DNA of 55,966 nucleotides from Natrinema salsiterrestre (GTDB lineage Archaea; Halobacteriota; Halobacteria; Halobacteriales; Natrialbaceae): positions 1-55,966 of the forward strand of contig NZ_JAMQOT010000015.1 in NCBI RefSeq assembly GCF_029502005.1. Direction: 5' to 3'. Positions 1-55,966 of this stretch are shown here, piece by piece. The number at the start of each line of letters is the position of its first letter. Position 1 is the first letter of the stretch. The notes under the pieces were generated by a model. It was not told where the DNA came from. It did not search any database and saw only the letters and a program-made list of their open reading frames with translations. The translations under genes and the position numbers were made by a program.

Positions 1-125
1 AAGAGGTAAGTCAGTGCCATCTATCGTCGCACCTCGTTCCGGGCGACCAGCGTCTTAGCGGCGTTCGCGTCGACGACGCTCGTCGACGCGATCGGCTCGA
101 GCCACGACTCGAGATCCGTCGGGAT
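1..125. repeat. Terminal direct repeat, left copy (circular junction)
   Basis: Bases 1..125 are identical to 55842..55966. The genes read through the joint: the gene ending at 21 is followed at once by the ATG at position 20 (equivalent to 55861). This shows a circular or circularly permuted molecule. The length and exactness fit an assembler overlap rather than a biological terminal repeat, but the sequence alone cannot separate the two. Confidence 0.95.
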
Positions 126-1172
126 CGGACCTGACTCGCCGGCGGGAATCGTGAACTGGACGGCGTCGTGCCCGCGGTTGACGATCGCGTTCAACGCGAA
201 GAGCGAGCCGTCGACGTCGAAGGTGAGCTGGGCGCGATCGCAGACCATCGCGACGTCCATGAGGTCGACGTCGAACAGCTCGACGCTCGAGGGCTGATCT
301 GCCTCGAGGCCGACCGTCGTCCAGGAGTCGGTGCTCGAGTCCCAGGTTTCGGCCTCGAGAGTACCGGCGGGCTCGTCGAGCCGGAGGCGGATCCGGCCGT
401 TGTCCAAGACGATTTCGTCGTCGAAGTCGTGCTGGGTCGAGAACAGCTTCTGCCACTGCAGGTCGCCGTCCGCGTCCAGCTTCGAGGCCTCGCCCAGCGT
501 GTCGTAGATCCGGCAGTCGGTCAGCTCCTCGTCGGTGTACGGAACCTCGTAGATCAGGGTTGGGTCCTCCACCCCGACCGCACTCTCGCCGCCCTCGAGG
601 TCGTAGATATCGACGTCGCCGAGCTCGGCGCTGCGGGTCTCGATCGCTGACGCCGACTCGCGGCTCTGATCCTCCGCGTTGAACCACTGGACCTTCGAGG
701 CGGCGGCCGGCACGCCGACCTCGACGGGCGCCGTGTCGTTGCCGAACGGGTGGTCGAGTTGGCGCCGGTTCGGCTTCACGGCTCGCCAGTAGTCGTCTTG
801 TGTGCCCTTCTTCCGCAACTGCAGGTCGTAGCGTTGGACCAGCGTCGTCTGGGGCTGGATCTGGTCGACGTCCGCGCTCTCGAGGGCGTAGTAGCCGTCC
901 TTTGACGTCTTCTCGCCTACCCCCGCGAGCGGGAGTTCGTCGAAGCCGGAGGCCCGACCGAGCTCCTCGAGTTCGTCGGCCATTTTGCCAGCATATCGCG
1001 CTCGGTAGACGCCCGAGACGGTTTGGTCACCGGGTTGGCCGCTGAGCTGTTCGACGATCCCGCCGTCCTGTTCGAGGATCCCCGACGTCGCGAGTTGCTG
1101 CTGCAGTTGGCTCAGAAGGCCAGACTGCGAGTCTTGTGGGACGACGAGCGTGTAGAGTTGTAGGTCTGTCAT
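21..1172 (-). CDS. Minor (distal) tail protein
   Basis: A 383-residue acidic protein with no recognised catalytic motif. It lies after the tape measure gene and a 198-residue tail protein, and before the FN3 fibre and hub genes, where distal tail or baseplate proteins normally sit. Residues 1-60 are glutamine- and leucine-rich. The C-terminal half looks beta-rich, with repeated short strands such as IRLRLDEP and QLTFDVDG. The gene follows the 198-residue gene by 3 bp, and its stop lies directly against the ATG of the next gene across the contig junction. The role is inferred from position; a tail-to-fibre adaptor is as likely as a distal tail protein. Confidence 0.75.
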   Translation of the reverse strand: MTDLQLYTLVVPQDSQSGLLSQLQQQLATSGILEQDGGIVEQLSGQPGDQTVSGVYRARYAGKMADELEELGRASGFDELPLAGVGEKTSKDGYYALESADVDQIQPQTTLVQRYDLQLRKKGTQDDYWRAVKPNRRQLDHPFGNDTAPVEVGVPAAASKVQWFNAEDQSRESASAIETRSAELGDVDIYDLEGGESAVGVEDPTLIYEVPYTDEELTDCRIYDTLGEASKLDADGDLQWQKLFSTQHDFDDEIVLDNGRIRLRLDEPAGTLEAETWDSSTDSWTTVGLEADQPSSVELFDVDLMDVAMVCDRAQLTFDVDGSLFALNAIVNRGHDAVQFTIPAGESGPIPTDLESWLEPIASTSVVDANAAKTLVARNEVRR

Positions 1173-1175
1173 CGG

Positions 1176-1772
1176 TTATCCCTCGGTCTGCTTGCTGCCG
1201 TCGATCGACTGCTGCAGGTCGACCGTCTCCACCCAGGTCACTGACCCATCGAAGACGCTGCTCTCCTCTTCTGAGTCGAACATCACGTTGGGGTTCTCCG
1301 GAACGACCTGCAGCGGGCTGTATCGGCCCTCGGTGCTGTACTCGCCGACCTCGAGGAGCGCCGGGTTCGTCGAGTCGATCCGGGCGGCGTTGAGGTAGCG
1401 GTCGAAGACGGCCATCTGCGCGTGGAGGTCCTCGCCGGTCGCATCGGTCTTCGTCCCACCGTCACCGGTGTCGCCCCACTGGTGGGGTGAGCCGGTGTAG
1501 CCGCGGAAGTCGAGCGTGATCGCGTGGATCCCGCCACCGATATCGAACGAGAGTTCCTGCCGAATGCTGGCCGCGTCGACGTCCGTCTGCTCGGCGAGAT
1601 AGTCCAGAATGGTGCTCGCGCCGGTCGCGAGCGTTCCCTCCGACTGGAAGAACTCCTGGGTCCGAGTTTCGAACTCGACCATGATATCGGACGGGAACAC
1701 GAACGTCCCGTCGACGGTCGAGCCGCCGATCTCCGCGTTCTGGATCTCGACCTGCGGGCTGACCCAAGTCAT
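1176..1772 (-). CDS. Tail-tip protein downstream of tape measure
   Basis: A 198-residue protein whose start overlaps the tape measure stop by 4 bp (ATGA). In siphovirus tail modules the gene after the tape measure usually encodes the distal tail protein, and the start (MTWVSPQVEIQNAEIGGS) and beta-rich middle would fit such a protein. There is no signal peptide or membrane segment. The assignment is positional only. Confidence 0.7.
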   Translation of the reverse strand: MTWVSPQVEIQNAEIGGSTVDGTFVFPSDIMVEFETRTQEFFQSEGTLATGASTILDYLAEQTDVDAASIRQELSFDIGGGIHAITLDFRGYTGSPHQWGDTGDGGTKTDATGEDLHAQMAVFDRYLNAARIDSTNPALLEVGEYSTEGRYSPLQVVPENPNVMFDSEEESSVFDGSVTWVETVDLQQSIDGSKQTEG

Positions 1773-2941
1773 CCGTCAAACCCCCGCTCGAGCTTCTCGA
1801 TTCGGCTCTCGAGGTCGCGCTTGTCTTGCTCCTGTTTCCGCTTCAATTCGCGGAGATCCTTGACCTGGTACGTCGGCGAGTGGTTGATTTCCATCCGTTG
1901 GCGCGACCGTTCGCGGGCCCGGTTCGTCCCACCTGAGGAATTGGAAGAGGATGTACTGTTGCCGCTGTTTGAGTCCGACTGCATCGATTTGACCCAGGCA
2001 TCGGCTTCCTCAGGCGGCACGAGCTGGTTCGGGTTCTCGATGTTGTTCGGCATGCTCACCCCCTCGGGCAAGGGCGGTTCGGTGTCCGCCGCGTCCGTCC
2101 CTGCCGACGACGTCATGGTGTCCTGGTTGGGCTGGCCCTTGTCGTCATGCATGTCGATGAGCTTGCTCATCCCGACCGAGCCGATGATCGCGGTTGCGGC
2201 GACCGGAGCGACGAACGAGGTCAGCGCCGCCCCGCTGATCAGCGAGGTTATCCCGGCGCCGCTGACCATCGACGTGATCGACGTTCCGGTCACGAAACTC
2301 GCGATCGAGACGCCGCCGGCGATGAACGTCCCGAGCCCCACGCCGGTCTCGACCAACTCCGACGCCGGTAGCGGCCCCGTGATGAGGTCTCCGAGGTTGT
2401 TCAGCGGGTTAACGATATCCGACACAGTCGCCTTCCCCTCGATGAGGTTCTTCGCCATCACGCCGCTGGTGATGAGTGTCGCGGCAGCGAGCCCACCGCC
2501 GATTAGCGCCGAAGCGCTGACCGAGGTGACCAGCGAACTGAGACTGGCCGGGACGATCAGTGACGTGAGACTGGTCCCGCTCAGCATGCTGCTGATGCCG
2601 GCGGTGGTGATCAGGCTGGAGGCCATGCCACCTCCACCGCCACCACCGCCGCTGCTGCGTTCGGTCGCCTCGAGGAGTTGCGAGAGGATCGTGTTGCGCT
2701 CCTGGTCGAGTTCGAGCGTCTCCTCAAGCGTCCCTGAGACGCCGGAGAGCTTGGTGCCGACGGCCGTCGTCGCCGTCGACCCGAGGCCACCTCCTGTTCC
2801 ACCGCCCATGCGTCTGGCCGTCGTGCCACCCGTCTCGATCCCGACGCTGACGCCGCTCAACTCGCGCTCGAGTTGTCGACTGGCGCTTTTCACCGACGAG
2901 TCGCTAAAGGACAACTCCGCCTTTGTGCTAAATTCTGTCAT
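1769..2941 (-). CDS. Tape measure protein (short)
   Basis: A 390-residue protein. Residues 1-85 are polar and Ser/Thr/Glu-rich, followed by a Gly-rich linker near 97-105. A long Ala/Gly/Ile/Ser hydrophobic stretch (about 106-270) has repeated TSLI/ALIGG-type segments, and a charged coiled-coil C-terminus ends in LESRIEKLERGFDG. Hydrophobic repeats plus coiled coil after the tail chaperones are typical of tape measure proteins, which set tail length. Using the usual rule of about 1.5 angstrom per residue, the tail would be near 60 nm, which is short. The ATG at 2941 is 42 bp from the divergent lipoprotein start. Confidence 0.8.
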   Translation of the reverse strand: MTEFSTKAELSFSDSSVKSASRQLERELSGVSVGIETGGTTARRMGGGTGGGLGSTATTAVGTKLSGVSGTLEETLELDQERNTILSQLLEATERSSGGGGGGGGMASSLITTAGISSMLSGTSLTSLIVPASLSSLVTSVSASALIGGGLAAATLITSGVMAKNLIEGKATVSDIVNPLNNLGDLITGPLPASELVETGVGLGTFIAGGVSIASFVTGTSITSMVSGAGITSLISGAALTSFVAPVAATAIIGSVGMSKLIDMHDDKGQPNQDTMTSSAGTDAADTEPPLPEGVSMPNNIENPNQLVPPEEADAWVKSMQSDSNSGNSTSSSNSSGGTNRARERSRQRMEINHSPTYQVKDLRELKRKQEQDKRDLESRIEKLERGFDG

Positions 2942-2953
2942 GTGTTGTGAACT

Positions 2954-2960
2954 CTTTTTG
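2954..2960 (+). promoter_or_regulatory. TATA-like element of the lipoprotein gene
   Basis: CTTTTTG lies 24-30 nt before the ATG at 2984, inside a 42-bp gap between two divergent genes. The spacing fits an archaeal promoter giving a leaderless or nearly leaderless mRNA, so the inserted gene can be read independently of the late operon. Confidence 0.45.
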
Positions 2961-2983
2961 TCACTGATCTCCCAGTTGGCTGT

Positions 2984-3694
2984 ATGAAACGACGACAGCT
3001 ACTGGCAGTCACGGGCACTGTTGCAGTCGCGGGATGCCTCGCCGATTCGTCAACGGACACGGACGAGCCAGACGATGGGAATGAATCCCCAAGCGATGAG
3101 CAACCGCCGGAGGTCGACACGACCGTTACCGATGCAACCCTCGAGACCCGAGAGTTGGATGGCGACCGCACCGAGACCGCCGTAACCGGGCTCGTTGAGA
3201 ACACCAGCGACGCCCGCCTCGGACTTGTGAGCGTTGCGGGGAAGTTCTACGATGCCGACGGGCAGTTGCTCTCCTCGTCGCCGTGGGACGTCCGCGACCT
3301 CGAGCCCGGCCAGGTCTGGGAGCCCTGGATCCCGTACATGGGCGAGGGCGACGTCGATCACGCCGAGTTGGTCGTCACGGACGCCACCGCGCACTCCCGG
3401 ACGATCGCCCCGAACGGGATGGTCCTCGAGTCCCACGACATGCAGATCCCGACCGACGACCTTGCTATGCCGCGCGTCCTCGGGACGGTCTCGAACCAGT
3501 CCGAGTCCGACGTCGGGATCCTCCAGGCACGACTGAAGACGATCGCCGACAACGGCAACCTGCTCGAGACGGGGATCGCGTCGATCCAGAACTTCGGCGC
3601 CGGCGAATCATGGGACTTCGACCAGCAAATTCACTTCAAAAACCCCGACTGGAAGGAGCGGATCGGCGGCTACCAGATCGTGCTGACGGCATGA
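2984..3694 (+). CDS. Tat-type lipoprotein with FxLYD-like domain (moron)
   Basis: A 236-residue protein starting with a twin-arginine, lipobox-type signal (RR at 3-4, hydrophobic core, VAGC with Cys18). A Thr/Asp/Glu linker follows (about 20-45), as in haloarchaeal lipoproteins. The rest is one or two beta-sandwich units resembling FxLYD-type domains (VTGLVENTSDARLGLVSV; VLGTVSNQSESDVGILQARL). It should be exported folded and anchored outside the host membrane. It is the only plus-strand gene inside the structural operon, ends directly against the minus-strand chaperone reading frame, and has its own promoter. This is a moron layout; superinfection exclusion or host-surface change is a guess from location. 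Confidence 0.9.
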   Translation: MKRRQLLAVTGTVAVAGCLADSSTDTDEPDDGNESPSDEQPPEVDTTVTDATLETRELDGDRTETAVTGLVENTSDARLGLVSVAGKFYDADGQLLSSSPWDVRDLEPGQVWEPWIPYMGEGDVDHAELVVTDATAHSRTIAPNGMVLESHDMQIPTDDLAMPRVLGTVSNQSESDVGILQARLKTIADNGNLLETGIASIQNFGAGESWDFDQQIHFKNPDWKERIGGYQIVLTA

Positions 3695-4359
3695 TCACTC
3701 CGGACTGCGCCGGCCGTACAGTTCGGCCGCGACCAGCTCGATCAACTCGAGATCTCGGACGGAGCACTGCCGAGCCTCACGTGGCGAGATCCCACACGCG
3801 CCGGCGACGCCGATAAGAAGATCCGCTCTTACGTCCTGTCCGATGCGGTCGCTTGCATCTCCGCGTACAATTCGCTGTAGCTCGTCTCTCCGTTTCCCCC
3901 CACTCCAGTGAGCTCGTCGATCCGAGTTTGAGCCCACTTTGTGTAGGCGAGTGGGAGTTGCGAGACGGCCCCGATCTGCTGGTCGTCGTCCATGCCGTCG
4001 TCGACGTAGGGCGCGTCGACAGTTCCACGGGCGACCTGATAGATACGAACCGCACCCTGCCCACTGCCATCCGCGATGTCGTCCTCGATCGAGCCGAACT
4101 CGCCGGCTGTGAGGCCGCCGAGTGTGATCGTGTCGGCGTCCTCGTCCCACTGGGGGGCGTAGTCCGCCTCGAAGGCCTCGTCCCGGGCCCAACGGACGCC
4201 CTCGAGCGTGGTTTCGAGACCGACGCGTTCGTTCTCAAACCGTTGCGCGACAGGGTTGTCGTCCTCGATGTCCTCCAGGACGTCGTCCAGTTCGGCGATC
4301 TTGTCCTCGAGGCGCTGTACCTCCTCGTCGAGGTCGTAGGTTTCAGTTCGAAGTGGCAT
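3695..4359 (-). CDS. Tail assembly chaperone, -1 frameshift form (gpGT-like)
   Basis: Reading 155 codons from 4359, then slipping back one base at the heptamer 3895..3901, enters an open frame for 66 more residues to a TGA at 3695, giving a 221-residue fusion. The added tail (LLIGVAGACGISPREA...LELIELVAAELYG) looks like a real helical protein, not chance coding. The zero frame stops after only 21 more codons. Fusion by -1 slippage is the conserved feature of siphovirus tail chaperones. The fusion stop touches the stop of the convergent lipoprotein gene with no gap. Confidence 0.8.
3829..4359 (-). CDS. Tail assembly chaperone, short form (gpG-like)
   Basis: A 176-residue acidic protein with an N-terminal coiled coil (VQRLEDKIAELDDVLEDI) and an alpha-helical C-terminus, read directly after the tail tube gene. 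Its position between tail tube and tape measure and the frameshift near its 3' end mark it as the equivalent of lambda gpG, which binds tape measure protein during tail assembly and is absent from the virion. The start ATG follows the tail tube stop by 2 bp. No sequence similarity to gpG is claimed; the case rests on gene order and the frameshift. Confidence 0.8.
   Translation of the reverse strand: MPLRTETYDLDEEVQRLEDKIAELDDVLEDIEDDNPVAQRFENERVGLETTLEGVRWARDEAFEADYAPQWDEDADTITLGGLTAGEFGSIEDDIADGSGQGAVRIYQVARGTVDAPYVDDGMDDDQQIGAVSQLPLAYTKWAQTRIDELTGVGGNGETSYSELYAEMQATASDRT
3895..3901 (-). other. Slippery heptamer G GGG GGA
   Basis: On the minus strand the zero frame reads GTG GGG GGA AAC, so the heptamer is in the X XXY YYZ phase needed for -1 slippage: both tRNAs can re-pair with GGG. 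The -1 frame downstream is open to 3695. Bases just after it could form the stimulatory structure, but none was modelled. Confidence 0.8.
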
Positions 4360-4361
4360 GA

Positions 4362-5288
4362 TTAGGCGACCGTCACCCCGCCGGTGACGTTGAACGTCGT
4401 CGAGTCGGTCGTGTCGGTGTCTCCGTCGGTAATGACGTCGTTCCAGCTGTTGGTGCTGGGTTTGAGCTTCGCGAAGTTGTACGTCGAGACCGGCGTCCCG
4501 TCGACGGCAGCCTCGAGCGACCCCGTGACGCTGTCCATCCGGGCCGCTGTCTCAGTCGCGCCAGCACTGCCGTACGCGAGTTCGGTCCTCGAGGGCCCGG
4601 CGATGGTCGCGTCGACGGTCAGCTCCATCTCGGGTCGCGCGAGGACGGCGTCGACGGCGACGTGATCCGCGCCGCGCTGGAAGCGGCTGATGTTCGAGAT
4701 CGACAGTTCGGCCGACTGTAGTTTGGCGACTGTCGTCCCATCGATCTGGAGCGTGATGCCGTGGAACGTTGCCGACGTCCCGTCGCTGACCGTGTTGATC
4801 GACGAGGGCGTGATCGACGTGTTCAGCTTCTCGTCCGCGTAACCCATCGACAACGAGTACGTGAACTCATCACCCTGCTCGTAGCTGACCGAGTAGTCGA
4901 GCGGGATGCAGCCGATCAGTTCGCGCTCGGCGGTCCCGTCGAGGTAGTCGATCCCGGTGAACACGCGACCGCTCGCCGCTCTCCCGGGCGTGAACCCGGT
5001 CCCGCCGTCGTTGAAGACGAGGTCCTCGACGTCGCCATGGACATCGCTCGAGACGGTTGCCTCGATGCCGAACGCACCTTCGAGGTTGCCGGCGATCGAC
5101 TCGACGTACTCGGCGCTGTCGCCCTCGGTCATGTTTGAGAGCCCCCGGTCAAGCTCGAGGTCGGTCACCGACGGGTTTCGCCCGAACTTCCAGTAGTCCG
5201 GGTTGCCGTCGGAGTCGCCGTCGACGAGGTCGCCCATGAACGTCTGTTCTTTCCCGAACGCCACCGTTGCCGCGCCAGCGCCCGTCAT
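4362..5288 (-). CDS. Major tail (tail tube) protein
   Basis: A 308-residue, Ser/Thr/Gly-rich, beta-rich protein that would polymerise into the inner tail tube. It starts with MTGAGAATVAFGKEQTFMG and has strand patterns of tail tube families (SAELSISNISRF; ELTVDATIAG; FNVTGGVTVA). It lies between tail-completion genes and the chaperone frameshift pair, the standard siphovirus place. The start overlaps the upstream 65-residue gene by 4 bp. Length is normal for haloviral tail tubes. Confidence 0.85.
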   Translation of the reverse strand: MTGAGAATVAFGKEQTFMGDLVDGDSDGNPDYWKFGRNPSVTDLELDRGLSNMTEGDSAEYVESIAGNLEGAFGIEATVSSDVHGDVEDLVFNDGGTGFTPGRAASGRVFTGIDYLDGTAERELIGCIPLDYSVSYEQGDEFTYSLSMGYADEKLNTSITPSSINTVSDGTSATFHGITLQIDGTTVAKLQSAELSISNISRFQRGADHVAVDAVLARPEMELTVDATIAGPSRTELAYGSAGATETAARMDSVTGSLEAAVDGTPVSTYNFAKLKPSTNSWNDVITDGDTDTTDSTTFNVTGGVTVA

Positions 5289-5482
5289 TGCCGATCACTC
5301 CCCGTCTCCGATTCCAACGCCCGTTCCAGGCGCTCGATCTTCCGATCACGCTTTCGTAGTTCCTCCTGGACGACTTCCTCGGCCTCTTCCCGGGCCCATT
5401 CCCGAGTGCGTTTTTCGACGTGTTCCCCTAGGCCGTCGCAGTTCTCGTTGTGCGAACATTCGAATTGTTCGCTATCTACCAT
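5285..5482 (-). CDS. Small coiled-coil protein
   Basis: A 65-residue, highly charged protein with two Cys near the N-terminus (C9 and C15) and a long predicted helix with a heptad pattern (EEVVQEELRKRDRKIERLERALE). It lies between the tail terminator and tail tube genes and overlaps the latter by 4 bp, so it is probably a minor tail or assembly factor. No family was recognised. Confidence 0.7.
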   Translation of the reverse strand: MVDSEQFECSHNENCDGLGEHVEKRTREWAREEAEEVVQEELRKRDRKIERLERALESETGSDRQ

Positions 5483-5518
5483 ACAGTACCACCGCCGTCA
5501 GTGTCGTATCGTGTCGAG

Positions 5519-6043
5519 TCATGGTTGGTTTGCGTAACCGATAAACCGGTGCTCCCAGTCCCGCCGAAAGTAGTCCTCGTCCTCGACGCTCAGATCTTCC
5601 TCGTTCTCCGGTGGCGAGATCGTGTGATAGGCGACCGAGCCGATCGGGTCGTCGTCGACGTCCTCGACCGTCGGGTAGGACCGCTCCTGCGCGATCGCGT
5701 GCTGAGCGTATCGGACCAGCTTCTCGAAGTGGTCTGACGAGTCGATATGCCCGAACTCACCGGACTGCGAGGTCATACCCTCGAAGCGGATCGAAACCGT
5801 CGTTTCGACGCGATGGTTGTATTCATCGCCAACTGGCGTCGGCTCTCGGTTGTTCAACGTGGCTCCGATTGCGTTCCACTTCGTGAGCTCGCGCTCCAGT
5901 GTTCGTTCGCCGGTCTCGAGGACCTCCGGCTCGTTGCGATGGATCCGCGCTTGGACTGGGTCACCGTTCTCGTCGGTCGGCCAAGCGGCCGGCCAGTTCG
6001 TCTTGATCGCCTCAAGGAGCCATCGCACTTCGTCTTGTACCAT
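5519..6043 (-). CDS. Tail terminator / tail completion protein
   Basis: A 174-residue protein with an alpha/beta layout: N-terminal helix (VRWLLEAIKTNWP), central strands (HRVETTVSIRFEG) and a helix after HIDSSDHFEKLVRYAQHAI. This matches the general form of tail terminator proteins that cap the tube and join it to the neck. It sits after the neck protein and before the tail tube gene, as in HK97-type modules. Assignment is from order and fold-like pattern. Confidence 0.65.
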   Translation of the reverse strand: MVQDEVRWLLEAIKTNWPAAWPTDENGDPVQARIHRNEPEVLETGERTLERELTKWNAIGATLNNREPTPVGDEYNHRVETTVSIRFEGMTSQSGEFGHIDSSDHFEKLVRYAQHAIAQERSYPTVEDVDDDPIGSVAYHTISPPENEEDLSVEDEDYFRRDWEHRFIGYANQP

Positions 6044-6046
6044 CTA

Positions 6047-6514
6047 TCAGCTCACCTCCTGTCGCAGCCACTCGAGACCGGCCTGAACGAACCGCGACTG
6101 CGGGAGACCGGAGACGTCCACCTCAGGAAGGAACGCCGTTCCATCGGGAAACATCTCCTCCAGGTGCGGGTACTTGTCGCCGTCGAACCGGAAGACGAGC
6201 ACCGGATCGCCATGGATCGTGTGGTCGCTCGTGCCGTTGTTGTAGAACACGGCCGCGTCGTGATCCCAGCGCCACGTCACGGTCAGTTTGCCGCTCGAGC
6301 GTCTTACCTCGGGACCCTCGAACGAGTCGATGATCGGCTCGGCATCGTAGTCGTTGCGCGATCCATAGCTTCGCAGTGTTCCGTGGCTGACGCGTACAGC
6401 TTGGAAAACCAGCGGTCGGGCCTTTCCGACCAGTTCGTGCTCGGCCTCGTCGAGGACCGGCTCTGGACCCTCAAGCGAAAACGTAGCGCTGGCCATGGTG
6501 TCGCTTGCGCTCAT
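6047..6514 (-). CDS. Neck / head-tail joining protein (gp10-like)
   Basis: A 155-residue protein between the connector and tail terminator genes. The motif SSGKLTVTWRWDHDAAVF and the C-terminal FVQAGLEWLRQEV resemble small neck proteins of the HK97 gp10 type, which bind the connector and stabilise packaged DNA. I chose the ATG at 6514, which overlaps the upstream stop as TGATG, over a GTG one codon earlier. Confidence 0.65.
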   Translation of the reverse strand: MSASDTMASATFSLEGPEPVLDEAEHELVGKARPLVFQAVRVSHGTLRSYGSRNDYDAEPIIDSFEGPEVRRSSGKLTVTWRWDHDAAVFYNNGTSDHTIHGDPVLVFRFDGDKYPHLEEMFPDGTAFLPEVDVSGLPQSRFVQAGLEWLRQEVS

Positions 6515-7386
6515 CACGGCACCTCTGCGTCGGGCTCGAGGAGTTTCTCAGCCCGATTGCGCATCTCTTCGGCCTTCGTCTCAACGTTGTACAGCTTGGC
6601 GTTGTCTGGGATCTGCGTACCAATCTCTTCGGTGAACTCGGCACCAGCAAAGAGCGCGACTGCCCGGCGAGCGGTCCGCGAGATGCCTTCACGGCCGTAG
6701 TCCCAATCGATGTAGACAGCCTTGCTCAGCGACGCGATCTCGTCATCCATCGCGTGGACGTTAAGATACAGCTCGCTGATCCCGTCGTTGTTCACGCGAC
6801 CCCAATAGTCCTCCCCTCGGTGGGTCAGCCCAGCGCCGCCATCGTAGTCGTCTTCTGCAACCCAGTCATCGTAGCCGCCATCGCCGTTGATGACGTGCAA
6901 TTCGTTGATCGCGTCGACGTCCTTTCGGTCGAGGCGGATCCGCGTGTACGCTGGGACGGTCTCGTCGACCGGCGGCTCGAGCGCTTCGGGCTCGCCGATC
7001 GCGATGCGGATCTCCTGCTTGGAGTCGCGGCGGTCGTGTCGCCGACGCTCGTACCGCGGCCCAGACTCGAGGAGTGCATCGCTGTTCTTCCGACGGCGAG
7101 ATCGGTCACGCTCGCTCGCGCCGTGGACCATCGCACCGTGGCTGGAAATGTCGTGTTCGTCATCCCGCGTTCGCGGCGCCGTGGGGATGTCGATTTCCGT
7201 CGCCTCGTCGAGGATATCCGCGCCAGTCGGTGCGTACCAGTGGCGTTTGTACGTCCGCTCGAGCCACCGACTCTGCGACACGATCGCGTCGACGGCGAGC
7301 TGCTTGTCCTGACTGAGATCACCCGGCAGACTCGACTTCTGCAAGGCTCGTCGGACGTCCTCGAGTGTGCAGTAACCTGTTGTCAT
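6514..7386 (-). CDS. Head-tail connector (adaptor) protein
   Basis: A 290-residue protein starting MTTGYCTLEDVRRALQ, a pattern shared by gp6-type connectors, with a helical N-terminal half that would pack below the portal. The middle has a beta-rich insert (about residues 120-200; YTRIRLDRKDVDAINELHVI), longer than in bacterial gp6 proteins. The C-terminus is helical (AVALFAGAEFTEEIG; EEMRNRAEKLL). It is the first neck gene after the head cluster. The insert is typical of larger haloviral versions, from general knowledge rather than an alignment. Confidence 0.75.
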   Translation of the reverse strand: MTTGYCTLEDVRRALQKSSLPGDLSQDKQLAVDAIVSQSRWLERTYKRHWYAPTGADILDEATEIDIPTAPRTRDDEHDISSHGAMVHGASERDRSRRRKNSDALLESGPRYERRRHDRRDSKQEIRIAIGEPEALEPPVDETVPAYTRIRLDRKDVDAINELHVINGDGGYDDWVAEDDYDGGAGLTHRGEDYWGRVNNDGISELYLNVHAMDDEIASLSKAVYIDWDYGREGISRTARRAVALFAGAEFTEEIGTQIPDNAKLYNVETKAEEMRNRAEKLLEPDAEVP

Positions 7387-7389
7387 GAA

Positions 7390-7596
7390 TTAGTCCTCTT
7401 CAGGAAGCTGTTCGCCGAGCATCGACATCCGAGTCGACTGGAACGCGTCCACGTAGTACTCTGCGAAGTCCGCATCTGACGCCCTCCAGTGCTCGATGCA
7501 CTCGTCCAGGTAGGTGCGGATGTGTTCCTCGTCGAGGTTCTCCTCCTCGAGCAACGAGGTGTCAGACCCCCACGGAAGTTCGATATCGTCCGGCAT
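7390..7596 (-). CDS. Small acidic head-region protein
   Basis: A 68-residue acidic protein of two or three helices (LLEEENLDEEHIRTYLDECIEHW; FAEYYVDAFQSTRMSMLGEQL). It is 3 bp upstream of the connector gene. No zinc or membrane motif; role unknown, perhaps a small head-tail joining factor. Confidence 0.7.
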   Translation of the reverse strand: MPDDIELPWGSDTSLLEEENLDEEHIRTYLDECIEHWRASDADFAEYYVDAFQSTRMSMLGEQLPEED

Positions 7597-7603
7597 GGCG
7601 AGG

Positions 7604-7915
7604 CTATCCCCCGCCAGCCATCAGTGTGATCGTGGCCTGATCACCAGCTGTCCCGGTCCCGCTCGAGCAGCGAACCCGGACCTCGACGTCGCCGGTCTCG
7701 TGGACGTCGTCGTAGTCCGCACTGCCCGTATACTCCGGGCCGACGTTCTCGATCCAGTCACCGCCGCGTCGGCGAGCATCCCACTGATACTCCGCAGCGG
7801 CATCGCCGCGGATATGCAGCGACGCGATCGTCGCGCCGAGCATCCGGATCGAAGCCGAACTGCCGGCGGCCTCGATGTCGATCGTCTCCTCGGCGACCTG
7901 TGGGGAGTCGCTCAC
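7604..7915 (-). CDS. Small beta-rich structural protein
   Basis: A 103-residue protein with a GTG start, beta-strand pattern (ETIDIEAAGSSASIRML; DVEVRVRCSSGTG; QATITLMAGGG) and no membrane segment. It is encoded among capsid and neck genes and could be a head decoration or joining protein. It looks like a compact Ig-like or jelly-roll unit, but this was not tested. Confidence 0.7.
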   Translation of the reverse strand: MSDSPQVAEETIDIEAAGSSASIRMLGATIASLHIRGDAAAEYQWDARRRGGDWIENVGPEYTGSADYDDVHETGDVEVRVRCSSGTGTAGDQATITLMAGGG

Positions 7916-7918
7916 GGG

Positions 7919-8485
7919 TTAGCCCTCCAATTCGTTCAGCCGGGCGTCGATGGCGTCGAGCGCCGTCGTGCGATCCTGCCCCTCTTCCTCAGCATCCCGG
8001 ACGAGCTCGAGCCATCGTCGGTCCTTGGTGGACTCGACGTGCTTCTGGATCTCGGAGACGGTGTGCTCCCCGGGATCGTAGTCCTCGCCTTCGTAGGTCG
8101 GGACACGTTCGTCGTCGCTGTCTTCGTCGCCGGAGGCCGACTCATCGGATGCGTCGTCTTCGGAATCCGCTGACGCGCCGCTCTTGTCGTCTGCGTCGGC
8201 AGCGAGTTGGGCCTCGAGAGCTTCCATCGAGTTCTGGTCGGTGTTGTCGGGCTCGGGAAGTGGTGCGACGAAGTCACACCTCGAGCACTGCTCGCCGTCC
8301 TCGAGGGTATCGTGATCGACGGTACACCCGTCACGCTCGCCGTCGACGCGTTCGAAGTCGCCACGCTCCTCGCAGAGGTACGCGGCCAGCTCTTCGTCGA
8401 CGGTGACGCGGTCGCCAATCGAGAACCGCTGGTCGATCGGTCGGATGTAGACCCGTCCGCCACGGACCTTCTCAACTGCGCGCAT
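7919..8485 (-). CDS. Head-region protein with zinc site and acidic linker
   Basis: A 188-residue protein in three parts: an N-terminal beta unit (YIRPIDQRFSIGDRVTVDEELAAYLCEE), a CSRC motif (about 67-70), then a long Asp/Ser/Glu linker (about 90-125) and a C-terminal helix pair (SEIQKHVES...LDAIDARLNELEG). The N-terminal part is similar in style to small head-tail adaptors. Its place two genes before the connector supports a virion or assembly role. Confidence 0.7.
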   Translation of the reverse strand: MRAVEKVRGGRVYIRPIDQRFSIGDRVTVDEELAAYLCEERGDFERVDGERDGCTVDHDTLEDGEQCSRCDFVAPLPEPDNTDQNSMEALEAQLAADADDKSGASADSEDDASDESASGDEDSDDERVPTYEGEDYDPGEHTVSEIQKHVESTKDRRWLELVRDAEEEGQDRTTALDAIDARLNELEG

Positions 8486-8487
8486 GA

Positions 8488-8865
8488 TCAGGCGCTACCG
8501 GTGGCGACGACGACCCAGCCGCTAGCCGTGCCGTCGATGTTGAGGACGGTCGCCGTTGCGCCCTGTGTAGTGATGTTGCTCGGTCCGGTGCCGACGAAGT
8601 CCGCGTCAGTGAACGACAGTGTCGGCGTGTTGGCGCCGCCGTCGTGGACGACCGTGACCTCGCGGCCCTCTGCCGCTGCACTCGAGAGGTCGACCGTGTT
8701 GGTGCCGTCAGCCGTGACGACGTGGGCGTCCGCGTCTTCGGTGACGACGGTATCTGCGCCGTTGGCCGGCGCGTCGGTCGTGACGTTGCCGCGAGCGCCG
8801 TCAGTGAGTGCGAGGCCGCGTTCGTATCGGTCTCGCATCTCTGCGTTCGTAGTCGGGCCAGCCAT
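8488..8865 (-). CDS. Small Thr/Ala-rich beta protein, possible capsid decoration
   Basis: A 125-residue protein with repeated short strands and Gly/Asn turns (ADTVVTEDADAHVVTADGTNT; TATVLNIDGTASGWVVVATG), close to the major capsid gene. Such small beta proteins after the capsid gene are often decoration or spike proteins. The stop is 2 bp from the next ATG, and the start overlaps the upstream gene stop (1 bp). Confidence 0.7.
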   Translation of the reverse strand: MAGPTTNAEMRDRYERGLALTDGARGNVTTDAPANGADTVVTEDADAHVVTADGTNTVDLSSAAAEGREVTVVHDGGANTPTLSFTDADFVGTGPSNITTQGATATVLNIDGTASGWVVVATGSA

Positions 8866-9047
8866 CAGTCGTCGACCTCCTCGCCGTCGATGTAGATGTC
8901 GACCGGTTCGCCCTCCGGGATGCGGTACTCGGTCCCCTGCGCCTTGATCACGACTGCGTCGTCAGCGTCGTGGTTGTGGTAGACGTCAGCGAGGGGTTCG
9001 TCGTCGTGATCATCGGGCGTCCCCCGATAGACCGTTGTTCGTGTCAT
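8865..9047 (-). CDS. 60-residue acidic protein
   Basis: A very short, His/Asp-rich protein (DVYHNHDADDAVVIKAQG; ends DIYIDGEEVDD) just downstream of the major capsid gene. It overlaps the next start by one base. It probably forms a small beta unit; no family recognised. Confidence 0.65.
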   Translation of the reverse strand: MTRTTVYRGTPDDHDDEPLADVYHNHDADDAVVIKAQGTEYRIPEGEPVDIYIDGEEVDD

Positions 9048-9061
9048 GTCAGGTCACCACG

Positions 9062-10111
9062 TTAGGCCGCCGGATCCTGGATGTTCTTGACCAGGGTGCC
9101 CGCCTGAAGGGACTTGATCTGGAAGTCGAACTGTCCCTCGAGCCAGTTACGCGAGTGGAGCGCGTTCTCGTTGACCTTGTCGGAGTTGGTCGTCTGGTCG
9201 AGTTCCATCTCGCGGAAGAGGCCGTACGCCAGGTTCTCGGGGTTGGTCAGCATGGCGTAGTTGTTTGGCCAGCCGTTGACGCCGATGATGTCGTACTCGA
9301 AGGGCGTGACGTCGCCGTCGCCCATGAGGACAGCTGCGCCGCCGACGTCCTCGCGTTCGGTCAGGTCGAAGTTGTACTGCTGGACCTGGTCCGGGCTGCA
9401 CAGCCAGACGACGTCGTCGGGATCACGGAAGCGCGGGTCCAGCTGCTGGACACCGTCGTTGAACATCTTCGTGTCGATCGGAGCGTCGCCCATGTCGACC
9501 TCGGGCATCGAGTCGACCTCGCCTGCTGCGGTGTTCTCGAGTCCGATGCGGTCCGAGTTGCTGTCCTTGCCCTCTGCGACGGCGATCCAGCCGTTCCAGG
9601 TGGCGTCGAGATCCGACGCACCGGCGCCAGCGTAGGACTCGAGGTTGCCGTTGGTGGCGTTCGCTCGCATGCCGATCAGGCCGACGTCGTTCGCCCAGCG
9701 CTGGATGAACTCGTCGATGATGTACTGCCCGAACTCGTCGTTGCCGTAGTGGGTATTCTTCAGCGCGTCCCGCTCGGGCTCGACGAGGATGTAGTACTGC
9801 TTGTCCGTGGTGTTGAACTTCACCTCGCCGGATTCGGCGTCGGCGCTCTGGGTTCGGTTGCCGCCTTCGTCGCGGGTGTTGCCCGAGAGCATCGGAACAC
9901 CGAACCGAGGGACGTCCGCCTCGAGACGGTCGAGCGGCATCACGTCGGCCATACCGAGAATCTCGATCTCCTCCTGCGTCCGGGTGAGGAACTCCTCGAA
10001 CGTCTCGGGGGCGAGCTGGTAGCCGTCCAGTTCGGCCAGGCCGATGTCCTTCTGCGTACCGTGCAGGGCGTCGCGATTCTGCTGTCGTGCCGTGGAAAGG
10101 TTGGTACTCAT
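9062..10111 (-). CDS. Major capsid protein (HK97 fold)
   Basis: A 349-residue protein after the protease/scaffold gene. It has an N-terminal helical arm (about 1-55), then LDRLEADVPRFGVPML and an E-loop-like segment, a P-domain spine region with QYIIDEFIQRWANDVGLIGM, and a C-terminal A-domain with DDVVWLCSPDQVQQYNF and NYAMLTNPENLAYGLFREME, the usual close of HK97-fold proteins. The N-terminus shows no clear cleavage site, so a separate scaffold delta-domain may be lacking. A sizable plus-strand reading frame over it is a composition artefact. Confidence 0.9.
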   Translation of the reverse strand: MSTNLSTARQQNRDALHGTQKDIGLAELDGYQLAPETFEEFLTRTQEEIEILGMADVMPLDRLEADVPRFGVPMLSGNTRDEGGNRTQSADAESGEVKFNTTDKQYYILVEPERDALKNTHYGNDEFGQYIIDEFIQRWANDVGLIGMRANATNGNLESYAGAGASDLDATWNGWIAVAEGKDSNSDRIGLENTAAGEVDSMPEVDMGDAPIDTKMFNDGVQQLDPRFRDPDDVVWLCSPDQVQQYNFDLTEREDVGGAAVLMGDGDVTPFEYDIIGVNGWPNNYAMLTNPENLAYGLFREMELDQTTNSDKVNENALHSRNWLEGQFDFQIKSLQAGTLVKNIQDPAA

Positions 10112-10123
10112 TTGTTGACCTCG

Positions 10124-12022
10124 TTAGTTGAGCATCTTGCCGAGCTGGTCCAGGTTCTCCTCTTCGCCGCTGTCGCCGGCCGCCGCTGCGGCCTCAAGCT
10201 GCTGGCTCTCGCCCCCGACGCCGGACTGCTGGGCGATCGTGTCGAGGCGGTCCTCGACTTCGTCGACGCGGGCAGCCTTCTCGTTGAGTCGCTCGATCGC
10301 GTCTGCGACGCCGATGTCGGACCCTTCGTCGACGCCGAGGACGGCCTTCGCTGCGTCCTCGCGGACCTCGTAGGTCTCGCCGTCGATCTCGATCTCCGCG
10401 GTCTTCGCCTCGGGCCCGGTCAGGCTCTCGGTGAGGTTCTCGACCGCCTGCGTCAGGTCCTTGATCTGTTCTGCGTTCTGCTCGGACAGGGACTTGTCGC
10501 CGTCCCCGCCGTCGGTGGAGTCATCGTCAGTCATGTCTGTCTCTGTAGAGTTATCGGCGGCCTCTGTGCCACCATCGTCCGGCGTCTCGCCGCCGGCAGC
10601 GTGTTCGTCGCCCGATTCGTCAGCGTCAGCCTCGGCCTCGAGGATGGCTTTCGAGTGGATCCGCTGGGCCATGTTGGCGAGCCCGTCGACCGGGCTGTCG
10701 ACCGTTCCCAGCGATTCGACGACGTTGCCTGTCGCCTGCTCGAGGTCGCCAACGCTCCCGTAGACCGAGACATGCGGGTCATCCAGTTCGTCTGGATACG
10801 CCGCGCGTCGCCAGTCTACGTAGACGTCGTGTTCCGGGAAGTCGACGCCCATCCCGAGGAGATCGCCGTCGTAGTCCGTCTCGTCGTCATCGGCTGCACG
10901 GACTCGGAACACGTCGACGCCGACCGTGTCCTCCTTGGTTACGGCCTTTGCGTTGTCCACGTCAAGCGGGCTCCCTCCATCCTCGTCGTCCGGCCATTCG
11001 CGAGCGGTGTGCTCCGAGAGATCGAAGCCCCACTCGTCGCGATCGGTGAACCGCTCGATACCGTGTTCGATGCCGGCATCCTCGAGGACGTCAACAGACG
11101 CGTCGATCGTCGCGAAGAGGCGGTCGCGGTTCGACGTCGAGAGAGTCCGCCCCTCCTTGTCGGTACCCCGATTCGGCGCGTTGTCGGTCGGGGCCATGAT
11201 GTAGCCGTCCTCCGGGGGCCCGGACGCCTTCGACGCGTCGGGGTCGCCGAGGAACGTGTCCACGGCAGCCTTACCGATCCGGTGGAAGATGCTCTTCTCA
11301 CCGGGCTCGGCAGACCCCTCGGCCTCGGTGGCCGCGTTCAGGACGTCCCAGAGGCGTTCGGCCTCGGCCTCGGAGTGGCCGCGATCGAGCGCCTCCTCGA
11401 CGAAGCCGTCGCGATCGCCGAGGTAGTCACCGAGCCGCTTCTCGGCGTCGGCTTTCGTCTCGAGAATCTGTGCATCCGGCACGGCCGGAATGTCGACCGC
11501 CGAGACCTCGCGGATGATTCCGTCGACGAGCTCCCAGATGAGGGCGTCCTCACCGAGTGCGTCGGGAACCGCGACGTCGTCGACCTCGTCCGCGTCCTGC
11601 TCGAACGGGCCGTTCCAGCCGACCTGGATCGCACCGATCGAATAGCCTTCGAGGATGCCGTCGGCGATCAGCTCCCAGAGGTCGCCGTTGTCGATCTGCC
11701 ACTCTTGGACCCACGCGCCAGCGGGCGCTTCGGTGCCACCGATCTCTGTGGCCTCGTCGAGGACCTCGTTGCGCTCGAGGTCCATCCAGCCGTCAGGGAA
11801 GACGGCGTGCATGACGCCGCCGCCGGCCTCGCCAGCCTCGACGAACGTCTCGAACTGGTCCGCGAACTCGCGGATGGTCTCCTCGCGAGCGAAGTCGTTC
11901 TGGAGATCGGCTTTGTCCGGCACCATCACGATGCCAGCCGCGATCTGCTCGTCGTCGTCCTTCGTGACGAACTCGACATCCTTGCGGAAAGCCGATCCTC
12001 CGGCTTTACTTACGGGTGGCAT
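10124..12022 (-). CDS. Prohead protease (XkdF type) fused to scaffold
   Basis: A 632-residue protein. Residues 15-135 match XkdF-type proteases: IAAGIVMVPDKADLQNDF, His72 in VMHAVF, and Ser128 in LEGYSIGAIQVG as probable catalytic residues. Helical segments follow, then a distinct domain near 290-460, then an acidic linker and a coiled-coil scaffold-like C-terminus (AEQIKDLTQAVENLTESL; LNEKAARVDEVEDRLDTIAQQ). Protease plus scaffold in one chain would guide capsid assembly and then be removed. At 632 residues it is roughly twice the length of a simple XkdF; the middle domain is the extra part. Confidence 0.85.
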   Translation of the reverse strand: MPPVSKAGGSAFRKDVEFVTKDDDEQIAAGIVMVPDKADLQNDFAREETIREFADQFETFVEAGEAGGGVMHAVFPDGWMDLERNEVLDEATEIGGTEAPAGAWVQEWQIDNGDLWELIADGILEGYSIGAIQVGWNGPFEQDADEVDDVAVPDALGEDALIWELVDGIIREVSAVDIPAVPDAQILETKADAEKRLGDYLGDRDGFVEEALDRGHSEAEAERLWDVLNAATEAEGSAEPGEKSIFHRIGKAAVDTFLGDPDASKASGPPEDGYIMAPTDNAPNRGTDKEGRTLSTSNRDRLFATIDASVDVLEDAGIEHGIERFTDRDEWGFDLSEHTAREWPDDEDGGSPLDVDNAKAVTKEDTVGVDVFRVRAADDDETDYDGDLLGMGVDFPEHDVYVDWRRAAYPDELDDPHVSVYGSVGDLEQATGNVVESLGTVDSPVDGLANMAQRIHSKAILEAEADADESGDEHAAGGETPDDGGTEAADNSTETDMTDDDSTDGGDGDKSLSEQNAEQIKDLTQAVENLTESLTGPEAKTAEIEIDGETYEVREDAAKAVLGVDEGSDIGVADAIERLNEKAARVDEVEDRLDTIAQQSGVGGESQQLEAAAAAGDSGEEENLDQLGKMLN

Positions 12023-12025
12023 GTG

Positions 12026-12220
12026 TCAGTCCTCCACGGTTCGGATCGTGTACGGGACGTTTTCGGGAATGTGGGCCTGGAAGCTGGGGGTGATGCCGTT
12101 TGCATGCACCTTGACCTCCGTCCCGTCTACTGCATCGTTGATCGTGAGATCCTCCGGATCGGCCTCGAAGTTTTGTTGGGTCCCAAAACCGTCGTGGATG
12201 CTGAGTTGGTACGTAGCCAT
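12026..12220 (-). CDS. 64-residue beta-rich protein
   Basis: A short protein with alternating strands (YQLSIHDGFGTQ; TEVKVHANGITPSFQAHIP) and no cysteine. It lies 3 bp upstream of the protease gene, within the head cluster. Unknown role; probably co-translated with its neighbours. Confidence 0.65.
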   Translation of the reverse strand: MATYQLSIHDGFGTQQNFEADPEDLTINDAVDGTEVKVHANGITPSFQAHIPENVPYTIRTVED

Positions 12221-12223
12221 ACG

Positions 12224-12352
12224 TCACCCCTCGTCGTCATCGTCGTCGGCGTCCGCGTCGGCGTCCTTCGTCTTCCCGAGCTTCTCAGCCCGGTCAGTCG
12301 AGAGGACGCCACGCTTTGCGCCGCGCTCTGCGTTCTTGGTAGAATCAGTCAT
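12224..12352 (-). CDS. 42-residue basic-acidic microprotein
   Basis: An ATG at 12352 opens 42 codons: a Lys/Arg/Ser start (MTDSTKNAERGAKRGVLS), a RAEKLGKTK helix and an Asp-rich end. It stops 3 bp before the next gene, which fits the packing of this operon. It is the first gene after the tRNA-like hairpin. Product unrecognised. Confidence 0.55.
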   Translation of the reverse strand: MTDSTKNAERGAKRGVLSTDRAEKLGKTKDADADADDDDDEG

Positions 12353-12380
12353 AGGTGGTGCCGGGTCGCTCCCGGCGGAG

Positions 12381-12423
12381 GCCTCTGGCGCGGAGTCGAA
12401 CCGCGCGCCGCCCAGTCAGAGGC
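12381..12423 (-). ncRNA. tRNA-like minihelix (acceptor stem + T-arm)
   Basis: On the minus strand GCCTCTG (12417-12423) pairs with CAGAGGC (12381-12387), and GCGCGG-TTCGACT-CCGCGC (12388-12406) forms a perfect T-arm whose loop fits the tRNA consensus TTCRANY. The T-stem runs straight into the 3' acceptor strand, as in tRNA. A 10-nt linker replaces the D, anticodon and variable arms. It fills the 92-bp gap between the portal stop and the next ATG, in an operon where most genes touch. Such minihelices are minimal substrates for tRNA-processing enzymes; a role in mRNA processing is inference, and a decayed tRNA is the alternative. Confidence 0.5.
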
Positions 12424-12444
12424 GAACCGCAACCGCCCGCAGTG

Positions 12445-14418
12445 TTACATCGGAAGGTCGTCTGGCACCTCACCCGAATCGGGTGACGGGCCCTCCGGCA
12501 ACCGCTCGTGGAAGTTCGTGATCTCGAGGTAGGCGTACTCGAGGCGGATCGAATCGTAGTGATACCCGCCATGGCTCGAGGCCGACGTCAGCCCGGACCA
12601 CTCCGTCGGCGGGACATCAACGTAGGCGTACAGCGACGATTGGCCCTCATCGCGGAGGAACGACAGGTAGAGTTCCTGCTCCTCGTGGTCGTAGAGCCCC
12701 TCGTCAAGGTTCGAGGAGTTGAATTGCATCTGCTCAACCTCGTCCTTCGTCGTGAGGTCGGTCTTGATCTCGTCCCACTCCCGCTCGCCGATCTTGTTTT
12801 CCGGCGGTGGCTCAGCTGCGTTTGCCGATAGAGACGCTTCCGCTTCGCCCCCGCCGGCACCGCCGCCAGTGAACTCTGACTCGAACTGGGCGAGGGGCAT
12901 ATCACCGTACTCGTCATCGCGGGTCGGGAGGCCGAGCTCCTCGAGGACCTGGTTGACCGTTGCGACGCCGGCCAGTCGCATCGACCGGACCCGCTGCTCG
13001 GTCATCTGGGCCTCCTCCTTGGGCTGGTCCGCGCCCCGCAACTCGAACTCGATCGTCCAGTCCCGGATCCCGAACGCCTTCTGGTGGAGAATCTGGTACA
13101 GGCGCTCGGCGAACTTGTACTGCTCCGGTTGGATTACCTCGAGGGCGAAGTCCTTGTCCTGTTGGTCGGAGTTCGACCGGTTCGACGTCTCCGTGTTGCC
13201 GATCTTGACCGGCGGGACCTCCAGGACCTTGGCAATCTCGTGCTCGTTCTTCTTCCGGAACTCCTTGAAGTCCATCTCCTCCGAGATCCCCTGCCCCAGT
13301 GGCTCGATCTTGATCTCGACGTCGTTCCCGTCTTCGGTTTTGAGAGCGTTGTCATCAACGAACTTCTCGACCTCGAGGATCACTGCACGATGGGACTCGG
13401 CCCGCAGCCCGTTGAGCATCTGCCGGAGATCCTTCCGGGACTCCTCAGACAGCTCCCCACCAGTGACCTTGATGACCATCCGCGGGATGGTGTCGTTGTC
13501 GAAGAAATCCCGATTGTAGTCCTTCGCCGCTTCGTCCGCGGTGATCGTCCGGATGGCGCTCACCCAGTCCGGGATCCCGTAATCATCGCCGCCGGGAGAC
13601 GGGTTGGTGACGAAGATCAGTTCGTTCGCCGGCGCGTTCTCGAGGTTCTGTGCGGACCCGGTGGCGACGTCGCCCGTTTCCCGGTCGACGAAGATCGGTT
13701 CCTCGTTGCCATTGGTCTCGCGATAGCGAACACTCGCCGAGTCGTCATCGCCACCAGTGATCTCAATGTCAAGCCCGCGGTAGCGGTCGCCGGCCTCACC
13801 GAAGTAGCGGCGCCGGCCATCCCGAATCTGGACGTATCCGCGGCTCGCGAACTCCGCGACGTCGCCGTCGACGTAGCGCCCTTCCTCTGGGTGGCGGGGT
13901 TGATCGAACCGACTCTGGGGCTTCCGGACGCGAACAGTCTTCGCCGGGACGTGCGCAAGGCCGACCGGCTTCCCCTCGAGGTCGGTCAGGATCTCGAGAC
14001 AGCACCAGCCGATCAGATGATAGTCCTGACGCGCCAGTTCAAGGACCTCGACCGGCGTCGTCGGTTCGGCCTTCTGGCGGGCCTTCGTCTGCCAGCGTGA
14101 GTCGAGGCCACGCCAGAAGTTTCGGATGACCTCCTTCTCGGTATCGTCGGCTTCGTCTTCGTCGACGTCGGTGTGGGTCGCGATGGAGAACCCGTAGCCG
14201 ACCTCGTAGCGGGCTTTCTTCCGGATCCCCGTGGAGAGCGTCTCGTTGAGCTCGTGGAAACTCGCCAGCCGGTATGGGTTGTACGGCGGCTTGACGCCGG
14301 CGCCGTGGGTCCGGATCCGCCGGTCGGAGAGTTGGGTACTGTTCTCCGCTTTCGACAGTGGTGTCCCGCTACCGATCCCTGATACCTTTACTGAGACCTC
14401 GCCCTCGTCGCTACTCAT
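12445..14418 (-). CDS. Portal protein (PBSX-like) with C-terminal KTSC domain
   Basis: A 657-residue protein. The portal core spans about 40-500: an N-terminal stretch with YNPYRLASFHELNETL, the conserved middle with YGIPDWVSAIRTI...FFDNDTIPRMVIKVTGG, then EEMDFKEFRKKNEHEIAKVLEVPPVKIG and FALEVIQPEQYKFAERLYQIL, typical of PBSX/HK97-type portals. It forms the dodecameric DNA gate at one capsid vertex. Residues about 564-634 match a KTSC domain (FNSSNLDEGLYD; LYLSFLRDEG; AYVDVPPTEWSGLTSA). KTSC is normally a small separate or other-fused module, so this is an unusual extension. The start overlaps the upstream zinc gene by 8 bp. Confidence 0.9.
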   Translation of the reverse strand: MSSDEGEVSVKVSGIGSGTPLSKAENSTQLSDRRIRTHGAGVKPPYNPYRLASFHELNETLSTGIRKKARYEVGYGFSIATHTDVDEDEADDTEKEVIRNFWRGLDSRWQTKARQKAEPTTPVEVLELARQDYHLIGWCCLEILTDLEGKPVGLAHVPAKTVRVRKPQSRFDQPRHPEEGRYVDGDVAEFASRGYVQIRDGRRRYFGEAGDRYRGLDIEITGGDDDSASVRYRETNGNEEPIFVDRETGDVATGSAQNLENAPANELIFVTNPSPGGDDYGIPDWVSAIRTITADEAAKDYNRDFFDNDTIPRMVIKVTGGELSEESRKDLRQMLNGLRAESHRAVILEVEKFVDDNALKTEDGNDVEIKIEPLGQGISEEMDFKEFRKKNEHEIAKVLEVPPVKIGNTETSNRSNSDQQDKDFALEVIQPEQYKFAERLYQILHQKAFGIRDWTIEFELRGADQPKEEAQMTEQRVRSMRLAGVATVNQVLEELGLPTRDDEYGDMPLAQFESEFTGGGAGGGEAEASLSANAAEPPPENKIGEREWDEIKTDLTTKDEVEQMQFNSSNLDEGLYDHEEQELYLSFLRDEGQSSLYAYVDVPPTEWSGLTSASSHGGYHYDSIRLEYAYLEITNFHERLPEGPSPDSGEVPDDLPM

Positions 14419-14803
14419 CGTCGATCACCGTGCGCCCAGTTGTGTTTGATCGTCCAGTTGCGTTTGATCGGCCTGTCCAGTCAGCACCACGCCCTGTGAC
14501 CGCCTCGTGGACATGGTCAGTATGCTCGTCCAGTTCCTCGAGCGTTTCATCGTCGAACCAGTGACCTGGGTAGAAGATGGAGAGGATCGTCTGTCGCTTA
14601 TACGCGCGCTGGTCGGCGAGACAGTTCGAACACACTACCTCTCCAGTGTCGATCTCGTGTCCCTCGACATCGTCGTCCCACTCGTCTCGAGGCCACTTGC
14701 ACCAGACGCAACGGTCCTCGTCGACGGGCTCTGTGCGGGCCTCGTCTCTGTCCCATCCAACGATACCCTCGAAGTCGTGATATGGCTCGTCCGAATCTGT
14801 CAT
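14411..14803 (-). CDS. Zinc-ribbon protein between TerL and portal
   Basis: A 130-residue acidic protein with CVWC (about 32-35) and CSNC (about 58-61), which together can bind one zinc, then a FYPGHWFDDETLEELDEHTDHVHEAV segment. The C-terminus is a Thr-Gly-Arg-Ser repeat coded by the tandem repeat at 14436..14471. The start overlaps the TerL stop by 4 bp. Function unknown; location suggests packaging or head assembly. Confidence 0.75.
   Translation of the reverse strand: MTDSDEPYHDFEGIVGWDRDEARTEPVDEDRCVWCKWPRDEWDDDVEGHEIDTGEVVCSNCLADQRAYKRQTILSIFYPGHWFDDETLEELDEHTDHVHEAVTGRGADWTGRSNATGRSNTTGRTVIDDE
14436..14471 (-). repeat. Two tandem 18-bp repeats
   Basis: Copies at 14436-14453 and 14454-14471 differ at two positions and are in frame, coding for a six-residue repeat (TGRSN-type) at the C-terminus of the zinc protein. 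They look like recent slippage expansion. Confidence 0.75.
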
Positions 14804-16377
14804 AAGTAACTCACTCCTGTCGACTCAGAACTTGACTGCTGCGTCGACGCCGTCTGGCGGGTGATCGCCCCTGCTGCGTGGCACGCGAGCGCGATCGACC
14901 AGAACGATTCGCCGTGCCCTTCGCCCGTCTCGACGGCGTCAAGGTCGTTCGTGACGACCTTGAGCTGACGATTCTGGCGGCCGTCGGGAAGCAATTTGAT
15001 CCGGCCGGTTGACTCGTGGACGTCGAACGAGCTCGCCACCTCCTGGTTCGTTGGCCGGTTGAGGCTGATCGGGACCATCTCCGACGGGAGCATCCCCATC
15101 TCGTCAAGGCCCTCGTACTCGCCTCGAGTGTTGTCGTAGGGCAGCGACCGGATGTTGAAGTAGTCGACCGCCCGCTGGCAGTACTCAACTTGCCGTTTGT
15201 AGTCCCAGCCGTCCATCCACTTCGAATGGACCTGGAAGAGGTGGCCGGCAGGCGACCGGACGGCCAAGTCATCACCCACTCGGATCTCGCGATCGAGCAG
15301 CGCGAAGACCGCGAGGTGTGCCGGGTGGCGCTTCTTCCCGATGTCGAGACCAGCGACGCAGCCGTTGAACGACCACTCCTCTTCTTGTGCGACCCAGCGG
15401 CCCTCGAGGCCGCGCTCGCCGTAGTCCTCAAGGCCCTGAACCGACATCCCGGCGATATCCTCATCCCGGAAGTAACCGATCTCACTCGAGCGCGGGGAGA
15501 CCTGGTACTCCTGGTTGAACGACTTGTCCCCGAGCTTGTGTTTGAGGCCGATCAGATCGTCGTAGGTCTTCCACTCCGGCCAGAGTACCTCCTCGCGATC
15601 GTAGTCCTGGATCGCCGGCTCCTCGAGGCGGTGGAAGTCCGCCAGCAGCGCATCGTCGAACGTGAAGTCCTCCTCCGTCTGGGGCGTTGTGCTGACGTGC
15701 AGCTCGGCGACGTCGCCCGACGGGATCGACATGATCGCGTCCTTGAAGATGCGGTTGATCTTGAGGACGCGGCCAGGATCGAGGCCGGCGTCCTGCTTGT
15801 TGTCGTCCTGGAACGGGTCGTCGACGATGACGATATCGGAGTGTTTCCCGCGGACCATCTGCTGGACGCTCGCCGGCGAGATCGAGACGACGTGGTCACC
15901 GTCCCAGCTGTAGGCCCCGCGGCTCTCCGCACGCGGCTTTAAGTCGTTGACGTCGTCGAACCACGGGTTGCGATCGATCAGCGGTTTGATCCCGTCCGTG
16001 TTCTCGGCGCCGATGTGGTACCGCGCCATCGGCTGGTTGAACGAGAAGTAGAGGATCTCGAGGTCCGTCGGGCCGTCGGCCCACTTGCAGTCGGGATCGG
16101 CATCGAACCGGTTGCGCCACACCCACCACGTGACGTATGCGTAGTTCCCAGTGGATTTGAAGTGGTCTCGAGGGCCGACGACGACCGACCGGTCGTTCTC
16201 CTGCAGCCGTCGGCAGCGGGTCGCGACCCACTCGCCGCGGACGAACTCTTCGAACGACGCCGAGAAGATCAGGTCGACGTAGGCCGCGAACGACTCGTAG
16301 GTCGCCCGGTAGATTCCCGCGCGTGTCTCCGAGTCGATCTCGGCGGCCGACTGACCGGACACATCTACAGAGCTCAT
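14800..16377 (-). CDS. terL: Terminase large subunit (TerL)
   Basis: A 525-residue packaging motor. The N-terminal ATPase has a P-loop-like GPRDHFKST (68-76), Walker B with acid pair DIVIVDDP (181-188), and a coupling motif at STTP (229-232). The C-terminal RNase H-like nuclease starts at GLDIGKKRHPAH (Asp345 probably catalytic) and closes with ESFWSIALACHAA. The nonclassical P-loop (Arg/His in place of GxxGxG) is seen in one branch of viral TerL. It cuts and pumps DNA into proheads through the portal. The start overlaps the TerS stop by 1 bp. Confidence 0.95.
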   Translation of the reverse strand: MSSVDVSGQSAAEIDSETRAGIYRATYESFAAYVDLIFSASFEEFVRGEWVATRCRRLQENDRSVVVGPRDHFKSTGNYAYVTWWVWRNRFDADPDCKWADGPTDLEILYFSFNQPMARYHIGAENTDGIKPLIDRNPWFDDVNDLKPRAESRGAYSWDGDHVVSISPASVQQMVRGKHSDIVIVDDPFQDDNKQDAGLDPGRVLKINRIFKDAIMSIPSGDVAELHVSTTPQTEEDFTFDDALLADFHRLEEPAIQDYDREEVLWPEWKTYDDLIGLKHKLGDKSFNQEYQVSPRSSEIGYFRDEDIAGMSVQGLEDYGERGLEGRWVAQEEEWSFNGCVAGLDIGKKRHPAHLAVFALLDREIRVGDDLAVRSPAGHLFQVHSKWMDGWDYKRQVEYCQRAVDYFNIRSLPYDNTRGEYEGLDEMGMLPSEMVPISLNRPTNQEVASSFDVHESTGRIKLLPDGRQNRQLKVVTNDLDAVETGEGHGESFWSIALACHAAGAITRQTASTQQSSSESTGVSYL

Positions 16378-16979
16378 CAGTCGCCGCCCTCCTCGAGGTT
16401 GGACTCCGCTGCAGTCGCGATCGCGTCGGACACGTGGCCCGGGATCGAGAGCTCCGTCGTCTGGTTGACATCGGCGTCGACCTCTGCCTCGAGTTTATCC
16501 GCCGGCTTCTCGATCACGCCGAAGTCCGCCGCCCACTGCCGGGCCTCGCGGAGGAACCGATCGTCACCGGTCCGGAGGTACTTCGCGTACGCCTCCTTGA
16601 CGACGTCCGCTGCGAAGTCGTCGCCGTGCTCCTCGAGGTCGAGCGCCTCGATAGCATCAGCCTCGTTCTCGGTCAGCCCCTCCTGCATGAAGTCTTGGAA
16701 CTCTGAGTAGCTACCGTGCTCGTGGTTGGGGTTGGACTCGCCCCACTGCTCGCCGGTCACCGGATGTTTGCTGCAGGGCCCGACCTGTCTGTCTTCACCC
16801 CAGCCCGCTGCCTGCAGACAGTACTCGTAGTCGTCGCGCTCGCGGCCGTGATCGGTCGGTGTCGTCCGGTCCGACTTCTTGGCCGCGCAGATACGATGGC
16901 CTCGTTCGGGATGAATCGGGTGCCCCTGCTCATCTCGAGGAGGCTCGCTCGAGATCTCGTACTCTTCGTCGTCTGTCAT
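16377..16979 (-). CDS. terS: Terminase small subunit (TerS) candidate
   Basis: A 200-residue protein directly before TerL. It has Cys/His residues in the N-terminal third (RICAAKKSDR, YCLQAAGWG, GPCSKHPVTG) that may bind zinc, as in several haloviral TerS proteins. The helical remainder (FQDFMQEGLTENEADAIEALD; DFAADVVKEAYAKYLRTGDDRFLREA; ARQWAADFGVI) resembles the DNA-binding and oligomer part of TerS. It should recognise the packaging site. Named on order and pattern. Confidence 0.75.
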   Translation of the reverse strand: MTDDEEYEISSEPPRDEQGHPIHPERGHRICAAKKSDRTTPTDHGRERDDYEYCLQAAGWGEDRQVGPCSKHPVTGEQWGESNPNHEHGSYSEFQDFMQEGLTENEADAIEALDLEEHGDDFAADVVKEAYAKYLRTGDDRFLREARQWAADFGVIEKPADKLEAEVDADVNQTTELSIPGHVSDAIATAAESNLEEGGD

Positions 16980-17015
16980 TGGTGGATCGTTGCGGTGTCG
17001 GGTGTCAGTAGTGGC

Positions 17016-17300
17016 TCAGCGCGGCGGACCGCTTCGGCTGAGACCGTTTGGTCCTCGTCGAGAGAGGCCAGCTGGTGTCTTCGGTGAGTCGACGTCGTCG
17101 GGCCGATCGTGCTCTCCCTCGAGGTGGCACTTCTTGCAGCGCTTCCGGAGGTTTGCCGGGTGGCCGTTCTGCTTGTTTTCGTCACGATGGTGGACGTCGA
17201 CGCGATCGGCGGTATCGAACGAGCGGCCACAACCCGGACAGCGTCGACCGCCGCGTTCGTCGTGTGTGCGTTCTCTATGTCGGTCCCTCGAGTCGGTCAT
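17016..17300 (-). CDS. HNH endonuclease next to terminase
   Basis: A 94-residue protein with the full HNH pattern: CPGC near the N-terminus, VHHRDENKQNG (metal and catalytic His), Asn in PANLRKR and CKKCH. Small HNH proteins beside TerS/TerL act with terminase in cos-type packaging in HK97-like phages. I place the start at 17300, where ATGA overlaps the upstream stop; a start 30 bp earlier would run into the upstream gene. The arrangement suggests specific-site (cos) cleavage, which is inferred. Confidence 0.85.
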   Translation of the reverse strand: MTDSRDRHRERTHDERGGRRCPGCGRSFDTADRVDVHHRDENKQNGHPANLRKRCKKCHLEGEHDRPDDVDSPKTPAGLSRRGPNGLSRSGPPR

Positions 17301-17500
17301 GGGAAGTCGATCAGGAGCCGCCGCGTACACTCCGGACAGAGGGTGATCAGGTCACCGGCGTCGTACTCGTGCTCAGCGAGTTGTCCGCCGATCTTCGAGG
17401 ACTGGATCCACTGCTCGTTGAACTCGGCAGTAAGCGCTGGACGGCTTTGATAGATCGTATCTGGGTCGCAGAAGCCGTCACACTCGTAGTGGTAGGTCAT
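17297..17500 (-). CDS. Zinc-binding small protein
   Basis: A 67-residue protein with C7/C11 near the N-terminus (YECDGFCDPD) and CPEC near the C-terminus (TLCPECTRRLLIDFP). Together these likely form one zinc knuckle. It is translationally coupled to the HNH gene. The upstream in-frame codons were discarded because the ATG at 17500 gives a clean start 7 nt after the previous stop. Confidence 0.7.
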   Translation of the reverse strand: MTYHYECDGFCDPDTIYQSRPALTAEFNEQWIQSSKIGGQLAEHEYDAGDLITLCPECTRRLLIDFP

Positions 17501-17507
17501 GAAAAAG

Positions 17508-17642
17508 TCACCGCCAGTACTGGAGCTGCAGAGGCGGACGGGATCGGATCCAGCCACCCGGTGTCCCGTCGTAGAGCATGAACCAGCCGTCGAACTCGAA
17601 CACGACAACGTCCTCTCCGCGCTCGAGAGCGTCGTCGGACAT
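17508..17642 (-). CDS. 44-residue microprotein
   Basis: ATG at 17642, TGA at 17508. The sequence is strand-rich and aromatic (DVVVFEFDGWFMLYDGTPGG; ends QLQYWR), suggesting a small folded beta unit. It is 3 bp from the upstream gene and 7 bp from the next, matching operon spacing. Confidence 0.55.
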   Translation of the reverse strand: MSDDALERGEDVVVFEFDGWFMLYDGTPGGWIRSRPPLQLQYWR

Positions 17643-17645
17643 GGC

Positions 17646-17852
17646 TCAGTCACTCTCGTCACCATTCGCTTCGGAGGGATCGACGTCGTCGCCCTCCTGG
17701 ACGGACTCTGCGTAGGCCGGGCTGATGCCAGCCTTCCGGTAGAGAACTGCGAGTCCGAGTTTCGCGAGGTCAGCGCCCGGCAGAAGTGCTAACGTAATCG
17801 CTGCGCCAGTTATCAGTGCGAGTTGAACGAGCGTGAGTGTCAGTTCTGCCAT
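17646..17852 (-). CDS. 68-residue single-pass membrane protein
   Basis: The N-terminal hydrophobic segment (about 4-30; LTLVQLALITGAAITLALLPG) is followed by a short basic turn (YRKAG) and an acidic tail. I start it at the ATG at 17852. It belongs to the small cluster before terminase and may act in lysis, egress or virion-membrane contact; the sequence does not decide. Confidence 0.65.
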   Translation of the reverse strand: MAELTLTLVQLALITGAAITLALLPGADLAKLGLAVLYRKAGISPAYAESVQEGDDVDPSEANGDESD

Positions 17853-17859
17853 GTTGGAA

Positions 17860-17997
17860 TCACTCCTTCGGGTAGTGTCGGTAGGCCTCGGCGTCCAGGG
17901 CCTCGAGTTGCAGGACGGTCGCAGCAACCAGCGCGCAGCGCCGATGCCACTGGATCTCTCCATCCTCATGGTCCTCGCAGCGAGGGCAGTAAGACAT
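17860..17997 (-). CDS. 45-residue Cys-rich microprotein
   Basis: Opens MSYCPRCEDHEDGEIQ and has HRRCALVAATVLQLEAL next. C4, C7, a His and C21 may bind zinc, followed by a helix. It starts at ATG 17997, overlapping the stop of the upstream gene by one base. Unknown role. Confidence 0.6.
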   Translation of the reverse strand: MSYCPRCEDHEDGEIQWHRRCALVAATVLQLEALDAEAYRHYPKE

Positions 17998-18173
17998 CAG
18001 TCGGTCACCTGGAAGGACGTCGTCGCCGGGAAGTCGTCGTTACCTCGTCCCGCTGCGGGCCCGACGGCGTCGACGCACGATCGGCACGCGTCCTCGCCGC
18101 GGTACTCCGCCGGCGCCGCGAACATCCCGCGGCCAGCGCAGTCGTCGACGAGCTCGAGCGAGCAGGTCCACAT
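17997..18173 (-). CDS. 58-residue Cys-containing protein
   Basis: ATG at 18173 to TGA at 17997. Four cysteines in pairs (WTCSLELVDDC; EDACRSC) suggest a zinc or disulfide knot. It lies 2 bp after the membrane protein gene and joins the next gene by a TGATG overlap. No family recognised. Confidence 0.6.
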   Translation of the reverse strand: MWTCSLELVDDCAGRGMFAAPAEYRGEDACRSCVDAVGPAAGRGNDDFPATTSFQVTD

Positions 18174-18175
18174 GG

Positions 18176-18475
18176 TCAGGCAGCCACCTCGCAGGTGGGG
18201 GTGTTCTGATCGAGACCGTACCAGACAGCGATTCCAAGGGCAGCGAACAGGCCGTTGGCGATCAGGCCCAGGAGGACGACCATGGCCGGCCTCCCAGCGA
18301 GCACCAGTGCCGACGAGGCCATCAGTAGGGCGACGCCGATCAGGAACAAGCTGCTCACCAGCGCGGGGTGGACGTGATCACGCCGCCAGAACTGAAAGTA
18401 GAGTGCGGCAGACATCCAGATCACGCCGGCGAACGCGCCGATCGTATCCACGAGTTGGGTATCAATCATCCCCAT
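18176..18475 (-). CDS. Multi-span membrane protein
   Basis: A 99-residue protein with three hydrophobic stretches (about 10-28, 38-58, 62-85) and an RRDHVHP turn. It overlaps the preceding membrane gene by 14 bp. Two consecutive small membrane proteins at the start of a late operon are where holins or egress factors would be expected. No endolysin is nearby, so this is a candidate only. Confidence 0.7.
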   Translation of the reverse strand: MGMIDTQLVDTIGAFAGVIWMSAALYFQFWRRDHVHPALVSSLFLIGVALLMASSALVLAGRPAMVVLLGLIANGLFAALGIAVWYGLDQNTPTCEVAA

Positions 18476-18710
18476 CGCCCCCGTTACTGCCCTCGTTTTG
18501 CTGGCTGGTTCCGGTTCGACCGATCGTGACCGGCAGCTGATCCAGGGCGATGTCGACGCCGAGGAGTGCTGAAATCAGGCTGACCAGCAGGGCCTTGTTC
18601 TGGAGTGTGAGCGTTATCTCGGGATGGATCGTGTCGGCTACCATCAGGGACAGCAGCGTGAGAACTGCTGCGAAGCCTGCCAGTGGCCGGATGCGTCTCT
18701 TGAGCGTCAT
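18462..18710 (-). CDS. Two-span membrane protein, holin-like
   Basis: An 82-residue protein with a basic start (MTLKRRIRP), a hydrophobic span (about 9-27), a second span (about 39-55; ALLVSLISALLGVDIAL) and a polar, Gly/Asp-rich C-terminus (TGTSQQNEGSNGGDGDD). Size and layout are those of class II holins, but archaeal holins are poorly known. Expressed late, ahead of packaging genes. Confidence 0.7.
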   Translation of the reverse strand: MTLKRRIRPLAGFAAVLTLLSLMVADTIHPEITLTLQNKALLVSLISALLGVDIALDQLPVTIGRTGTSQQNEGSNGGDGDD

Positions 18711-18786
18711 TCATGGGTCTGGTGGTGTTTCGAGAGAAAGTCCGAGGTCCGCCGCCGCGAGTTCGAGCCGCCAAGGATTGTGAAAA

Positions 18787-19383
18787 TCAGGCCGCGCGCG
18801 GATATTCGTCGGACGCGTGGACGCGGCGGTGTTCCGCGTTCGTGACGAGTTGTAGGTTCTCTGGGCGATTATCCCACTTGAATCCATTTCGGTGATGGAC
18901 GTGTTTGTCTGCAACGGCATCGAAGCCCCATTCCGCGACAGCGACGAGGCGGTGTACTCGGATCGTGTCCGTTCCGACCTGTTCGCCGTCTGCGTAGTTG
19001 TGGGATGTCGCGCGGTAGTAGCCGCGATGATGGTCAAAAGAGGGGTGGCCCGTCGCTGTTGCGACCCCTTGGCTATGGGGCTTGATTCCGTGTTCGTGGA
19101 CCCAGTGTAGTACTGCGCCCTTTGAGCAGCCGAGGGCGTCTGCGATTTGAGGTGCCGTGAGCCCCTCTTCCGTGTATTTCTCTCGGAGCCACTCCTCGTC
19201 CGCCAAGTTTGGGTACTCGAGGCGAGCCTCCGCTTGGCTCCTGGTATCGATATCGAGCTTATCGAACCAGTCCCGTACGGTACGTCCAGCACACCCGAGT
19301 TCTTTGCCGATCTCGTCGGTCGACAGGCCCTCGTCGTAATAGAGTTCGCGGAGAGTCTCCTCGTCGTGCCACGGCTTCCCCAT
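18787..19383 (-). CDS. HTH-HTH-HNH homing-type endonuclease
   Basis: A 198-residue protein with two N-terminal helix-turn-helix repeats (LSTDEIGKELGCAGRTVRDWF about 20-40; LTAPQIADALGCSKGAVLHW about 75-95) and a C-terminal HNH_3-type nuclease (VHRLVAVAEWGFDAV; KHVHHRNGFKWDNRPENLQLV). This is the form of free-standing homing endonucleases that spread by cutting genomes lacking them. It is set in the late operon, 16 bp after the previous gene and 76 bp before the next, looser than its neighbours, which fits later insertion. Confidence 0.85.
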   Translation of the reverse strand: MGKPWHDEETLRELYYDEGLSTDEIGKELGCAGRTVRDWFDKLDIDTRSQAEARLEYPNLADEEWLREKYTEEGLTAPQIADALGCSKGAVLHWVHEHGIKPHSQGVATATGHPSFDHHRGYYRATSHNYADGEQVGTDTIRVHRLVAVAEWGFDAVADKHVHHRNGFKWDNRPENLQLVTNAEHRRVHASDEYPRAA

Positions 19384-19399
19384 TGTACCTCTAATCCAC

Positions 19400-19975
19400 T
19401 CATTCCAGATCCTCAGTAGTTTCGATTCCGAGGTCCTGAGCGGCCAACTCGACTCCTTTTTCGATATCCATGTCTACACCTCGGTAGTGCTTTTCAGCCA
19501 GATCTGGTCTCCACGAATTATATTCCAGATGAGCGGTGACGATCGTGCCATCGCCGGGTGCTGGGAACAGAGTCACGTGGACCTGCCGTCGACGAAGCCA
19601 CTCCGGTGCGCCGGGGAACGGCTTCGATCCCCGGTGACGGGCGTAGGAGGCGACCTCCGTGTTACCGTTCCAGTCCGTTTTCAGTCCGGCGAGTGGTTCG
19701 ACGACGTACCCTGCGGCCTCGAGGTCCTCGATGACGGCCTCTGGTTCGGCATCGAGCGTTGCGACGTGTTCGTCTTCGTCGACGTGGTAGGTCGCGTAGA
19801 AGGACTCTCCGAGCGAGCGCTTCGCGACGGTGTGTGCCAGTGGGATGAACACGCGCCGCAGCGGCTGCCACGGGACCTCCTTGAACTGCGGTCCGTAGTA
19901 GAGTCGGGCGATGCCTGCCCCGCCGATCGCGACGCCGGCGATCTCGTAGATGTGGTTCGTGAGTGGTTCGAGCAT
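19400..19975 (-). CDS. Membrane-anchored protein, first gene of late operon
   Basis: A 191-residue protein. The N-terminus (about 8-25; IYEIAGVAIGGAGIARLYYG) is a likely membrane or membrane-associating segment. A soluble alpha/beta domain follows with VFIPLAHTVAKRSLGESFYATYHVD and VIVTAHLEYNSWRPD-type strands. I start at the ATG at 19975, about 40 bp after a TATA box, rather than 69 codons upstream. No family recognised; as leader of the late transcript it may act early in assembly. Confidence 0.7.
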   Translation of the reverse strand: MLEPLTNHIYEIAGVAIGGAGIARLYYGPQFKEVPWQPLRRVFIPLAHTVAKRSLGESFYATYHVDEDEHVATLDAEPEAVIEDLEAAGYVVEPLAGLKTDWNGNTEVASYARHRGSKPFPGAPEWLRRRQVHVTLFPAPGDGTIVTAHLEYNSWRPDLAEKHYRGVDMDIEKGVELAAQDLGIETTEDLE

Positions 19976-20011
19976 TCTGGGTATGTGAAACTGCGGTCGG
20001 CCTCTCGTGTA

Positions 20012-20019
20012 CGATAAAG
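20012..20019 (-). promoter_or_regulatory. TATA box of the late operon
   Basis: CTTTATCG on the minus strand lies 37-44 nt before the ATG at 19975, giving a transcription start near 19987 and a leader of about a dozen bases. No other A/T-rich element lies near this gene. Confidence 0.5.
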
Positions 20020-20464
20020 TAGACGCCGCCCCGATGGGGCGACTCAAGATGGTGTCGGACTGGCTAATGGGGTTGGTTCGCGGCCGCAGGTCGCTCGAGA
20101 CGATCGCTCGCTTTCGCGAGGGGCCTCGATCGAGCCGGTCGGATCCTCGGTTGTCCCAAGGGCACCGCCGGCAGTCCCTCACCGCGGGCTCGCCCTGCTC
20201 GTGGCGCTACAGTCTGTTCGTGGACGTCGTCGTGGTCGCTGAAGTGAACGGAACGATAACCACCGAATCCGCGATCGAAGAGATGCAATCTCGCGACGAT
20301 CAGTGTACTGTCTCTGCCAGCCCTTGAGCAGTGACGAGAGCCTATCTGGGCATGTCTCAGCCCGTCGCGTGACCTCAGTCGACGGGCCTCGAGCGCTAGG
20401 CGAGGCCGACCGCAACCACGGTCTCCGGCAGTCGTGACGCTGCCGGACGTTGACGTCATCGGAT

Positions 20465-20528
20465 GACCCTCGAGGGAGTCGAACCCTGGCCAGCCGCTAC
20501 TGCGGCCAGCCCACCAAGGCGTCGGGTC
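20465..20528 (-). ncRNA. tRNA-like remnant
   Basis: On the minus strand GACCC and GGGTC ends can pair, a T-arm-like GGG-TTCGACT-CCC follows a D-arm-like segment (GCC-TTGGTG-GGC), and the middle forms a GCCGC-AGTA-GCGGC hairpin. At 64 nt it is short, acceptor pairs 6 and 7 mismatch, and the central hairpin has a four-base loop, so it is not a functional tRNA. It may be a decayed tRNA, the trace of an attachment site, or a regulatory fold. Confidence 0.35.
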
Positions 20529-20554
20529 GACAGGGAAAGGTGGGGAGAGGTGTG

Positions 20555-20620
20555 TCAGTCGGAGAGGTTCCTCGAGCGTGCCTCTCGAGGCCAGAGATGG
20601 TCCGAGGCAGCGGCCGTCAT
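20555..20620 (-). CDS. Possible 21-residue peptide
   Basis: ATG at 20620 overlaps the stop of the DUF4258-like gene (ATGA), the usual junction in this operon, and opens 21 codons (MTAAASDHLWPREARSRNLS). Support is only the junction type. Confidence 0.25.
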   Translation of the reverse strand: MTAAASDHLWPREARSRNLSD

Positions 20621-20985
20621 CGGGGGTTGTTGCGAGGATCCGTCGCGATGAACTCGCGGATGTCTGCGATCTGCTGGGTGGACCAGCGGCCCGATCGTCG
20701 AGCAGCTGTGGTGTTGATCGAGATCGGATAACCCGTGATCACTTCGCGGTCGCCGACGTCGACGACGAGACGGTACGTCACCCCGCCGAACGTCTCGCGA
20801 AGCCAGACCGTTCCTGGATCTGCTTCGGTGACGCTTCCTGCCTCGATGCAGCGTCGGACGATCTCGTCGTCCAGGTGCCGCGGCGGGCGATCGTCTTCGT
20901 ACCGGTCGTTGAACCGCTCGGGGAAGTGCAACGACGGTCGGTACGCCGACGGCTCTCGAGGCGGGGACTGAGCGTCGGTAGACAT
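20617..20985 (-). CDS. DUF4258-like protein (RelE/BrnT-like fold)
   Basis: A 122-residue protein whose core (about 20-88; FPERFNDRYEDDRP, LDDEIVRRCIEAGSV, YRLVVDVGDREVITGYPI) follows the HxERxxxR...I...G...VVxV...VITxYPI pattern of DUF4258. That family is related to RelE/BrnT nucleases. No antitoxin partner is evident. It is the last substantial gene of the middle operon, 8 bp after the zinc protein gene. An RNA-targeting role is possible but not shown. Confidence 0.6.
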   Translation of the reverse strand: MSTDAQSPPREPSAYRPSLHFPERFNDRYEDDRPPRHLDDEIVRRCIEAGSVTEADPGTVWLRETFGGVTYRLVVDVGDREVITGYPISINTTAARRSGRWSTQQIADIREFIATDPRNNPR

Positions 20986-20993
20986 AGTGCGAG

Positions 20994-21563
20994 TTAGTCG
21001 CTGACTGCGACCGGCGTCGACGAGCGACCGGCATCGGTTGCTGGCCGATCCCGATCAAGGGCGCGGGCGAACGCGATCCCGAGGACCTCCGTCTCGTTGC
21101 CCTGGGCATCACGCCGGCTCTTCAGCTGGCGAACCTGCCGACCGAAGGTCTTCCCGTCGATATCGTGATCCGTGTGGCGTTTGACGTACCGGAAGATGTT
21201 CTTCGCGAGCGGTTTGAGCTCCTCGAGGGACTTGTTTCGGTGGTTCCCGTTACAGTCGGTCCCGCAGTTCAGACAGTAACAGGTCCCGAACCGCCGGTTC
21301 GCGTCCCACGTCGTGTGTTCCTGGGATCCGTTCTCGGTGCGCTCGTACCACTCAAAGAGCGTCAGGGTGACTGGCTTTCCATGTTCGAGACACTTCTCGT
21401 CGGGCGTTTCGAGCATCTTCTCCTTCGCCGGCCCGATCGAGCGCACCTGGGCGAAACACGAGTTGCAGATCTCACTCGACGTCCAGATCTCCTCCTCGAA
21501 GAGCTCGTAGTTGCGCTTGTCCGATGGACGTGTCTCGAACGGGATATCTCGAAACTGTTTCAT
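20994..21563 (-). CDS. Cys-rich (double zinc) protein
   Basis: A 189-residue protein with CNSC (about 33-36), CLEHGKPV, and CYCLNCGTDCNG (about 94-105), suggesting two zinc sites. A basic helix (KNIFRYVKRHTDHDIDGKTF) and RQVRQLKSRRDA follow, suggesting nucleic-acid binding. It has its own regulated promoter region with palindromes upstream. No named family recognised. Confidence 0.75.
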   Translation of the reverse strand: MKQFRDIPFETRPSDKRNYELFEEEIWTSSEICNSCFAQVRSIGPAKEKMLETPDEKCLEHGKPVTLTLFEWYERTENGSQEHTTWDANRRFGTCYCLNCGTDCNGNHRNKSLEELKPLAKNIFRYVKRHTDHDIDGKTFGRQVRQLKSRRDAQGNETEVLGIAFARALDRDRPATDAGRSSTPVAVSD

Positions 21564-21674
21564 GGGTGGTGAGAACGGCGGATCCGGGGCTGCTGGACAA
21601 AGACGGCCGGCGATCCGAGCCGGCGGCCTGTTCGGCGAGCCCCAGAGGTATCTGACTTACTACCAGATATGGTA

Positions 21675-21689
21675 CTTATCTTAGATAAG
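21675..21689. promoter_or_regulatory. Palindrome CTTATCT-T-AGATAAG (operator/TATA)
   Basis: A 7-bp perfect inverted repeat with one central base lies 112-126 bp before the ATG at 21563. Its A/T-rich half can serve as TATA for the minus-strand zinc gene. With the GACCTA palindrome beside it, it is a likely repressor site. Confidence 0.5.
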
Positions 21690-21701
21690 GAGTCGTATAG
21701 C

Positions 21702-21714
21702 GACCTAATAGGTC
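21702..21714. promoter_or_regulatory. Palindrome GACCTA-A-TAGGTC
   Basis: A 6-bp perfect inverted repeat just upstream of the CTTATCT palindrome, touching the stop codon of the winged-helix gene. It could be the operator of that regulator or the base of a terminator hairpin. Confidence 0.4.
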
Positions 21715-21952
21715 ACTTGTCAAGCCTGTATATCTTCTTCCGGGCGTCAGGCATGTAGGTCGTCGACTCGACTACGCCGGCGTCCTCGAGGTGGCCGAGT
21801 GCTTCTCGGACGCTTCGCTTTGGGAGGAGGGACCGCTCTGCGATCGCAGCCTGATCGAGGGCGTCGTCGGCGTGATCGAGGACCTTATAGACGAGTTTCT
21901 GGGTTGGGGTGCCCTCGCGGACAGCGACCGGCGTGTCGGTGTCACTCGGCAT
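21713..21952 (-). CDS. Winged-helix transcription regulator
   Basis: A 79-residue protein almost entirely a winged HTH (TPTQKLVYKVLDHADDALDQ; IAERSLLPKRSVREALGHLEDAGVVE; wing with KKIYRLD), of MarR/ArsR-like form. The ATG at 21952 was chosen over a longer frame because the domain starts there. It lies directly before two palindromes that precede the next gene, so it may control that promoter. Confidence 0.8.
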   Translation of the reverse strand: MPSDTDTPVAVREGTPTQKLVYKVLDHADDALDQAAIAERSLLPKRSVREALGHLEDAGVVESTTYMPDARKKIYRLDK

Positions 21953-22124
21953 CGTCGACACCCCGTTGTCGATCTGTTTCCGTTTCCGCAGAACGCTCGA
22001 GTTTCCAGCACCGGGCGCATTCGTCCATGCCTGTGAGCGGCGAATCCTCCCATTCGTGACCTTTGAGCCAGCAGACAAGATTGCTGAACGGTCCGAGTGG
22101 GCGTTCTGTAACGTCGTTCGACAT
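21942..22124 (-). CDS. Small zinc-ribbon protein
   Basis: A 60-residue protein with CWLKGHEWED and CARCWKLE, giving a C...H...CxxC zinc site. Short proteins of this shape are common in haloarchaeal viruses. The ATG at 22124 overlaps the preceding stop (TGATG), and its end overlaps the regulator start by 11 bp. Confidence 0.7.
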   Translation of the reverse strand: MSNDVTERPLGPFSNLVCWLKGHEWEDSPLTGMDECARCWKLERSAETETDRQRGVDDAE

Positions 22125-22486
22125 CAAGCATCCCCTCCGTCGCGGAGCTCCTGCCGGCGAGCGTTGATCTGCCCCACCAGATCCGAATCCGGTTCCTCTG
22201 CGTGCTCGAGGTAGCTCTCGAGGAACGCTAAGAGCGCCTCAGCGTCTGTCGTTGGGTCGAGATGAGTGGGGTCGTCCGGCGGTCGGAGTAGGCCGTCGCC
22301 GAGCTCGTCGTGGATCGCTGCATGAGCCTCCTCGAGCGAGCTGCCGCCGCGAGCGAGGGATCCGATGACTTCCCCCCGGGTTGCGTAGTGCCGGTCGTTA
22401 TGGCGAGTGTAGTGCTCGGCTGCTCGAACGGGACACTCTGTGACCTTCGGCGTGTCTGTCGAGACGTCTCCGGCCGTCTTACTCAT
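22124..22486 (-). CDS. 120-residue helical protein
   Basis: From MSKTAGDVSTD, with ATRGEVIGSLARGGSSLEEAHAAIHDEL and a C-terminal pair of helices (ALLAFLESYLEHAEEPDSDLVGQINARRQEL). The middle resembles a short HTH-like unit but not a named family. The ATG at 22486 overlaps the membrane gene stop. Confidence 0.65.
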   Translation of the reverse strand: MSKTAGDVSTDTPKVTECPVRAAEHYTRHNDRHYATRGEVIGSLARGGSSLEEAHAAIHDELGDGLLRPPDDPTHLDPTTDAEALLAFLESYLEHAEEPDSDLVGQINARRQELRDGGDA

Positions 22487-22655
22487 CGGTCTCACCTCGG
22501 TCAGAGACAATCGCGAGCATGAGTGTGCAAATACCTATTCCGGCTGCTGTACCCGCTCCATAGGCCATCCAAATGAGGTGTGAGTCAGAAGCCCACCAGA
22601 GGAACACGAGGCTCCCCAAGATAGTAGTCAACGCGAAGCGCTGAACGCTACTCAT
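22479..22655 (-). CDS. 58-residue two-span membrane protein
   Basis: Hydrophobic segments at about 8-22 (LTTILGSLVFLWWAS) and 28-47 (AYGAGTAAGIGICTLMLAIV), short polar ends. Start at ATG 22655, overlapping the upstream stop. Expected in the host membrane; role unknown. Confidence 0.65.
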   Translation of the reverse strand: MSSVQRFALTTILGSLVFLWWASDSHLIWMAYGAGTAAGIGICTLMLAIVSDRGETDE

Positions 22656-23181
22656 TGTAACCACCGTCCGAAAGAGACTGGTACCAGATGGGGTCGTAGC
22701 GCCGGTTCGGATGTTCGGTCGTGTGGTGATCGACGATCGCGTCCTCCAGGACGTCGTCGCCGCAGTGGACGCACTCGACGGTCCCGGGTTCGTCCTCGAG
22801 ATCATCGGCCAGTCCCGTGCCGTCCTCGCGATGGATGGTCCGAGACGGAGGCGTGATCTCCTCGAGGTCGCGGTTCAACACGGCAGCAACGCGCTGGCGG
22901 ACGCGCAACGGGAGATCGACGAAGTCGACGGCGTCACGCCAGCGCTCACCGTCGCGCCAGTAGTTGCCCTTGTTCGTGTGTTTGATGGCGTAGCCAGCGA
23001 TGATCCCCTCGTTCTCGAGGCGGTCCGTGCAGTGGACGGTCCACTTCTCGTCTGTCTGGTAGCCCTGGTCGTGCAGCTGGACGTCGAGAGTGATGTCCTT
23101 TGCCGACGTGTCTTCTCGCCACGCCGGTGGATCGTCCGGTTCCTCATCCCAGTGAGAGGTATCTGGCTCATACTTAGGCAT
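22648..23181 (-). CDS. Zinc-containing protein, 177 residues
   Basis: Starts MPKYEPDTSHW at ATG 23181. A beta-rich first half (ITLDVQLHDQGYQTDEKWTV) leads to VRQRVAAVLNRDLEEI and a C-terminal C2H2-like finger (VECVHCGDDVLEDAIVDHH...H). A DNA- or protein-binding role is likely. The start overlaps the end of the upstream membrane protein gene. Confidence 0.7.
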   Translation of the reverse strand: MPKYEPDTSHWDEEPDDPPAWREDTSAKDITLDVQLHDQGYQTDEKWTVHCTDRLENEGIIAGYAIKHTNKGNYWRDGERWRDAVDFVDLPLRVRQRVAAVLNRDLEEITPPSRTIHREDGTGLADDLEDEPGTVECVHCGDDVLEDAIVDHHTTEHPNRRYDPIWYQSLSDGGYNE

Positions 23182-23440
23182 CGGACTCACCTCCGACGTC
23201 GACGACATCGAGGTCGTACTCCTCTTCGAGGATCTCCTGCCCGCGCGCCTTGATCTGTTCGTCTGTTTCGTCGTCGACGACCTCCTTGGTCGCTCGAAGG
23301 AACGCGTGCTGGCCGATCGTCTCGACCAAAAGCGTCTCCGTGACCTTCGACCGAGTCTCGAATCGGAATATGAAGAGCATCGTCGTCACGGCCGCGCCGA
23401 CAGCAACGCCGCCAGCGTAGAGAGCGATCGATTCGATCAT
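23174..23440 (-). CDS. Single-span membrane protein
   Basis: An 88-residue protein with one N-terminal hydrophobic helix (about 4-26; SIALYAGGVAVGAAVTTMLFIF), a basic stop (RFETRSK) and a charged cytoplasmic tail with EEEYDLDVVDVGG. The start overlaps the stop of the 1044-residue gene by 4 bp, so the two are coupled. Confidence 0.65.
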   Translation of the reverse strand: MIESIALYAGGVAVGAAVTTMLFIFRFETRSKVTETLLVETIGQHAFLRATKEVVDDETDEQIKARGQEILEEEYDLDVVDVGGESDA

Positions 23441-26400
23441 GCTCCCACCTCTCTCGAGTCCTCCGTCGTCGGTAGCGACTGCTGGATCACTGCCGGGCCG
23501 GGCCCCATCGAAACGGTCGTCGGTCCCTGATCATGCAGCTCGACGTCGAGCAACCGGATGGCGAGCTCGCCCCACGGTCGGAGATCGTCGTCCTCGAGGA
23601 TACCGCCAGGGTTCGGCGGATCCCACAGCAGCCCGCCGAGGGCGTCGTCCGGATCGGCGTACCGTGCTGGTGGAAGTGTGGCGTCGAGCAGCGCGTCGAC
23701 GACGTCCAGGAACGATGGCGTCGCGACGGTCTCGGGAACGACCGGATTGCGTCGCTCCGCTTGTTCCGGGAACGAGAGTTCGACGCGGTAGCCGTCCTCG
23801 GAGATCTCGAGTAGCCCCAGCGCCTCGAGTTTGGCCTCGTGGCGACCGACCGTCTTCTCGCACTTCCCGGAGCGTTCGGCAAGCTCTGCCTTCGAAAGCG
23901 GTTCTTCGGCCTCGAGCAGCGTCTTGAGGATGACGCCGACCGACCGCGGCAGGTCGGGACACAGCGCTGCGGCGTCGACGCCGGCGAGCGCTTTCCGAAC
24001 TTCGTCCGGTCGGACCTCGCGACGCTCGTCTTCCTCCTGGAGGCGTTGATGGAGCCCCTCGGCTGCGTCGTGAGGCGTCTCAACGAGGCCGTGAAGCAGC
24101 GAGACGGCCTCCGACGTCGGTCGGAGGTTCTTTGCGCCGAGGATCCGGGCCGCCGTCTCGGCGAAAGCCTGCCGACCGACGTCCTCGATCGGGACCTGGA
24201 CGGCGATCTCGAGAGCGTCCTCGTGTTCCTCTTCGGGATCCTCGAGACGCGACCGGAGATACGGCTCGAGGCGGTGGATGTCTGGGCCACGGATGACGAT
24301 CGATCCGATGAGGTCACCGTACGGATCCGCGGCGTCGACGGACGGGACGAGGGCCCGCTCTCGCTTCTCTTCGCGACCCTCGAACAGCTGCCGGTAGCAG
24401 GCAAAGCAGTCCTTGTACGTCGACTGGATCGCCGCCGAGACAGCGATGGACCGAGCGAGTTGGCCCAGCTGGCGTTCTCGGTCGGCCTTCGGGGGGACAC
24501 GGATCTCCCGGACGAGGTCGACGCCGACCGCGTCGAGGAGATGTGCCATCGTCCCGAAGAGGCCGTGTGACTTCCGGAGGATCTCCGACCGGAAGGCATC
24601 TCGACCGTCGAACTCGCCGTATTCGCCGTGTTTCAGCTGGCGAGTCATGTCGCCGATCTCCTTGCCCCAGTCGGCCAGTTTCTCGATGAACTCGGACTGG
24701 TCCTCGAGAGCGTCGTCGGTCGCTCCACCGATACACCGGGCTTCGCGAACGATGATCGGCGGATCGTCGATCGCCTCGAGGCGACCATTCGAAAAGACCT
24801 TCTCGAGGAAGGTCGGCCAGGTTAACGCGATCGCACTGCTGGCCACATAGGTGGTGGGATCGGCTCCTCGAACAGCGACGACGACCTCGTCACGATCGGC
24901 ATCGTAGCTGACCCGGCGAACGCGGTCGTTCTCCTCGCCGACGTCGCCGGGAACCAGCGTGACACCGCCGTCTGCGGCCGCTGCAGCGGCCCCTGCGTGC
25001 TCGGCGCTGCCGAGGAAGGCGGTCTTCCACGGACCAGCCGCCTTGGCCGGCGGCTCCTGGGGGCCGTCCTCCCCCACCCTTCCCGTGTGCGTGTTTACAC
25101 GGCCCTTCGAACGGCTTTGTCCATCGCCGCTAACGAAGGACTCAATCCGGCGCTGTCGTGCGGTTTCCTTGTCGAACGTCTCGAGAACGGCTTCGCCGGC
25201 CTCGAGAAGCTCAACCATCCGACCGGTCTGCGGACCGAACCGATTTACGAGCTCGAGGCTCACGAGTTCTGAGATGCATTGCCGAACACGAGACTCATCA
25301 CACTGGAATTCGGCGTAGAGTTGCCCGTAGGACAGCGCATCGCCGTCATCCTCGTAGAGCGTCCGGAGGATCGCAACCTCCCGACCGTCGTGATCGAGTG
25401 CGGCCATGCCGTCGTTCACGAGATCTGCGATGCCAGTTTCTGTGCGGCGTTGACTCCCCCACTCGCTAACGCCGGGGAGGTCGAGTCGATGGCGATCGGC
25501 CAGTTGCTGCAGGACGATCCCACTCGAAGCGACGCGGACATCGAGATTCGAAGCGAGGATCGCTAGCAGTTCGCAGATATCTTCGCGCTGACTTCGCTTG
25601 CGGTCGAGCCACTCTTCGTGGACGATCGCAGCCAGTGCCACCCCAGTTTCGGTGCCCCCGAACAGCGTGGCCGTTGCGAGTAGGTCCTCGGTCGCAGCCA
25701 GTGGATGCTCGTGCATCGACGGGATGACGTCGACGGCGACACGCCACGCTTCCCGTGAATCTCCGCGGGCCGCGTTGATGATCGGCGACCGGACCCAGAA
25801 CGGGATGTGTTCATCCTCGAGAACCTCGTGACACTCGGCAGGATCGAGGCCCGCAAGGACTCCTCGGACTGACTCGGCAAGGACTTCGCGGACACGCGTA
25901 CTCTCGAACAACTGCTCCCAGATATCGGTCACCGTCGCATCCTTATCAAGGTCGACGACGACAGATGCGAGCGTCTGGTCGGTCGGAGTGATCTCGCCCC
26001 GCGGCAGGTCGTCCGGATCGGGTCGATCGGCGAATCCATCGAGCAGTTCGTCGACGCGCGACTGGAAGATCTTCCAGCTGGCACGCTCATCGGGAACCTG
26101 TTCAGAGAACATCTCGCGGTGCTCGAGTCGAGTCTGTTCGGCGACCGCGTCCGCGAGGTCTTGATACCGATGTCGGTAGTCCTCGGTGTCAGGGCTCAAG
26201 TGGGCGTCGCGGCTGTCGGAATCGTCGTAGTAGTGAGCGATCGCTTCGTCAGCGGTGACGAACTCGACAAGCGCTTCGTCCGATACCTTCGCGGTTCGGT
26301 CCTCGACCGCCTCGAGCTGGGCGTTCCACGGCCCCCACTCGTCGCGGAAATCGGTGTAGACCTCTTCACAGTCTGCCTCCTTCGCCAGATACTGCGCACG

Positions 26401-26571
26401 AAGCTCAGCAGCACCTTCGTGACTGTCGGCCTTTTTGACGACCCTCGGCGCCGTGACCTCGTTCGGGCAGTTCGGGCAGGATACCGAGTCCTGTGTTCGG
26501 CGGTCGTGCTGCTCGACGATCCACGGGTTCTTGCACTGCCCACAGAGGACGACTTCCCACCAGTCGCTCAT
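23437..26571 (-). CDS. 1044-residue zinc-ribbon/winged-helix protein
   Basis: The largest protein of the window. Residues 7-40 form a zinc ribbon (C10/C13, C32/C35) followed by AAELRAQYLAKEA, similar in layout to the haloarchaeal DUF5817 ribbon. Two winged-helix units can be seen, about 390-460 (LSYGQLYAEFQCDESRVRQCISEL) and about 865-930 (LSKAELAERSGKCEKTVGRHEAKLEALGL). Between them is a long region with a WKTAFLG start and IVVREARCIGGATDD, unlike any family I know. No P-loop or polymerase motif is visible. As the main gene of a nonstructural operon it may be a replication-initiation or transcription factor. Confidence 0.75.
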   Translation of the reverse strand: MSDWWEVVLCGQCKNPWIVEQHDRRTQDSVSCPNCPNEVTAPRVVKKADSHEGAAELRAQYLAKEADCEEVYTDFRDEWGPWNAQLEAVEDRTAKVSDEALVEFVTADEAIAHYYDDSDSRDAHLSPDTEDYRHRYQDLADAVAEQTRLEHREMFSEQVPDERASWKIFQSRVDELLDGFADRPDPDDLPRGEITPTDQTLASVVVDLDKDATVTDIWEQLFESTRVREVLAESVRGVLAGLDPAECHEVLEDEHIPFWVRSPIINAARGDSREAWRVAVDVIPSMHEHPLAATEDLLATATLFGGTETGVALAAIVHEEWLDRKRSQREDICELLAILASNLDVRVASSGIVLQQLADRHRLDLPGVSEWGSQRRTETGIADLVNDGMAALDHDGREVAILRTLYEDDGDALSYGQLYAEFQCDESRVRQCISELVSLELVNRFGPQTGRMVELLEAGEAVLETFDKETARQRRIESFVSGDGQSRSKGRVNTHTGRVGEDGPQEPPAKAAGPWKTAFLGSAEHAGAAAAAADGGVTLVPGDVGEENDRVRRVSYDADRDEVVVAVRGADPTTYVASSAIALTWPTFLEKVFSNGRLEAIDDPPIIVREARCIGGATDDALEDQSEFIEKLADWGKEIGDMTRQLKHGEYGEFDGRDAFRSEILRKSHGLFGTMAHLLDAVGVDLVREIRVPPKADRERQLGQLARSIAVSAAIQSTYKDCFACYRQLFEGREEKRERALVPSVDAADPYGDLIGSIVIRGPDIHRLEPYLRSRLEDPEEEHEDALEIAVQVPIEDVGRQAFAETAARILGAKNLRPTSEAVSLLHGLVETPHDAAEGLHQRLQEEDERREVRPDEVRKALAGVDAAALCPDLPRSVGVILKTLLEAEEPLSKAELAERSGKCEKTVGRHEAKLEALGLLEISEDGYRVELSFPEQAERRNPVVPETVATPSFLDVVDALLDATLPPARYADPDDALGGLLWDPPNPGGILEDDDLRPWGELAIRLLDVELHDQGPTTVSMGPGPAVIQQSLPTTEDSREVGA

Positions 26572-26699
26572 CGTCCCACCTCGTTCTGACGGCTGAAACG
26601 GCTGCGTAGACCTGTCTCTCCTGTGTTCACGGCGTTTTTGACCGGACGTGTATCACAGCGCCGCCGCTCTTCGTCCGGTAGGCTTATGTGGAGAAACGT

Positions 26700-26771
26700 G
26701 CAAGAGCCAGATATCCTACCCCCTGGCTCTAACGTTCTCCAGCGACGCGTGTGTTCTTCGTTGGCTCTTGC
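26700..26771. repeat. Three-part inverted repeat of GCAAGAGCCAG
   Basis: GCAAGAGCCAG (26700-26710), CTGGCTCT (26723-26730) and TGGCTCTTGC (26762-26771) form a short hairpin and a longer one sharing the left arm. They fill part of the 259-bp gap before the 1044-residue gene. They could be operator half-sites or alternative leader hairpins that switch expression of that gene. Confidence 0.6.
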
Positions 26772-26802
26772 TTGCTGTCTCCCTTGTTGTCGGTAACCGT
26801 AC

Positions 26803-26812
26803 TTAAAATGCA
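26803..26812 (-). promoter_or_regulatory. TATA-like element before the large gene
   Basis: A TTTTAAGT-type sequence on the minus strand, giving a start near 26780 and a leader of about 200 nt that contains the inverted repeats. It would let the 1044-residue gene and those after it be read apart from the upstream operon. Confidence 0.4.
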
Positions 26813-26830
26813 TAGTCCTGTCTGACGGAG

Positions 26831-26932
26831 TCATTGTTGGTCTCTACCCTGTTCGTCTCCACAGAAGGGGCAGAAGCTCGCTGCGGCGGTTATCGTCTTC
26901 CCGCAGCCATCGCACTCCTGACTGTAGCTCAC
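26831..26932 (-). CDS. 33-residue zinc-ribbon peptide
   Basis: A GTG at 26932 overlaps the preceding TGA (GTGA), and the product holds CDGCGK and CPFCGDE, a full four-cysteine zinc ribbon in 33 residues. Longer in-frame starts would run into two upstream genes. The junction and motif together make it real despite its size. Confidence 0.7.
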   Translation of the reverse strand: MSYSQECDGCGKTITAAASFCPFCGDEQGRDQQ

Positions 26933-27012
26933 AGCGACCACCCGTACGCGATGGTCGCGAGCAGCACGATCCCGACCGCGAGCGTGAGGAGTCCGCGCTC
27001 CGTTGGGCTCAC
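26929..27012 (-). CDS. 27-residue transmembrane peptide
   Basis: GTG at 27012 overlaps the upstream stop as GTGA and the frame ends in another GTGA overlap. The product is one hydrophobic helix (LLTLAVGIVLLATIAYGW) after a short polar start. Overlap at both ends argues for real translation. Confidence 0.6.
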   Translation of the reverse strand: MSPTERGLLTLAVGIVLLATIAYGWSL

Positions 27013-27647
27013 GGGAGCTCACCTCCTTCGATCTCGACGGGAAACCAGCGCTGCTCCTCACCGGCGATCTTCAGTCCAATCTTCGGGACGCCGTCCTCGC
27101 CGGGCAGACATTCCTCGTTACGGATCTCAGCAGTCCGACCTTCGCCCACCAAATAGTCTGGATCCCAGTCATCGGCAGTTGCGAGCGAGGAGATACGGCG
27201 CTGTGGCTCGTCACCAGTCCGGCGCGAGTCCGTGGTCTTCGCCGGCGTCCGGACGATTAGTTGGTCGGCCTCGCAGAACCTCTGGGGCAGCCAGATCCCT
27301 TCCTCGTATACCGGTAGCGGTCTCCCTCGGAGTCCGACCACGTTGTGGACCGCTTCGCGAATGAGGTCCTCGTCGACGTCGAGGTCCTCGAGGTTCTCGA
27401 ACTTCGTTCGCGACGTCCACTCGATCAGCGTGATCGCGTCGGAGTCGATCGTCACGCAGTGATCGTCGAGATCGTGGTTGTAGCAGAGGTCTCCCTCGCT
27501 AGCCGACGCACGGCACCGGTCACCGTCGTTCGTGATGCCGCGGCAGCGCCCAGCCTTGTACTTGTAGCGACTGTCGCTGCTATCTCCTTCCTCGGTACCG
27601 GTTTCCGACTGTTCGATCCCGCCGCCGAACTGCGAGAGGTCGGACAT
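27009..27647 (-). CDS. Zinc-finger protein, 212 residues
   Basis: Residues about 33-58 form a compact finger (GRCRGITNDGDRCRAS...DLCYNHD), a C-x-C-x-C-x-H pattern known from small proteins of haloarchaea and phages. An alpha/beta domain follows with DAITLIEWTSRTKFENL and LPQRFCEADQLIVRTP. The C-terminal part is strand-rich. Start at ATG 27647, coupled to the upstream stop. Function unknown. Confidence 0.75.
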   Translation of the reverse strand: MSDLSQFGGGIEQSETGTEEGDSSDSRYKYKAGRCRGITNDGDRCRASASEGDLCYNHDLDDHCVTIDSDAITLIEWTSRTKFENLEDLDVDEDLIREAVHNVVGLRGRPLPVYEEGIWLPQRFCEADQLIVRTPAKTTDSRRTGDEPQRRISSLATADDWDPDYLVGEGRTAEIRNEECLPGEDGVPKIGLKIAGEEQRWFPVEIEGGELP

Positions 27648-28075
27648 CACGCCCGACCACCCCGATCGATCTCTTCGCGGTCGAAGACTTCCTCACAGAT
27701 CTTGCACTCGATACCGTCAACGTCCCTGGGGTTCCGGATCGCGTCGGTGGTGCAGTCACACGGCAGGATCGTATCGGACTCCTTCGCGACCTCTCGGTGC
27801 TTCTCAACGATTTCTGCAGCGGCTTGATTGACCGTCCACAGATTGCGCCAGTCACCACCGCGAACTTGAGTCTTCCCGGCCAGGAGGATCACGTTGTGTT
27901 GCCTCAGCTGGCGCCACATCTTCTGGAGCTCCTCCGGGAACTCCTCGAGCCGGAGTTCGTCACCGGGATCGGGAAGCTCGTACAGATCGCGTGCGGAAGC
28001 TTGGACCCACTGATAATCGCCCTGCGAGAGCGGGTCCGTCACAGGTTCTTGGTCAGCGGAGTCTGTCTCAGTCAT
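27647..28075 (-). CDS. Zinc-containing protein, 142 residues
   Basis: Starts MTETDSADQEP at 28075. A helical middle (EEFPEELQKMWRQLRQHNVILL; WRNLWTVNQAAAEIVEKHREVA) precedes four Cys in ILPCDCTTDA and IECKICEEVFDRE, a C-terminal treble-clef-like zinc site. The middle resembles a compact DNA-binding domain. Unnamed. Confidence 0.75.
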   Translation of the reverse strand: MTETDSADQEPVTDPLSQGDYQWVQASARDLYELPDPGDELRLEEFPEELQKMWRQLRQHNVILLAGKTQVRGGDWRNLWTVNQAAAEIVEKHREVAKESDTILPCDCTTDAIRNPRDVDGIECKICEEVFDREEIDRGGRA

Positions 28076-28298
28076 CGGTTGTCGACCCTCCGATGACGTG
28101 CCGGACCTCGCCGGCGTCGAAGTCGACGATCGTGTTCGTGACCTGGAGGCCGTGATCGTCGACGAGGTCGTGGATGCCCTCAGTCTCGATCTCGCTGCGG
28201 CCGTCGTGGTCACGGCAGCTGACGACGATATCGCCGCCGTCGCGACCGACGGAGACGTCGTCCAACTGCATGGCCTCGAGGAGGAACGCGTCGCTCAC
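28068..28298 (-). CDS. 76-residue alpha/beta protein
   Basis: GTG start at 28298, overlapping the upstream stop. A beta-alpha-beta layout (GGDIVVSCRDHD; GIHDLVDDHGLQVTNTIVDFD; VRHVIGG) without zinc ligands in pairs. Small and conserved-looking in codon use; role unknown. Confidence 0.65.
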   Translation of the reverse strand: MSDAFLLEAMQLDDVSVGRDGGDIVVSCRDHDGRSEIETEGIHDLVDDHGLQVTNTIVDFDAGEVRHVIGGSTTDD

Positions 28299-28501
28299 GC
28301 TTTCTCACCTCCGTCAGTCGCAACGCTCCGATCGCCGTCAGCGCCATCGAGCAGGCACCGGAAGCACGGGAGTGCGTCGACGTCGGCGTCTGGGCCTGGG
28401 CAATCGACCGTCCCGTTACGACACTCGTCAGTTTGATCGCCGACGCCGGCGTCGCTGCGGGCGGCGTCGACGGAGCCGTAGTGCCAGCCAGCGCGGCTCA
28501 T
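28295..28501 (-). CDS. 68-residue Cys-rich protein
   Basis: Cysteines at DECRNG, DCPGPD and CFRCLLD could bind one zinc. It ends SVATDGGEKA, a tail whose DNA carries the ribosome-binding site of the next gene. Its start overlaps the methyltransferase stop by 4 bp. Confidence 0.65.
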   Translation of the reverse strand: MSRAGWHYGSVDAARSDAGVGDQTDECRNGTVDCPGPDADVDALPCFRCLLDGADGDRSVATDGGEKA

Positions 28502-29352
28502 GCCGCCATCCCCTCCTGGATGATCTGCTCGAGCATCGCATCCAGCGTCTCCGGGTCGTCCCCGAACGCGTCGAGCGTCGCCTGGTCGGGCTCGTTGAGG
28601 TCGTGGCGTTCGCGGAAGAACTCCGGATGCTTGATCTCCCCCGGCTTCGCGCCGATGTGGATCTGAGGATTGCCTTCTTCGGGCATCCCCATCACGTCGA
28701 CGCGTTTGCCGATGACGATCACGCGCTCGCGGTGCTGCGGGACGCCGTAGTCGGCTGCGTCGACCTTCTCCCAGGTGACGTGGTAGCCGCCGGCGGCGAA
28801 GTTCTCACAGACTTCCATGATCGCCTCGCCGTCGTGCATCGTCGCCAGACCAGGGACGTTCTCCATCACGAAGGACACGGGTTTGGCCTGGTGGACGATC
28901 CGGACCATCTCGAGGTAGAGCTCGTTGCGCGGATCGTCCTCTTCGCGCTTCCCGATGTGCGAAAAGCCCTGGCAGGGCGGCCCGCCGGAGATCGTGGTGA
29001 TCTCCCCGATGCCTTTGCCTGCGGCCTCGAGGATCTCCCAGGTCGCGACCTTCGTGATGTCGCGCTCCATCAGGACAGGTGGCTCGTCCTGATCGCCGTG
29101 ATCGCCGTCGATCAGGTTCCGCCGGAAGGTGTCGGCGGCGTGTTCGCCCTGCTCGACTGCGACGAGGTTCTTGAACCCCGCTCGAGCGAACCCAAGGTCG
29201 AAGCCACCGATGCCGCTGAAGAGGCTGACGTGCGTCGGTGGGTCGGTATAGCCGATCCGTTGCTGGATCTCCGACGGCTCGTCGTACTGCTGGGATCCGA
29301 GGAACTGGCTGGTCTCGAGCATCGAGTGGCGAGTCGGCGCTGCGTCGCTCAT
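28498..29352 (-). CDS. DNA C5-cytosine methyltransferase, short form
   Basis: A 284-residue Dcm-type enzyme. Motif I FSGIGG at 45-50, motif IV GGPPCQGF at 123-130 with catalytic Cys127, motif VI MENVPG at 163-168, and motif VIII QHRER at 206-210. After motif VIII a short segment runs to 284 with no visible target-recognition domain, no motif IX (RxxTxRE) and no motif X (GNAVP). Typical enzymes have 320 or more residues. It should protect viral DNA from host cleavage or mark it, unless the missing C-terminus makes it inactive or dependent on a partner. No cognate nuclease is adjacent. Confidence 0.9.
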   Translation of the reverse strand: MSDAAPTRHSMLETSQFLGSQQYDEPSEIQQRIGYTDPPTHVSLFSGIGGFDLGFARAGFKNLVAVEQGEHAADTFRRNLIDGDHGDQDEPPVLMERDITKVATWEILEAAGKGIGEITTISGGPPCQGFSHIGKREEDDPRNELYLEMVRIVHQAKPVSFVMENVPGLATMHDGEAIMEVCENFAAGGYHVTWEKVDAADYGVPQHRERVIVIGKRVDVMGMPEEGNPQIHIGAKPGEIKHPEFFRERHDLNEPDQATLDAFGDDPETLDAMLEQIIQEGMAA

Positions 29353-30206
29353 GCCGACTCACCTCGGTAATCCCAATTTCGCACATGGTCTGGCACATCC
29401 CGATCGCCGACACGAGATGGATCTCGGCCGTCTTTCGGGTACTGGATGACATGGCCACGCGGTGGGTGCCGTTCCTCGGCGTACTCCTGCTCGCCGACCG
29501 GGATCCAGTAACCCTCGCCGGGAACAGGGTCACAGTCGGGACCGACGCCGATGTGAAGGTATCCAACTGCATCCTCGAGAGGGACGCTTAGATCCCTCTC
29601 TGGGACGTGACTGGTGCCTCCGTCGGTCACGACGGGCTGTTCCAGGTAGGTGATCTCGGTGTCAGTTTTCCGAGCGTATTCGATCTCCGACTGCGTGGAG
29701 TCGCCGATGTAGCCGTCGACGTTGATGACGTGGATGCGGTCTGCGAGGTCGATTTTCTGCTTGTGCAGTGCATCGAGCATCTCCTTCTCCTCGTCGGAGA
29801 ACTCGTGGCCATCAGCGTGGCCGAATAAGCCGACGGAAAGGACAACCTTCCCTTCCATCGTAAACCGGCGGTTCGCCGCCCGATACTCGTCTTTGAACCG
29901 CGTGGAACCACAGAGGCAAACGACCTCGGGGCGGTCAGTGCCGCCATTCGTCGCGACCTCGTAGTCGCCCGCGTCCTCGAGCTTCTCCTCGGCGGCATCC
30001 AGATCGTCGAGGACGAGGAGCGTGTGATCCCCGCGGATCATCTCCTTGGTAGCCTGGGTGGTCAGCTCTTCGATCTCGGCAGCGGTCTCGACGTCGTAGC
30101 GATCAGCCAGCAGCTCGGGCTCGAGTCCATCGCCGATCGGGACGCGGGCCTCGGTCAGCCGCTCCTGCCAGTGCTCGGCAACGCTTTTCTCGTCGGTGTC
30201 GCTCAC
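29349..30206 (-). CDS. Nucleoside deoxyribosyltransferase-like protein
   Basis: A 285-residue protein. Residues about 90-190 carry a Rossmann-like domain (VVCLCGSTRFKDEYRAANRRF; VVLSVGLFGHAD; KIDLADRIHVINVDGYIGDST; EIEYARK), the pattern of phage proteins related to nucleoside 2-deoxyribosyltransferases. The N-terminal helical part and C-terminal extra part (from about 195) are unassigned. It may act in nucleotide salvage or base exchange. It ends in RGESA, overlapping the methyltransferase start. Confidence 0.75.
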   Translation of the reverse strand: MSDTDEKSVAEHWQERLTEARVPIGDGLEPELLADRYDVETAAEIEELTTQATKEMIRGDHTLLVLDDLDAAEEKLEDAGDYEVATNGGTDRPEVVCLCGSTRFKDEYRAANRRFTMEGKVVLSVGLFGHADGHEFSDEEKEMLDALHKQKIDLADRIHVINVDGYIGDSTQSEIEYARKTDTEITYLEQPVVTDGGTSHVPERDLSVPLEDAVGYLHIGVGPDCDPVPGEGYWIPVGEQEYAEERHPPRGHVIQYPKDGRDPSRVGDRDVPDHVRNWDYRGESA

Positions 30207-31012
30207 GCCGCGTCACCTCCGATACCGTCTCCCTCACGTGCGATCTCTGGCGTCTCCCGCAGGTAGCCGCGGGCCGGACAGTAGATCTCACCGTGCGAGT
30301 GAAGCCAGTCGACCGTCTCGAAGATTGCGCTGAACGAAACCTCGCTCTCTTCCAGGACGGCCTCGATGAGCGCGCCGATCGGCGCGCCGTGCTTGCCTTC
30401 GTCATCGAGGGAATCGATCTGCTCGAGGACGATTACGTCGGTCGTCTTGGTCTGGCCGCCGTCGGTCACGACCTCGCGCTTGCCGTCACGCTCGGCTGAC
30501 TCAACTGGATTGACGTGTGCGAGTGACTCGACGTCGTCGCAGCGACCCCAGCCGCCGTCGTTCAGGGCCCGATCGCCAATCTGGCGCTGGACCTGGCAAC
30601 GTGCATCCCACCCGGACGATCCCGGCGAGAGGCTGCGGTCGGCACCTTCTTCGAAGCGGATCCGGAACTCGGCGCCGTTCTCTCGAGTCTGGTTCTCGAC
30701 GACCAGCCACTTCTTGAAGCGACCGATGCCGTCTGGGCTTGACTCTTCGCGCTCGATATCGGTGACTGTGAACGGCTCGCTGCGGTCGTTCCAGACGACT
30801 TTGTCGCCGACTTCGAGAGAGTTGATCAGGACCGCGAAGTGTTCGGGGTTGTTCGGCGCCGAGATCCGGGCGTAGTACTCGTAGCCGCCATCGGCCATGA
30901 GGTCGTCCGACTCGTCTGTCTCGGTCTCGCTACCGACCAGATCCTTTCCACACTTCTGACACCGGTAGCCAGCCTCGGGATCCTCCCCGCAGACGGGGCA
31001 GATCTCGGTCAT
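30203..31012 (-). CDS. Zinc ribbon + MCM-type C-terminal winged helix
   Basis: A 269-residue protein. A double CxxC ribbon opens it (CPVCGEDP; CQKCGKDL, residues 5-23), a beta-rich middle follows (KVVWNDRSEPFTVTDIE), and residues 196-252 match the winged helix at the C-terminus of archaeal MCM helicases (GAPIGALIEAVLEESEV; VDWLHSHGEIYCPARGYLR). No MCM AAA+ core is present here or elsewhere in the window. It may bind the host MCM or origin DNA and bring the host replicase to viral DNA. Confidence 0.7.
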   Translation of the reverse strand: MTEICPVCGEDPEAGYRCQKCGKDLVGSETETDESDDLMADGGYEYYARISAPNNPEHFAVLINSLEVGDKVVWNDRSEPFTVTDIEREESSPDGIGRFKKWLVVENQTRENGAEFRIRFEEGADRSLSPGSSGWDARCQVQRQIGDRALNDGGWGRCDDVESLAHVNPVESAERDGKREVVTDGGQTKTTDVIVLEQIDSLDDEGKHGAPIGALIEAVLEESEVSFSAIFETVDWLHSHGEIYCPARGYLRETPEIAREGDGIGGDAA

Positions 31013-31887
31013 GCTGGCACCTCTCCGGTCTCGAGAACGTGGTCACGGCAGACCACGCACAGCTTCATGACGTCGCCGCTCTCGGTGTCGACGAGCGTCT
31101 TCTGGATCGAGTCGGTCTCCCGGTCGCAGTTCTCGCACTCGCCGGCCTCGCCATCGCTGCCGTCCTGATCGGTCTCGTCCGACTCGCGCTTCTCCTTGAT
31201 CTCGCGGAGGAACTGCTGGTCATCACCGCGGTCGATCTCGAGGTACGGCAGGATCTCCTCACCGACCCACTTCGCGAAGACATCCGCGTTCGTGACGTTG
31301 TACGCGGCCACGTAGCCGGACGCGGCGACCATCCCGCGGACGTAGCTACCGTTCCAGTCGTAGGTGAAGCCGACTGCACTCTTGCCTTCGACTGGCATGT
31401 TGTGCGTCGCGACGTCGTCGTGGTACTGCGCACCAGCGCGATCGGCATCATGGCCGTCCTCTTCGGACTGCGAGTAGCTGACCGCCCAGACGCTGGCGTC
31501 GTCACGACGCTCGAGGTCTTCGGCCCACGCATCGAGCCGGATCAGTGCGTCTTGCGGGACGACGCCTTCCGTGCCGACGAACCAGTCGAACAGGAACTCC
31601 CCATCTGACGAGCTGATGCCGACCCAGCCGTCTTTGAGATCGGCGTACCAGTCCGTCTGGACCTTCTCTGTGACCTCGATCGTCTCCTCGAGGATTGCTT
31701 TCTTGGTCGGTGCCGGGACCTTCCGTTCCTCGATGATACGGCCGGCGGCTTGGCCGTGGTAGATCGTCTGCCCGTCGAGGTACTCCGTCCCCTCGACGTC
31801 GATCGCCGGGAACTCGCCGGTCATCCGCGGCTCGAGTTCGCCCGTGTTGGGCTCGCCCTCGAGCACGTAGAGGATCGCGGCGTGCAT
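31009..31887 (-). CDS. 292-residue protein with C-terminal zinc site
   Basis: Strand-rich alternating pattern through the first 220 residues (GTEYLDGQTIYHGQAAGRI; GWVGISSSDGEFLFDWFVG; ASVWAVSYSQ), an acidic linker, then CENCDRE and CVVCRDH as a zinc ribbon. The body is aromatic and may form a compact beta domain. The start overlaps the upstream gene by one base. Family not recognised. Confidence 0.7.
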   Translation of the reverse strand: MHAAILYVLEGEPNTGELEPRMTGEFPAIDVEGTEYLDGQTIYHGQAAGRIIEERKVPAPTKKAILEETIEVTEKVQTDWYADLKDGWVGISSSDGEFLFDWFVGTEGVVPQDALIRLDAWAEDLERRDDASVWAVSYSQSEEDGHDADRAGAQYHDDVATHNMPVEGKSAVGFTYDWNGSYVRGMVAASGYVAAYNVTNADVFAKWVGEEILPYLEIDRGDDQQFLREIKEKRESDETDQDGSDGEAGECENCDRETDSIQKTLVDTESGDVMKLCVVCRDHVLETGEVPA

Positions 31888-32297
31888 TAGGCGTCACCTC
31901 CGACGCAGATATCGAGTTCGGTCAGAATCTCGTCCGTGAGTTTCCGTGCGCCGGTCTTGTCGGTCTTGACGACTTTTCCGGCGATTTTCAGTAGAACATC
32001 GCCATCATCCGTCTCGTGGCAGGCGATGTCGATATGGCTCTCGCGCAGCTGAGCAATCTCGCTCTTCGAGACGACTTCACCGAGTTCAACACGGCCGCTG
32101 CGGAACCACGTGACTTCGACCGTGACGCCCTCACCGTGGCGCTTTCGGATCTCCGAAGCCGCTTTATCGACGAGGTTTCCGTGTTCGGACTCGCTAAGCC
32201 ACTCCGATGCGGCGTCAACGCTCAGGCTAAGTCCGTACTCCGTCAGCTCGAGTTCCCCTTTGATCGGGAACGGTGTCTCAACGTCGTCGACGATCAT
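31887..32297 (-). CDS. 136-residue alpha/beta protein
   Basis: Shows strand-helix units (GELELTEYGLSLSVDAASEWL; GVTVEVTWFRSGRVELGEVV; DVLLKIAGKVVKTDKTGARKL) without Cys pairs. Could be a small nucleic-acid or protein binder. It shares one base with the next gene and follows the zinc gene by a 4-bp overlap. Confidence 0.65.
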   Translation of the reverse strand: MIVDDVETPFPIKGELELTEYGLSLSVDAASEWLSESEHGNLVDKAASEIRKRHGEGVTVEVTWFRSGRVELGEVVSKSEIAQLRESHIDIACHETDDGDVLLKIAGKVVKTDKTGARKLTDEILTELDICVGGDA

Positions 32298-32659
32298 GCC
32301 GACTCACCCGCTTCGATCTCGGCACCGTCGTCGCCGATCGCTTGCTCGTACGCCTCGCTGATGTGATCGCTGTGCTCGGACGGAACCAGCAGTCGGACCG
32401 CGTGTTCGAACGATCGGGGGCGGTCTTCGCTGGGATCGCCGTCGACGGCGAGCGCCCGACCCATCATCGTCTCGATGAAGTCGTAGGCGACCGCTTCACT
32501 CGCGCACTCAAGATCGCAGTAGCCGTCCGTCTGACTGACGACGAACGACGGCTCATCTTCGGGGTTGAAGACGTGGAGGACGATCTCGTCGCGATCGCCG
32601 TCTTCGACCGCCTCGCGAGCGCGGCTCGGAAGGTCCGCACCACAGTGTCCACAGTTCAT
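32294..32659 (-). CDS. Zinc-ribbon protein, 121 residues
   Basis: CGHCGADL at 3-6 pairs with CDLECASEA (about 48-52). The segment FVVSQTDGYCDLECASEAVAYDF looks like a treble-clef finger. A helical C-terminal half follows and the tail ends in AGESA. Unknown role. Confidence 0.7.
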   Translation of the reverse strand: MNCGHCGADLPSRAREAVEDGDRDEIVLHVFNPEDEPSFVVSQTDGYCDLECASEAVAYDFIETMMGRALAVDGDPSEDRPRSFEHAVRLLVPSEHSDHISEAYEQAIGDDGAEIEAGESA

Positions 32660-32913
32660 GCGGACTCACCTCCGTTGAATCCAACTGCGACAGTGTAGGA
32701 GCTCGCGATCCACTCATCATCGGACTGCTCGCCCGTGACGAGGTAGCGGTGTGCGCCGAGCATCGGGCCGCCCTTCAGCGGCTCGAGCGTCTCGGCGCGG
32801 GCCTCGGCGTCGTCGAAGCGCTGGGCAACCTTGAGCCGGCGGACCAGCGCTGCCGTCTCGTCGACGTCGTCCTCGAGGACCTCACCGGTGGAGTCGTCGG
32901 TCTCAAAACTCAC
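32656..32913 (-). CDS. 85-residue protein ending NGGESA
   Basis: GTG start at 32913. An acidic N-terminus, a helix (ETAALVRRLKVAQRFDDAEARAETL) and strands (AHRYLVTGEQ; ASSYTVAVGF). Its last codons contain the GGAGGTGA ribosome-binding site of the downstream gene, so the C-terminal GGESA is partly dictated by translation signals. Confidence 0.65.
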   Translation of the reverse strand: MSFETDDSTGEVLEDDVDETAALVRRLKVAQRFDDAEARAETLEPLKGGPMLGAHRYLVTGEQSDDEWIASSYTVAVGFNGGESA

Positions 32914-33101
32914 GCCGACTCACCTCCGTTAACCTCGAGCTCGTCGGCGAGGGCACGCAGCGCCCCGGCCGGCGTGTCGGAGCCGAGCGTCACATCGACG
33001 CTGTCGGCCGTCGCAGTCCAGCGGACGACTTCCTCGTCTCCCTCGCGCGTCAGCGACTGCTCGAGGGTGACGTCATGGGACTCGAGATCGGGGGATGGCA
33101 T
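32910..33101 (-). CDS. 63-residue protein ending NGGESA
   Basis: Strands (SHDVTLEQSLTREGDEEVVRW; SVDVTLGSDTP) then a helix (AGALRALADELEVN). The strand-helix form and AALRALADEL ending resemble small haloviral HicB-like or dsRBD-like folds, but this is a weak call. Ends in the same GGESA tail as its neighbour. Confidence 0.65.
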   Translation of the reverse strand: MPSPDLESHDVTLEQSLTREGDEEVVRWTATADSVDVTLGSDTPAGALRALADELEVNGGESA

Positions 33102-33746
33102 CTACTCCCCACCTCCGTTGTCTTCGTTGGCGTGACTGTTCTGCCACTCGAGATCGTTTTCGACAAACGCTCGACCCGCGTCAGTCAGCTCGTAGTTGTT
33201 CGTTCGTCTGTCGAGTTGACTCTTCTCGACGAGCCCGTAATCGATGAGGCCGTCGAGGTTCGGGTAGAGCCGTCCGTGGTTTACCTTCTCCCCGTAGTAG
33301 TCCTCGAGCTCGCGCTTGACCGCGAGTCCGTACCGATCCTCCTCGGCAAGAATCTCGAGAATCCGCGTCTGGAACTTCGACACGTCCTGACGGAGCTCGT
33401 GGACCTCCGCTGCCGAAAGATCGCTGCGGATCTGGCCGCCGTCCGTGGCGACCGTGGGTTTGTCGGCGATCGTGTCGAACTGGTCGGCCAGTGTGTGGAG
33501 TGCATCGCCCGGTGTCCGGCCAGTATGTTCGCCGTATGCCGGACCGCCGTCGACTCTTGCACACCACTCGTCGGTGGTCTGCTCGGAATCGAGTTGCTCG
33601 AGGACGATCTCGAGTGAGTCCTGTTGCTCGATTCGCTCAGTTGCGATGGCGGCCCGACTACTGGTGTCAGTGGCCGCTTCAGTTTCAACCGATTCGATAC
33701 CGCTATCCGTTCCGGGGTTGTTCTCCCCGGTGGCTCCATGCGTCAT
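33102..33746 (-). CDS. PadR-type winged-helix regulator
   Basis: A 214-residue protein. Residues about 125-195 form a PadR winged helix (FQTRILEILAEEDRYGLAVKRE; YYGEKVNHGRLYPNLDGLIDYGLVEK; YELTDAGR). A strand-helix unit lies before it (EIVLEQLDSE...TPGDALHTLADQFD), perhaps for dimerisation or ligand binding. It begins 78 bp after the AbrB-like gene. It may control this middle operon. Confidence 0.8.
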   Translation of the reverse strand: MTHGATGENNPGTDSGIESVETEAATDTSSRAAIATERIEQQDSLEIVLEQLDSEQTTDEWCARVDGGPAYGEHTGRTPGDALHTLADQFDTIADKPTVATDGGQIRSDLSAAEVHELRQDVSKFQTRILEILAEEDRYGLAVKRELEDYYGEKVNHGRLYPNLDGLIDYGLVEKSQLDRRTNNYELTDAGRAFVENDLEWQNSHANEDNGGGE

Positions 33747-33774
33747 TGTAATTGTGGCGTGTGGGGTTGGCCCC

Positions 33775-33817
33775 CTGCGCGCCCGGCCTCGGGTACCAAG
33801 CGATTCCGGTCGCGCAG
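33775..33817. promoter_or_regulatory. Inverted repeat CTGCGCG...CGCGCAG
   Basis: Seven-bp arms at 33775-33781 and 33811-33817 with an internal CCGG pair, in the 78-bp gap between the AbrB-like gene stop and the PadR gene start. It may be an operator, an attenuator or a processing hairpin. Confidence 0.35.
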
Positions 33818-33824
33818 GACAGGG

Positions 33825-34037
33825 CTAATTCTCGTTCTGTTCGTCAGCGTCGGGCCGTCGTAGCACGATCTCGTCGCCGCCGATGTCGGCCTCGAGTTCG
33901 ACCTCGTCCTCTTCGCCGAACTCGGTGAATTCGAAGATAATCGGTGGGATGGTGATGACGCTTGTTCCGCCACCACCACTCCGGATCGGGCGTTCTCGAC
34001 AGATCTTGTCTGCTGCTTCATTTGACCCTCTACTCAT
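33825..34037 (-). CDS. AbrB/SpoVT-like regulator (minus)
   Basis: A 70-residue protein; residues 15-62 (IRSGGGGTSVITIPPIIFEF; GEEDEVELEADIGGDEIVLRRP) fit the swapped-hairpin AbrB/SpoVT fold. ATG at 34037 chosen over a TTG one codon earlier. It is encoded back to back with a paralogue at 34170, sharing a 132-bp promoter region. Such proteins bind DNA as dimers and often regulate themselves. Confidence 0.75.
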   Translation of the reverse strand: MSRGSNEAADKICRERPIRSGGGGTSVITIPPIIFEFTEFGEEDEVELEADIGGDEIVLRRPDADEQNEN

Positions 34038-34169
34038 CAATACTCACTTTATTTTGGTTCATAATAGTCTCTTTGGTAGCACTGAGTCTAAATCTTATTT
34101 CTCTCTGACTTTGCCACGGTGCCTAACACTTATCATTCTGCGTTGTGATATACGAACTGAGGAAGATAC
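34038..34169. promoter_or_regulatory. Divergent promoter between two AbrB-like genes
   Basis: An A/T-rich gap with a minus-strand TATA (AAAATAAAG, about 34050) about 20 nt before the ATG at 34037 and a plus-strand TATA (GATATAC, about 34149) about 22 nt before the ATG at 34170. Both would give leaderless mRNAs. Confidence 0.55.
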
Positions 34170-34418
34170 ATGAGTAAGAGTCAGCAAGTACCCCCCATGG
34201 GACGGAAAGTGGAGATTGATCGAGAGAACCAGACCATTCACGCGACTCGGGATCTGCGAGCATCTGGTGGAAGTACTGTGGTCTCGATTCCAGATGAGAT
34301 CCTACAGTCCGTAGGGTTCGAAGAGGGAGACGAGCTTGAGCTTGTAGCTGATATGTTCGGCGATGAGATCCGCTTGCGGAAATCGCCGCACGATGGCCCC
34401 TCTCCAACAGGCGAGTAG
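34170..34418 (+). CDS. AbrB/SpoVT-like regulator (plus)
   Basis: An 82-residue protein with the AbrB core about 13-72 (RKVEIDRENQTIHATRDL; GSTVVSIPDEILQSVGFEEGDELELVADMFGDEIRL). The N-terminal part extends the paralogue encoded opposite. The gene is monocistronic and convergent with the zinc gene at 34455. The pair may form hetero-dimers or a switch. Confidence 0.75.
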   Translation: MSKSQQVPPMGRKVEIDRENQTIHATRDLRASGGSTVVSIPDEILQSVGFEEGDELELVADMFGDEIRLRKSPHDGPSPTGE

Positions 34419-34454
34419 CGCCTTTTCGCATAGATAGTCTGTTTCGAAGTATGA

Positions 34455-34697
34455 TCATCGGCCACCTACCGTCGGTTTTCCGAACTGTCCCTTTGAATCG
34501 GCGTCCGGACCGACGAACTCGATCTCGTCTCGAGCGACGCGATCGCCGGTCTCGTTGTTGACCAGCTCATCGTACGTACGCCCGCAGGAACGGCATTCAA
34601 ATTTGCCGTCGGTCACCCGCCAATTGGAGTGACGTTTCGGGCTTGGACAGACCCAGCGCCATTTCTGCAGAGGGTCACTGGTATCAACTCTGTACAT
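34455..34697 (-). CDS. Zinc protein, 80 residues
   Basis: Has VCPSPKRHSNW and CRSCGRTYDEL, one C-H-C-C zinc site, in a form seen in short haloarchaeal viral proteins. The ATG at 34697 has a TATA box (34722-34728, GTTTAAG on the plus strand) at the right distance for a leaderless mRNA, so it is a single-gene unit. Confidence 0.7.
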   Translation of the reverse strand: MYRVDTSDPLQKWRWVCPSPKRHSNWRVTDGKFECRSCGRTYDELVNNETGDRVARDEIEFVGPDADSKGQFGKPTVGGR

Positions 34698-34944
34698 ATG
34701 CAGAGGGTCGCGTGATATCCTGTTTAAGTCTCGTGGATGCCGGAGTGAAAGTGAAAGTGACTGTGCAACTGATCTGACTTTGCGTTTTATCTACCGAATC
34801 CATTGGGCATCGCCAGTACGTGCAGACTACAGTCACTAAAGTGATATTGCTAGCGAATTACAGAGTTATACGTACGTACGCTCTGCTGTACGCACGTCAT
34901 TCTAAAGGTGCATATGTACGTCTGACGAGTTAATCAGCAAAATT
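34698..34944. promoter_or_regulatory. Divergent control region with TACGT repeats
   Basis: A 247-bp A/T-rich gap. It holds the TATA of the zinc gene (34722-34728) and three TACGT-type repeats: 34869-34880, 34887-34898 and 34913-34926. The last two flank the start of the phiH1-repressor-like gene at 34945. They look like operators for that repressor. Confidence 0.55.
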
Positions 34945-35289
34945 ATGTCTAACTCGTCCAACGGACCGGACGAGCCCGAAATGCATCGGCAGGTGAGCTG
35001 GATGGTGGCCGCCGATGCGCTTATCCTCGAGTTTCTCTACTCAACGCGCGATCGCCGTGGGCGGCCGGCGATCCAGACACCGCGGACGATCCACCTCAAC
35101 ACGGGCTATTCCCGACAACACGCCAGTGGTCGCTGCAAGGTTCTCGTCGAATACGGTTTAGTCGAACAGACTGGCGAGGGCGAGTACCGGCTGACCGACT
35201 TCGGCGAGCAGGTCATGGCCGACGAGATTCCGCTCGAGGAGCTGGACGAGCTCGAGCCAACTGACGACCAGGACGTCGACGAAGAGTGA
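34945..35289 (+). CDS. phiH1-repressor-like winged-helix regulator
   Basis: A 114-residue protein with the layout of phiH1-type repressors: WMVAADALILEFLYSTRD, a recognition helix in GYSRQHASGRCKVLVEYGLV, and YRLTDFGEQVMADEIPLEEL. It probably binds the TACGT repeats just upstream and helps choose between lysogeny and lysis. Its stop abuts the stop of the convergent DUF4352-like gene. Confidence 0.8.
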   Translation: MSNSSNGPDEPEMHRQVSWMVAADALILEFLYSTRDRRGRPAIQTPRTIHLNTGYSRQHASGRCKVLVEYGLVEQTGEGEYRLTDFGEQVMADEIPLEELDELEPTDDQDVDEE

Positions 35290-36015
35290 CTACGTCTCCA
35301 TCTCGATCGGCATCGAACCGTCCCGCTCGAAGCTAATCGAGACGGTTTCGTCGTAGAAGGCTTGATCCGATCCGCGGAGCGTCCCTTGCGTGGCATCCTC
35401 TGGAATCGAGAACACGACCCAGGCACGATACGTCGAACCAGACTCGAGTGCCACATTACTGAGCCCATTACCGCTGCCAAGCAAGCCCTGATAGTCGTGA
35501 ACGACGCCACCGGACTCGAACTGGAACAGTTGCGGCGTCAGCTCGGTTTCGTTGGTCCCCTGGTTCTCGATCTCCATCCGGACGACGAGGTACTTCTGCC
35601 CGTCTTCGCTTGAATAGTGAGTCATCGAGTCCGGATCGGGGTTGACCGACGTCTGTGCCCGGGTGTTGTAGGTCACGGCGAGCTCGTGATCTGGTTGCTC
35701 GGCCTCGAGGTCCTGGTGCTCGACCGTGACGTTCGAAACCTCATCTCCGGGCCCGCTGACTGTGCCGGCAGATGTCATCGCGAGCAGCACGATCCCGGCG
35801 ATGAGCAGGATTGTTGGGATGCCAGCGGCCGCTCCCGTCGAAAATTCGATCCCTGTCTGGTCCTGGAATACACGCCGCGTCTTCGGGATCGCAACGATGC
35901 CAGCAACGATCAGCACGACACCGCTGAGGAAGCTGGTGAAACAAACGAGTGCTCCGAAAAGTAGCATCGGGATCCCGAGCAAGTAGCCCAGAATCGACTT
36001 GAAAGTGAGTTTCAT
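35290..36015 (-). CDS. Membrane protein with DUF4352-like domain
   Basis: A 241-residue protein from ATG 36015. Two or three N-terminal spans (about 8-28, 29-45, 63-85) lead to an external domain with YLVVRMEIENQGTNETELTPQLFQFE and YRAWVVFSIPEDATQGTL, the DUF4352 pattern for an Ig-like surface domain. Like the lipoprotein gene in the tail operon, it ends directly against an opposite-strand stop. It may alter the lysogen surface. Confidence 0.8.
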   Translation of the reverse strand: MKLTFKSILGYLLGIPMLLFGALVCFTSFLSGVVLIVAGIVAIPKTRRVFQDQTGIEFSTGAAAGIPTILLIAGIVLLAMTSAGTVSGPGDEVSNVTVEHQDLEAEQPDHELAVTYNTRAQTSVNPDPDSMTHYSSEDGQKYLVVRMEIENQGTNETELTPQLFQFESGGVVHDYQGLLGSGNGLSNVALESGSTYRAWVVFSIPEDATQGTLRGSDQAFYDETVSISFERDGSMPIEMET

Positions 36016-36085
36016 GAACAGGTCATTCGGCCTGCAACCAGTAAATGTTCTGGATAGTTGACTGGTCAAAGTCGCCTGTTCGATC

Positions 36086-36126
36086 TTAACCAACACGCAA
36101 GCCGTTTCCCGACCTGTGTTGGTTAA
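36086..36126. repeat. Inverted repeat TTAACCAACAC...GTGTTGGTTAA, left copy
   Basis: Perfect 11-bp arms (36086-36096 and 36116-36126) around a 19-bp spacer. The same repeat with 10-bp arms recurs at 38408-38448, on the other side of the NurA-HicBA module. A 12-bp sequence CAGAATTTCGAC at 36150-36161 reappears inverted at 38460-38471. Confidence 0.8.
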
Positions 36127-36206
36127 TACCTGAGATGGCGGGGATTCAGAATTTCGACAATCAGCAGGAAAGGCCAGACAACACCGCCCCAGAATGACCG
36201 TCCCGA

Positions 36207-37487
36207 TCAATCAGATAAATGAGGCCACCGATAGTCATCTTCGGTCTTGTCTTCGGGTGCGTTGAATTGCTTCTCGAGAGACTCTTTGAGTGAGTCCTTT
36301 TCTCCCCGCCCGATTTTGGCTAACTCGTCTGCCTTCTTAACGATCTGTGGTGGTCCACCTGCAACCGCAACGTCCTGGAGGAGCTGCAGCGTCAACCGAT
36401 CACGGCGATCTTGCTCCTTCGTGAACACGTAGGGGGCTTCAACACGGTAGATAAGATCGCGTCGTGGGTCGTAGACCACGAAAAACGTAACCTCGTAATC
36501 CTCGTCGGGAAGCTTCTTTTCGATGCCGAGGGCGTTTCCATCGGTTGAAAGGGGCTGGTCTGTCCCTCCACGGGAGCGGAACCAGTTTGTGTACGTGAGC
36601 GCTGAGTCGTCACGCTCCCACCGCTCCCCAACAACATCGTCCACCCGTTCTCCGACTTCGAGGACGTGCGTGAAGAACGCTGCATCGTCGGCCCACGGGA
36701 CGACGTCAACGTCATGATCACGTTTTACAGCTCGCGTAATCATTCGCCGCTGTGGGTTCTTCACGAACCCAGCAAGCGGGATCCCGCGCTCTTCAAACTC
36801 TTCAATGAGCCGAACATAGTTCTCTAGGACAGTCGTCGGACTCGGATTTTCAATGAGGAAGTTGGACGCGTCATGGTTTCGGTCGCCCCACCGAAGCATT
36901 CCTCGAGGATAGATGGGACCATCCAAAATGAGGAGATCAGAAACAGCATCTGAGTGGACGCGGGCATGTTCGCTTTCTGCGTAATACAGCGCCAGCGCAT
37001 GGACAACGCCCCCAGCAACCCCTGATAGTGGCGGGATCTTCACCGCTCGCATTCGGCTGTAATCGTCGTCGAACGTATGCCACTCATCATTGACCTTCAG
37101 TTCGTGGTTGTTCGAGTGGAAGGTTGAGACGACCGTTCGCGACCGGTGCAGATCTAAATCAGATGGTGTTGTCGCCATCGCTGCCTGTGCGACGTCGACG
37201 ACCAGCCCGTTTTTGAACTGTGTGGGGTTGATCGTTCCGGCATCGACAGCGTGTTGCGTCTCGAACGGTTGTTCGGCCAGGCCCGCATCTTCGATATTGA
37301 TTCTGTGTCGCGACAACCCGTCTAATGACTCCAGAATCACCCGGTTCTTATTTGCATCCAAGAGCGGGTCAAGCGACTTGGACCACACTTTCTCTGCCAC
37401 CTGCCGATGCTCTTGAACGTCCACGCCGTACTCGACGAACTCGGCAATCCTCGAGATACCGTCGAAGTGGACGGGATCAAGTGTCAT
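36207..37487 (-). CDS. nurA: NurA-family 5'-3' nuclease
   Basis: A 426-residue protein starting MTLDPVHFDGISRIAEFVEYG, the usual start of haloarchaeal NurA proteins. Conserved parts are visible: AVKIPPLSGVAGGVVHALALYYAE, LLILDGPIYPRG (Asp metal ligand), LENYVRLIEEFEERGIPLAGFVKNPQRR and a C-terminal VEAPYVF...LQLLQDVAVAGG. NurA normally works with the HerA ATPase in end resection at DNA breaks, but no HerA gene is in the window. It may use the host HerA, or act alone in viral recombination or defence. It sits divergently next to hicBA. Confidence 0.85.
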   Translation of the reverse strand: MTLDPVHFDGISRIAEFVEYGVDVQEHRQVAEKVWSKSLDPLLDANKNRVILESLDGLSRHRINIEDAGLAEQPFETQHAVDAGTINPTQFKNGLVVDVAQAAMATTPSDLDLHRSRTVVSTFHSNNHELKVNDEWHTFDDDYSRMRAVKIPPLSGVAGGVVHALALYYAESEHARVHSDAVSDLLILDGPIYPRGMLRWGDRNHDASNFLIENPSPTTVLENYVRLIEEFEERGIPLAGFVKNPQRRMITRAVKRDHDVDVVPWADDAAFFTHVLEVGERVDDVVGERWERDDSALTYTNWFRSRGGTDQPLSTDGNALGIEKKLPDEDYEVTFFVVYDPRRDLIYRVEAPYVFTKEQDRRDRLTLQLLQDVAVAGGPPQIVKKADELAKIGRGEKDSLKESLEKQFNAPEDKTEDDYRWPHLSD

Positions 37488-37596
37488 AGTCAACAGAACA
37501 AACAGGTTCCTCAAAAAGAAGGTGGTTGTCACGTTATGCTGTCCCGTTCCGCAGCGGGCCGAATGCTTATCCACCCATCCCCCATACAGACAACCA
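37488..37596. promoter_or_regulatory. Divergent promoter nurA / hicBA
   Basis: The plus strand has a TATA-like TGCTTATCC near 37564-37572, about 27 nt before the hicB ATG. The minus strand has TTCTTTTTGAGG near 37510, about 30 nt before the nurA ATG. Both fit leaderless mRNAs. Confidence 0.5.
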
Positions 37597-37896
37597 ATGA
37601 GTACGGACACTGGATCCAACGGCACACCACCTGTCGAAGAGCGAATCACGCTCACGAAAGAGGACGACTGGTGGGTTGCAAAAGACGAAGGAACAGGTGT
37701 CGCCAGTCAGGGGAAGACACGGACTGAAGCCCTCAAGAATCTCGATGAGGCCGTTGCTCTGTACAACGGTGAGGTCGGAGAGTCGATCGATTCTTGGGAA
37801 GAGGAGAAGGAGGTACTGGAAGATCTCGGACTCGATCCCGAGGAAGTGAAGGCGAATCGGGAAGCAGCTGATGGCCTTCCTGAGTTCATGCAGTGA
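37597..37896 (+). CDS. hicB: HicB-type antitoxin
   Basis: A 99-residue protein with the HicB partial RNase-H fold: RITLTKEDDWWVAKDEGTGVASQGKTRTEALKNLDEAVALYN. The C-terminal part is helical (EEKEVLEDLGLDPEEVKANRE). It neutralises HicA. I chose the ATG at 37597 from the TATA spacing, over 25 extra codons. The gene ends 3 bp before hicA, and the antitoxin-first order differs from the common hicA-hicB order. Confidence 0.85.
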   Translation: MSTDTGSNGTPPVEERITLTKEDDWWVAKDEGTGVASQGKTRTEALKNLDEAVALYNGEVGESIDSWEEEKEVLEDLGLDPEEVKANREAADGLPEFMQ

Positions 37897-37899
37897 CGA

Positions 37900-38148
37900 A
37901 TGCCGACAACTGATTTTTCAGGTCTCGACATCGTCAAGGCTCTGACCAAGAACCGGTTTCGGACCGTCGGTCGAGAGGGGAGTCACGTAAGGCTCCGGTA
38001 CGAACACCCGACCAATTCCGACGATGTTCGCGTCGTCTCAGTCCCGATGCACGACCGGATCAAAACCGGCACGCTCCGGAATATCGCCGATCAATGTGGT
38101 GCAGAGGACTTCCACGCCTGGTGCGAATGGATCGATCAGTCCCGGTAG
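37900..38148 (+). CDS. hicA: HicA-type mRNA interferase toxin
   Basis: An 82-residue protein with the dsRNA-binding-like HicA core: VKALTKNRFRTVGREGSHVRLRY (His29 probably catalytic) and SVPMHDRIKTGTLRNIADQCG. It cuts mRNA when free of HicB. It overlaps the convergent 52-residue gene by 13 bp. It could stabilise the episome or stop growth upon infection by rivals. Confidence 0.9.
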   Translation: MPTTDFSGLDIVKALTKNRFRTVGREGSHVRLRYEHPTNSDDVRVVSVPMHDRIKTGTLRNIADQCGAEDFHAWCEWIDQSR

Positions 38149-38294
38149 AGAGAATCGACAAGATCGTCAGTTGTGAGGTACTCGTCTTCCTCGAGTTCGT
38201 TGAGATTGGACGCACGCTCAGCGATGACCTCACGCTCATCAGGCAGCATTTCGTCCTCTGGTGGCTGCTGGCTAGCGCTTCGGTCAGTTGCCAT
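38136..38294 (-). CDS. 52-residue leaderless gene product
   Basis: ATG at 38294, stop at 38136. It is acidic and helical (MLPDEREVIAERASNLNEL; EYLTTDDLVDSLYRD), similar in style to small RelB/PhD-type antitoxins. A clear TATA (GTGTATATAG at 38316-38325) stands at the right distance for a leaderless mRNA. Its 3' end overlaps hicA, so the antisense transcript could also affect the toxin mRNA. Confidence 0.65.
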   Translation of the reverse strand: MATDRSASQQPPEDEMLPDEREVIAERASNLNELEEDEYLTTDDLVDSLYRD

Positions 38295-38315
38295 ACCTAA
38301 TCTCAGTATGTACGT

Positions 38316-38325
38316 GTGTATATAG
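38316..38325 (-). promoter_or_regulatory. TATA box of the 52-residue gene, with TACGT site
   Basis: TATATA-type box about 22-31 nt before the ATG at 38294. A TACGTGTGTAT motif (38307-38322) overlaps it, resembling the TACGT sites at 34.9 and 40.4 kb, so the promoter may be under the same repressor. Confidence 0.6.
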
Positions 38326-38407
38326 CTTTAGCTGCGAAAGAGTACTGGGGATTTAGAGGTGTTTCAACGGAGATTCGGAGTACCTTCTCCGGTACCGTTG
38401 TGCCGAA

Positions 38408-38448
38408 TTAACCAACAAAACCGTCACACCCTCTCGCGTGTTGGTTAA
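38408..38448. repeat. Inverted repeat TTAACCAACA...TGTTGGTTAA, right copy
   Basis: Perfect 10-bp arms at 38408-38417 and 38439-38448, spacer 21 bp. It repeats the left copy 2.3 kb away. The 12-bp GTCGAAATTCTG at 38460-38471 is the inverse of 36150-36161. It may be an operator, a recombination or insertion boundary. Confidence 0.8.
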
Positions 38449-38501
38449 GCTCTAAGACGTCGAAATTCTGGCGGAATACCTCGAGAGAAAACAGCGAACA
38501 G

Positions 38502-38741
38502 CTACTTCGCGACTGCGATCAGGAACGCGCCCTGTTGCTGCACTGATCCAACACCGCAGTCATGATCGGCCAGCGTCCCCAGCACGCCTGGCGGGATGCG
38601 GTCGACCTCGCGCTCAAGGACGATCTCGAGTGCTCGTGGAACCGCATCCGTGTCGTGCTCGACGACACGGGCATCGCGAACGGTCGGGTGCACGCCGACA
38701 GTCTCGGCGGCCGTCTCGAGGTCCGCGGTCTGGATACTCAC
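38502..38741 (-). CDS. 79-residue protein
   Basis: A GTG at 38741 overlaps the upstream stop as GTGA. The product (SIQTADLETAAETVGVHP; ALEIVLEREVDRIPPGVLGT; GAFLIAVAK) has a strand-helix-strand pattern but no named family. Longer in-frame sequence upstream is the antisense shadow of the SWIM gene. Confidence 0.6.
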   Translation of the reverse strand: MSIQTADLETAAETVGVHPTVRDARVVEHDTDAVPRALEIVLEREVDRIPPGVLGTLADHDCGVGSVQQQGAFLIAVAK

Positions 38742-39085
38742 TGCGACCACCTCGTGCGCTGAGCCTCGAGCGCGCGATCGACGTCGGCGTCGGCCGGTGG
38801 GCGGATCCGACCGAGGGCCATCAAGACCCTTGCACTGTGTTTGCAGCGGGCGATCTGCCCGCTTCCCGGCTTGCCCCGATGCATCCAGTCGTCGCACGTG
38901 CAACGGCCTGCGCGAAGATCAACAACGTACTCAGAGTACTCCGACCCACTGCCAGATCCGACGCCCCAGAGGCGCTCGGCGATCCGCCAGATCCCCATCG
39001 GCTGCTCGGCGCCGCGACGGTCGCGGGTGAGTGTCGCCTCGTCGATCCCGGCCGTTGGGTCGTGGGCGGACTCGGCGGCCGCCAT
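38738..39085 (-). CDS. SWIM zinc-finger protein
   Basis: A 115-residue protein with the SWIM pattern CxC...CxH in YVVDLRAGRCTCDDW...ARCKHSARVLMAL (about 52-92). SWIM fingers bind DNA or proteins and are frequent in haloarchaeal viruses and plasmids. The ATG at 39085 makes a TGATG overlap with the upstream stop. Confidence 0.85.
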   Translation of the reverse strand: MAAAESAHDPTAGIDEATLTRDRRGAEQPMGIWRIAERLWGVGSGSGSEYSEYVVDLRAGRCTCDDWMHRGKPGSGQIARCKHSARVLMALGRIRPPADADVDRALEAQRTRWSQ

Positions 39086-39501
39086 CACGCGGTCACCTTC
39101 TCCCAGACGCCAGCTCGGTCAGCTGCCTCGGAGTGCCCCTGCAGCCAGTCACGAGCCTCGCACTTCGCGTCTTCAATCTCGGCGTCGTCCCAGTCGTCGC
39201 CCCAGTCGTCAATGACCTCGAGCATGTCGGCAAGCGCAGCGGCGGTGACTTCGTCGACGACGTCATCAATGTGACCGTCGACCGTCTCCGCTGCACCGAA
39301 GACGTCCATCCGGCGGTCTTCGAGATCTTCGTCGGCCGATAGCTCGTAGACGTCCTCTGCGACCGAGACGTACCGCTGGAGGTCAGGCCCGTGATCGTGG
39401 TGGCCCTGGACTGTCTCGTAGACTTTGTTGTGGCAGATCGTCGCGTCGAACGCGTTCGCGCGCTTGTGGGCGAGTTCGTTGAGTCGCTTCCGCGCCTGCA
39501 T
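39085..39501 (-). CDS. 138-residue acidic helical protein
   Basis: Starts MQARKRLNELAHKRANAFDAT and contains VYETVQGHHDHGPD and a long acidic helical half (DEVTAAALADMLEVIDDWGDDWDDAEIED). The C-terminus is WLQGHSEAADRAGVWEKV. Two Cys do not form a clear zinc site. Unknown. Confidence 0.65.
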   Translation of the reverse strand: MQARKRLNELAHKRANAFDATICHNKVYETVQGHHDHGPDLQRYVSVAEDVYELSADEDLEDRRMDVFGAAETVDGHIDDVVDEVTAAALADMLEVIDDWGDDWDDAEIEDAKCEARDWLQGHSEAADRAGVWEKVTA

Positions 39502-39986
39502 CACTTCTCACCTCCGTCGTCACCGTCGCGATCGTGGACGCGATGAACAACCTCGAGACGACTCTTCGGGAACGCGAACTTCTTCTTCCCCTCGATGGTG
39601 AGATCTTTTCGATTCGGGTAGACGACCTCGACGACGTCATCGTCCGGTGGGTACTCTGTGTTGACGTCCGCGACTGTTGGGCCGTCTTCCATCTCGTACG
39701 CGTCGGCTTGGAGCGTGTCGAGATTGACTACTACCATCGTCGCGTCGGGGTTCTGTTCGTCCTCGACGTGATCGCCAACGTCGATCGGCTGCGTCTCGCC
39801 GCCGTCAGTCGCGACGGCCGAACCGTCATCAGCGACGATGATCTTCGAGCCGTCTGTCTCTTCGACCGTCGGCTCGTAGCCGGCGACCGCGCGAGCCTCC
39901 GCCCGGATACGCATCTCGCGAGCGGCCTCGCGCTCGAGTTCCTCCGCGCGCTGTGCGACAGCTTCGTGATCTGTAACGACCGTCAT
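39501..39986 (-). CDS. 161-residue protein
   Basis: ATG at 39986, overlapping the upstream stop as ATGA. A charged helix (AQRAEELEREAAREMRIRAEARAVAG) is followed by an acidic strand-rich domain (TMVVVNLDTLQADAYEM; DVVEVVYPNRKDLTIEGKKKFAFP). The C-terminal part has the look of a small SH3-like fold. Unnamed. Confidence 0.65.
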   Translation of the reverse strand: MTVVTDHEAVAQRAEELEREAAREMRIRAEARAVAGYEPTVEETDGSKIIVADDGSAVATDGGETQPIDVGDHVEDEQNPDATMVVVNLDTLQADAYEMEDGPTVADVNTEYPPDDDVVEVVYPNRKDLTIEGKKKFAFPKSRLEVVHRVHDRDGDDGGEK

Positions 39987-40267
39987 TGGTCGACACCTCC
40001 GTCGGTCGCAACTGCCTGCCCGCCGATCGGCCCGATGTAGCGCCGGCGTCGTGCCCCGCAGTCGGGACAGGCGCAGTCGCCGTCGTGGTTGTACTCCGTT
40101 CCGCAGTTGGTACACTCGACGCGCTTCGTCTCGACGTCCTCCTGGTCGTCTTCGTCGTCCTCGAAGTAGTCCGAAGGGACGCCGTACCGGTTCTCGAGCG
40201 AGCAGTCCTTACAGATCCGCCGGTTCGGACTAGTCAGTTGTCCGCACTGTTTGCATTTGCGCGTCAT
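39983..40267 (-). CDS. Multi-zinc-ribbon protein, first gene of operon
   Basis: A 94-residue protein with four CxxC pairs: CKQCGQ, CKDCSLE, CTNCGTE and CPDCGAR, forming two zinc ribbons. It ends GGQAVATDGGVDQ. It is the promoter-proximal gene of the 40.3-38.5 kb minus operon, with a leader of about 130 nt. Likely a nucleic-acid binding or regulatory protein. Confidence 0.75.
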   Translation of the reverse strand: MTRKCKQCGQLTSPNRRICKDCSLENRYGVPSDYFEDDEDDQEDVETKRVECTNCGTEYNHDGDCACPDCGARRRRYIGPIGGQAVATDGGVDQ

Positions 40268-40504
40268 CAGTTGACCTCCTGTGCTTCCGAAACCGTTTCG
40301 AGGGTTCGCGTTTGAACGTTCATTGCTGTTTCACAGCACGGGGTCGGTGTCTTCAGCACCGGCCTCAGATTCTCCGAGGTGTTCCGTGCTTACTCAACAG
40401 TACAGGCGCCATTGCTATAAATGTTTGCTTTGTCAAGTACGTGCGTATTAGCTATACCAAACATTTAATCCGTCAAGGAACATGGTCAAGTCGAGGGCAG
40501 AGAA
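40268..40504. promoter_or_regulatory. Divergent promoter with palindrome TAAATGTTTG...CAAACATTTA
   Basis: Ten-bp arms at 40418-40427 and 40458-40467. The left arm, read on the minus strand, includes TATA for the gene at 40267; the right arm includes TATA (CATTTAAT, 40462-40469) about 38 nt before the ATG at 40505. A TACGTGCGTAT site (40436-40451) lies between. A second palindrome CGAAAC-C-GTTTCG is at 40287-40299. Confidence 0.65.
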
Positions 40505-40867
40505 ATGAACCTGAAAATGGCTCACGAACCCAACGACGCCGACGGGTTAATCCTCAACACGCTTACCGAAGGGCGAAATTCACCGCAGAATCTCGCCGAT
40601 AAGCTGGATTACTCTCGGCAATATGTACAGAACCGGCTCCAACTACTCAACGCGGCCGAGTTTGTTGAGAACATCGGCGGCGGCCTCTATGAACTCACAG
40701 ACAAGGGGCGTGACGAGATTGGTGCACCCGAACGCGACCAACTTGAGCGCGTGGCCGACGCGCTAGACGAGATCGAGGCAGCATTCGAACGCGGCGATCC
40801 AGAGGCAGCACGCGCAGCGCTCGAGCAAGCCCAAGAAGCAATCTCAGACACTAATTCCAATGACTAA
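40505..40867 (+). CDS. Winged-helix regulator of the plus operon
   Basis: A 120-residue protein: winged helix about 8-75 (DGLILNTLTEGRNSPQNLADKLDYSRQYVQNRLQLL; GGLYELTDKGRDEI) and a C-terminal dimerising helix (ERVADALDEIEAAFERGDPEAARAALEQAQEAI). It starts at the divergent promoter and is thus a good candidate for its autoregulator. ATG at 40505; a second ATG four codons later is possible. Confidence 0.8.
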   Translation: MNLKMAHEPNDADGLILNTLTEGRNSPQNLADKLDYSRQYVQNRLQLLNAAEFVENIGGGLYELTDKGRDEIGAPERDQLERVADALDEIEAAFERGDPEAARAALEQAQEAISDTNSND

Positions 40868-41036
40868 TCGACAAGTTACGTTCCGTATCGACACGCAGGC
40901 CGAGTTCGACCTCCCAGAGCCGTGGGATGTGCAAGACCTCCGCGACGCGCTTGCGGAGATGGATCCAGAACAGATCCAGGAACTGGTCCTCGATGGCGAA
41001 CTCGAGGTATGGGATTGGGAGGCGACCGATGATTGA
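40860..41036 (+). CDS. 58-residue protein
   Basis: ATG at 40860 overlaps the regulator stop by 8 bp, and the next gene starts 7 bp before its stop. Strand then helix (QVTFRIDTQAEFDLPEPWD; DLRDALAEMDPEQIQELVLDG; LEVWDWEATDD). Small, conserved-looking, unnamed. Confidence 0.6.
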   Translation: MTNRQVTFRIDTQAEFDLPEPWDVQDLRDALAEMDPEQIQELVLDGELEVWDWEATDD

Positions 41037-42150
41037 CGACGCACTACTCTCTCGCGAGACGCTGGACTACGACGAGTGGGTCCAGACACCGCAGCCAGAA
41101 CACCTGGTCCCGGACTCGATCGAGCGCAAGCGCGCTCGCGAACAGTTCCGATCGCGTCTCAACGCGCCGACGGATGCCGTCGTGATCAGCCATACGGACG
41201 CGGATGGCCTGAGTAGCGCGGCACTTCTAACGAACCACCTTGAGCGTACGCTCGACACTATCGATGTCGCCGTCAAGACGATCGACTACAACGGACCCTA
41301 CCGCTTCGAACACGTCGTTGAAGACTTACTCGAGACGGGTGTCCACAGCACGCCGATCTTCATCAGTGACTTTGCGCTCGACAACGAGTCGGTTGTCGAC
41401 GATCTCGGAACCCTCGCGAACGCTCGCGATTGTTCCATCATCTGGTACGACCACCACCAATGGGATGAGGGGCTTGTGGCAGATCTTGAGGCTGCCGGTA
41501 TCAGCGTCGTGATCGACGAGGACGAGTGTGCGGCGTCGCTGATCGAACGAGAACTCGGCCCGTTCGATGATCTCTACAAGGACCTCGCCGAGTGTACGAA
41601 GGACATCGACCTCTGGATCAAAGACGATCCCCGCAGCGAGCGGCTCAACGTCTTCGCGTCGCTCGTCGACGGTCCGTGGGAGTACATCGACGTCGTCCTT
41701 GAGCACGGCGCCAACCTTCCCGACGACGTCCAGGAGCGAATCGACGAGCGCCTCGAGCGCGATCGCGAGCTCGAGCAGGCGGCGATCGAGAACCGGGTCG
41801 TGTACGGTGTCGGCGGATACGACGTTGCGATCACGTACGTCCGTGGCGGCCGCTCGAACCAGATCGGGAACGACCTGGTCGAAGAGATGGACCACGACAT
41901 CGCGATCATCCAGAAGCCCCACGGCGGGATGGGGATCTACTCGCACTCCGATCGCGAGACGTTCGCGAAGTGCCACGAGATCGCCGACCAACTGGGCGGC
42001 GGTGGGCATCCCACGGCCGCCGGCTGCGAGGTCCCGGTCGAGACGTTCCGCGACCTTGCCGACTTTTGGAAGACTTGTGGGGTGTCGGTCCGGGAGGATT
42101 TGCTTGAGGCAGTCATCGCGGTCGTCAACGAAGACGGTGATCCAGAGTGA
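41029..42150 (+). CDS. DHH-family phosphoesterase (RecJ-like)
   Basis: A 373-residue enzyme. Motif I SHTDADG at 54-60, motif II Asp near FISDFA (about 114), the DHH triad at 141-143 (YDHHQ), and DHHA1 motif GGGHPTAAG at 324-332. The active site should hold two Mn ions and hydrolyse phosphodiester bonds in ssDNA ends or nano-RNA. In archaeal replication, DHH proteins (GAN/RecJ) act with the helicase complex. I start at the ATG at 41029, overlapping the preceding gene. Confidence 0.9.
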   Translation: MIDDALLSRETLDYDEWVQTPQPEHLVPDSIERKRAREQFRSRLNAPTDAVVISHTDADGLSSAALLTNHLERTLDTIDVAVKTIDYNGPYRFEHVVEDLLETGVHSTPIFISDFALDNESVVDDLGTLANARDCSIIWYDHHQWDEGLVADLEAAGISVVIDEDECAASLIERELGPFDDLYKDLAECTKDIDLWIKDDPRSERLNVFASLVDGPWEYIDVVLEHGANLPDDVQERIDERLERDRELEQAAIENRVVYGVGGYDVAITYVRGGRSNQIGNDLVEEMDHDIAIIQKPHGGMGIYSHSDRETFAKCHEIADQLGGGGHPTAAGCEVPVETFRDLADFWKTCGVSVREDLLEAVIAVVNEDGDPE

Positions 42151-42377
42151 CGACGATGGTTATCCTGGCGAACGACGGTTGGGGGACGCACTTCGAAAGC
42201 GTTCGCGGCGTTACGCTCTGCGGGAAGACGCTCGACCTCTCGAGAGAGGACGTCCATCGCGAAGAGTACAATCTCCCAGACCGAGCGGGCCCGGATTGTG
42301 ACCACCCGCACATCACACTTTGCTCGGACTGTCACAGTATCCGGAACCGAAACCACGTGGAGCGTGTTGCGCTATGA
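42147..42377 (+). CDS. Cys/His-rich small protein
   Basis: A 76-residue protein, GTG start overlapping the DHH stop as GTGA (a second start, ATG, is three codons on). CGKTLDLS, CDHPH and CSDCHSIRNRNH supply a zinc site of the treble-clef kind. No named family. Confidence 0.65.
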   Translation: MTTMVILANDGWGTHFESVRGVTLCGKTLDLSREDVHREEYNLPDRAGPDCDHPHITLCSDCHSIRNRNHVERVAL

Positions 42378-42408
42378 CCGTGAGTGAGCACTCCTCGAGC
42401 GGTACCGA

Positions 42409-42552
42409 TCACTCGAGCGGCCGGAACCTCTTGCTTCCACAGGAGCACTGGGCCCGTCCAATCGGACGAATTCGCCCCGACAAGAGCACCTTTGCGGCAT
42501 ACACTGACCCGCAGCACTCACAGACACCGACGACGCGCTTGTGCTGTGTCAT
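42409..42552 (-). CDS. 47-residue zinc-ribbon protein (antisense to operon)
   Basis: ATG at 42552 to TGA at 42409. Two Cys pairs (VCECCGSVYAA; CSCGSKRFRP) make a complete zinc ribbon in 47 residues. It lies in a gap of the plus-strand operon, on the opposite strand, with A/T-rich sequence upstream. A plus-strand frame across the same bases has no motif, so the minus gene is favoured. Confidence 0.65.
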   Translation of the reverse strand: MTQHKRVVGVCECCGSVYAAKVLLSGRIRPIGRAQCSCGSKRFRPLE

Positions 42553-42689
42553 ATTGTTCACCCAGTTCGTCAACGCAATCTTGATTAGCGACTATATCGT
42601 TATCGATTTCTGTTTACGCAAGACTAGCTCTGTTCACCTATGCCAGTCACTACAGACAATCACTGATCGCGACGGAGGTGACACGCCCG
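42553..42689. promoter_or_regulatory. Divergent promoter, with 8-codon leader frame
   Basis: A/T-rich sequence with TATATCG and GTTTACG boxes. About 26 nt after the latter an ATG at 42640 opens an eight-codon frame ending in TGA at 42666, followed by GGAGGTGA and the ATG at 42690. This would make a leaderless minicistron before the first real gene. Confidence 0.45.
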
Positions 42690-42854
42690 ATGCAGAGTGA
42701 CGGCACTTACCGAACGGAGCCGTTCTGGAACTGTCTCGACTGCGGCTCGAGCATCGTCGAGACGCGAGAGATCGAGGTCGGCCCGCCGAACGCTGAGACT
42801 GTCGAGATGGAGTTCTGCGGGAACTGTGGGGGTGAGTACGATGCCAAGATGTGA
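42690..42854 (+). CDS. 54-residue zinc-ribbon protein
   Basis: Carries CLDCGSSI and CGNCGGEY, a four-Cys zinc ribbon, with strands between. SD GGAGGTGA stands 13 nt before the ATG at 42690. The gene overlaps the next ATG at 42841. Confidence 0.7.
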   Translation: MQSDGTYRTEPFWNCLDCGSSIVETREIEVGPPNAETVEMEFCGNCGGEYDAKM

Positions 42855-43431
42855 AGCATGCGGCGGCACGATCCAGGGGATGCACGGATCAGCCCGTCCC
42901 AGAGACAAATGCATCGACGTCAGCCTCTTCGAGTTCGATGACGATGTCGGCCTCCGGACTGCGAAGCGGACCTACTTCTGCAGTGAGAAGTGTGCGATCC
43001 GCGGGATCGAGGAAGACATGCTCCTCACACAGGACGACTCACTGTTCTGGGTCGATCGACGCGGCGAAGGCCCGCAACTCTACCCCCAGCCAGAGGTCGA
43101 ACCCCTCGTCCGCCGTGCCAAGGAGCTCCTCGAGGAAGCTGCCGAGCTCAACAACTGCGACGACGTCCTCGATCACCACCTGGATGAGGCGATCGAGAAC
43201 GTGGCAGATGCTGAATCGACCCTCGAGGAGTATCCGGATGTCAGCTATCGCTGCCGACAGGCGGCACAGTCAGCGCTCGCAGACGTCGAAGATGGGGCGA
43301 AAGCGCACGACGCCGTTGCCGATGCATCCGTCGAGCACGGCGTTCCAGAGCAGCATGGTCGGGTCTGGGGACATCTTCAAGACGCACTTCCAGCGGAGGA
43401 CCGATCGGGAGGAACCACCGATGCCGACTGA
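42841..43431 (+). CDS. Zinc protein with helical C-terminus, 196 residues
   Basis: MPRCEACGGTIQG and later CSEKCAIRG form a zinc site of MYM/treble-clef type; the segment KRTYFCSEKCA is typical. The remaining 120 residues are helical (VRRAKELLEEAAELNNCDDVLDH; AESTLEEYPDVSYRCRQAAQSAL). Start at ATG 42841. Unnamed; likely binds nucleic acid or protein. Confidence 0.7.
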   Translation: MPRCEACGGTIQGMHGSARPRDKCIDVSLFEFDDDVGLRTAKRTYFCSEKCAIRGIEEDMLLTQDDSLFWVDRRGEGPQLYPQPEVEPLVRRAKELLEEAAELNNCDDVLDHHLDEAIENVADAESTLEEYPDVSYRCRQAAQSALADVEDGAKAHDAVADASVEHGVPEQHGRVWGHLQDALPAEDRSGGTTDAD

Positions 43432-43579
43432 CGTGAACATCTGCGATTGCGGTTGGCGAGAGTCACAAGGCGAGGACTCGTTCAATCCGCATCGCCAGCA
43501 GTGTCCGAAGTGTGGGGCATCGTTCTTCGACCGCGAAGAGATCCGCTGGTTCATGCCACAGGCAAGTGATTCAAGATGA
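43421..43579 (+). CDS. 52-residue zinc-ribbon protein
   Basis: ICDCGWRE and CPKCGASF form a zinc ribbon. The start overlaps the previous gene (ATG at 43421), and the ATG of the helicase lies inside its last codons, so the two are coupled. It may be a helicase cofactor. Confidence 0.65.
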   Translation: MPTDVNICDCGWRESQGEDSFNPHRQQCPKCGASFFDREEIRWFMPQASDSR

Positions 43580-45387
43580 GTACGACCTCTGAACCAGACC
43601 GCAGCGACGATCGCGACGGTGGCGACCTCTCCCTCGAGGAGATCGGTCGACGGATCCGACAGAGTTCCCCGCCGGAACTGGTCGAACTCGCCGACCGCCT
43701 CGAGGCGCTCGATCGGCAGCACGAAATCGCCCATGCCAGCGACGTCGTCGACGCCGATCGGGAGGAGCTCGACGAACGGATCCGACTCTACCCGAGCCAG
43801 CTGCGCGTCGCGGTCGATAACCCGACCGAGGATACGACGGGGACGCTCGGGAACTTCGCACACCTGGTCGAGACCAGCCACGACGGCGACGCCTCGATCT
43901 TCGAAACCGAGCCGATCGACGTCTGGACCTCACCCTACGAGCACGTCGACGAACTCGTGGCCGACTACGCTGGCGTCGCCGGCGAGCTCCCGGAGTCGGT
44001 CGAACAGCAGATTCGGCGGACGTGGGTGCGCGGCCATGCCTTCCGGCTACGAACCCACTCGGAAGGGTACACAGTACTCCGAGCGAAGGACGAAGATCTC
44101 TTCGAGGACGTCGCGAAGGAGCACCTCGAACACAATGACCACTACACGCAGTACCTCTCGGACACGGAGATGCGGATCAAGGCCGGCGCCGAGGGCGAGG
44201 TCAAGCAGACGCTCCACGATGCCGGCTATCCGCCGATCGACGAGCGCGACCTCGAGACCGGCGAGCCCCTGGACGTCGAGCTTCGCGACGATCTCGAGCT
44301 CCGGGACTACCAGCGTGAGTGGCGCGACCGGTTCCTCGAGGCAGGATCCGGTGTGATCGACGCGCCTCCGGGGTCGGGGAAGACGATCGCAGCGCTGTCC
44401 ATCCTCGCGGATCTCGGTCAGCAGACGCTGATTCTCGCCCCCTCGCGCGAGCTCGTCAACCAGTGGTACGACGAGCTGACGACTCACCTCGAACTCCCCG
44501 GCGGCATCCACCAGAACACGAGGAACATCGGCCGCTACCACGGCGGTGAGAAGAACATCCGGCCGATCACGATCGCGACCTACGATATCGCCTCGAAGTC
44601 CCGACACGGTCGGAAGCTGTTCGACCGCGAATGGGGGCTAGTCGTCTTCGACGAGGCCCATCACGTCCCGGCCGAGATCTGGCGCCGGACCACGGACATC
44701 CAGTCCCGATCACGGCTGGGGCTGACGGCAACGCCGGTCCGATCAGACGGCAAGTCCGAGGAGATCTTCACGCTGATCGGTCGGCCGGTCACGTCGACGT
44801 GGGAAGAGCTGTACGCCGACGGCTGGGTCAACCGGCCGGACGTCGAGGTTCGGTTCGTCCCGTGGGCGACTGACGGCGCTCGCGAGGACTACCGCAGCGC
44901 CGAGGGGATCCAGACCATGATCACGGCCGCACAGAACCCTGCGAAGCTCGAGGAAACGCGCCGACTCGTCCGCGAGCATACCGCAGCCGGGGAGAAGGTC
45001 CTGATCTACTGCGGCTGGCGCGACCAGGGCGATCAGTACAGCGACGTGCTGGACGTTCCGTTCATCAGTGGCGAGACGAGCCACGACGATCGCGAAGACT
45101 ACTACGCCCAGCTGCGGGAGGGCGACCTCGAGGCGCTGATCGTCTCCCGGATCGCCGACGAAGGGATCGACCTGCCCGACGTCGACGTCGTCATCATCGC
45201 GTCCATGCTGGGCGGGTCACGCCGACAGGGCACCCAGCGGGTTGGTCGGGTCATGCGACCGCTGGGTGGCTCTCAAGCGTACCTGCTGGCCACACGTGGC
45301 TCTCGAGAAGAAGAGTACGCCCGCTCGCAGATGGACTACCTGCGAGAGCGTGGAACGACGGTCACCGAAACGGAGGTCGACTCATGA
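43576..45387 (+). CDS. SF2 helicase (XPB/RAD25-like)
   Basis: A 603-residue protein. An N-terminal domain of about 235 residues is of its own type. The helicase core begins at LRDYQREW; Walker A APPGSGKT at 263-270, DEAH at 359-362, motif III LTATPVR at 383-389, and motif VI QRVGRVMRP at 554-562. The order and RxxGRxxRP end fit XPB/UvsW-type enzymes. It may reshape replication forks or repair intermediates. It is the only helicase of the window, so it could also serve in viral replication initiation. Confidence 0.9.
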   Translation: MSTTSEPDRSDDRDGGDLSLEEIGRRIRQSSPPELVELADRLEALDRQHEIAHASDVVDADREELDERIRLYPSQLRVAVDNPTEDTTGTLGNFAHLVETSHDGDASIFETEPIDVWTSPYEHVDELVADYAGVAGELPESVEQQIRRTWVRGHAFRLRTHSEGYTVLRAKDEDLFEDVAKEHLEHNDHYTQYLSDTEMRIKAGAEGEVKQTLHDAGYPPIDERDLETGEPLDVELRDDLELRDYQREWRDRFLEAGSGVIDAPPGSGKTIAALSILADLGQQTLILAPSRELVNQWYDELTTHLELPGGIHQNTRNIGRYHGGEKNIRPITIATYDIASKSRHGRKLFDREWGLVVFDEAHHVPAEIWRRTTDIQSRSRLGLTATPVRSDGKSEEIFTLIGRPVTSTWEELYADGWVNRPDVEVRFVPWATDGAREDYRSAEGIQTMITAAQNPAKLEETRRLVREHTAAGEKVLIYCGWRDQGDQYSDVLDVPFISGETSHDDREDYYAQLREGDLEALIVSRIADEGIDLPDVDVVIIASMLGGSRRQGTQRVGRVMRPLGGSQAYLLATRGSREEEYARSQMDYLRERGTTVTETEVDS

Positions 45388-45713
45388 GCGCCACCAACCA
45401 ACCCCGAGCTGACGATCTCCCGAACGTGCGGTTCGTCGACCGCTTCGTCCACGACGGTGAGGTCTTCTACGCGAGCCGGACGGAGAACCGAACCGAACTG
45501 TACCGTGTGACCGGGACGGTCGACCTTGCGAGAGCGCTGCTGCAGCAGGAAGCCGTGATCTACGACGAGACGATCTGCCGATCGGCCCAGTACGAGGACC
45601 TGTACAGGACGGTCGATCTCTACCACCACATGGCCGGCCGCGTGGCGTCGATCACCGTCGACGCAGTCCTCGACGAGCCGGCGATCGCCCTCGAGGAGGT
45701 TGATCGACTGTGA
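45384..45713 (+). CDS. 109-residue helicase-linked protein
   Basis: The start overlaps the helicase stop by 4 bp. Strands (NVRFVDRFVHDGEVFYASR; TELYRVTGTV) and helices (LARALLQQEAVIYDETI) but no motif. Perhaps an accessory factor of the helicase; unnamed. Confidence 0.65.
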   Translation: MSATNQPRADDLPNVRFVDRFVHDGEVFYASRTENRTELYRVTGTVDLARALLQQEAVIYDETICRSAQYEDLYRTVDLYHHMAGRVASITVDAVLDEPAIALEEVDRL

Positions 45714-46054
45714 CCGACGATCGCCACGCCCTCGCGTTCTTGGCCGCGCACGCTGCGGGCGACTTCCCCCTGCAAACCGACTGGATGGCATCCCGGAAGT
45801 TCGACTCTCGGCTCGCTCGAGCCGCCCACGTGACTGTCTACACGGCCGCGTTCCTGCCGGCGGCCCGTCGGACCGACTGGTCGCGACGGCGCACTGCGAC
45901 GTTTCTCGCGTTCCTGTGGGCGTCGCACTTCCTGGTCGACTCCCGGCGTTGGTATGAAAACCGAGACGGGTTCCCCACGCGAGCACTGTGGTTCGACCAG
46001 GCGCTGCATTTAATCGCCCTCGCAGTCGCTCTCGAGGTAGCAAACGATGACTGA
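45710..46054 (+). CDS. DUF3307-like membrane protein
   Basis: A 114-residue protein (GTG start) with ALAFLAAHAAGDFPLQTDWMASRK, RAAHVTVYTAAFLPA, FLAFLWASHFLVDSRRW and WFDQALHLIALAVALEVA: the H...DFxxQ...H...HxxxD...DQxxH pattern of DUF3307. Three to four spans are expected. DUF3307 proteins are found in phages and mobile elements; role unknown. Confidence 0.8.
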   Translation: MTDDRHALAFLAAHAAGDFPLQTDWMASRKFDSRLARAAHVTVYTAAFLPAARRTDWSRRRTATFLAFLWASHFLVDSRRWYENRDGFPTRALWFDQALHLIALAVALEVANDD

Positions 46055-46277
46055 GTCAGACTCGAACGACGTCCAGATCTACGCGTGTCCCTCGCCTGAC
46101 GACTGTCCGTTCACTGGCACGGCGGACGAGCTGCTCGAGCACGTCAACAGCGAGCACTCCGGGGAGTACCGTCAAGACAACTGGCCAGACACTCCTGCCG
46201 GCCGGGCTGGTCGACCGGTGGTTGAACCGGACGACGAGGACGACGTCGACGATCAGCGCGGTGATCCGGATGGGTGA
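46047..46277 (+). CDS. C2H2-like finger protein
   Basis: A 76-residue protein with CPSPDDCPFTGTADELLEHVNSEHSG, a C2H2-type finger (Cys pair then His pair). The C-terminus is acidic and disordered. It overlaps the DUF3307 gene and the next gene by 8 bp each. Confidence 0.7.
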   Translation: MTESDSNDVQIYACPSPDDCPFTGTADELLEHVNSEHSGEYRQDNWPDTPAGRAGRPVVEPDDEDDVDDQRGDPDG

Positions 46278-46572
46278 CGAGTACGCCGACCACGAACTCG
46301 ACGGCCGTGAGGAAACGCTCGAGCGCCTCGAGGCCGCTGCTCGCGAGCGCTGGGGGGAGAAGTGGGCGATCCGGGCGACGCACTTCGCGGACGGCACCAC
46401 GCAGGCCTACGCCTTCCGCTCACGTGGCGTCGTCGACGACGATCGGGACGAGAAGACGCTCGAGCAAGAACGGTTGTACGTCAGCGATGAGAAAGCGGTA
46501 TTCCGTCGCGTCCACCTGCACCATGAGGACGTCGTCGACGTGCTCGAGGAACGTGAATTCGATCACGACTAA
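46270..46572 (+). CDS. 100-residue charged protein
   Basis: ATG at 46270 (a GTG at 46261 is possible). A helical, then strand-rich layout (TLERLEAAARERWGEKWAIRATHF; QAYAFRSRGVVDDD; VFRRVHLHHEDVVDVLEER). Last gene of the plus operon. Unnamed. Confidence 0.65.
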   Translation: MGDEYADHELDGREETLERLEAAARERWGEKWAIRATHFADGTTQAYAFRSRGVVDDDRDEKTLEQERLYVSDEKAVFRRVHLHHEDVVDVLEEREFDHD

Positions 46573-46636
46573 CCGTCTGTTTTAGCGTTCTGTCGCCAGC
46601 TTAGATTACTTGAGACGAGTCAATCCCACACAAAGT

Positions 46637-46643
46637 ATTTACA
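46637..46643 (+). promoter_or_regulatory. TATA box of the AT-rich orphan gene
   Basis: TATTTAC about 23-29 nt before the ATG at 46666, in A/T-rich sequence after the operon end. The distance favours the ATG at 46666 over the GTG at 46651. Confidence 0.6.
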
Positions 46644-46665
46644 AGGTGACGTGAATTTCATTCAT

Positions 46666-47505
46666 ATGGACCTGAATGTTGGAGGACGAATGTATGGAAT
46701 CACCACCGGTGGATATGCATCTGCTATTCCGACAGATGCCATCCATCAACTGGAAGAAGCAACTCACTATACACGAACCTATCGTGGAGGTTTTCCGGCA
46801 GAAGAGTTAGATCTGGCAGCCATTTTCACCACTGGAATCTGTTTAGAGGAGCCGATATTCACTGTCCAATTTGGACGGGCTGGTCCCTCTGATGACCGTC
46901 CAACATATCAAGCAGTGGGGAAAGGTGTAGACAGCTTACAACACGCTGAGGATAATATCAGCAAACTATCTCAGGAAATTGAAGAAGAGTTTGACGAGAG
47001 TTCGGAATTTTCCACTCATCGGCCGCTAATTAGGGCCCATACGGATTTACAAGATGGTTCAGTACTTTACGCTGAGTCCTACTATCATACTCATAACGCA
47101 GAATCAGTCAAAAGGTTCGAGTTGGTAGTCTTCCATCCAGACATTCCATTTAATGCGGATCGATACGATGAAATTCACGAAGTGAGCCCTGCGCGGCCAC
47201 CAAGCTATATTGAAGAAGGGAATATCTCGACGGGAAGCGGGTTCGGAGTTATAAACTATGAGCCACAGAACGTCAAGGAGACCGCAGGGATCGAATCGGA
47301 CGTAACTGATAAAGTGAGCGTAGATAATCCGATTCGAGAACATAGCCGCTCGATAGAGCGTCCATGGAACGCATTTGAATCGCCTAATCGACTTTATGCA
47401 GAATCATATCTATATGACAATATGGATGAGGCATTGATAACTGCACTCAGGGCCGCTTCACCGGAGATCATCGAACCTGTCTTCTACCGTATGGAGGTCT
47501 CATAG
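46666..47505 (+). CDS. AT-rich orphan gene product, 279 residues
   Basis: An own-promoter gene, visibly poorer in G+C than all neighbours, with codons unlike the rest. The protein is strand-rich (RMYGITTGGYASAIPTD; EEPIFTVQFGRAG; GSVLYAESYYHTHN; VKRFELVVFHPDIPFNADRY) and ends in helices (DEALITALRAASPEIIEP). No motif recognised. It is bordered by a TATA box and a palindrome and lies just before the partition genes, so it looks like a recently gained cargo gene, possibly for defence. Confidence 0.7.
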   Translation: MDLNVGGRMYGITTGGYASAIPTDAIHQLEEATHYTRTYRGGFPAEELDLAAIFTTGICLEEPIFTVQFGRAGPSDDRPTYQAVGKGVDSLQHAEDNISKLSQEIEEEFDESSEFSTHRPLIRAHTDLQDGSVLYAESYYHTHNAESVKRFELVVFHPDIPFNADRYDEIHEVSPARPPSYIEEGNISTGSGFGVINYEPQNVKETAGIESDVTDKVSVDNPIREHSRSIERPWNAFESPNRLYAESYLYDNMDEALITALRAASPEIIEPVFYRMEVS

Positions 47506-47519
47506 CTGATCATCAGCTA
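47503..47519. terminator. Palindrome TAGCTGA-TCA-TCAGCTA
   Basis: Seven-bp arms around TCA, with the left arm formed by the TAG stop of the orphan gene. It could be a transcription end hairpin or an operator. Confidence 0.4.
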
Positions 47520-47605
47520 ACAGTTTCGGCACCTCGAGTGTTAGCTCGACTTACTTCTGGAGTTGGTCGACGCTCTTTCAATCAAGTCGAATGCATGAAG
47601 CCACC

Positions 47606-47639
47606 GTGTTAACTAACCAGTATGCTGATGAGTTAACAC
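47606..47639. repeat. Inverted repeat GTGTTAACT...AGTTAACAC upstream of parA
   Basis: Nine-bp perfect arms (47606-47614, 47631-47639) with a 16-bp spacer, just before the iteron array. Similar in core to the TTAACCAACA repeats at 36.1 and 38.4 kb. Probably an operator or part of the partition site. Confidence 0.65.
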
Positions 47640-47647
47640 AGGCAGTC

Positions 47648-47721
47648 TGACCAGACAAGTTGACCAGACGTTCTGACCAGACGCCTTGACCAAGACGACT
47701 GTTGGGAACGTCTGACGGGTC
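47648..47721 (+). repeat. 13-bp iterons (parS/centromere or origin)
   Basis: TGACCAGAC starts at 47648, 47661 and 47674, TGACCAAGAC at 47687, and degenerate copies at 47700 and 47713, all in exact 13-bp steps. The array ends 4 bp before parA. Iterons beside parA act as partition site and promoter operator in plasmids, and can also be replication iterons. Confidence 0.75.
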
Positions 47722-47724
47722 TTT

Positions 47725-48594
47725 ATGTCGAACGTTCACGATCAGACTGGCATGCTCGCGTACAGTGTATATGGCGAAGCGGGGGGTCCGGGAAAAACCA
47801 CGATCTCCGGCTCGCTGGCAGCTGCGCACGCTCGCCACGATCTGGATGTCCTCGCGATTGATCTCGATCCGCAGAACGCATCGCTCAGTTATCTGCTCGA
47901 CGTCGACGACGATCGCGAAGACCCCGACGTCGATCACCTGGTCCGACACCTGATCGATCGGCCGAAGGGCTCGTTCGAGGACCTGATCCGTACGACCGAC
48001 CACGGCATCGACATCATCCCAGCCCACAACGCGCTCTCAGGCCTCGATGATCTCCTCGATCGCGTCGCGAAGACCGCGAACGACATGGGGGAAGACTTCG
48101 ATCCGACCACCCGACTCCGGGAGGTCCTGGTCGAGTTCGGCGTCGCCGACCGGTACGACGTCGTGATCATCGACCCATCCCGGACCGAAGGGGCTGGTCT
48201 CTACAACGCGATCGCAGCGACCGGGAGTCTCGTCGTCCCAGCGGAGGCGACGGCGAAGGGGAAGCAGTCCGTGATCGGTCTCGAGCAGCTGGTCGGTGGC
48301 CTCGAGGAAGAACTGGGTGGCATTGACGTCGGCGTCCTCGCGGTCGTCCCGAACAAAGTCGACAAGCGCTCCGGGACACAGCGAACGTATCTCCAGGACC
48401 TGCAGGAAGTTGCGTATCCCGTCCCGGTCGAGATCCCGATTCGTGGGGCACTGTTCGACGGCGCGTGGGAGCATCGCTGTTCTCCCTATGAGTTCGTCGA
48501 GGAACACCGTGAGCGAGTGCCCGACCGCGAACGCGAAACGCTCGAGTTGATCGATGAGCTCGCCGCGACGATCGAAGCGGAGGCAGACCTATGA
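47725..48594 (+). CDS. parA: ParA-type partition ATPase
   Basis: A 289-residue protein with a deviant Walker A (EAGGPGKTT, 18-26), switch I-like AIDLDPQNASLSYLL, Walker B DVVIIDPSRTEG and VLAVVPNKVDKRSGT. The usual signature Lys is replaced by Ala in AGGPGKT, which is common in haloarchaeal ParA/Soj proteins. It binds ATP and host DNA and moves the viral episome through its partner and the iterons just upstream. The ATG at 47725 is 4 bp after the array; a second ATG lies nine codons on. Confidence 0.9.
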   Translation: MSNVHDQTGMLAYSVYGEAGGPGKTTISGSLAAAHARHDLDVLAIDLDPQNASLSYLLDVDDDREDPDVDHLVRHLIDRPKGSFEDLIRTTDHGIDIIPAHNALSGLDDLLDRVAKTANDMGEDFDPTTRLREVLVEFGVADRYDVVIIDPSRTEGAGLYNAIAATGSLVVPAEATAKGKQSVIGLEQLVGGLEEELGGIDVGVLAVVPNKVDKRSGTQRTYLQDLQEVAYPVPVEIPIRGALFDGAWEHRCSPYEFVEEHRERVPDRERETLELIDELAATIEAEADL

Positions 48595-48989
48595 AGCCCG
48601 GCGCGGGGGACGACCTCCTGAGCGACGACGATGACGACCAGGAGGATGTCGACGACGCTGCAGTCGAGGACAGCGTCGACGATCTCCTCGCCGGCGAAGA
48701 CGAGGGTAGTGACGAGTCCGATACTGCGGCCTCGAGCGAGAACAACGGCTACTCGCTGCCGTGGATCCACCGACGGAACACTGTCAAGTCGGATCGGTCG
48801 GAGGTCATCCAGTTGCACGTCCGCGAGCCGACCGTCGACGGGGAAGCCGATCTTCACGACGACGTCGAAGACATCCTCGATGAAGACGTGTACGCGCTTG
48901 ACCTCCGAGAGGCGGCGTACCTGGTCGCGATGCAGCACCCCGACGAGGTTGCTGACCAGCTCCGAGAGTGGGGCTACGACTTCGAGTAG
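48591..48989 (+). CDS. ParA partner (ParB-like adaptor) candidate
   Basis: A 132-residue protein overlapping parA by 4 bp. The first 60 residues are acidic and disordered; the rest (LPWIHRRNTVKSDRSEVIQLHV; LDLREAAYLVAMQHPDEVADQLREWGYDF) is a small helical domain that could bind DNA or ParA. It is not the ParB nuclease-like family. Its role is inferred from the operon. Confidence 0.75.
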   Translation: MKPGAGDDLLSDDDDDQEDVDDAAVEDSVDDLLAGEDEGSDESDTAASSENNGYSLPWIHRRNTVKSDRSEVIQLHVREPTVDGEADLHDDVEDILDEDVYALDLREAAYLVAMQHPDEVADQLREWGYDFE

Positions 48990-49061
48990 GGCAACTGGCC
49001 GAATCGATAAAGCGGCATACGATATAGGGATGGAGCAGCACACCCACCTCGCGGGTGTAAT

Positions 49062-49940
49062 ATGAGTGGAGATAATACAAACACTACCGAGGCTGATGGG
49101 GAAACGTGGCGACAACTGCGAGAACAGCGTCTTGAGATCGACGATCATCAATGCGTGAACTGCGGTAACAGTGGTATGCTGCATGTTCACCATGTAGTTC
49201 CGAAGAGTCTTGGCGGAGTTGATGAACTCTCTAATCTGAGGTCACTATGTATAGATTGCCACGATAAAGCTCATGACCGGAGTATTGGAGTGATAAAAGG
49301 GCACTACAAGAGTAGTGATACTCGATGGCTGCCATCTACTGACACGATGCGGTGGTTTATTAACCAGATACACCACCCTTTGGATCGGTTGGTCGTCATA
49401 ATATTAGCAAAGACAGGCATCGGGGTTGGAGAACTCTCGTCGCTTACAGTTGATGATATTTACCTCCGTGACGGTGGGTTAGGCCTCACGTCAACTGTAG
49501 AGCGACCGTCTCACCCCTTCTTTCTCCTCGAGGAAACAAAAAACGGGCCCGGTAGTGGCGTTTCCCAGAGGTTGTGTGACACCTTTGTGCCGATCGGCCC
49601 GGAACTCCAAGGGTGTTTGATGAGATATTTGGCGATTAGGCCGGATGGTCTTACCAATAAATTGCTTCTTGGTACGGGGGAATCATGGGGTGAAGGGGTA
49701 GGAAGAGACGGGATCGAATATATAATCAGAAAACACGGACAGAAGGTTGGCTTTTATGAAAGTGGCGCTGGTGCTACTAAGAACCTCACTCCGAATGTGT
49801 TCCGTCAATTTTTCGACGAGCGCTATCAGGGGCAGCCTGCTGTCCGTGATTATATCCTCGGCAAGAAAAAGAAGATGCAATTCGACCAAGGGCAGATCGT
49901 TACAGATTACCGTGAGTCAATATACGAACTCTTATTTTGA
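49062..49940 (+). CDS. HNH domain fused to degenerate tyrosine-recombinase domain
   Basis: A 292-residue protein. Residues 28-70 are an HNH nuclease: C31/C34, HVHHVVPKS (His43-His44), Asn59 and C63/C66-H67. Residues 100-290 follow the integrase catalytic fold: LAKTGIGVGELSSLTVDDI (normally TGxRxxE; Arg replaced by Gly121), LTPNVFRQFF (HxxR with His replaced by Asn; Arg248 kept), YILGKKKK (LGH with His replaced by Lys) and Tyr283 at the right spacing. The gene is AT-rich and single. The recombinase part may only bind DNA, and the HNH may cut; an active enzyme is doubtful. Confidence 0.75.
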   Translation: MSGDNTNTTEADGETWRQLREQRLEIDDHQCVNCGNSGMLHVHHVVPKSLGGVDELSNLRSLCIDCHDKAHDRSIGVIKGHYKSSDTRWLPSTDTMRWFINQIHHPLDRLVVIILAKTGIGVGELSSLTVDDIYLRDGGLGLTSTVERPSHPFFLLEETKNGPGSGVSQRLCDTFVPIGPELQGCLMRYLAIRPDGLTNKLLLGTGESWGEGVGRDGIEYIIRKHGQKVGFYESGAGATKNLTPNVFRQFFDERYQGQPAVRDYILGKKKKMQFDQGQIVTDYRESIYELLF

Positions 49941-49983
49941 TCTCTCAGACCACTCCAAGAATTATATCCGAACTGATGACATT

Positions 49984-50013
49984 CACACTTGATTACTGTG
50001 ATAGTCAAGTGTG
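49984..50013. terminator. Inverted repeat CACACTTGA...TCAAGTGTG
   Basis: Perfect 9-bp arms (49984-49992 and 50005-50013) with a 12-bp loop, 44 bp after the HNH-recombinase gene and before the truncated 52-residue gene. Possible end-of-transcript hairpin or operator. Confidence 0.45.
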
Positions 50014-50052
50014 TTGTCCTGTCCTTTATTCGAGAAGCCGCGGTCAACGACG

Positions 50053-50211
50053 ATGCCTCTGGACGATCGTCGCGAGGACCTCCTCACCGCTGTTGCACTG
50101 ACCGAGTTCAGCGTTCACTACGAAGAAGCTGATCCCGAGCTCGCCAAATGGACGTGGCAGCTGGCTGCCGACCGCTTCTCAATCACGATATTGGGCTTCT
50201 CGAGGTACTGA
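50053..50211 (+). pseudogene. Frameshifted copy of the 60-residue gene
   Basis: The first 41 residues (MPLDDRREDLLTAVALTEFS...) match the intact gene at 51331, including the upstream TATA (TTTATTC about 29 nt before the ATG) and the GAAGCCGCGG leader. At codon 42 a one-base loss shifts the frame (compare CGCTTCTCAATCACG with CGCCTCGTCGATCACG), giving a shorter, different C-terminus. It is thus a degenerate duplicate, though a 52-residue peptide is still possible. Confidence 0.75.
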
Positions 50212-50321
50212 AAGACAGTGCATCGGCTATTCGGAGGATCCATGTCTACAGTTCGAGAGTGTAGTTCTCCATGAAAGAAGCGGCCAGTCGTTGAATACTT
50301 ATTTTCGGTGAATATGGACCG

Positions 50322-50381
50322 ATGAACACCTTAATTGGGTATGGGCCTAAAAATAGCGAAAATAGATCTGGGGGGAGATAA
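50322..50381 (+). CDS. Possible 19-residue leader peptide
   Basis: ATG at 50322, about 20 nt after a TATA-like ACTTATTTT, and a TAA that overlaps the next start. The product (MNTLIGYGPKNSENRSGGR) ends over the Shine-Dalgarno of the 34-residue gene, so it may serve translational coupling only. Confidence 0.35.
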   Translation: MNTLIGYGPKNSENRSGGR

Positions 50382-50486
50382 GTGAAAGATCCACATCTCA
50401 TTGGACCGGTACTGGTGTTGCTCTCAGTAGTCGTTTTCGTAGTTGGAGGTCTCCTTGCTGCGGTGAGTGCTGGGATAATAGGGTAG
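50382..50486 (+). CDS. 34-residue transmembrane microprotein A
   Basis: GTG at 50382, with a GGGGGGAG Shine-Dalgarno 6 nt upstream. The product is one hydrophobic helix (IGPVLVLLSVVVFVVGGLLA) after MKDPHL. Expected in the cell membrane. It is followed 17 bp later by a second 34-residue membrane peptide gene. Confidence 0.55.
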   Translation: MKDPHLIGPVLVLLSVVVFVVGGLLAAVSAGIIG

Positions 50487-50503
50487 GTATCTATACGATT
50501 AAA

Positions 50504-50608
50504 ATGAAAATCTCAAAAGGAGTTCTTGCGTTAATCGTGATCGCGTTGCTACTGCTCGCCATCATCCTTGTCGGTGGAGGAATTGGTGGCTGGGTGGTCC
50601 CTACATGA
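50504..50608 (+). CDS. 34-residue transmembrane microprotein B
   Basis: ATG at 50504; a Lys-rich start (MKISKG) and a hydrophobic helix (VLALIVIALLLLAIILVGGG) ending in GWVVPT. Same length and layout as microprotein A, so the two may form a pair, for example in membrane permeability or a toxin-like role. No family can be named. Confidence 0.55.
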   Translation: MKISKGVLALIVIALLLLAIILVGGGIGGWVVPT

Positions 50609-50711
50609 GCTCACAAAAAGAAGTTTGAGGATTGCTCAGACCTCTCTGTTGTTCTGGTAGGGACTATATTCGAGACGTAGGTATTTGTGAGAACCTCCCC
50701 TTGTCTGGTCC

Positions 50712-50843
50712 ATGTCAGACGACGATCGCGATCCGCTCGAGATCTGTCCAGCCTGCCATGACGGGACGCTCCAGGAACGGACTCGGCGCGGTGTGACAGA
50801 TTACTCCTGTGATCTCTGTCCGTATAGTACGCCAGTTCCATAG
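50712..50843 (+). CDS. 43-residue zinc-ribbon protein
   Basis: ATG at 50712, about 27 nt after a GGTATTTGT TATA-like box (50677-50685). CPACHDGTL and CDLCPYST form a zinc ribbon. Monocistronic and probably leaderless. Similar short ribbons recur across the window. Confidence 0.65.
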   Translation: MSDDDRDPLEICPACHDGTLQERTRRGVTDYSCDLCPYSTPVP

Positions 50844-51330
50844 CTGATGACTGTCGGCTCAGGTTGGTGTAGGAAGTCCGGGAAGATGAGGGTAGTGGTG
50901 GTGGTGGGGGAAATGACCTCATGGATGTGAGTTGTCGCCCCGGACATCCATTACTGCGCCCGCATGCAATTTGAAGGTTTGCTTCATTTCAATCCGTGAG
51001 TTGTCCCAGATCCCATCACCAAAAAAGAAACTAAACGCTGTTTCTACCGGTATCAAACGTCCGAAAACGGCCAATAGGTTCATACCAGTTGTGTCCTAAC
51101 GACCAGATGGCGAGGGGGAAAGAGTGGTCAACACCACTCGACTGTTCGACACGAGACATCCACACCTCGCCGCTCTGAGATCGATCACAAAGTCAATTGC
51201 CATATTGCCACACGATCTCGGTCCCACCCCGTCGAACACCCATTGATGAGGTGGGGGGTCCAACGCTGGCCTCTGGCCGGCGTTTCTGTACTACGTAGGT
51301 TTATACATGAAGCCGCGGCCAACGGCAGTG
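50844..51330. other. 487-bp region without a supported gene
   Basis: Only short frames (up to about a dozen codons) on the plus strand and an antisense frame without motifs. It has GT-rich runs near 50890, an A-rich tract near 51025, a strong hairpin at 51262-51284, and the promoter of the 60-residue gene (51299-51304). It could hold an origin or regulatory RNA, but no clear repeats support that. Confidence 0.45.
51262..51284. terminator. Hairpin AACGC-T-GGCC-TCT-GGCC-G-GCGTT
   Basis: A near-perfect 10-bp stem with a TCT loop followed by a short T-rich stretch, just before the TATA of the 60-residue gene. May end transcripts from either side or insulate the promoter. Confidence 0.4.
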
Positions 51331-51513
51331 ATGCCTCTGGACGATCGTCGCGAAGACTTCCTGGTCGCCGTCGCACTGACTGAGTTCTCAGTCCACTACG
51401 AAACCGCGGACCCCAAGCTCGCCGAACAGGCGTGGCAGCTGGCCGCCGATCGCCTCGTCGATCACGACGTCAGGCCCGCCGAGGCCGTTGACGCGCTCGA
51501 GATTGGTGTCTAA
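51331..51513 (+). CDS. 60-residue helical protein (intact copy)
   Basis: MPLDDRREDFLVAVALTEFS, then VHYETADPKLAEQAWQLAADRLVDHDV and PAEAVDALEIG: three helices, no Cys. TATA TTTATAC at 51299-51305 suggests a leaderless mRNA from about 51327, so the ATG at 51331 is preferred to one at 51307. It is convergent with the hub gene, overlapping it by 4 bp. Unknown; a duplicated, frameshifted copy lies 1.3 kb upstream. Confidence 0.7.
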   Translation: MPLDDRREDFLVAVALTEFSVHYETADPKLAEQAWQLAADRLVDHDVRPAEAVDALEIGV

Positions 51514-54221
51514 ACCTGCCTCGAGACACGGCCGACCTTCTCGCTCAGCGACGGAATCACGTCTTCTGGACGCTGACCGCTGCCCAGCTGCAAGACGATC
51601 TGCTCTGGGGAGTTGTTGATTCCACGAACCCGGAGCGGTCGGTCGACCGGGAGCTCCTCGAGGTCGACGGTCTCAGTCAAAGCGAACCCGACGTCGTCGC
51701 GGGCGATCGTCACCTCGGCCTCGATCGGCGTTTGGGAGACCTCCTTGACGATCCCGAGCGCGATCTGTTCAGCCTCGAACTGAGAGTTTGCGGTCGAGAT
51801 GTCCTTCTCGATCGTGTCAGGATTAGTCTCGCCCCCGATCTCGTACTCACCGCGGATCTTGTACTGATAATCAACCGCGTAGGTCTCGCCCTGAACCATA
51901 TCGCCGCTGTCGGTGATCGCGATCGCGCCGATGTCCCACTCGATCGTGTAGTCTGTCCGACGCTCGAACACCGTGTCGGGATTCGAGGGGTCGTAGACCG
52001 TCTCACTGGTGGCCTTGATGTACTGCTCCTCGAGGCCGCGCAGGTCGCCTGGCGCGTCGGCGACAAACTCATCGCCCTCGACCGAGCGCGAGCCACCGAA
52101 GATCACCGCCCGATCGTAGCGCTCTCGGACGTCCTTCCCGACCTGATAATCGACGAGCGACTGGTCAGTGGTCGCCGTGCGGAGACCGGGCTGGGTCCAC
52201 TCGAGCGAGAGGCCGCCGACGTCGTCGTCCCACTGGAGCTCCCAGATCCAGTTGCCGTCGTCGGCGATCTCGCGCAGGATCTCGCGCAGCGAGCCTCGGT
52301 TGTAGTAATCGATCAACTGCGGCGTGTCGTTGAGGTCCGCCGACAGCGTCAGCCTCTCGAGGACCTGGGGGGCGTCACGGATCCCCGGCGTCTCGGTCGG
52401 GTCGCTATCGTAGCCACCGAGGCGGACCTGGGCGATGATCTCGTTCGACGCCGAGGCGAAGTCGCCGGAGACCGTCTGGCTGTTGTTGGCGCTGATCCAG
52501 TTGTTGCCACCGTCGTTCGAGATCCGGACTCGCTGACTCCTCGAGGTGTCGGGCATCTCGACCTCGAGTGCGCCGCCGACGATCTGGAAGCCCGAGCTGA
52601 CCGTGGTCTCGAACGTGTACGCGTCGGGGAAAATCGAGACGTCGATCACGCCGTCGTCAGCCGGACCTGTCGGCGGTGGGCTCGTGTACCGACTGTCGTA
52701 AGCGTAGAGACCGTCGACGTAGATGGTATCTCCCGACCCAGTGATGTTGAGCTCGACGTCGACGTCGCCGCTATATGTGTCCGGGTAGCTGTCCGGATCG
52801 TCGCCGGCGACGTCGAATGTGCGCAGGTCGAAGATGGTGTCAGTCGGCTCGAGCGCGTCACCTGGGATGGTGTCGGCCACTTCGCCATCGATGAGCAGCT
52901 CCATCGGTGGGTGGCCGTCGGTGAATGCGAATAGTGGGGCGAATATGAGATTTGCCGCTGGGACCTCGTGATCGAGCCTGATCGTCGTCGACTTGCTGTG
53001 CAGGCTACTGTTCATCTCGATAGCAACGCCCCCAGACCAACGACCCTCGTTGAGGTCGCTACTCTCACCGCCGTCACTTCCCGACGCGTCTTCGGCTTCT
53101 TCCCACCAGCCAGTTTGAGTCACTTCGAGGCCGTTGACATCCTGGACGGGCTCGTCCGCTGGTAGATCGGCGATGATCTCCTCCCAGTCGGACAACCCGA
53201 TCCTGCGGAGATCGACGTCTTCCTCGGTACTCGTGGACGGGTCGTCGACGGTGTATGCAAGGCCAGTCTTCTCATCGAGTATCTGCTTGACGCCCTCCTG
53301 GGCGAGGATTTCGTCGAACTGGACGTCGTCGACGTACTGGTCGAGTTCGGACCCGCCGCGGAGGACCAACGTGATGCCGTTCGGCGCGGAGGTGTCCTTG
53401 ACGAATTCGTCGATCGGCTGCCGTTGGCCGTCCTTCCAGACCCGTGCCGGTGCGCCCTCGAGGTCCTCGTCACGCCACCGGTCGGCCTCTGGGACCGTGA
53501 TTTCGAGCTCGGGCAGATCGTTGAGCCGCGGCTTGGCCTGGACGTCCTGGATCCGTGGCGTGAACGTCGTCCCGCTCGGATGGTCGATCTCGACGTGCCA
53601 GCCTCGCGGCGGAACGTACCGATCCGAGAGGCCGATCGAGGTCGTCGTGACCGTTCCAACGCTGGTATCCGCGTACACCCACTCTGTTCGGGCTCTGGCG
53701 AAATACTCGTACTCGCGGTCGGGCGAGACGGTATCGTCGACGAAGCTCTCAGTGTTTTGACCGACTGTAGCAACCAGAAGCCCCTCATCGTCATACTCGT
53801 AGTCAACCCGACGACGATAGATCTGGTAGCTACCCTCGAAGTCAGCGTTATCTGTCCACAGGACCTCCAGCGAGGTGTCCCCGACGTTCGCGAAGCCGAT
53901 CCCGTTCGGTGCCGGGAGGTTCGTGATAGAGTCTGCCTCAAGCCAGTTCCCAGTGACGTGTGCCGTTTGGGTCCTGATTCTGACGTCGTATTTCTCCCCG
54001 TCAAGGATGTCGACGAACGTCTGCTCGAGGACTGCGTCGTAGGCGACGATGGCCGAGCCGGAGTCGCCCCAGCTTTCGTTTCCGTCCGTCTCACGGACCT
54101 CGAGCCGGTACTCGCCGTTGTTCAGGACGTCATTCCAGATTGCGGTTATCTCGTCTGGCTCAGATCCGTCCAGATCGAGCCCCTCAGCGTCTGGGAGAGT
54201 CGTAGTGAATTGAACAGGCAT
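51510..54221 (-). CDS. Large tail hub / receptor-associated protein with FN3 domains
   Basis: A 903-residue protein. The N-terminal 205 residues hold two FN3-like units (PDEITAIWNDVLNNGEYRLEV; LPAPNGIGFANVGDTSLEVLW). Then WHVEIDHPSGTTFTPRIQDVQAKPRLNDLPELEITVP starts a hub-like beta domain. A jelly-roll-like middle (about 390-520) and a C-terminal hub segment (LREILREIADDGNWIWEL; VDYQVGKDVRERYDRAVIFGG; EAEQIALGIVKEVSQTP) follow. The order FN3-hub is as in siphovirus tail-tip proteins. It is last in the late transcript and overlaps the fibre gene stop. Confidence 0.8.
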   Translation of the reverse strand: MPVQFTTTLPDAEGLDLDGSEPDEITAIWNDVLNNGEYRLEVRETDGNESWGDSGSAIVAYDAVLEQTFVDILDGEKYDVRIRTQTAHVTGNWLEADSITNLPAPNGIGFANVGDTSLEVLWTDNADFEGSYQIYRRRVDYEYDDEGLLVATVGQNTESFVDDTVSPDREYEYFARARTEWVYADTSVGTVTTTSIGLSDRYVPPRGWHVEIDHPSGTTFTPRIQDVQAKPRLNDLPELEITVPEADRWRDEDLEGAPARVWKDGQRQPIDEFVKDTSAPNGITLVLRGGSELDQYVDDVQFDEILAQEGVKQILDEKTGLAYTVDDPSTSTEEDVDLRRIGLSDWEEIIADLPADEPVQDVNGLEVTQTGWWEEAEDASGSDGGESSDLNEGRWSGGVAIEMNSSLHSKSTTIRLDHEVPAANLIFAPLFAFTDGHPPMELLIDGEVADTIPGDALEPTDTIFDLRTFDVAGDDPDSYPDTYSGDVDVELNITGSGDTIYVDGLYAYDSRYTSPPPTGPADDGVIDVSIFPDAYTFETTVSSGFQIVGGALEVEMPDTSRSQRVRISNDGGNNWISANNSQTVSGDFASASNEIIAQVRLGGYDSDPTETPGIRDAPQVLERLTLSADLNDTPQLIDYYNRGSLREILREIADDGNWIWELQWDDDVGGLSLEWTQPGLRTATTDQSLVDYQVGKDVRERYDRAVIFGGSRSVEGDEFVADAPGDLRGLEEQYIKATSETVYDPSNPDTVFERRTDYTIEWDIGAIAITDSGDMVQGETYAVDYQYKIRGEYEIGGETNPDTIEKDISTANSQFEAEQIALGIVKEVSQTPIEAEVTIARDDVGFALTETVDLEELPVDRPLRVRGINNSPEQIVLQLGSGQRPEDVIPSLSEKVGRVSRQV

Positions 54222-55861
54222 TATTGATCCACCGTGCTGGAGTGTTCAGTGACTGCAACGACCCGCGCGTCGTACTGCTCGCCGTTCAGTAAGTCGGAGA
54301 TCGTCTCGGCTTCGGTGTTCAGTGCCAGTGTGCTGAACGTCGTCCACGACGCCGCATCGGACTGTTTGTACTGGACTTCGGTATCTCCGTAGTTGTGGTT
54401 ATCAGCCCAGGAGAGGTCGGTGGAGGTGGCGGTGATCGCGTCGACGGTGAGGTCCGTAGGGGCCGGCAGGTCCGTGACGTCGCTCAGTGACCCGGTCGAC
54501 CCGGATGCGTCCGGCGTTGCCCGTTCGATGTAATAGGAATACTCCTCGCCGTCGAGGAGTCCGTCGTCCGTGTACGACGTCGTCGCAAGCTCCGTGATCG
54601 TCGTGACCGAGCCGCCGTCGCGATAGACGGTGACGTCGCCGTCCGGGTTGTTGTCGTTGAGCGTCCAGTCGACCACGACCTCGCGATAGCCGGCCGTGAC
54701 CGCGTCCAGCGTCGGATTCGGGAGGAGGGTGGTCTCGCTGATCTCACTCGTCGGACTCGAGTCGCCATCGGGATAGACTGCGACGAGGCGGTAGTGGTAG
54801 GTCCGGCCGTTAACCAGCCCGGTATGGGTGTAGTCGCCGGTCGTGTCCGTCGTGAGCAGGCTGTAGTCGCTGAGCGTCGTCCCGGAAGAGGTCGAGACGT
54901 GGATCTCGACGGTATCGAGATCGCCTGCCGGGTTCGTCCACGAGAGCGGGAGACTCGTTTCCGTAGGCGTTCCGATGGCTGGGGTTTTCGGAGCCCCTCC
55001 GGAGGTCCTCGTCGTTGTGTAGCTCCAGTCACTGTTTTCGAGGCTGTTCTCAGAACGGACGCGATAGCGGTAGTCTGTGTCCGTTGTGATATCCGTGTCA
55101 GTGTAGGACGTCGTGCTCGAGCCCGGTGTTGCGACCGTCGAATACGACCCACCATCCACTGATCGCTGGACCCGGTAGTTGTCGATCCGGCCCCCAGTGC
55201 TCGGCTCAGTCCACGAGACGTCGAACTGTGTGATCCCTGCCAGATCGATCGTCGTGTTTTCGGGCGGATCGGGAGGGGATACTGTCGATTCATAAGTGAT
55301 GTAGTCGGTGTATTCGTTGTATCCACCCGCTCCGTCACCGTCGGGAACACGGTTTTCGAAGGCGCTCGCGGTGTTCGCGTTGACGATCCTGAACCCGATA
55401 ACGTCCGCATTAGTCCCCATATTGACTGTTACGGGGTTAGTGGTCAGTGAGTTGGCGTTGGGCCCGAACGTTATCGTGTATTCACCGTTCGCGTAGTCCA
55501 GAGATATGTTTATCTTCGTCCATGTATCGTAAGAGAAACTGCCGTCTTCGACAACAGTGCTGCCGTCGAGATAGTAGATACTGGGATTGCTGTCTCCGAC
55601 CCCTGCCACGCGGTTGTTATTCGTGTCGACAAGCTCGTACCCGCCACCTTGGCTGTCTGAGGTTATATTGGTCCACCATTCGACTTCTTCAACCGGATTG
55701 TCGAACTCTCTATATCCGACAGTGTAGTCGGTGGAACTGTCGCCGAGATCTGCGTAGCCGGAAGAATCGCCCTCATAACTCCTCAGGCCTTTTTCGAGTG
55801 GGCCATCCCAGTTGGTACTGACGTTGCCCTCAAAGTCGTCGAAGAGGTAAGTCAGTGCCAT
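54221..55861 (-). CDS. Tail fibre with LamG-like head and FN3 repeats
   Basis: A 546-residue protein. Residues 1-195 form a concanavalin/LamG-like beta-sandwich (TYLFDDFEG start; WTKINISLDYANGEYTITFG; ADVIGFRIVNA). About four FN3 units follow (FDVSWTEPSTGGRIDNYRVQRS; LPLSWTNPAGDLDTVEIHVS; REVVVDWTLNDNNPDGDVTVY; LSWADNHNYGDTEVQYKQ). Such proteins bind cell-surface sugars. The LamG-like part is somewhat poorer in G+C, as expected for a swapped receptor-binding domain. Its stop overlaps the hub ATG (TAATG). Confidence 0.8.
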   Translation of the reverse strand: MALTYLFDDFEGNVSTNWDGPLEKGLRSYEGDSSGYADLGDSSTDYTVGYREFDNPVEEVEWWTNITSDSQGGGYELVDTNNNRVAGVGDSNPSIYYLDGSTVVEDGSFSYDTWTKINISLDYANGEYTITFGPNANSLTTNPVTVNMGTNADVIGFRIVNANTASAFENRVPDGDGAGGYNEYTDYITYESTVSPPDPPENTTIDLAGITQFDVSWTEPSTGGRIDNYRVQRSVDGGSYSTVATPGSSTTSYTDTDITTDTDYRYRVRSENSLENSDWSYTTTRTSGGAPKTPAIGTPTETSLPLSWTNPAGDLDTVEIHVSTSSGTTLSDYSLLTTDTTGDYTHTGLVNGRTYHYRLVAVYPDGDSSPTSEISETTLLPNPTLDAVTAGYREVVVDWTLNDNNPDGDVTVYRDGGSVTTITELATTSYTDDGLLDGEEYSYYIERATPDASGSTGSLSDVTDLPAPTDLTVDAITATSTDLSWADNHNYGDTEVQYKQSDAASWTTFSTLALNTEAETISDLLNGEQYDARVVAVTEHSSTVDQ

Positions 55862-55966
55862 CTATCGTCGCACCTCGTTCCGGGCGACCAGCGTCTTAGC
55901 GGCGTTCGCGTCGACGACGCTCGTCGACGCGATCGGCTCGAGCCACGACTCGAGATCCGTCGGGAT
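55842..55966. repeat. Terminal direct repeat, right copy
   Basis: Exact second copy of bases 1..125. It contains the start of the fibre gene and the last codons of the 383-residue tail protein gene, so those genes should be counted once only. Confidence 0.95.

Follow-up and report, generated by a model that had tools for sequence, protein, structure and literature searches.

Why would a NurA nuclease lie beside a HicBA toxin–antitoxin pair in an archaeal provirus, and what do the matching repeats on either side of these genes represent? An earlier note, made from the sequence alone, proposed an accessory module between inverted repeats that could serve as a defence or addiction island, with NurA acting alone or with host HerA on rival DNA. 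We examined this locus in a 55,966-nt stretch of Natrinema salsiterrestre DNA (hereafter "the window"), which is part of a head-tailed provirus—its virion structural protein, portal and terminase match PHROGs head-and-packaging families—and asked whether the module is real, whether it behaves as a unit in relatives, and whether its boundaries recur elsewhere in Halobacteriales.

The gene module and its boundaries

The arrangement described in the note is present in the window, and its parts are as follows:

35290–36015 (−), left flanking viral gene (DUF4352), present next to the empty site of a sister provirus (L257, below)
36086–36126, left boundary site, an exact TTAACCAACA-N21-TGTTGGTTAA
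36127–38407, inserted cassette (2281 bp; GC 0.548 against 0.60–0.62 in the viral flanks)
36207–37487 (−), NurA nuclease, an extra copy (Pfam PF09376, E=3e-19)
37597–37896 (+), HicB-like antitoxin, DUF7387 (PF24113, E=4e-21)
37900–38148 (+), HicA toxin (PF07927, E=7e-13), 3 bp from its partner
38136–38294 (−), 52-aa acidic ORF, overlapping the HicA 3′ end tail-to-tail by 13 bp
38408–38448, right boundary site, an exact TTAACCAACA-N21-TGTTGGTTAA
38502–38741 (−), right flanking viral gene

The HicA and HicB-like domains thus sit together in one antitoxin-first operon, although toxicity and its neutralization were not assayed. The small ORF has a CTATATA box about 30 nt upstream of its ATG, which fits a leaderless gene, but it has no Pfam, NCBIfam or PADLOC match and no relative in any fetched locus. 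No HerA is encoded within 36127–38407.

The two palindromes hold the only four arms within one mismatch in the 56 kb, where shuffling predicts 0.47 (none of 100 shuffles reached four) and base composition predicts about 2e-8 whole sites in the window. By contrast, the 12-bp CAGAATTTCGAC pair that the note also took as a border (36147–36158, +; 38459–38470, −) is real but not symmetric: one copy lies inside the unit and one outside, the right copy is absent from the sister provirus, and 12-mer inverted pairs of this kind are expected by chance, so we discarded it. Elsewhere in the window, at 49062–49940 (+), an unusual provirus integrase-like protein has an HNH endonuclease domain fused to part of a tyrosine recombinase (HNH families, E about 1e-14; archaeal XerA model, E=1e-8; PHROG integrase, E=1e-4).

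A sister provirus with one empty site

If the module were an insertion bounded by its repeats, relatives lacking it should show a single empty repeat, as the note had predicted. A provirus in another genome of the same genus (L257; numbers prefixed "L" denote the loci compared) bears this out. It matches the window at 84% over 33674–36058 and at 83% over 38482–40863, and between these collinear blocks it has 99 bp holding exactly one site, TTAACCAACA-N21-CGTTGGTTAA (L257 11470–11510), where the window has palindrome–cassette–palindrome. A third, more distant halovirus (L233, from IMG/VR) carries the same right flank, 85% identical to L257, joined across a site to an Orc1/Cdc6-like gene instead, while further relatives (L186 and L258, probably the same provirus) have neither site nor cassette at this place. 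The cassette is therefore an insertion bounded by the sites.

NurA and HicBA as cargo

The note's functional interpretation was only partly supported: the accessory module between inverted repeats holds, whereas a NurA–HicBA defence set is not supported. A NurA was found in 99 of 101 genomes of the family, nearly always at one other locus and about 60–65% identical to the window copy in most; the second copy in the window's own genome (contig C20, position 461099) is 63% identical. The window NurA keeps 185 of 218 columns invariant in 29 other NurA proteins, with the invariant acidic and other polar positions largely kept. No NurA relatives were found in IMG/VR. HicBA relatives occur in 169 of 293 genomes, yet the 19 related loci that were fetched, and two plasmid regions, have no NurA beside them. 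Genes found apart in relatives had been named in advance as evidence against a set, and by this criterion the set is a cargo combination, which we read as put together by cassette gain and not as a defence system. PADLOC has no model matching any of the four proteins, and activity on rival DNA was not assayed. Most likely the cargo is a stabilizing toxin–antitoxin pair plus a DNA-end-processing enzyme of use to the virus, though this is a guess.

The site is widespread on plasmids and viruses

The palindrome, whose role as a genus-spanning cassette boundary the note missed, is not private to this virus. With a gap of 15–25 bp allowed, the pattern occurs 21 times in the window's own genome and the reversed control pattern 0 times; across 293 Halobacteriales genomes, 174 carry it (1,192 sites in all), with the control at 0 in every genome. 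About 45 viral contigs carry it. The sites lie in gaps between genes, on plasmids and viruses, with a spacer of 20–22 bp. In 217 distinct sites the spacer is 21 or 22 bp in 192, the arms are near-invariant, and the last arm base is G in 5%.

Modules between neighbouring sites have a median length of 2.75 kb, although in L155 (4443–4490) two sites lie only 48 bp apart with no gene between them, like an empty cassette. Contents of site-bearing regions include ArdC-like anti-restriction proteins, nucleotidyltransferase and VapBC-type toxin–antitoxin pairs, ADP-ribosylglycohydrolase, Orc1/Cdc6, PolB, a TFIIB-type factor, an OB-fold protein and mercury resistance genes. A 108-aa protein family of unknown function (MSYESPTPPANLPTE...; L121 5877–6203 and 34 relatives; 218 NCBI plasmid records) sits about 15 bp from a site in most copies and is very common on haloarchaeal plasmids, often beside orc1/cdc6.

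Homology ends at the sites

To ask whether the sites mark exchangeable module edges, we compared 80 loci of 8–20 kb from 15 other genomes, 12 stretches of the window's own genome and 10 annotated plasmid regions. At ≥80% identity, distinct ends of cross-locus alignments fall at sites 13.8 per kb, against 2.6 in other intergenic DNA and 1.4 in coding DNA; the enrichment over other intergenic DNA is 5.2–6.2-fold at the identity levels tried. Of the ends inside a site, 328 of 484 (≥80% identity) are also inside a site of the partner (71 of 83 in an earlier subset). At sequence level the shared flank runs into one arm and stops at the arm/spacer edge, such that the spacer belongs to one of the two modules. 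No event at near-100% identity was found, and exact crossover positions are thus inferred from comparisons at 84–95%. Spacers at empty and filled junctions are often unrelated.

Gene families keep the site at a fixed distance whatever lies beyond it, with 4–13 different neighbours and at 3′ as well as 5′ ends. In one family the site lies −3 to 21 bp after the stop in 13 of 14 copies with 6 kinds of neighbour, in another it lies at exactly 10 bp in 7 of 7 copies where a site is present, and in another it lies about 15 bp before the start with 13 kinds of neighbour. Many different cassettes also begin, right next to the site, with a short T-run and a GC-rich inverted repeat (GTTTTTC-AGCGCCCGCCGAGGGGCG type) before the start codon, a shared 5′ leader of unknown role (L039 3788, L263 7572, L264 8956 and most of 64 similar flanks); as a result, flank similarity alone does not always mean common descent of the whole module.

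Three further boundaries show a cassette present versus one empty site. An AbiEii-like nucleotidyltransferase pair (1.56 kb) lies between two sites in L101 and L129, with one site in L041, L090, L133, L094 and L091; a 1.36-kb regulator cassette is present in L094, with one site in L084 and L090. In NCBI plasmids, the same nucleotidyltransferase cassette type is present in two different genera (Haloplanus rallus and Halorientalis litorea) and replaced by one site with a conserved spacer in Halorarius litoreus, Haloplanus sp. GX21, Halobacterium sp. GN101 and Natrinema sp. J7-2. However, gene adjacency is not uniformly less conserved across sites, and these plasmids also rearrange at gaps without them: at ≥75% protein identity, adjacency of co-directional genes is conserved in 0.23 of comparisons across sites against 0.38 elsewhere, whereas divergent pairs go the other way (0.72 against 0.21), driven at least partly by one common gene pair.

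Search for the enzyme

No recombinase was identified. We listed tyrosine recombinases (PF00589 hits) in seven genomes, and fetched and clustered most of them, but no subfamily was specific to site-bearing genomes. The best candidate, a 435-aa tyrosine recombinase family found near sites in some genomes (L089 5406–6713 and relatives in 109 of 293 genomes), is statistically associated with the sites (odds ratio 4.5 for ≥3 sites) yet absent from 25 genomes with at least 8 sites, including this one, and so probably reflects plasmid load. A search for the integron integrase IntI (TIGR02249) in seven site-bearing genomes returned nothing over the 265-bit cut-off (best, 42 bits).

A model of cassette exchange

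We interpret the block as a mobile gene cassette carried by a head-tailed provirus, one of a kind delimited by two 10-bp inverted arms (TTAACCAACA / TGTTGGTTAA) about 20–22 bp apart and gained, lost and reshuffled at these sites on plasmids and viruses throughout Halobacteriales (probability roughly 0.7; the missing enzyme is the main gap and the reason for claiming no more). The data themselves demonstrate one site where a cassette is absent and two where it is present, homology that ends at the sites, breakpoints at the inner edge of an arm, and fixed distances to start or stop codons while neighbours change. What we infer beyond this is that an unidentified protein binds the site—given the near-constant spacer, with about three helical turns between arm centres—and exchanges DNA at a single arm, so that each spacer travels with one of the two modules. 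A centre crossover would require shared spacers, which junction partners do not have. The stronger proposal, which remains tentative and in our view slightly less likely than not, is an order-wide archaeal cassette-exchange system, unrelated to integrons, that uses an undescribed recombinase to load plasmids and viruses with toxin–antitoxin, anti-restriction, defence, replication and DNA-repair cassettes through crossover at a 10-bp arm of a 41-bp palindromic site.

Among the alternatives, the least unlikely is that the palindrome is a regulatory site (operator, ssDNA promoter or insulator) shared by accessory genes of plasmids and viruses, e.g., for expression on entry into a new cell, and merely carried by modules that move by other means. 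Sites are indeed enriched in divergent gaps (57 of 186 against 138 of 720 in the background) and often lie 15–90 bp upstream of a start codon, one gene family has the site about 15 bp upstream of the start with a conserved AAACTATG in the spacer, and the cargo includes ArdC, a TFIIB-type factor and toxin–antitoxin genes, like establishment genes of conjugative plasmids (PMC8708921; PMC11541004). Yet the sites are not always upstream of a gene: 27 of 186 lie in convergent gaps (genes were called with a simple script, so orientation counts carry some error), a convergent site lies between two annotated genes in L262 and L266, the second site of the nucleotidyltransferase cassette is convergent, and other sites sit 10–20 bp after stop codons with changing neighbours. 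An operator role alone explains neither these convergent sites nor the one shared site, rather than two, that remains when a cassette is absent.

Both remaining alternatives appear very unlikely. Cassettes could be non-autonomous transposons with 10-bp terminal inverted repeats, 5′-TGTTGGTTAA...TTAACCAACA-3′, inserted end to end by a DDE transposase supplied in trans, and each module does start TG and end CA with identical inverted ends. But such elements should leave target-site duplications, and none was found: the two spacers of 128 site-to-site modules are no more alike than shuffled pairs (mean score 2.96 against 2.69, standard error 0.19, none ≥10). Moreover, insertion into a 21-bp spacer would not keep 20–22 bp on both sides, and no transposase with these ends was seen in the modules listed. 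Ordinary homologous or illegitimate recombination that happens to favour short intergenic repeats would fit the highly mosaic plasmids, in which many breaks lie elsewhere, but only the two 10-bp arms are shared while spacers and flanks differ, and breaks concentrate at the arm edge in both partners.

Relation to known systems

Text searches for the arm sequences, and topic searches, listed no paper that names this site, although these covered open-licence papers only and leave room for a description elsewhere. If our reading is right, haloarchaea have an integron-like trading post that links plasmids and viruses and explains the mosaic make-up of their megaplasmids. As the site is a simple string, cassettes can be listed in any haloarchaeal genome, and the genes inside, many of unknown function, become a guide to new defence, counter-defence and addiction systems. 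It also poses a sharp question: which enzyme recognizes TTAACCAACA-N(20–22)-TGTTGGTTAA?

The closest parallel is the integron gene-cassette array (IntI/attC), which likewise has small modules of accessory genes, one boundary site per junction, a spacer that travels with one neighbour, and gain and loss that leave a single site. However, the arms lack the attC core boxes RYYYAAC and GTTRRRY (arm TGTTGGTTAA reads GTTGGTT, whose sixth base is not R), no integron integrase scored above cut-off in seven site-bearing genomes, sites bear no fixed orientation to genes, many cassettes seem to carry their own promoters, and no attI-like platform was seen. Recombination of a folded single strand was not assayed, though spacers add only 0.4 kcal/mol to the ssDNA hairpin over shuffled spacers. 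Reported archaeal integrons come from nine phyla, Asgard above all, with no mention of haloarchaea in the text (PMC9668308).

Leading-region (establishment) genes of conjugative plasmids share the recurrent cargo of ArdC-type anti-restriction, toxin–antitoxin and ssDNA-binding genes (PMC11541004), whereas the modules here are bounded by a recombining site, lie on both strands and also occur within head-tailed proviruses. Finally, in relation to the HerA–NurA end-resection system, the cassette NurA is a member of the NurA family with its invariant polar residues largely kept, but it is an extra copy that lies next to HicBA without HerA beside it.
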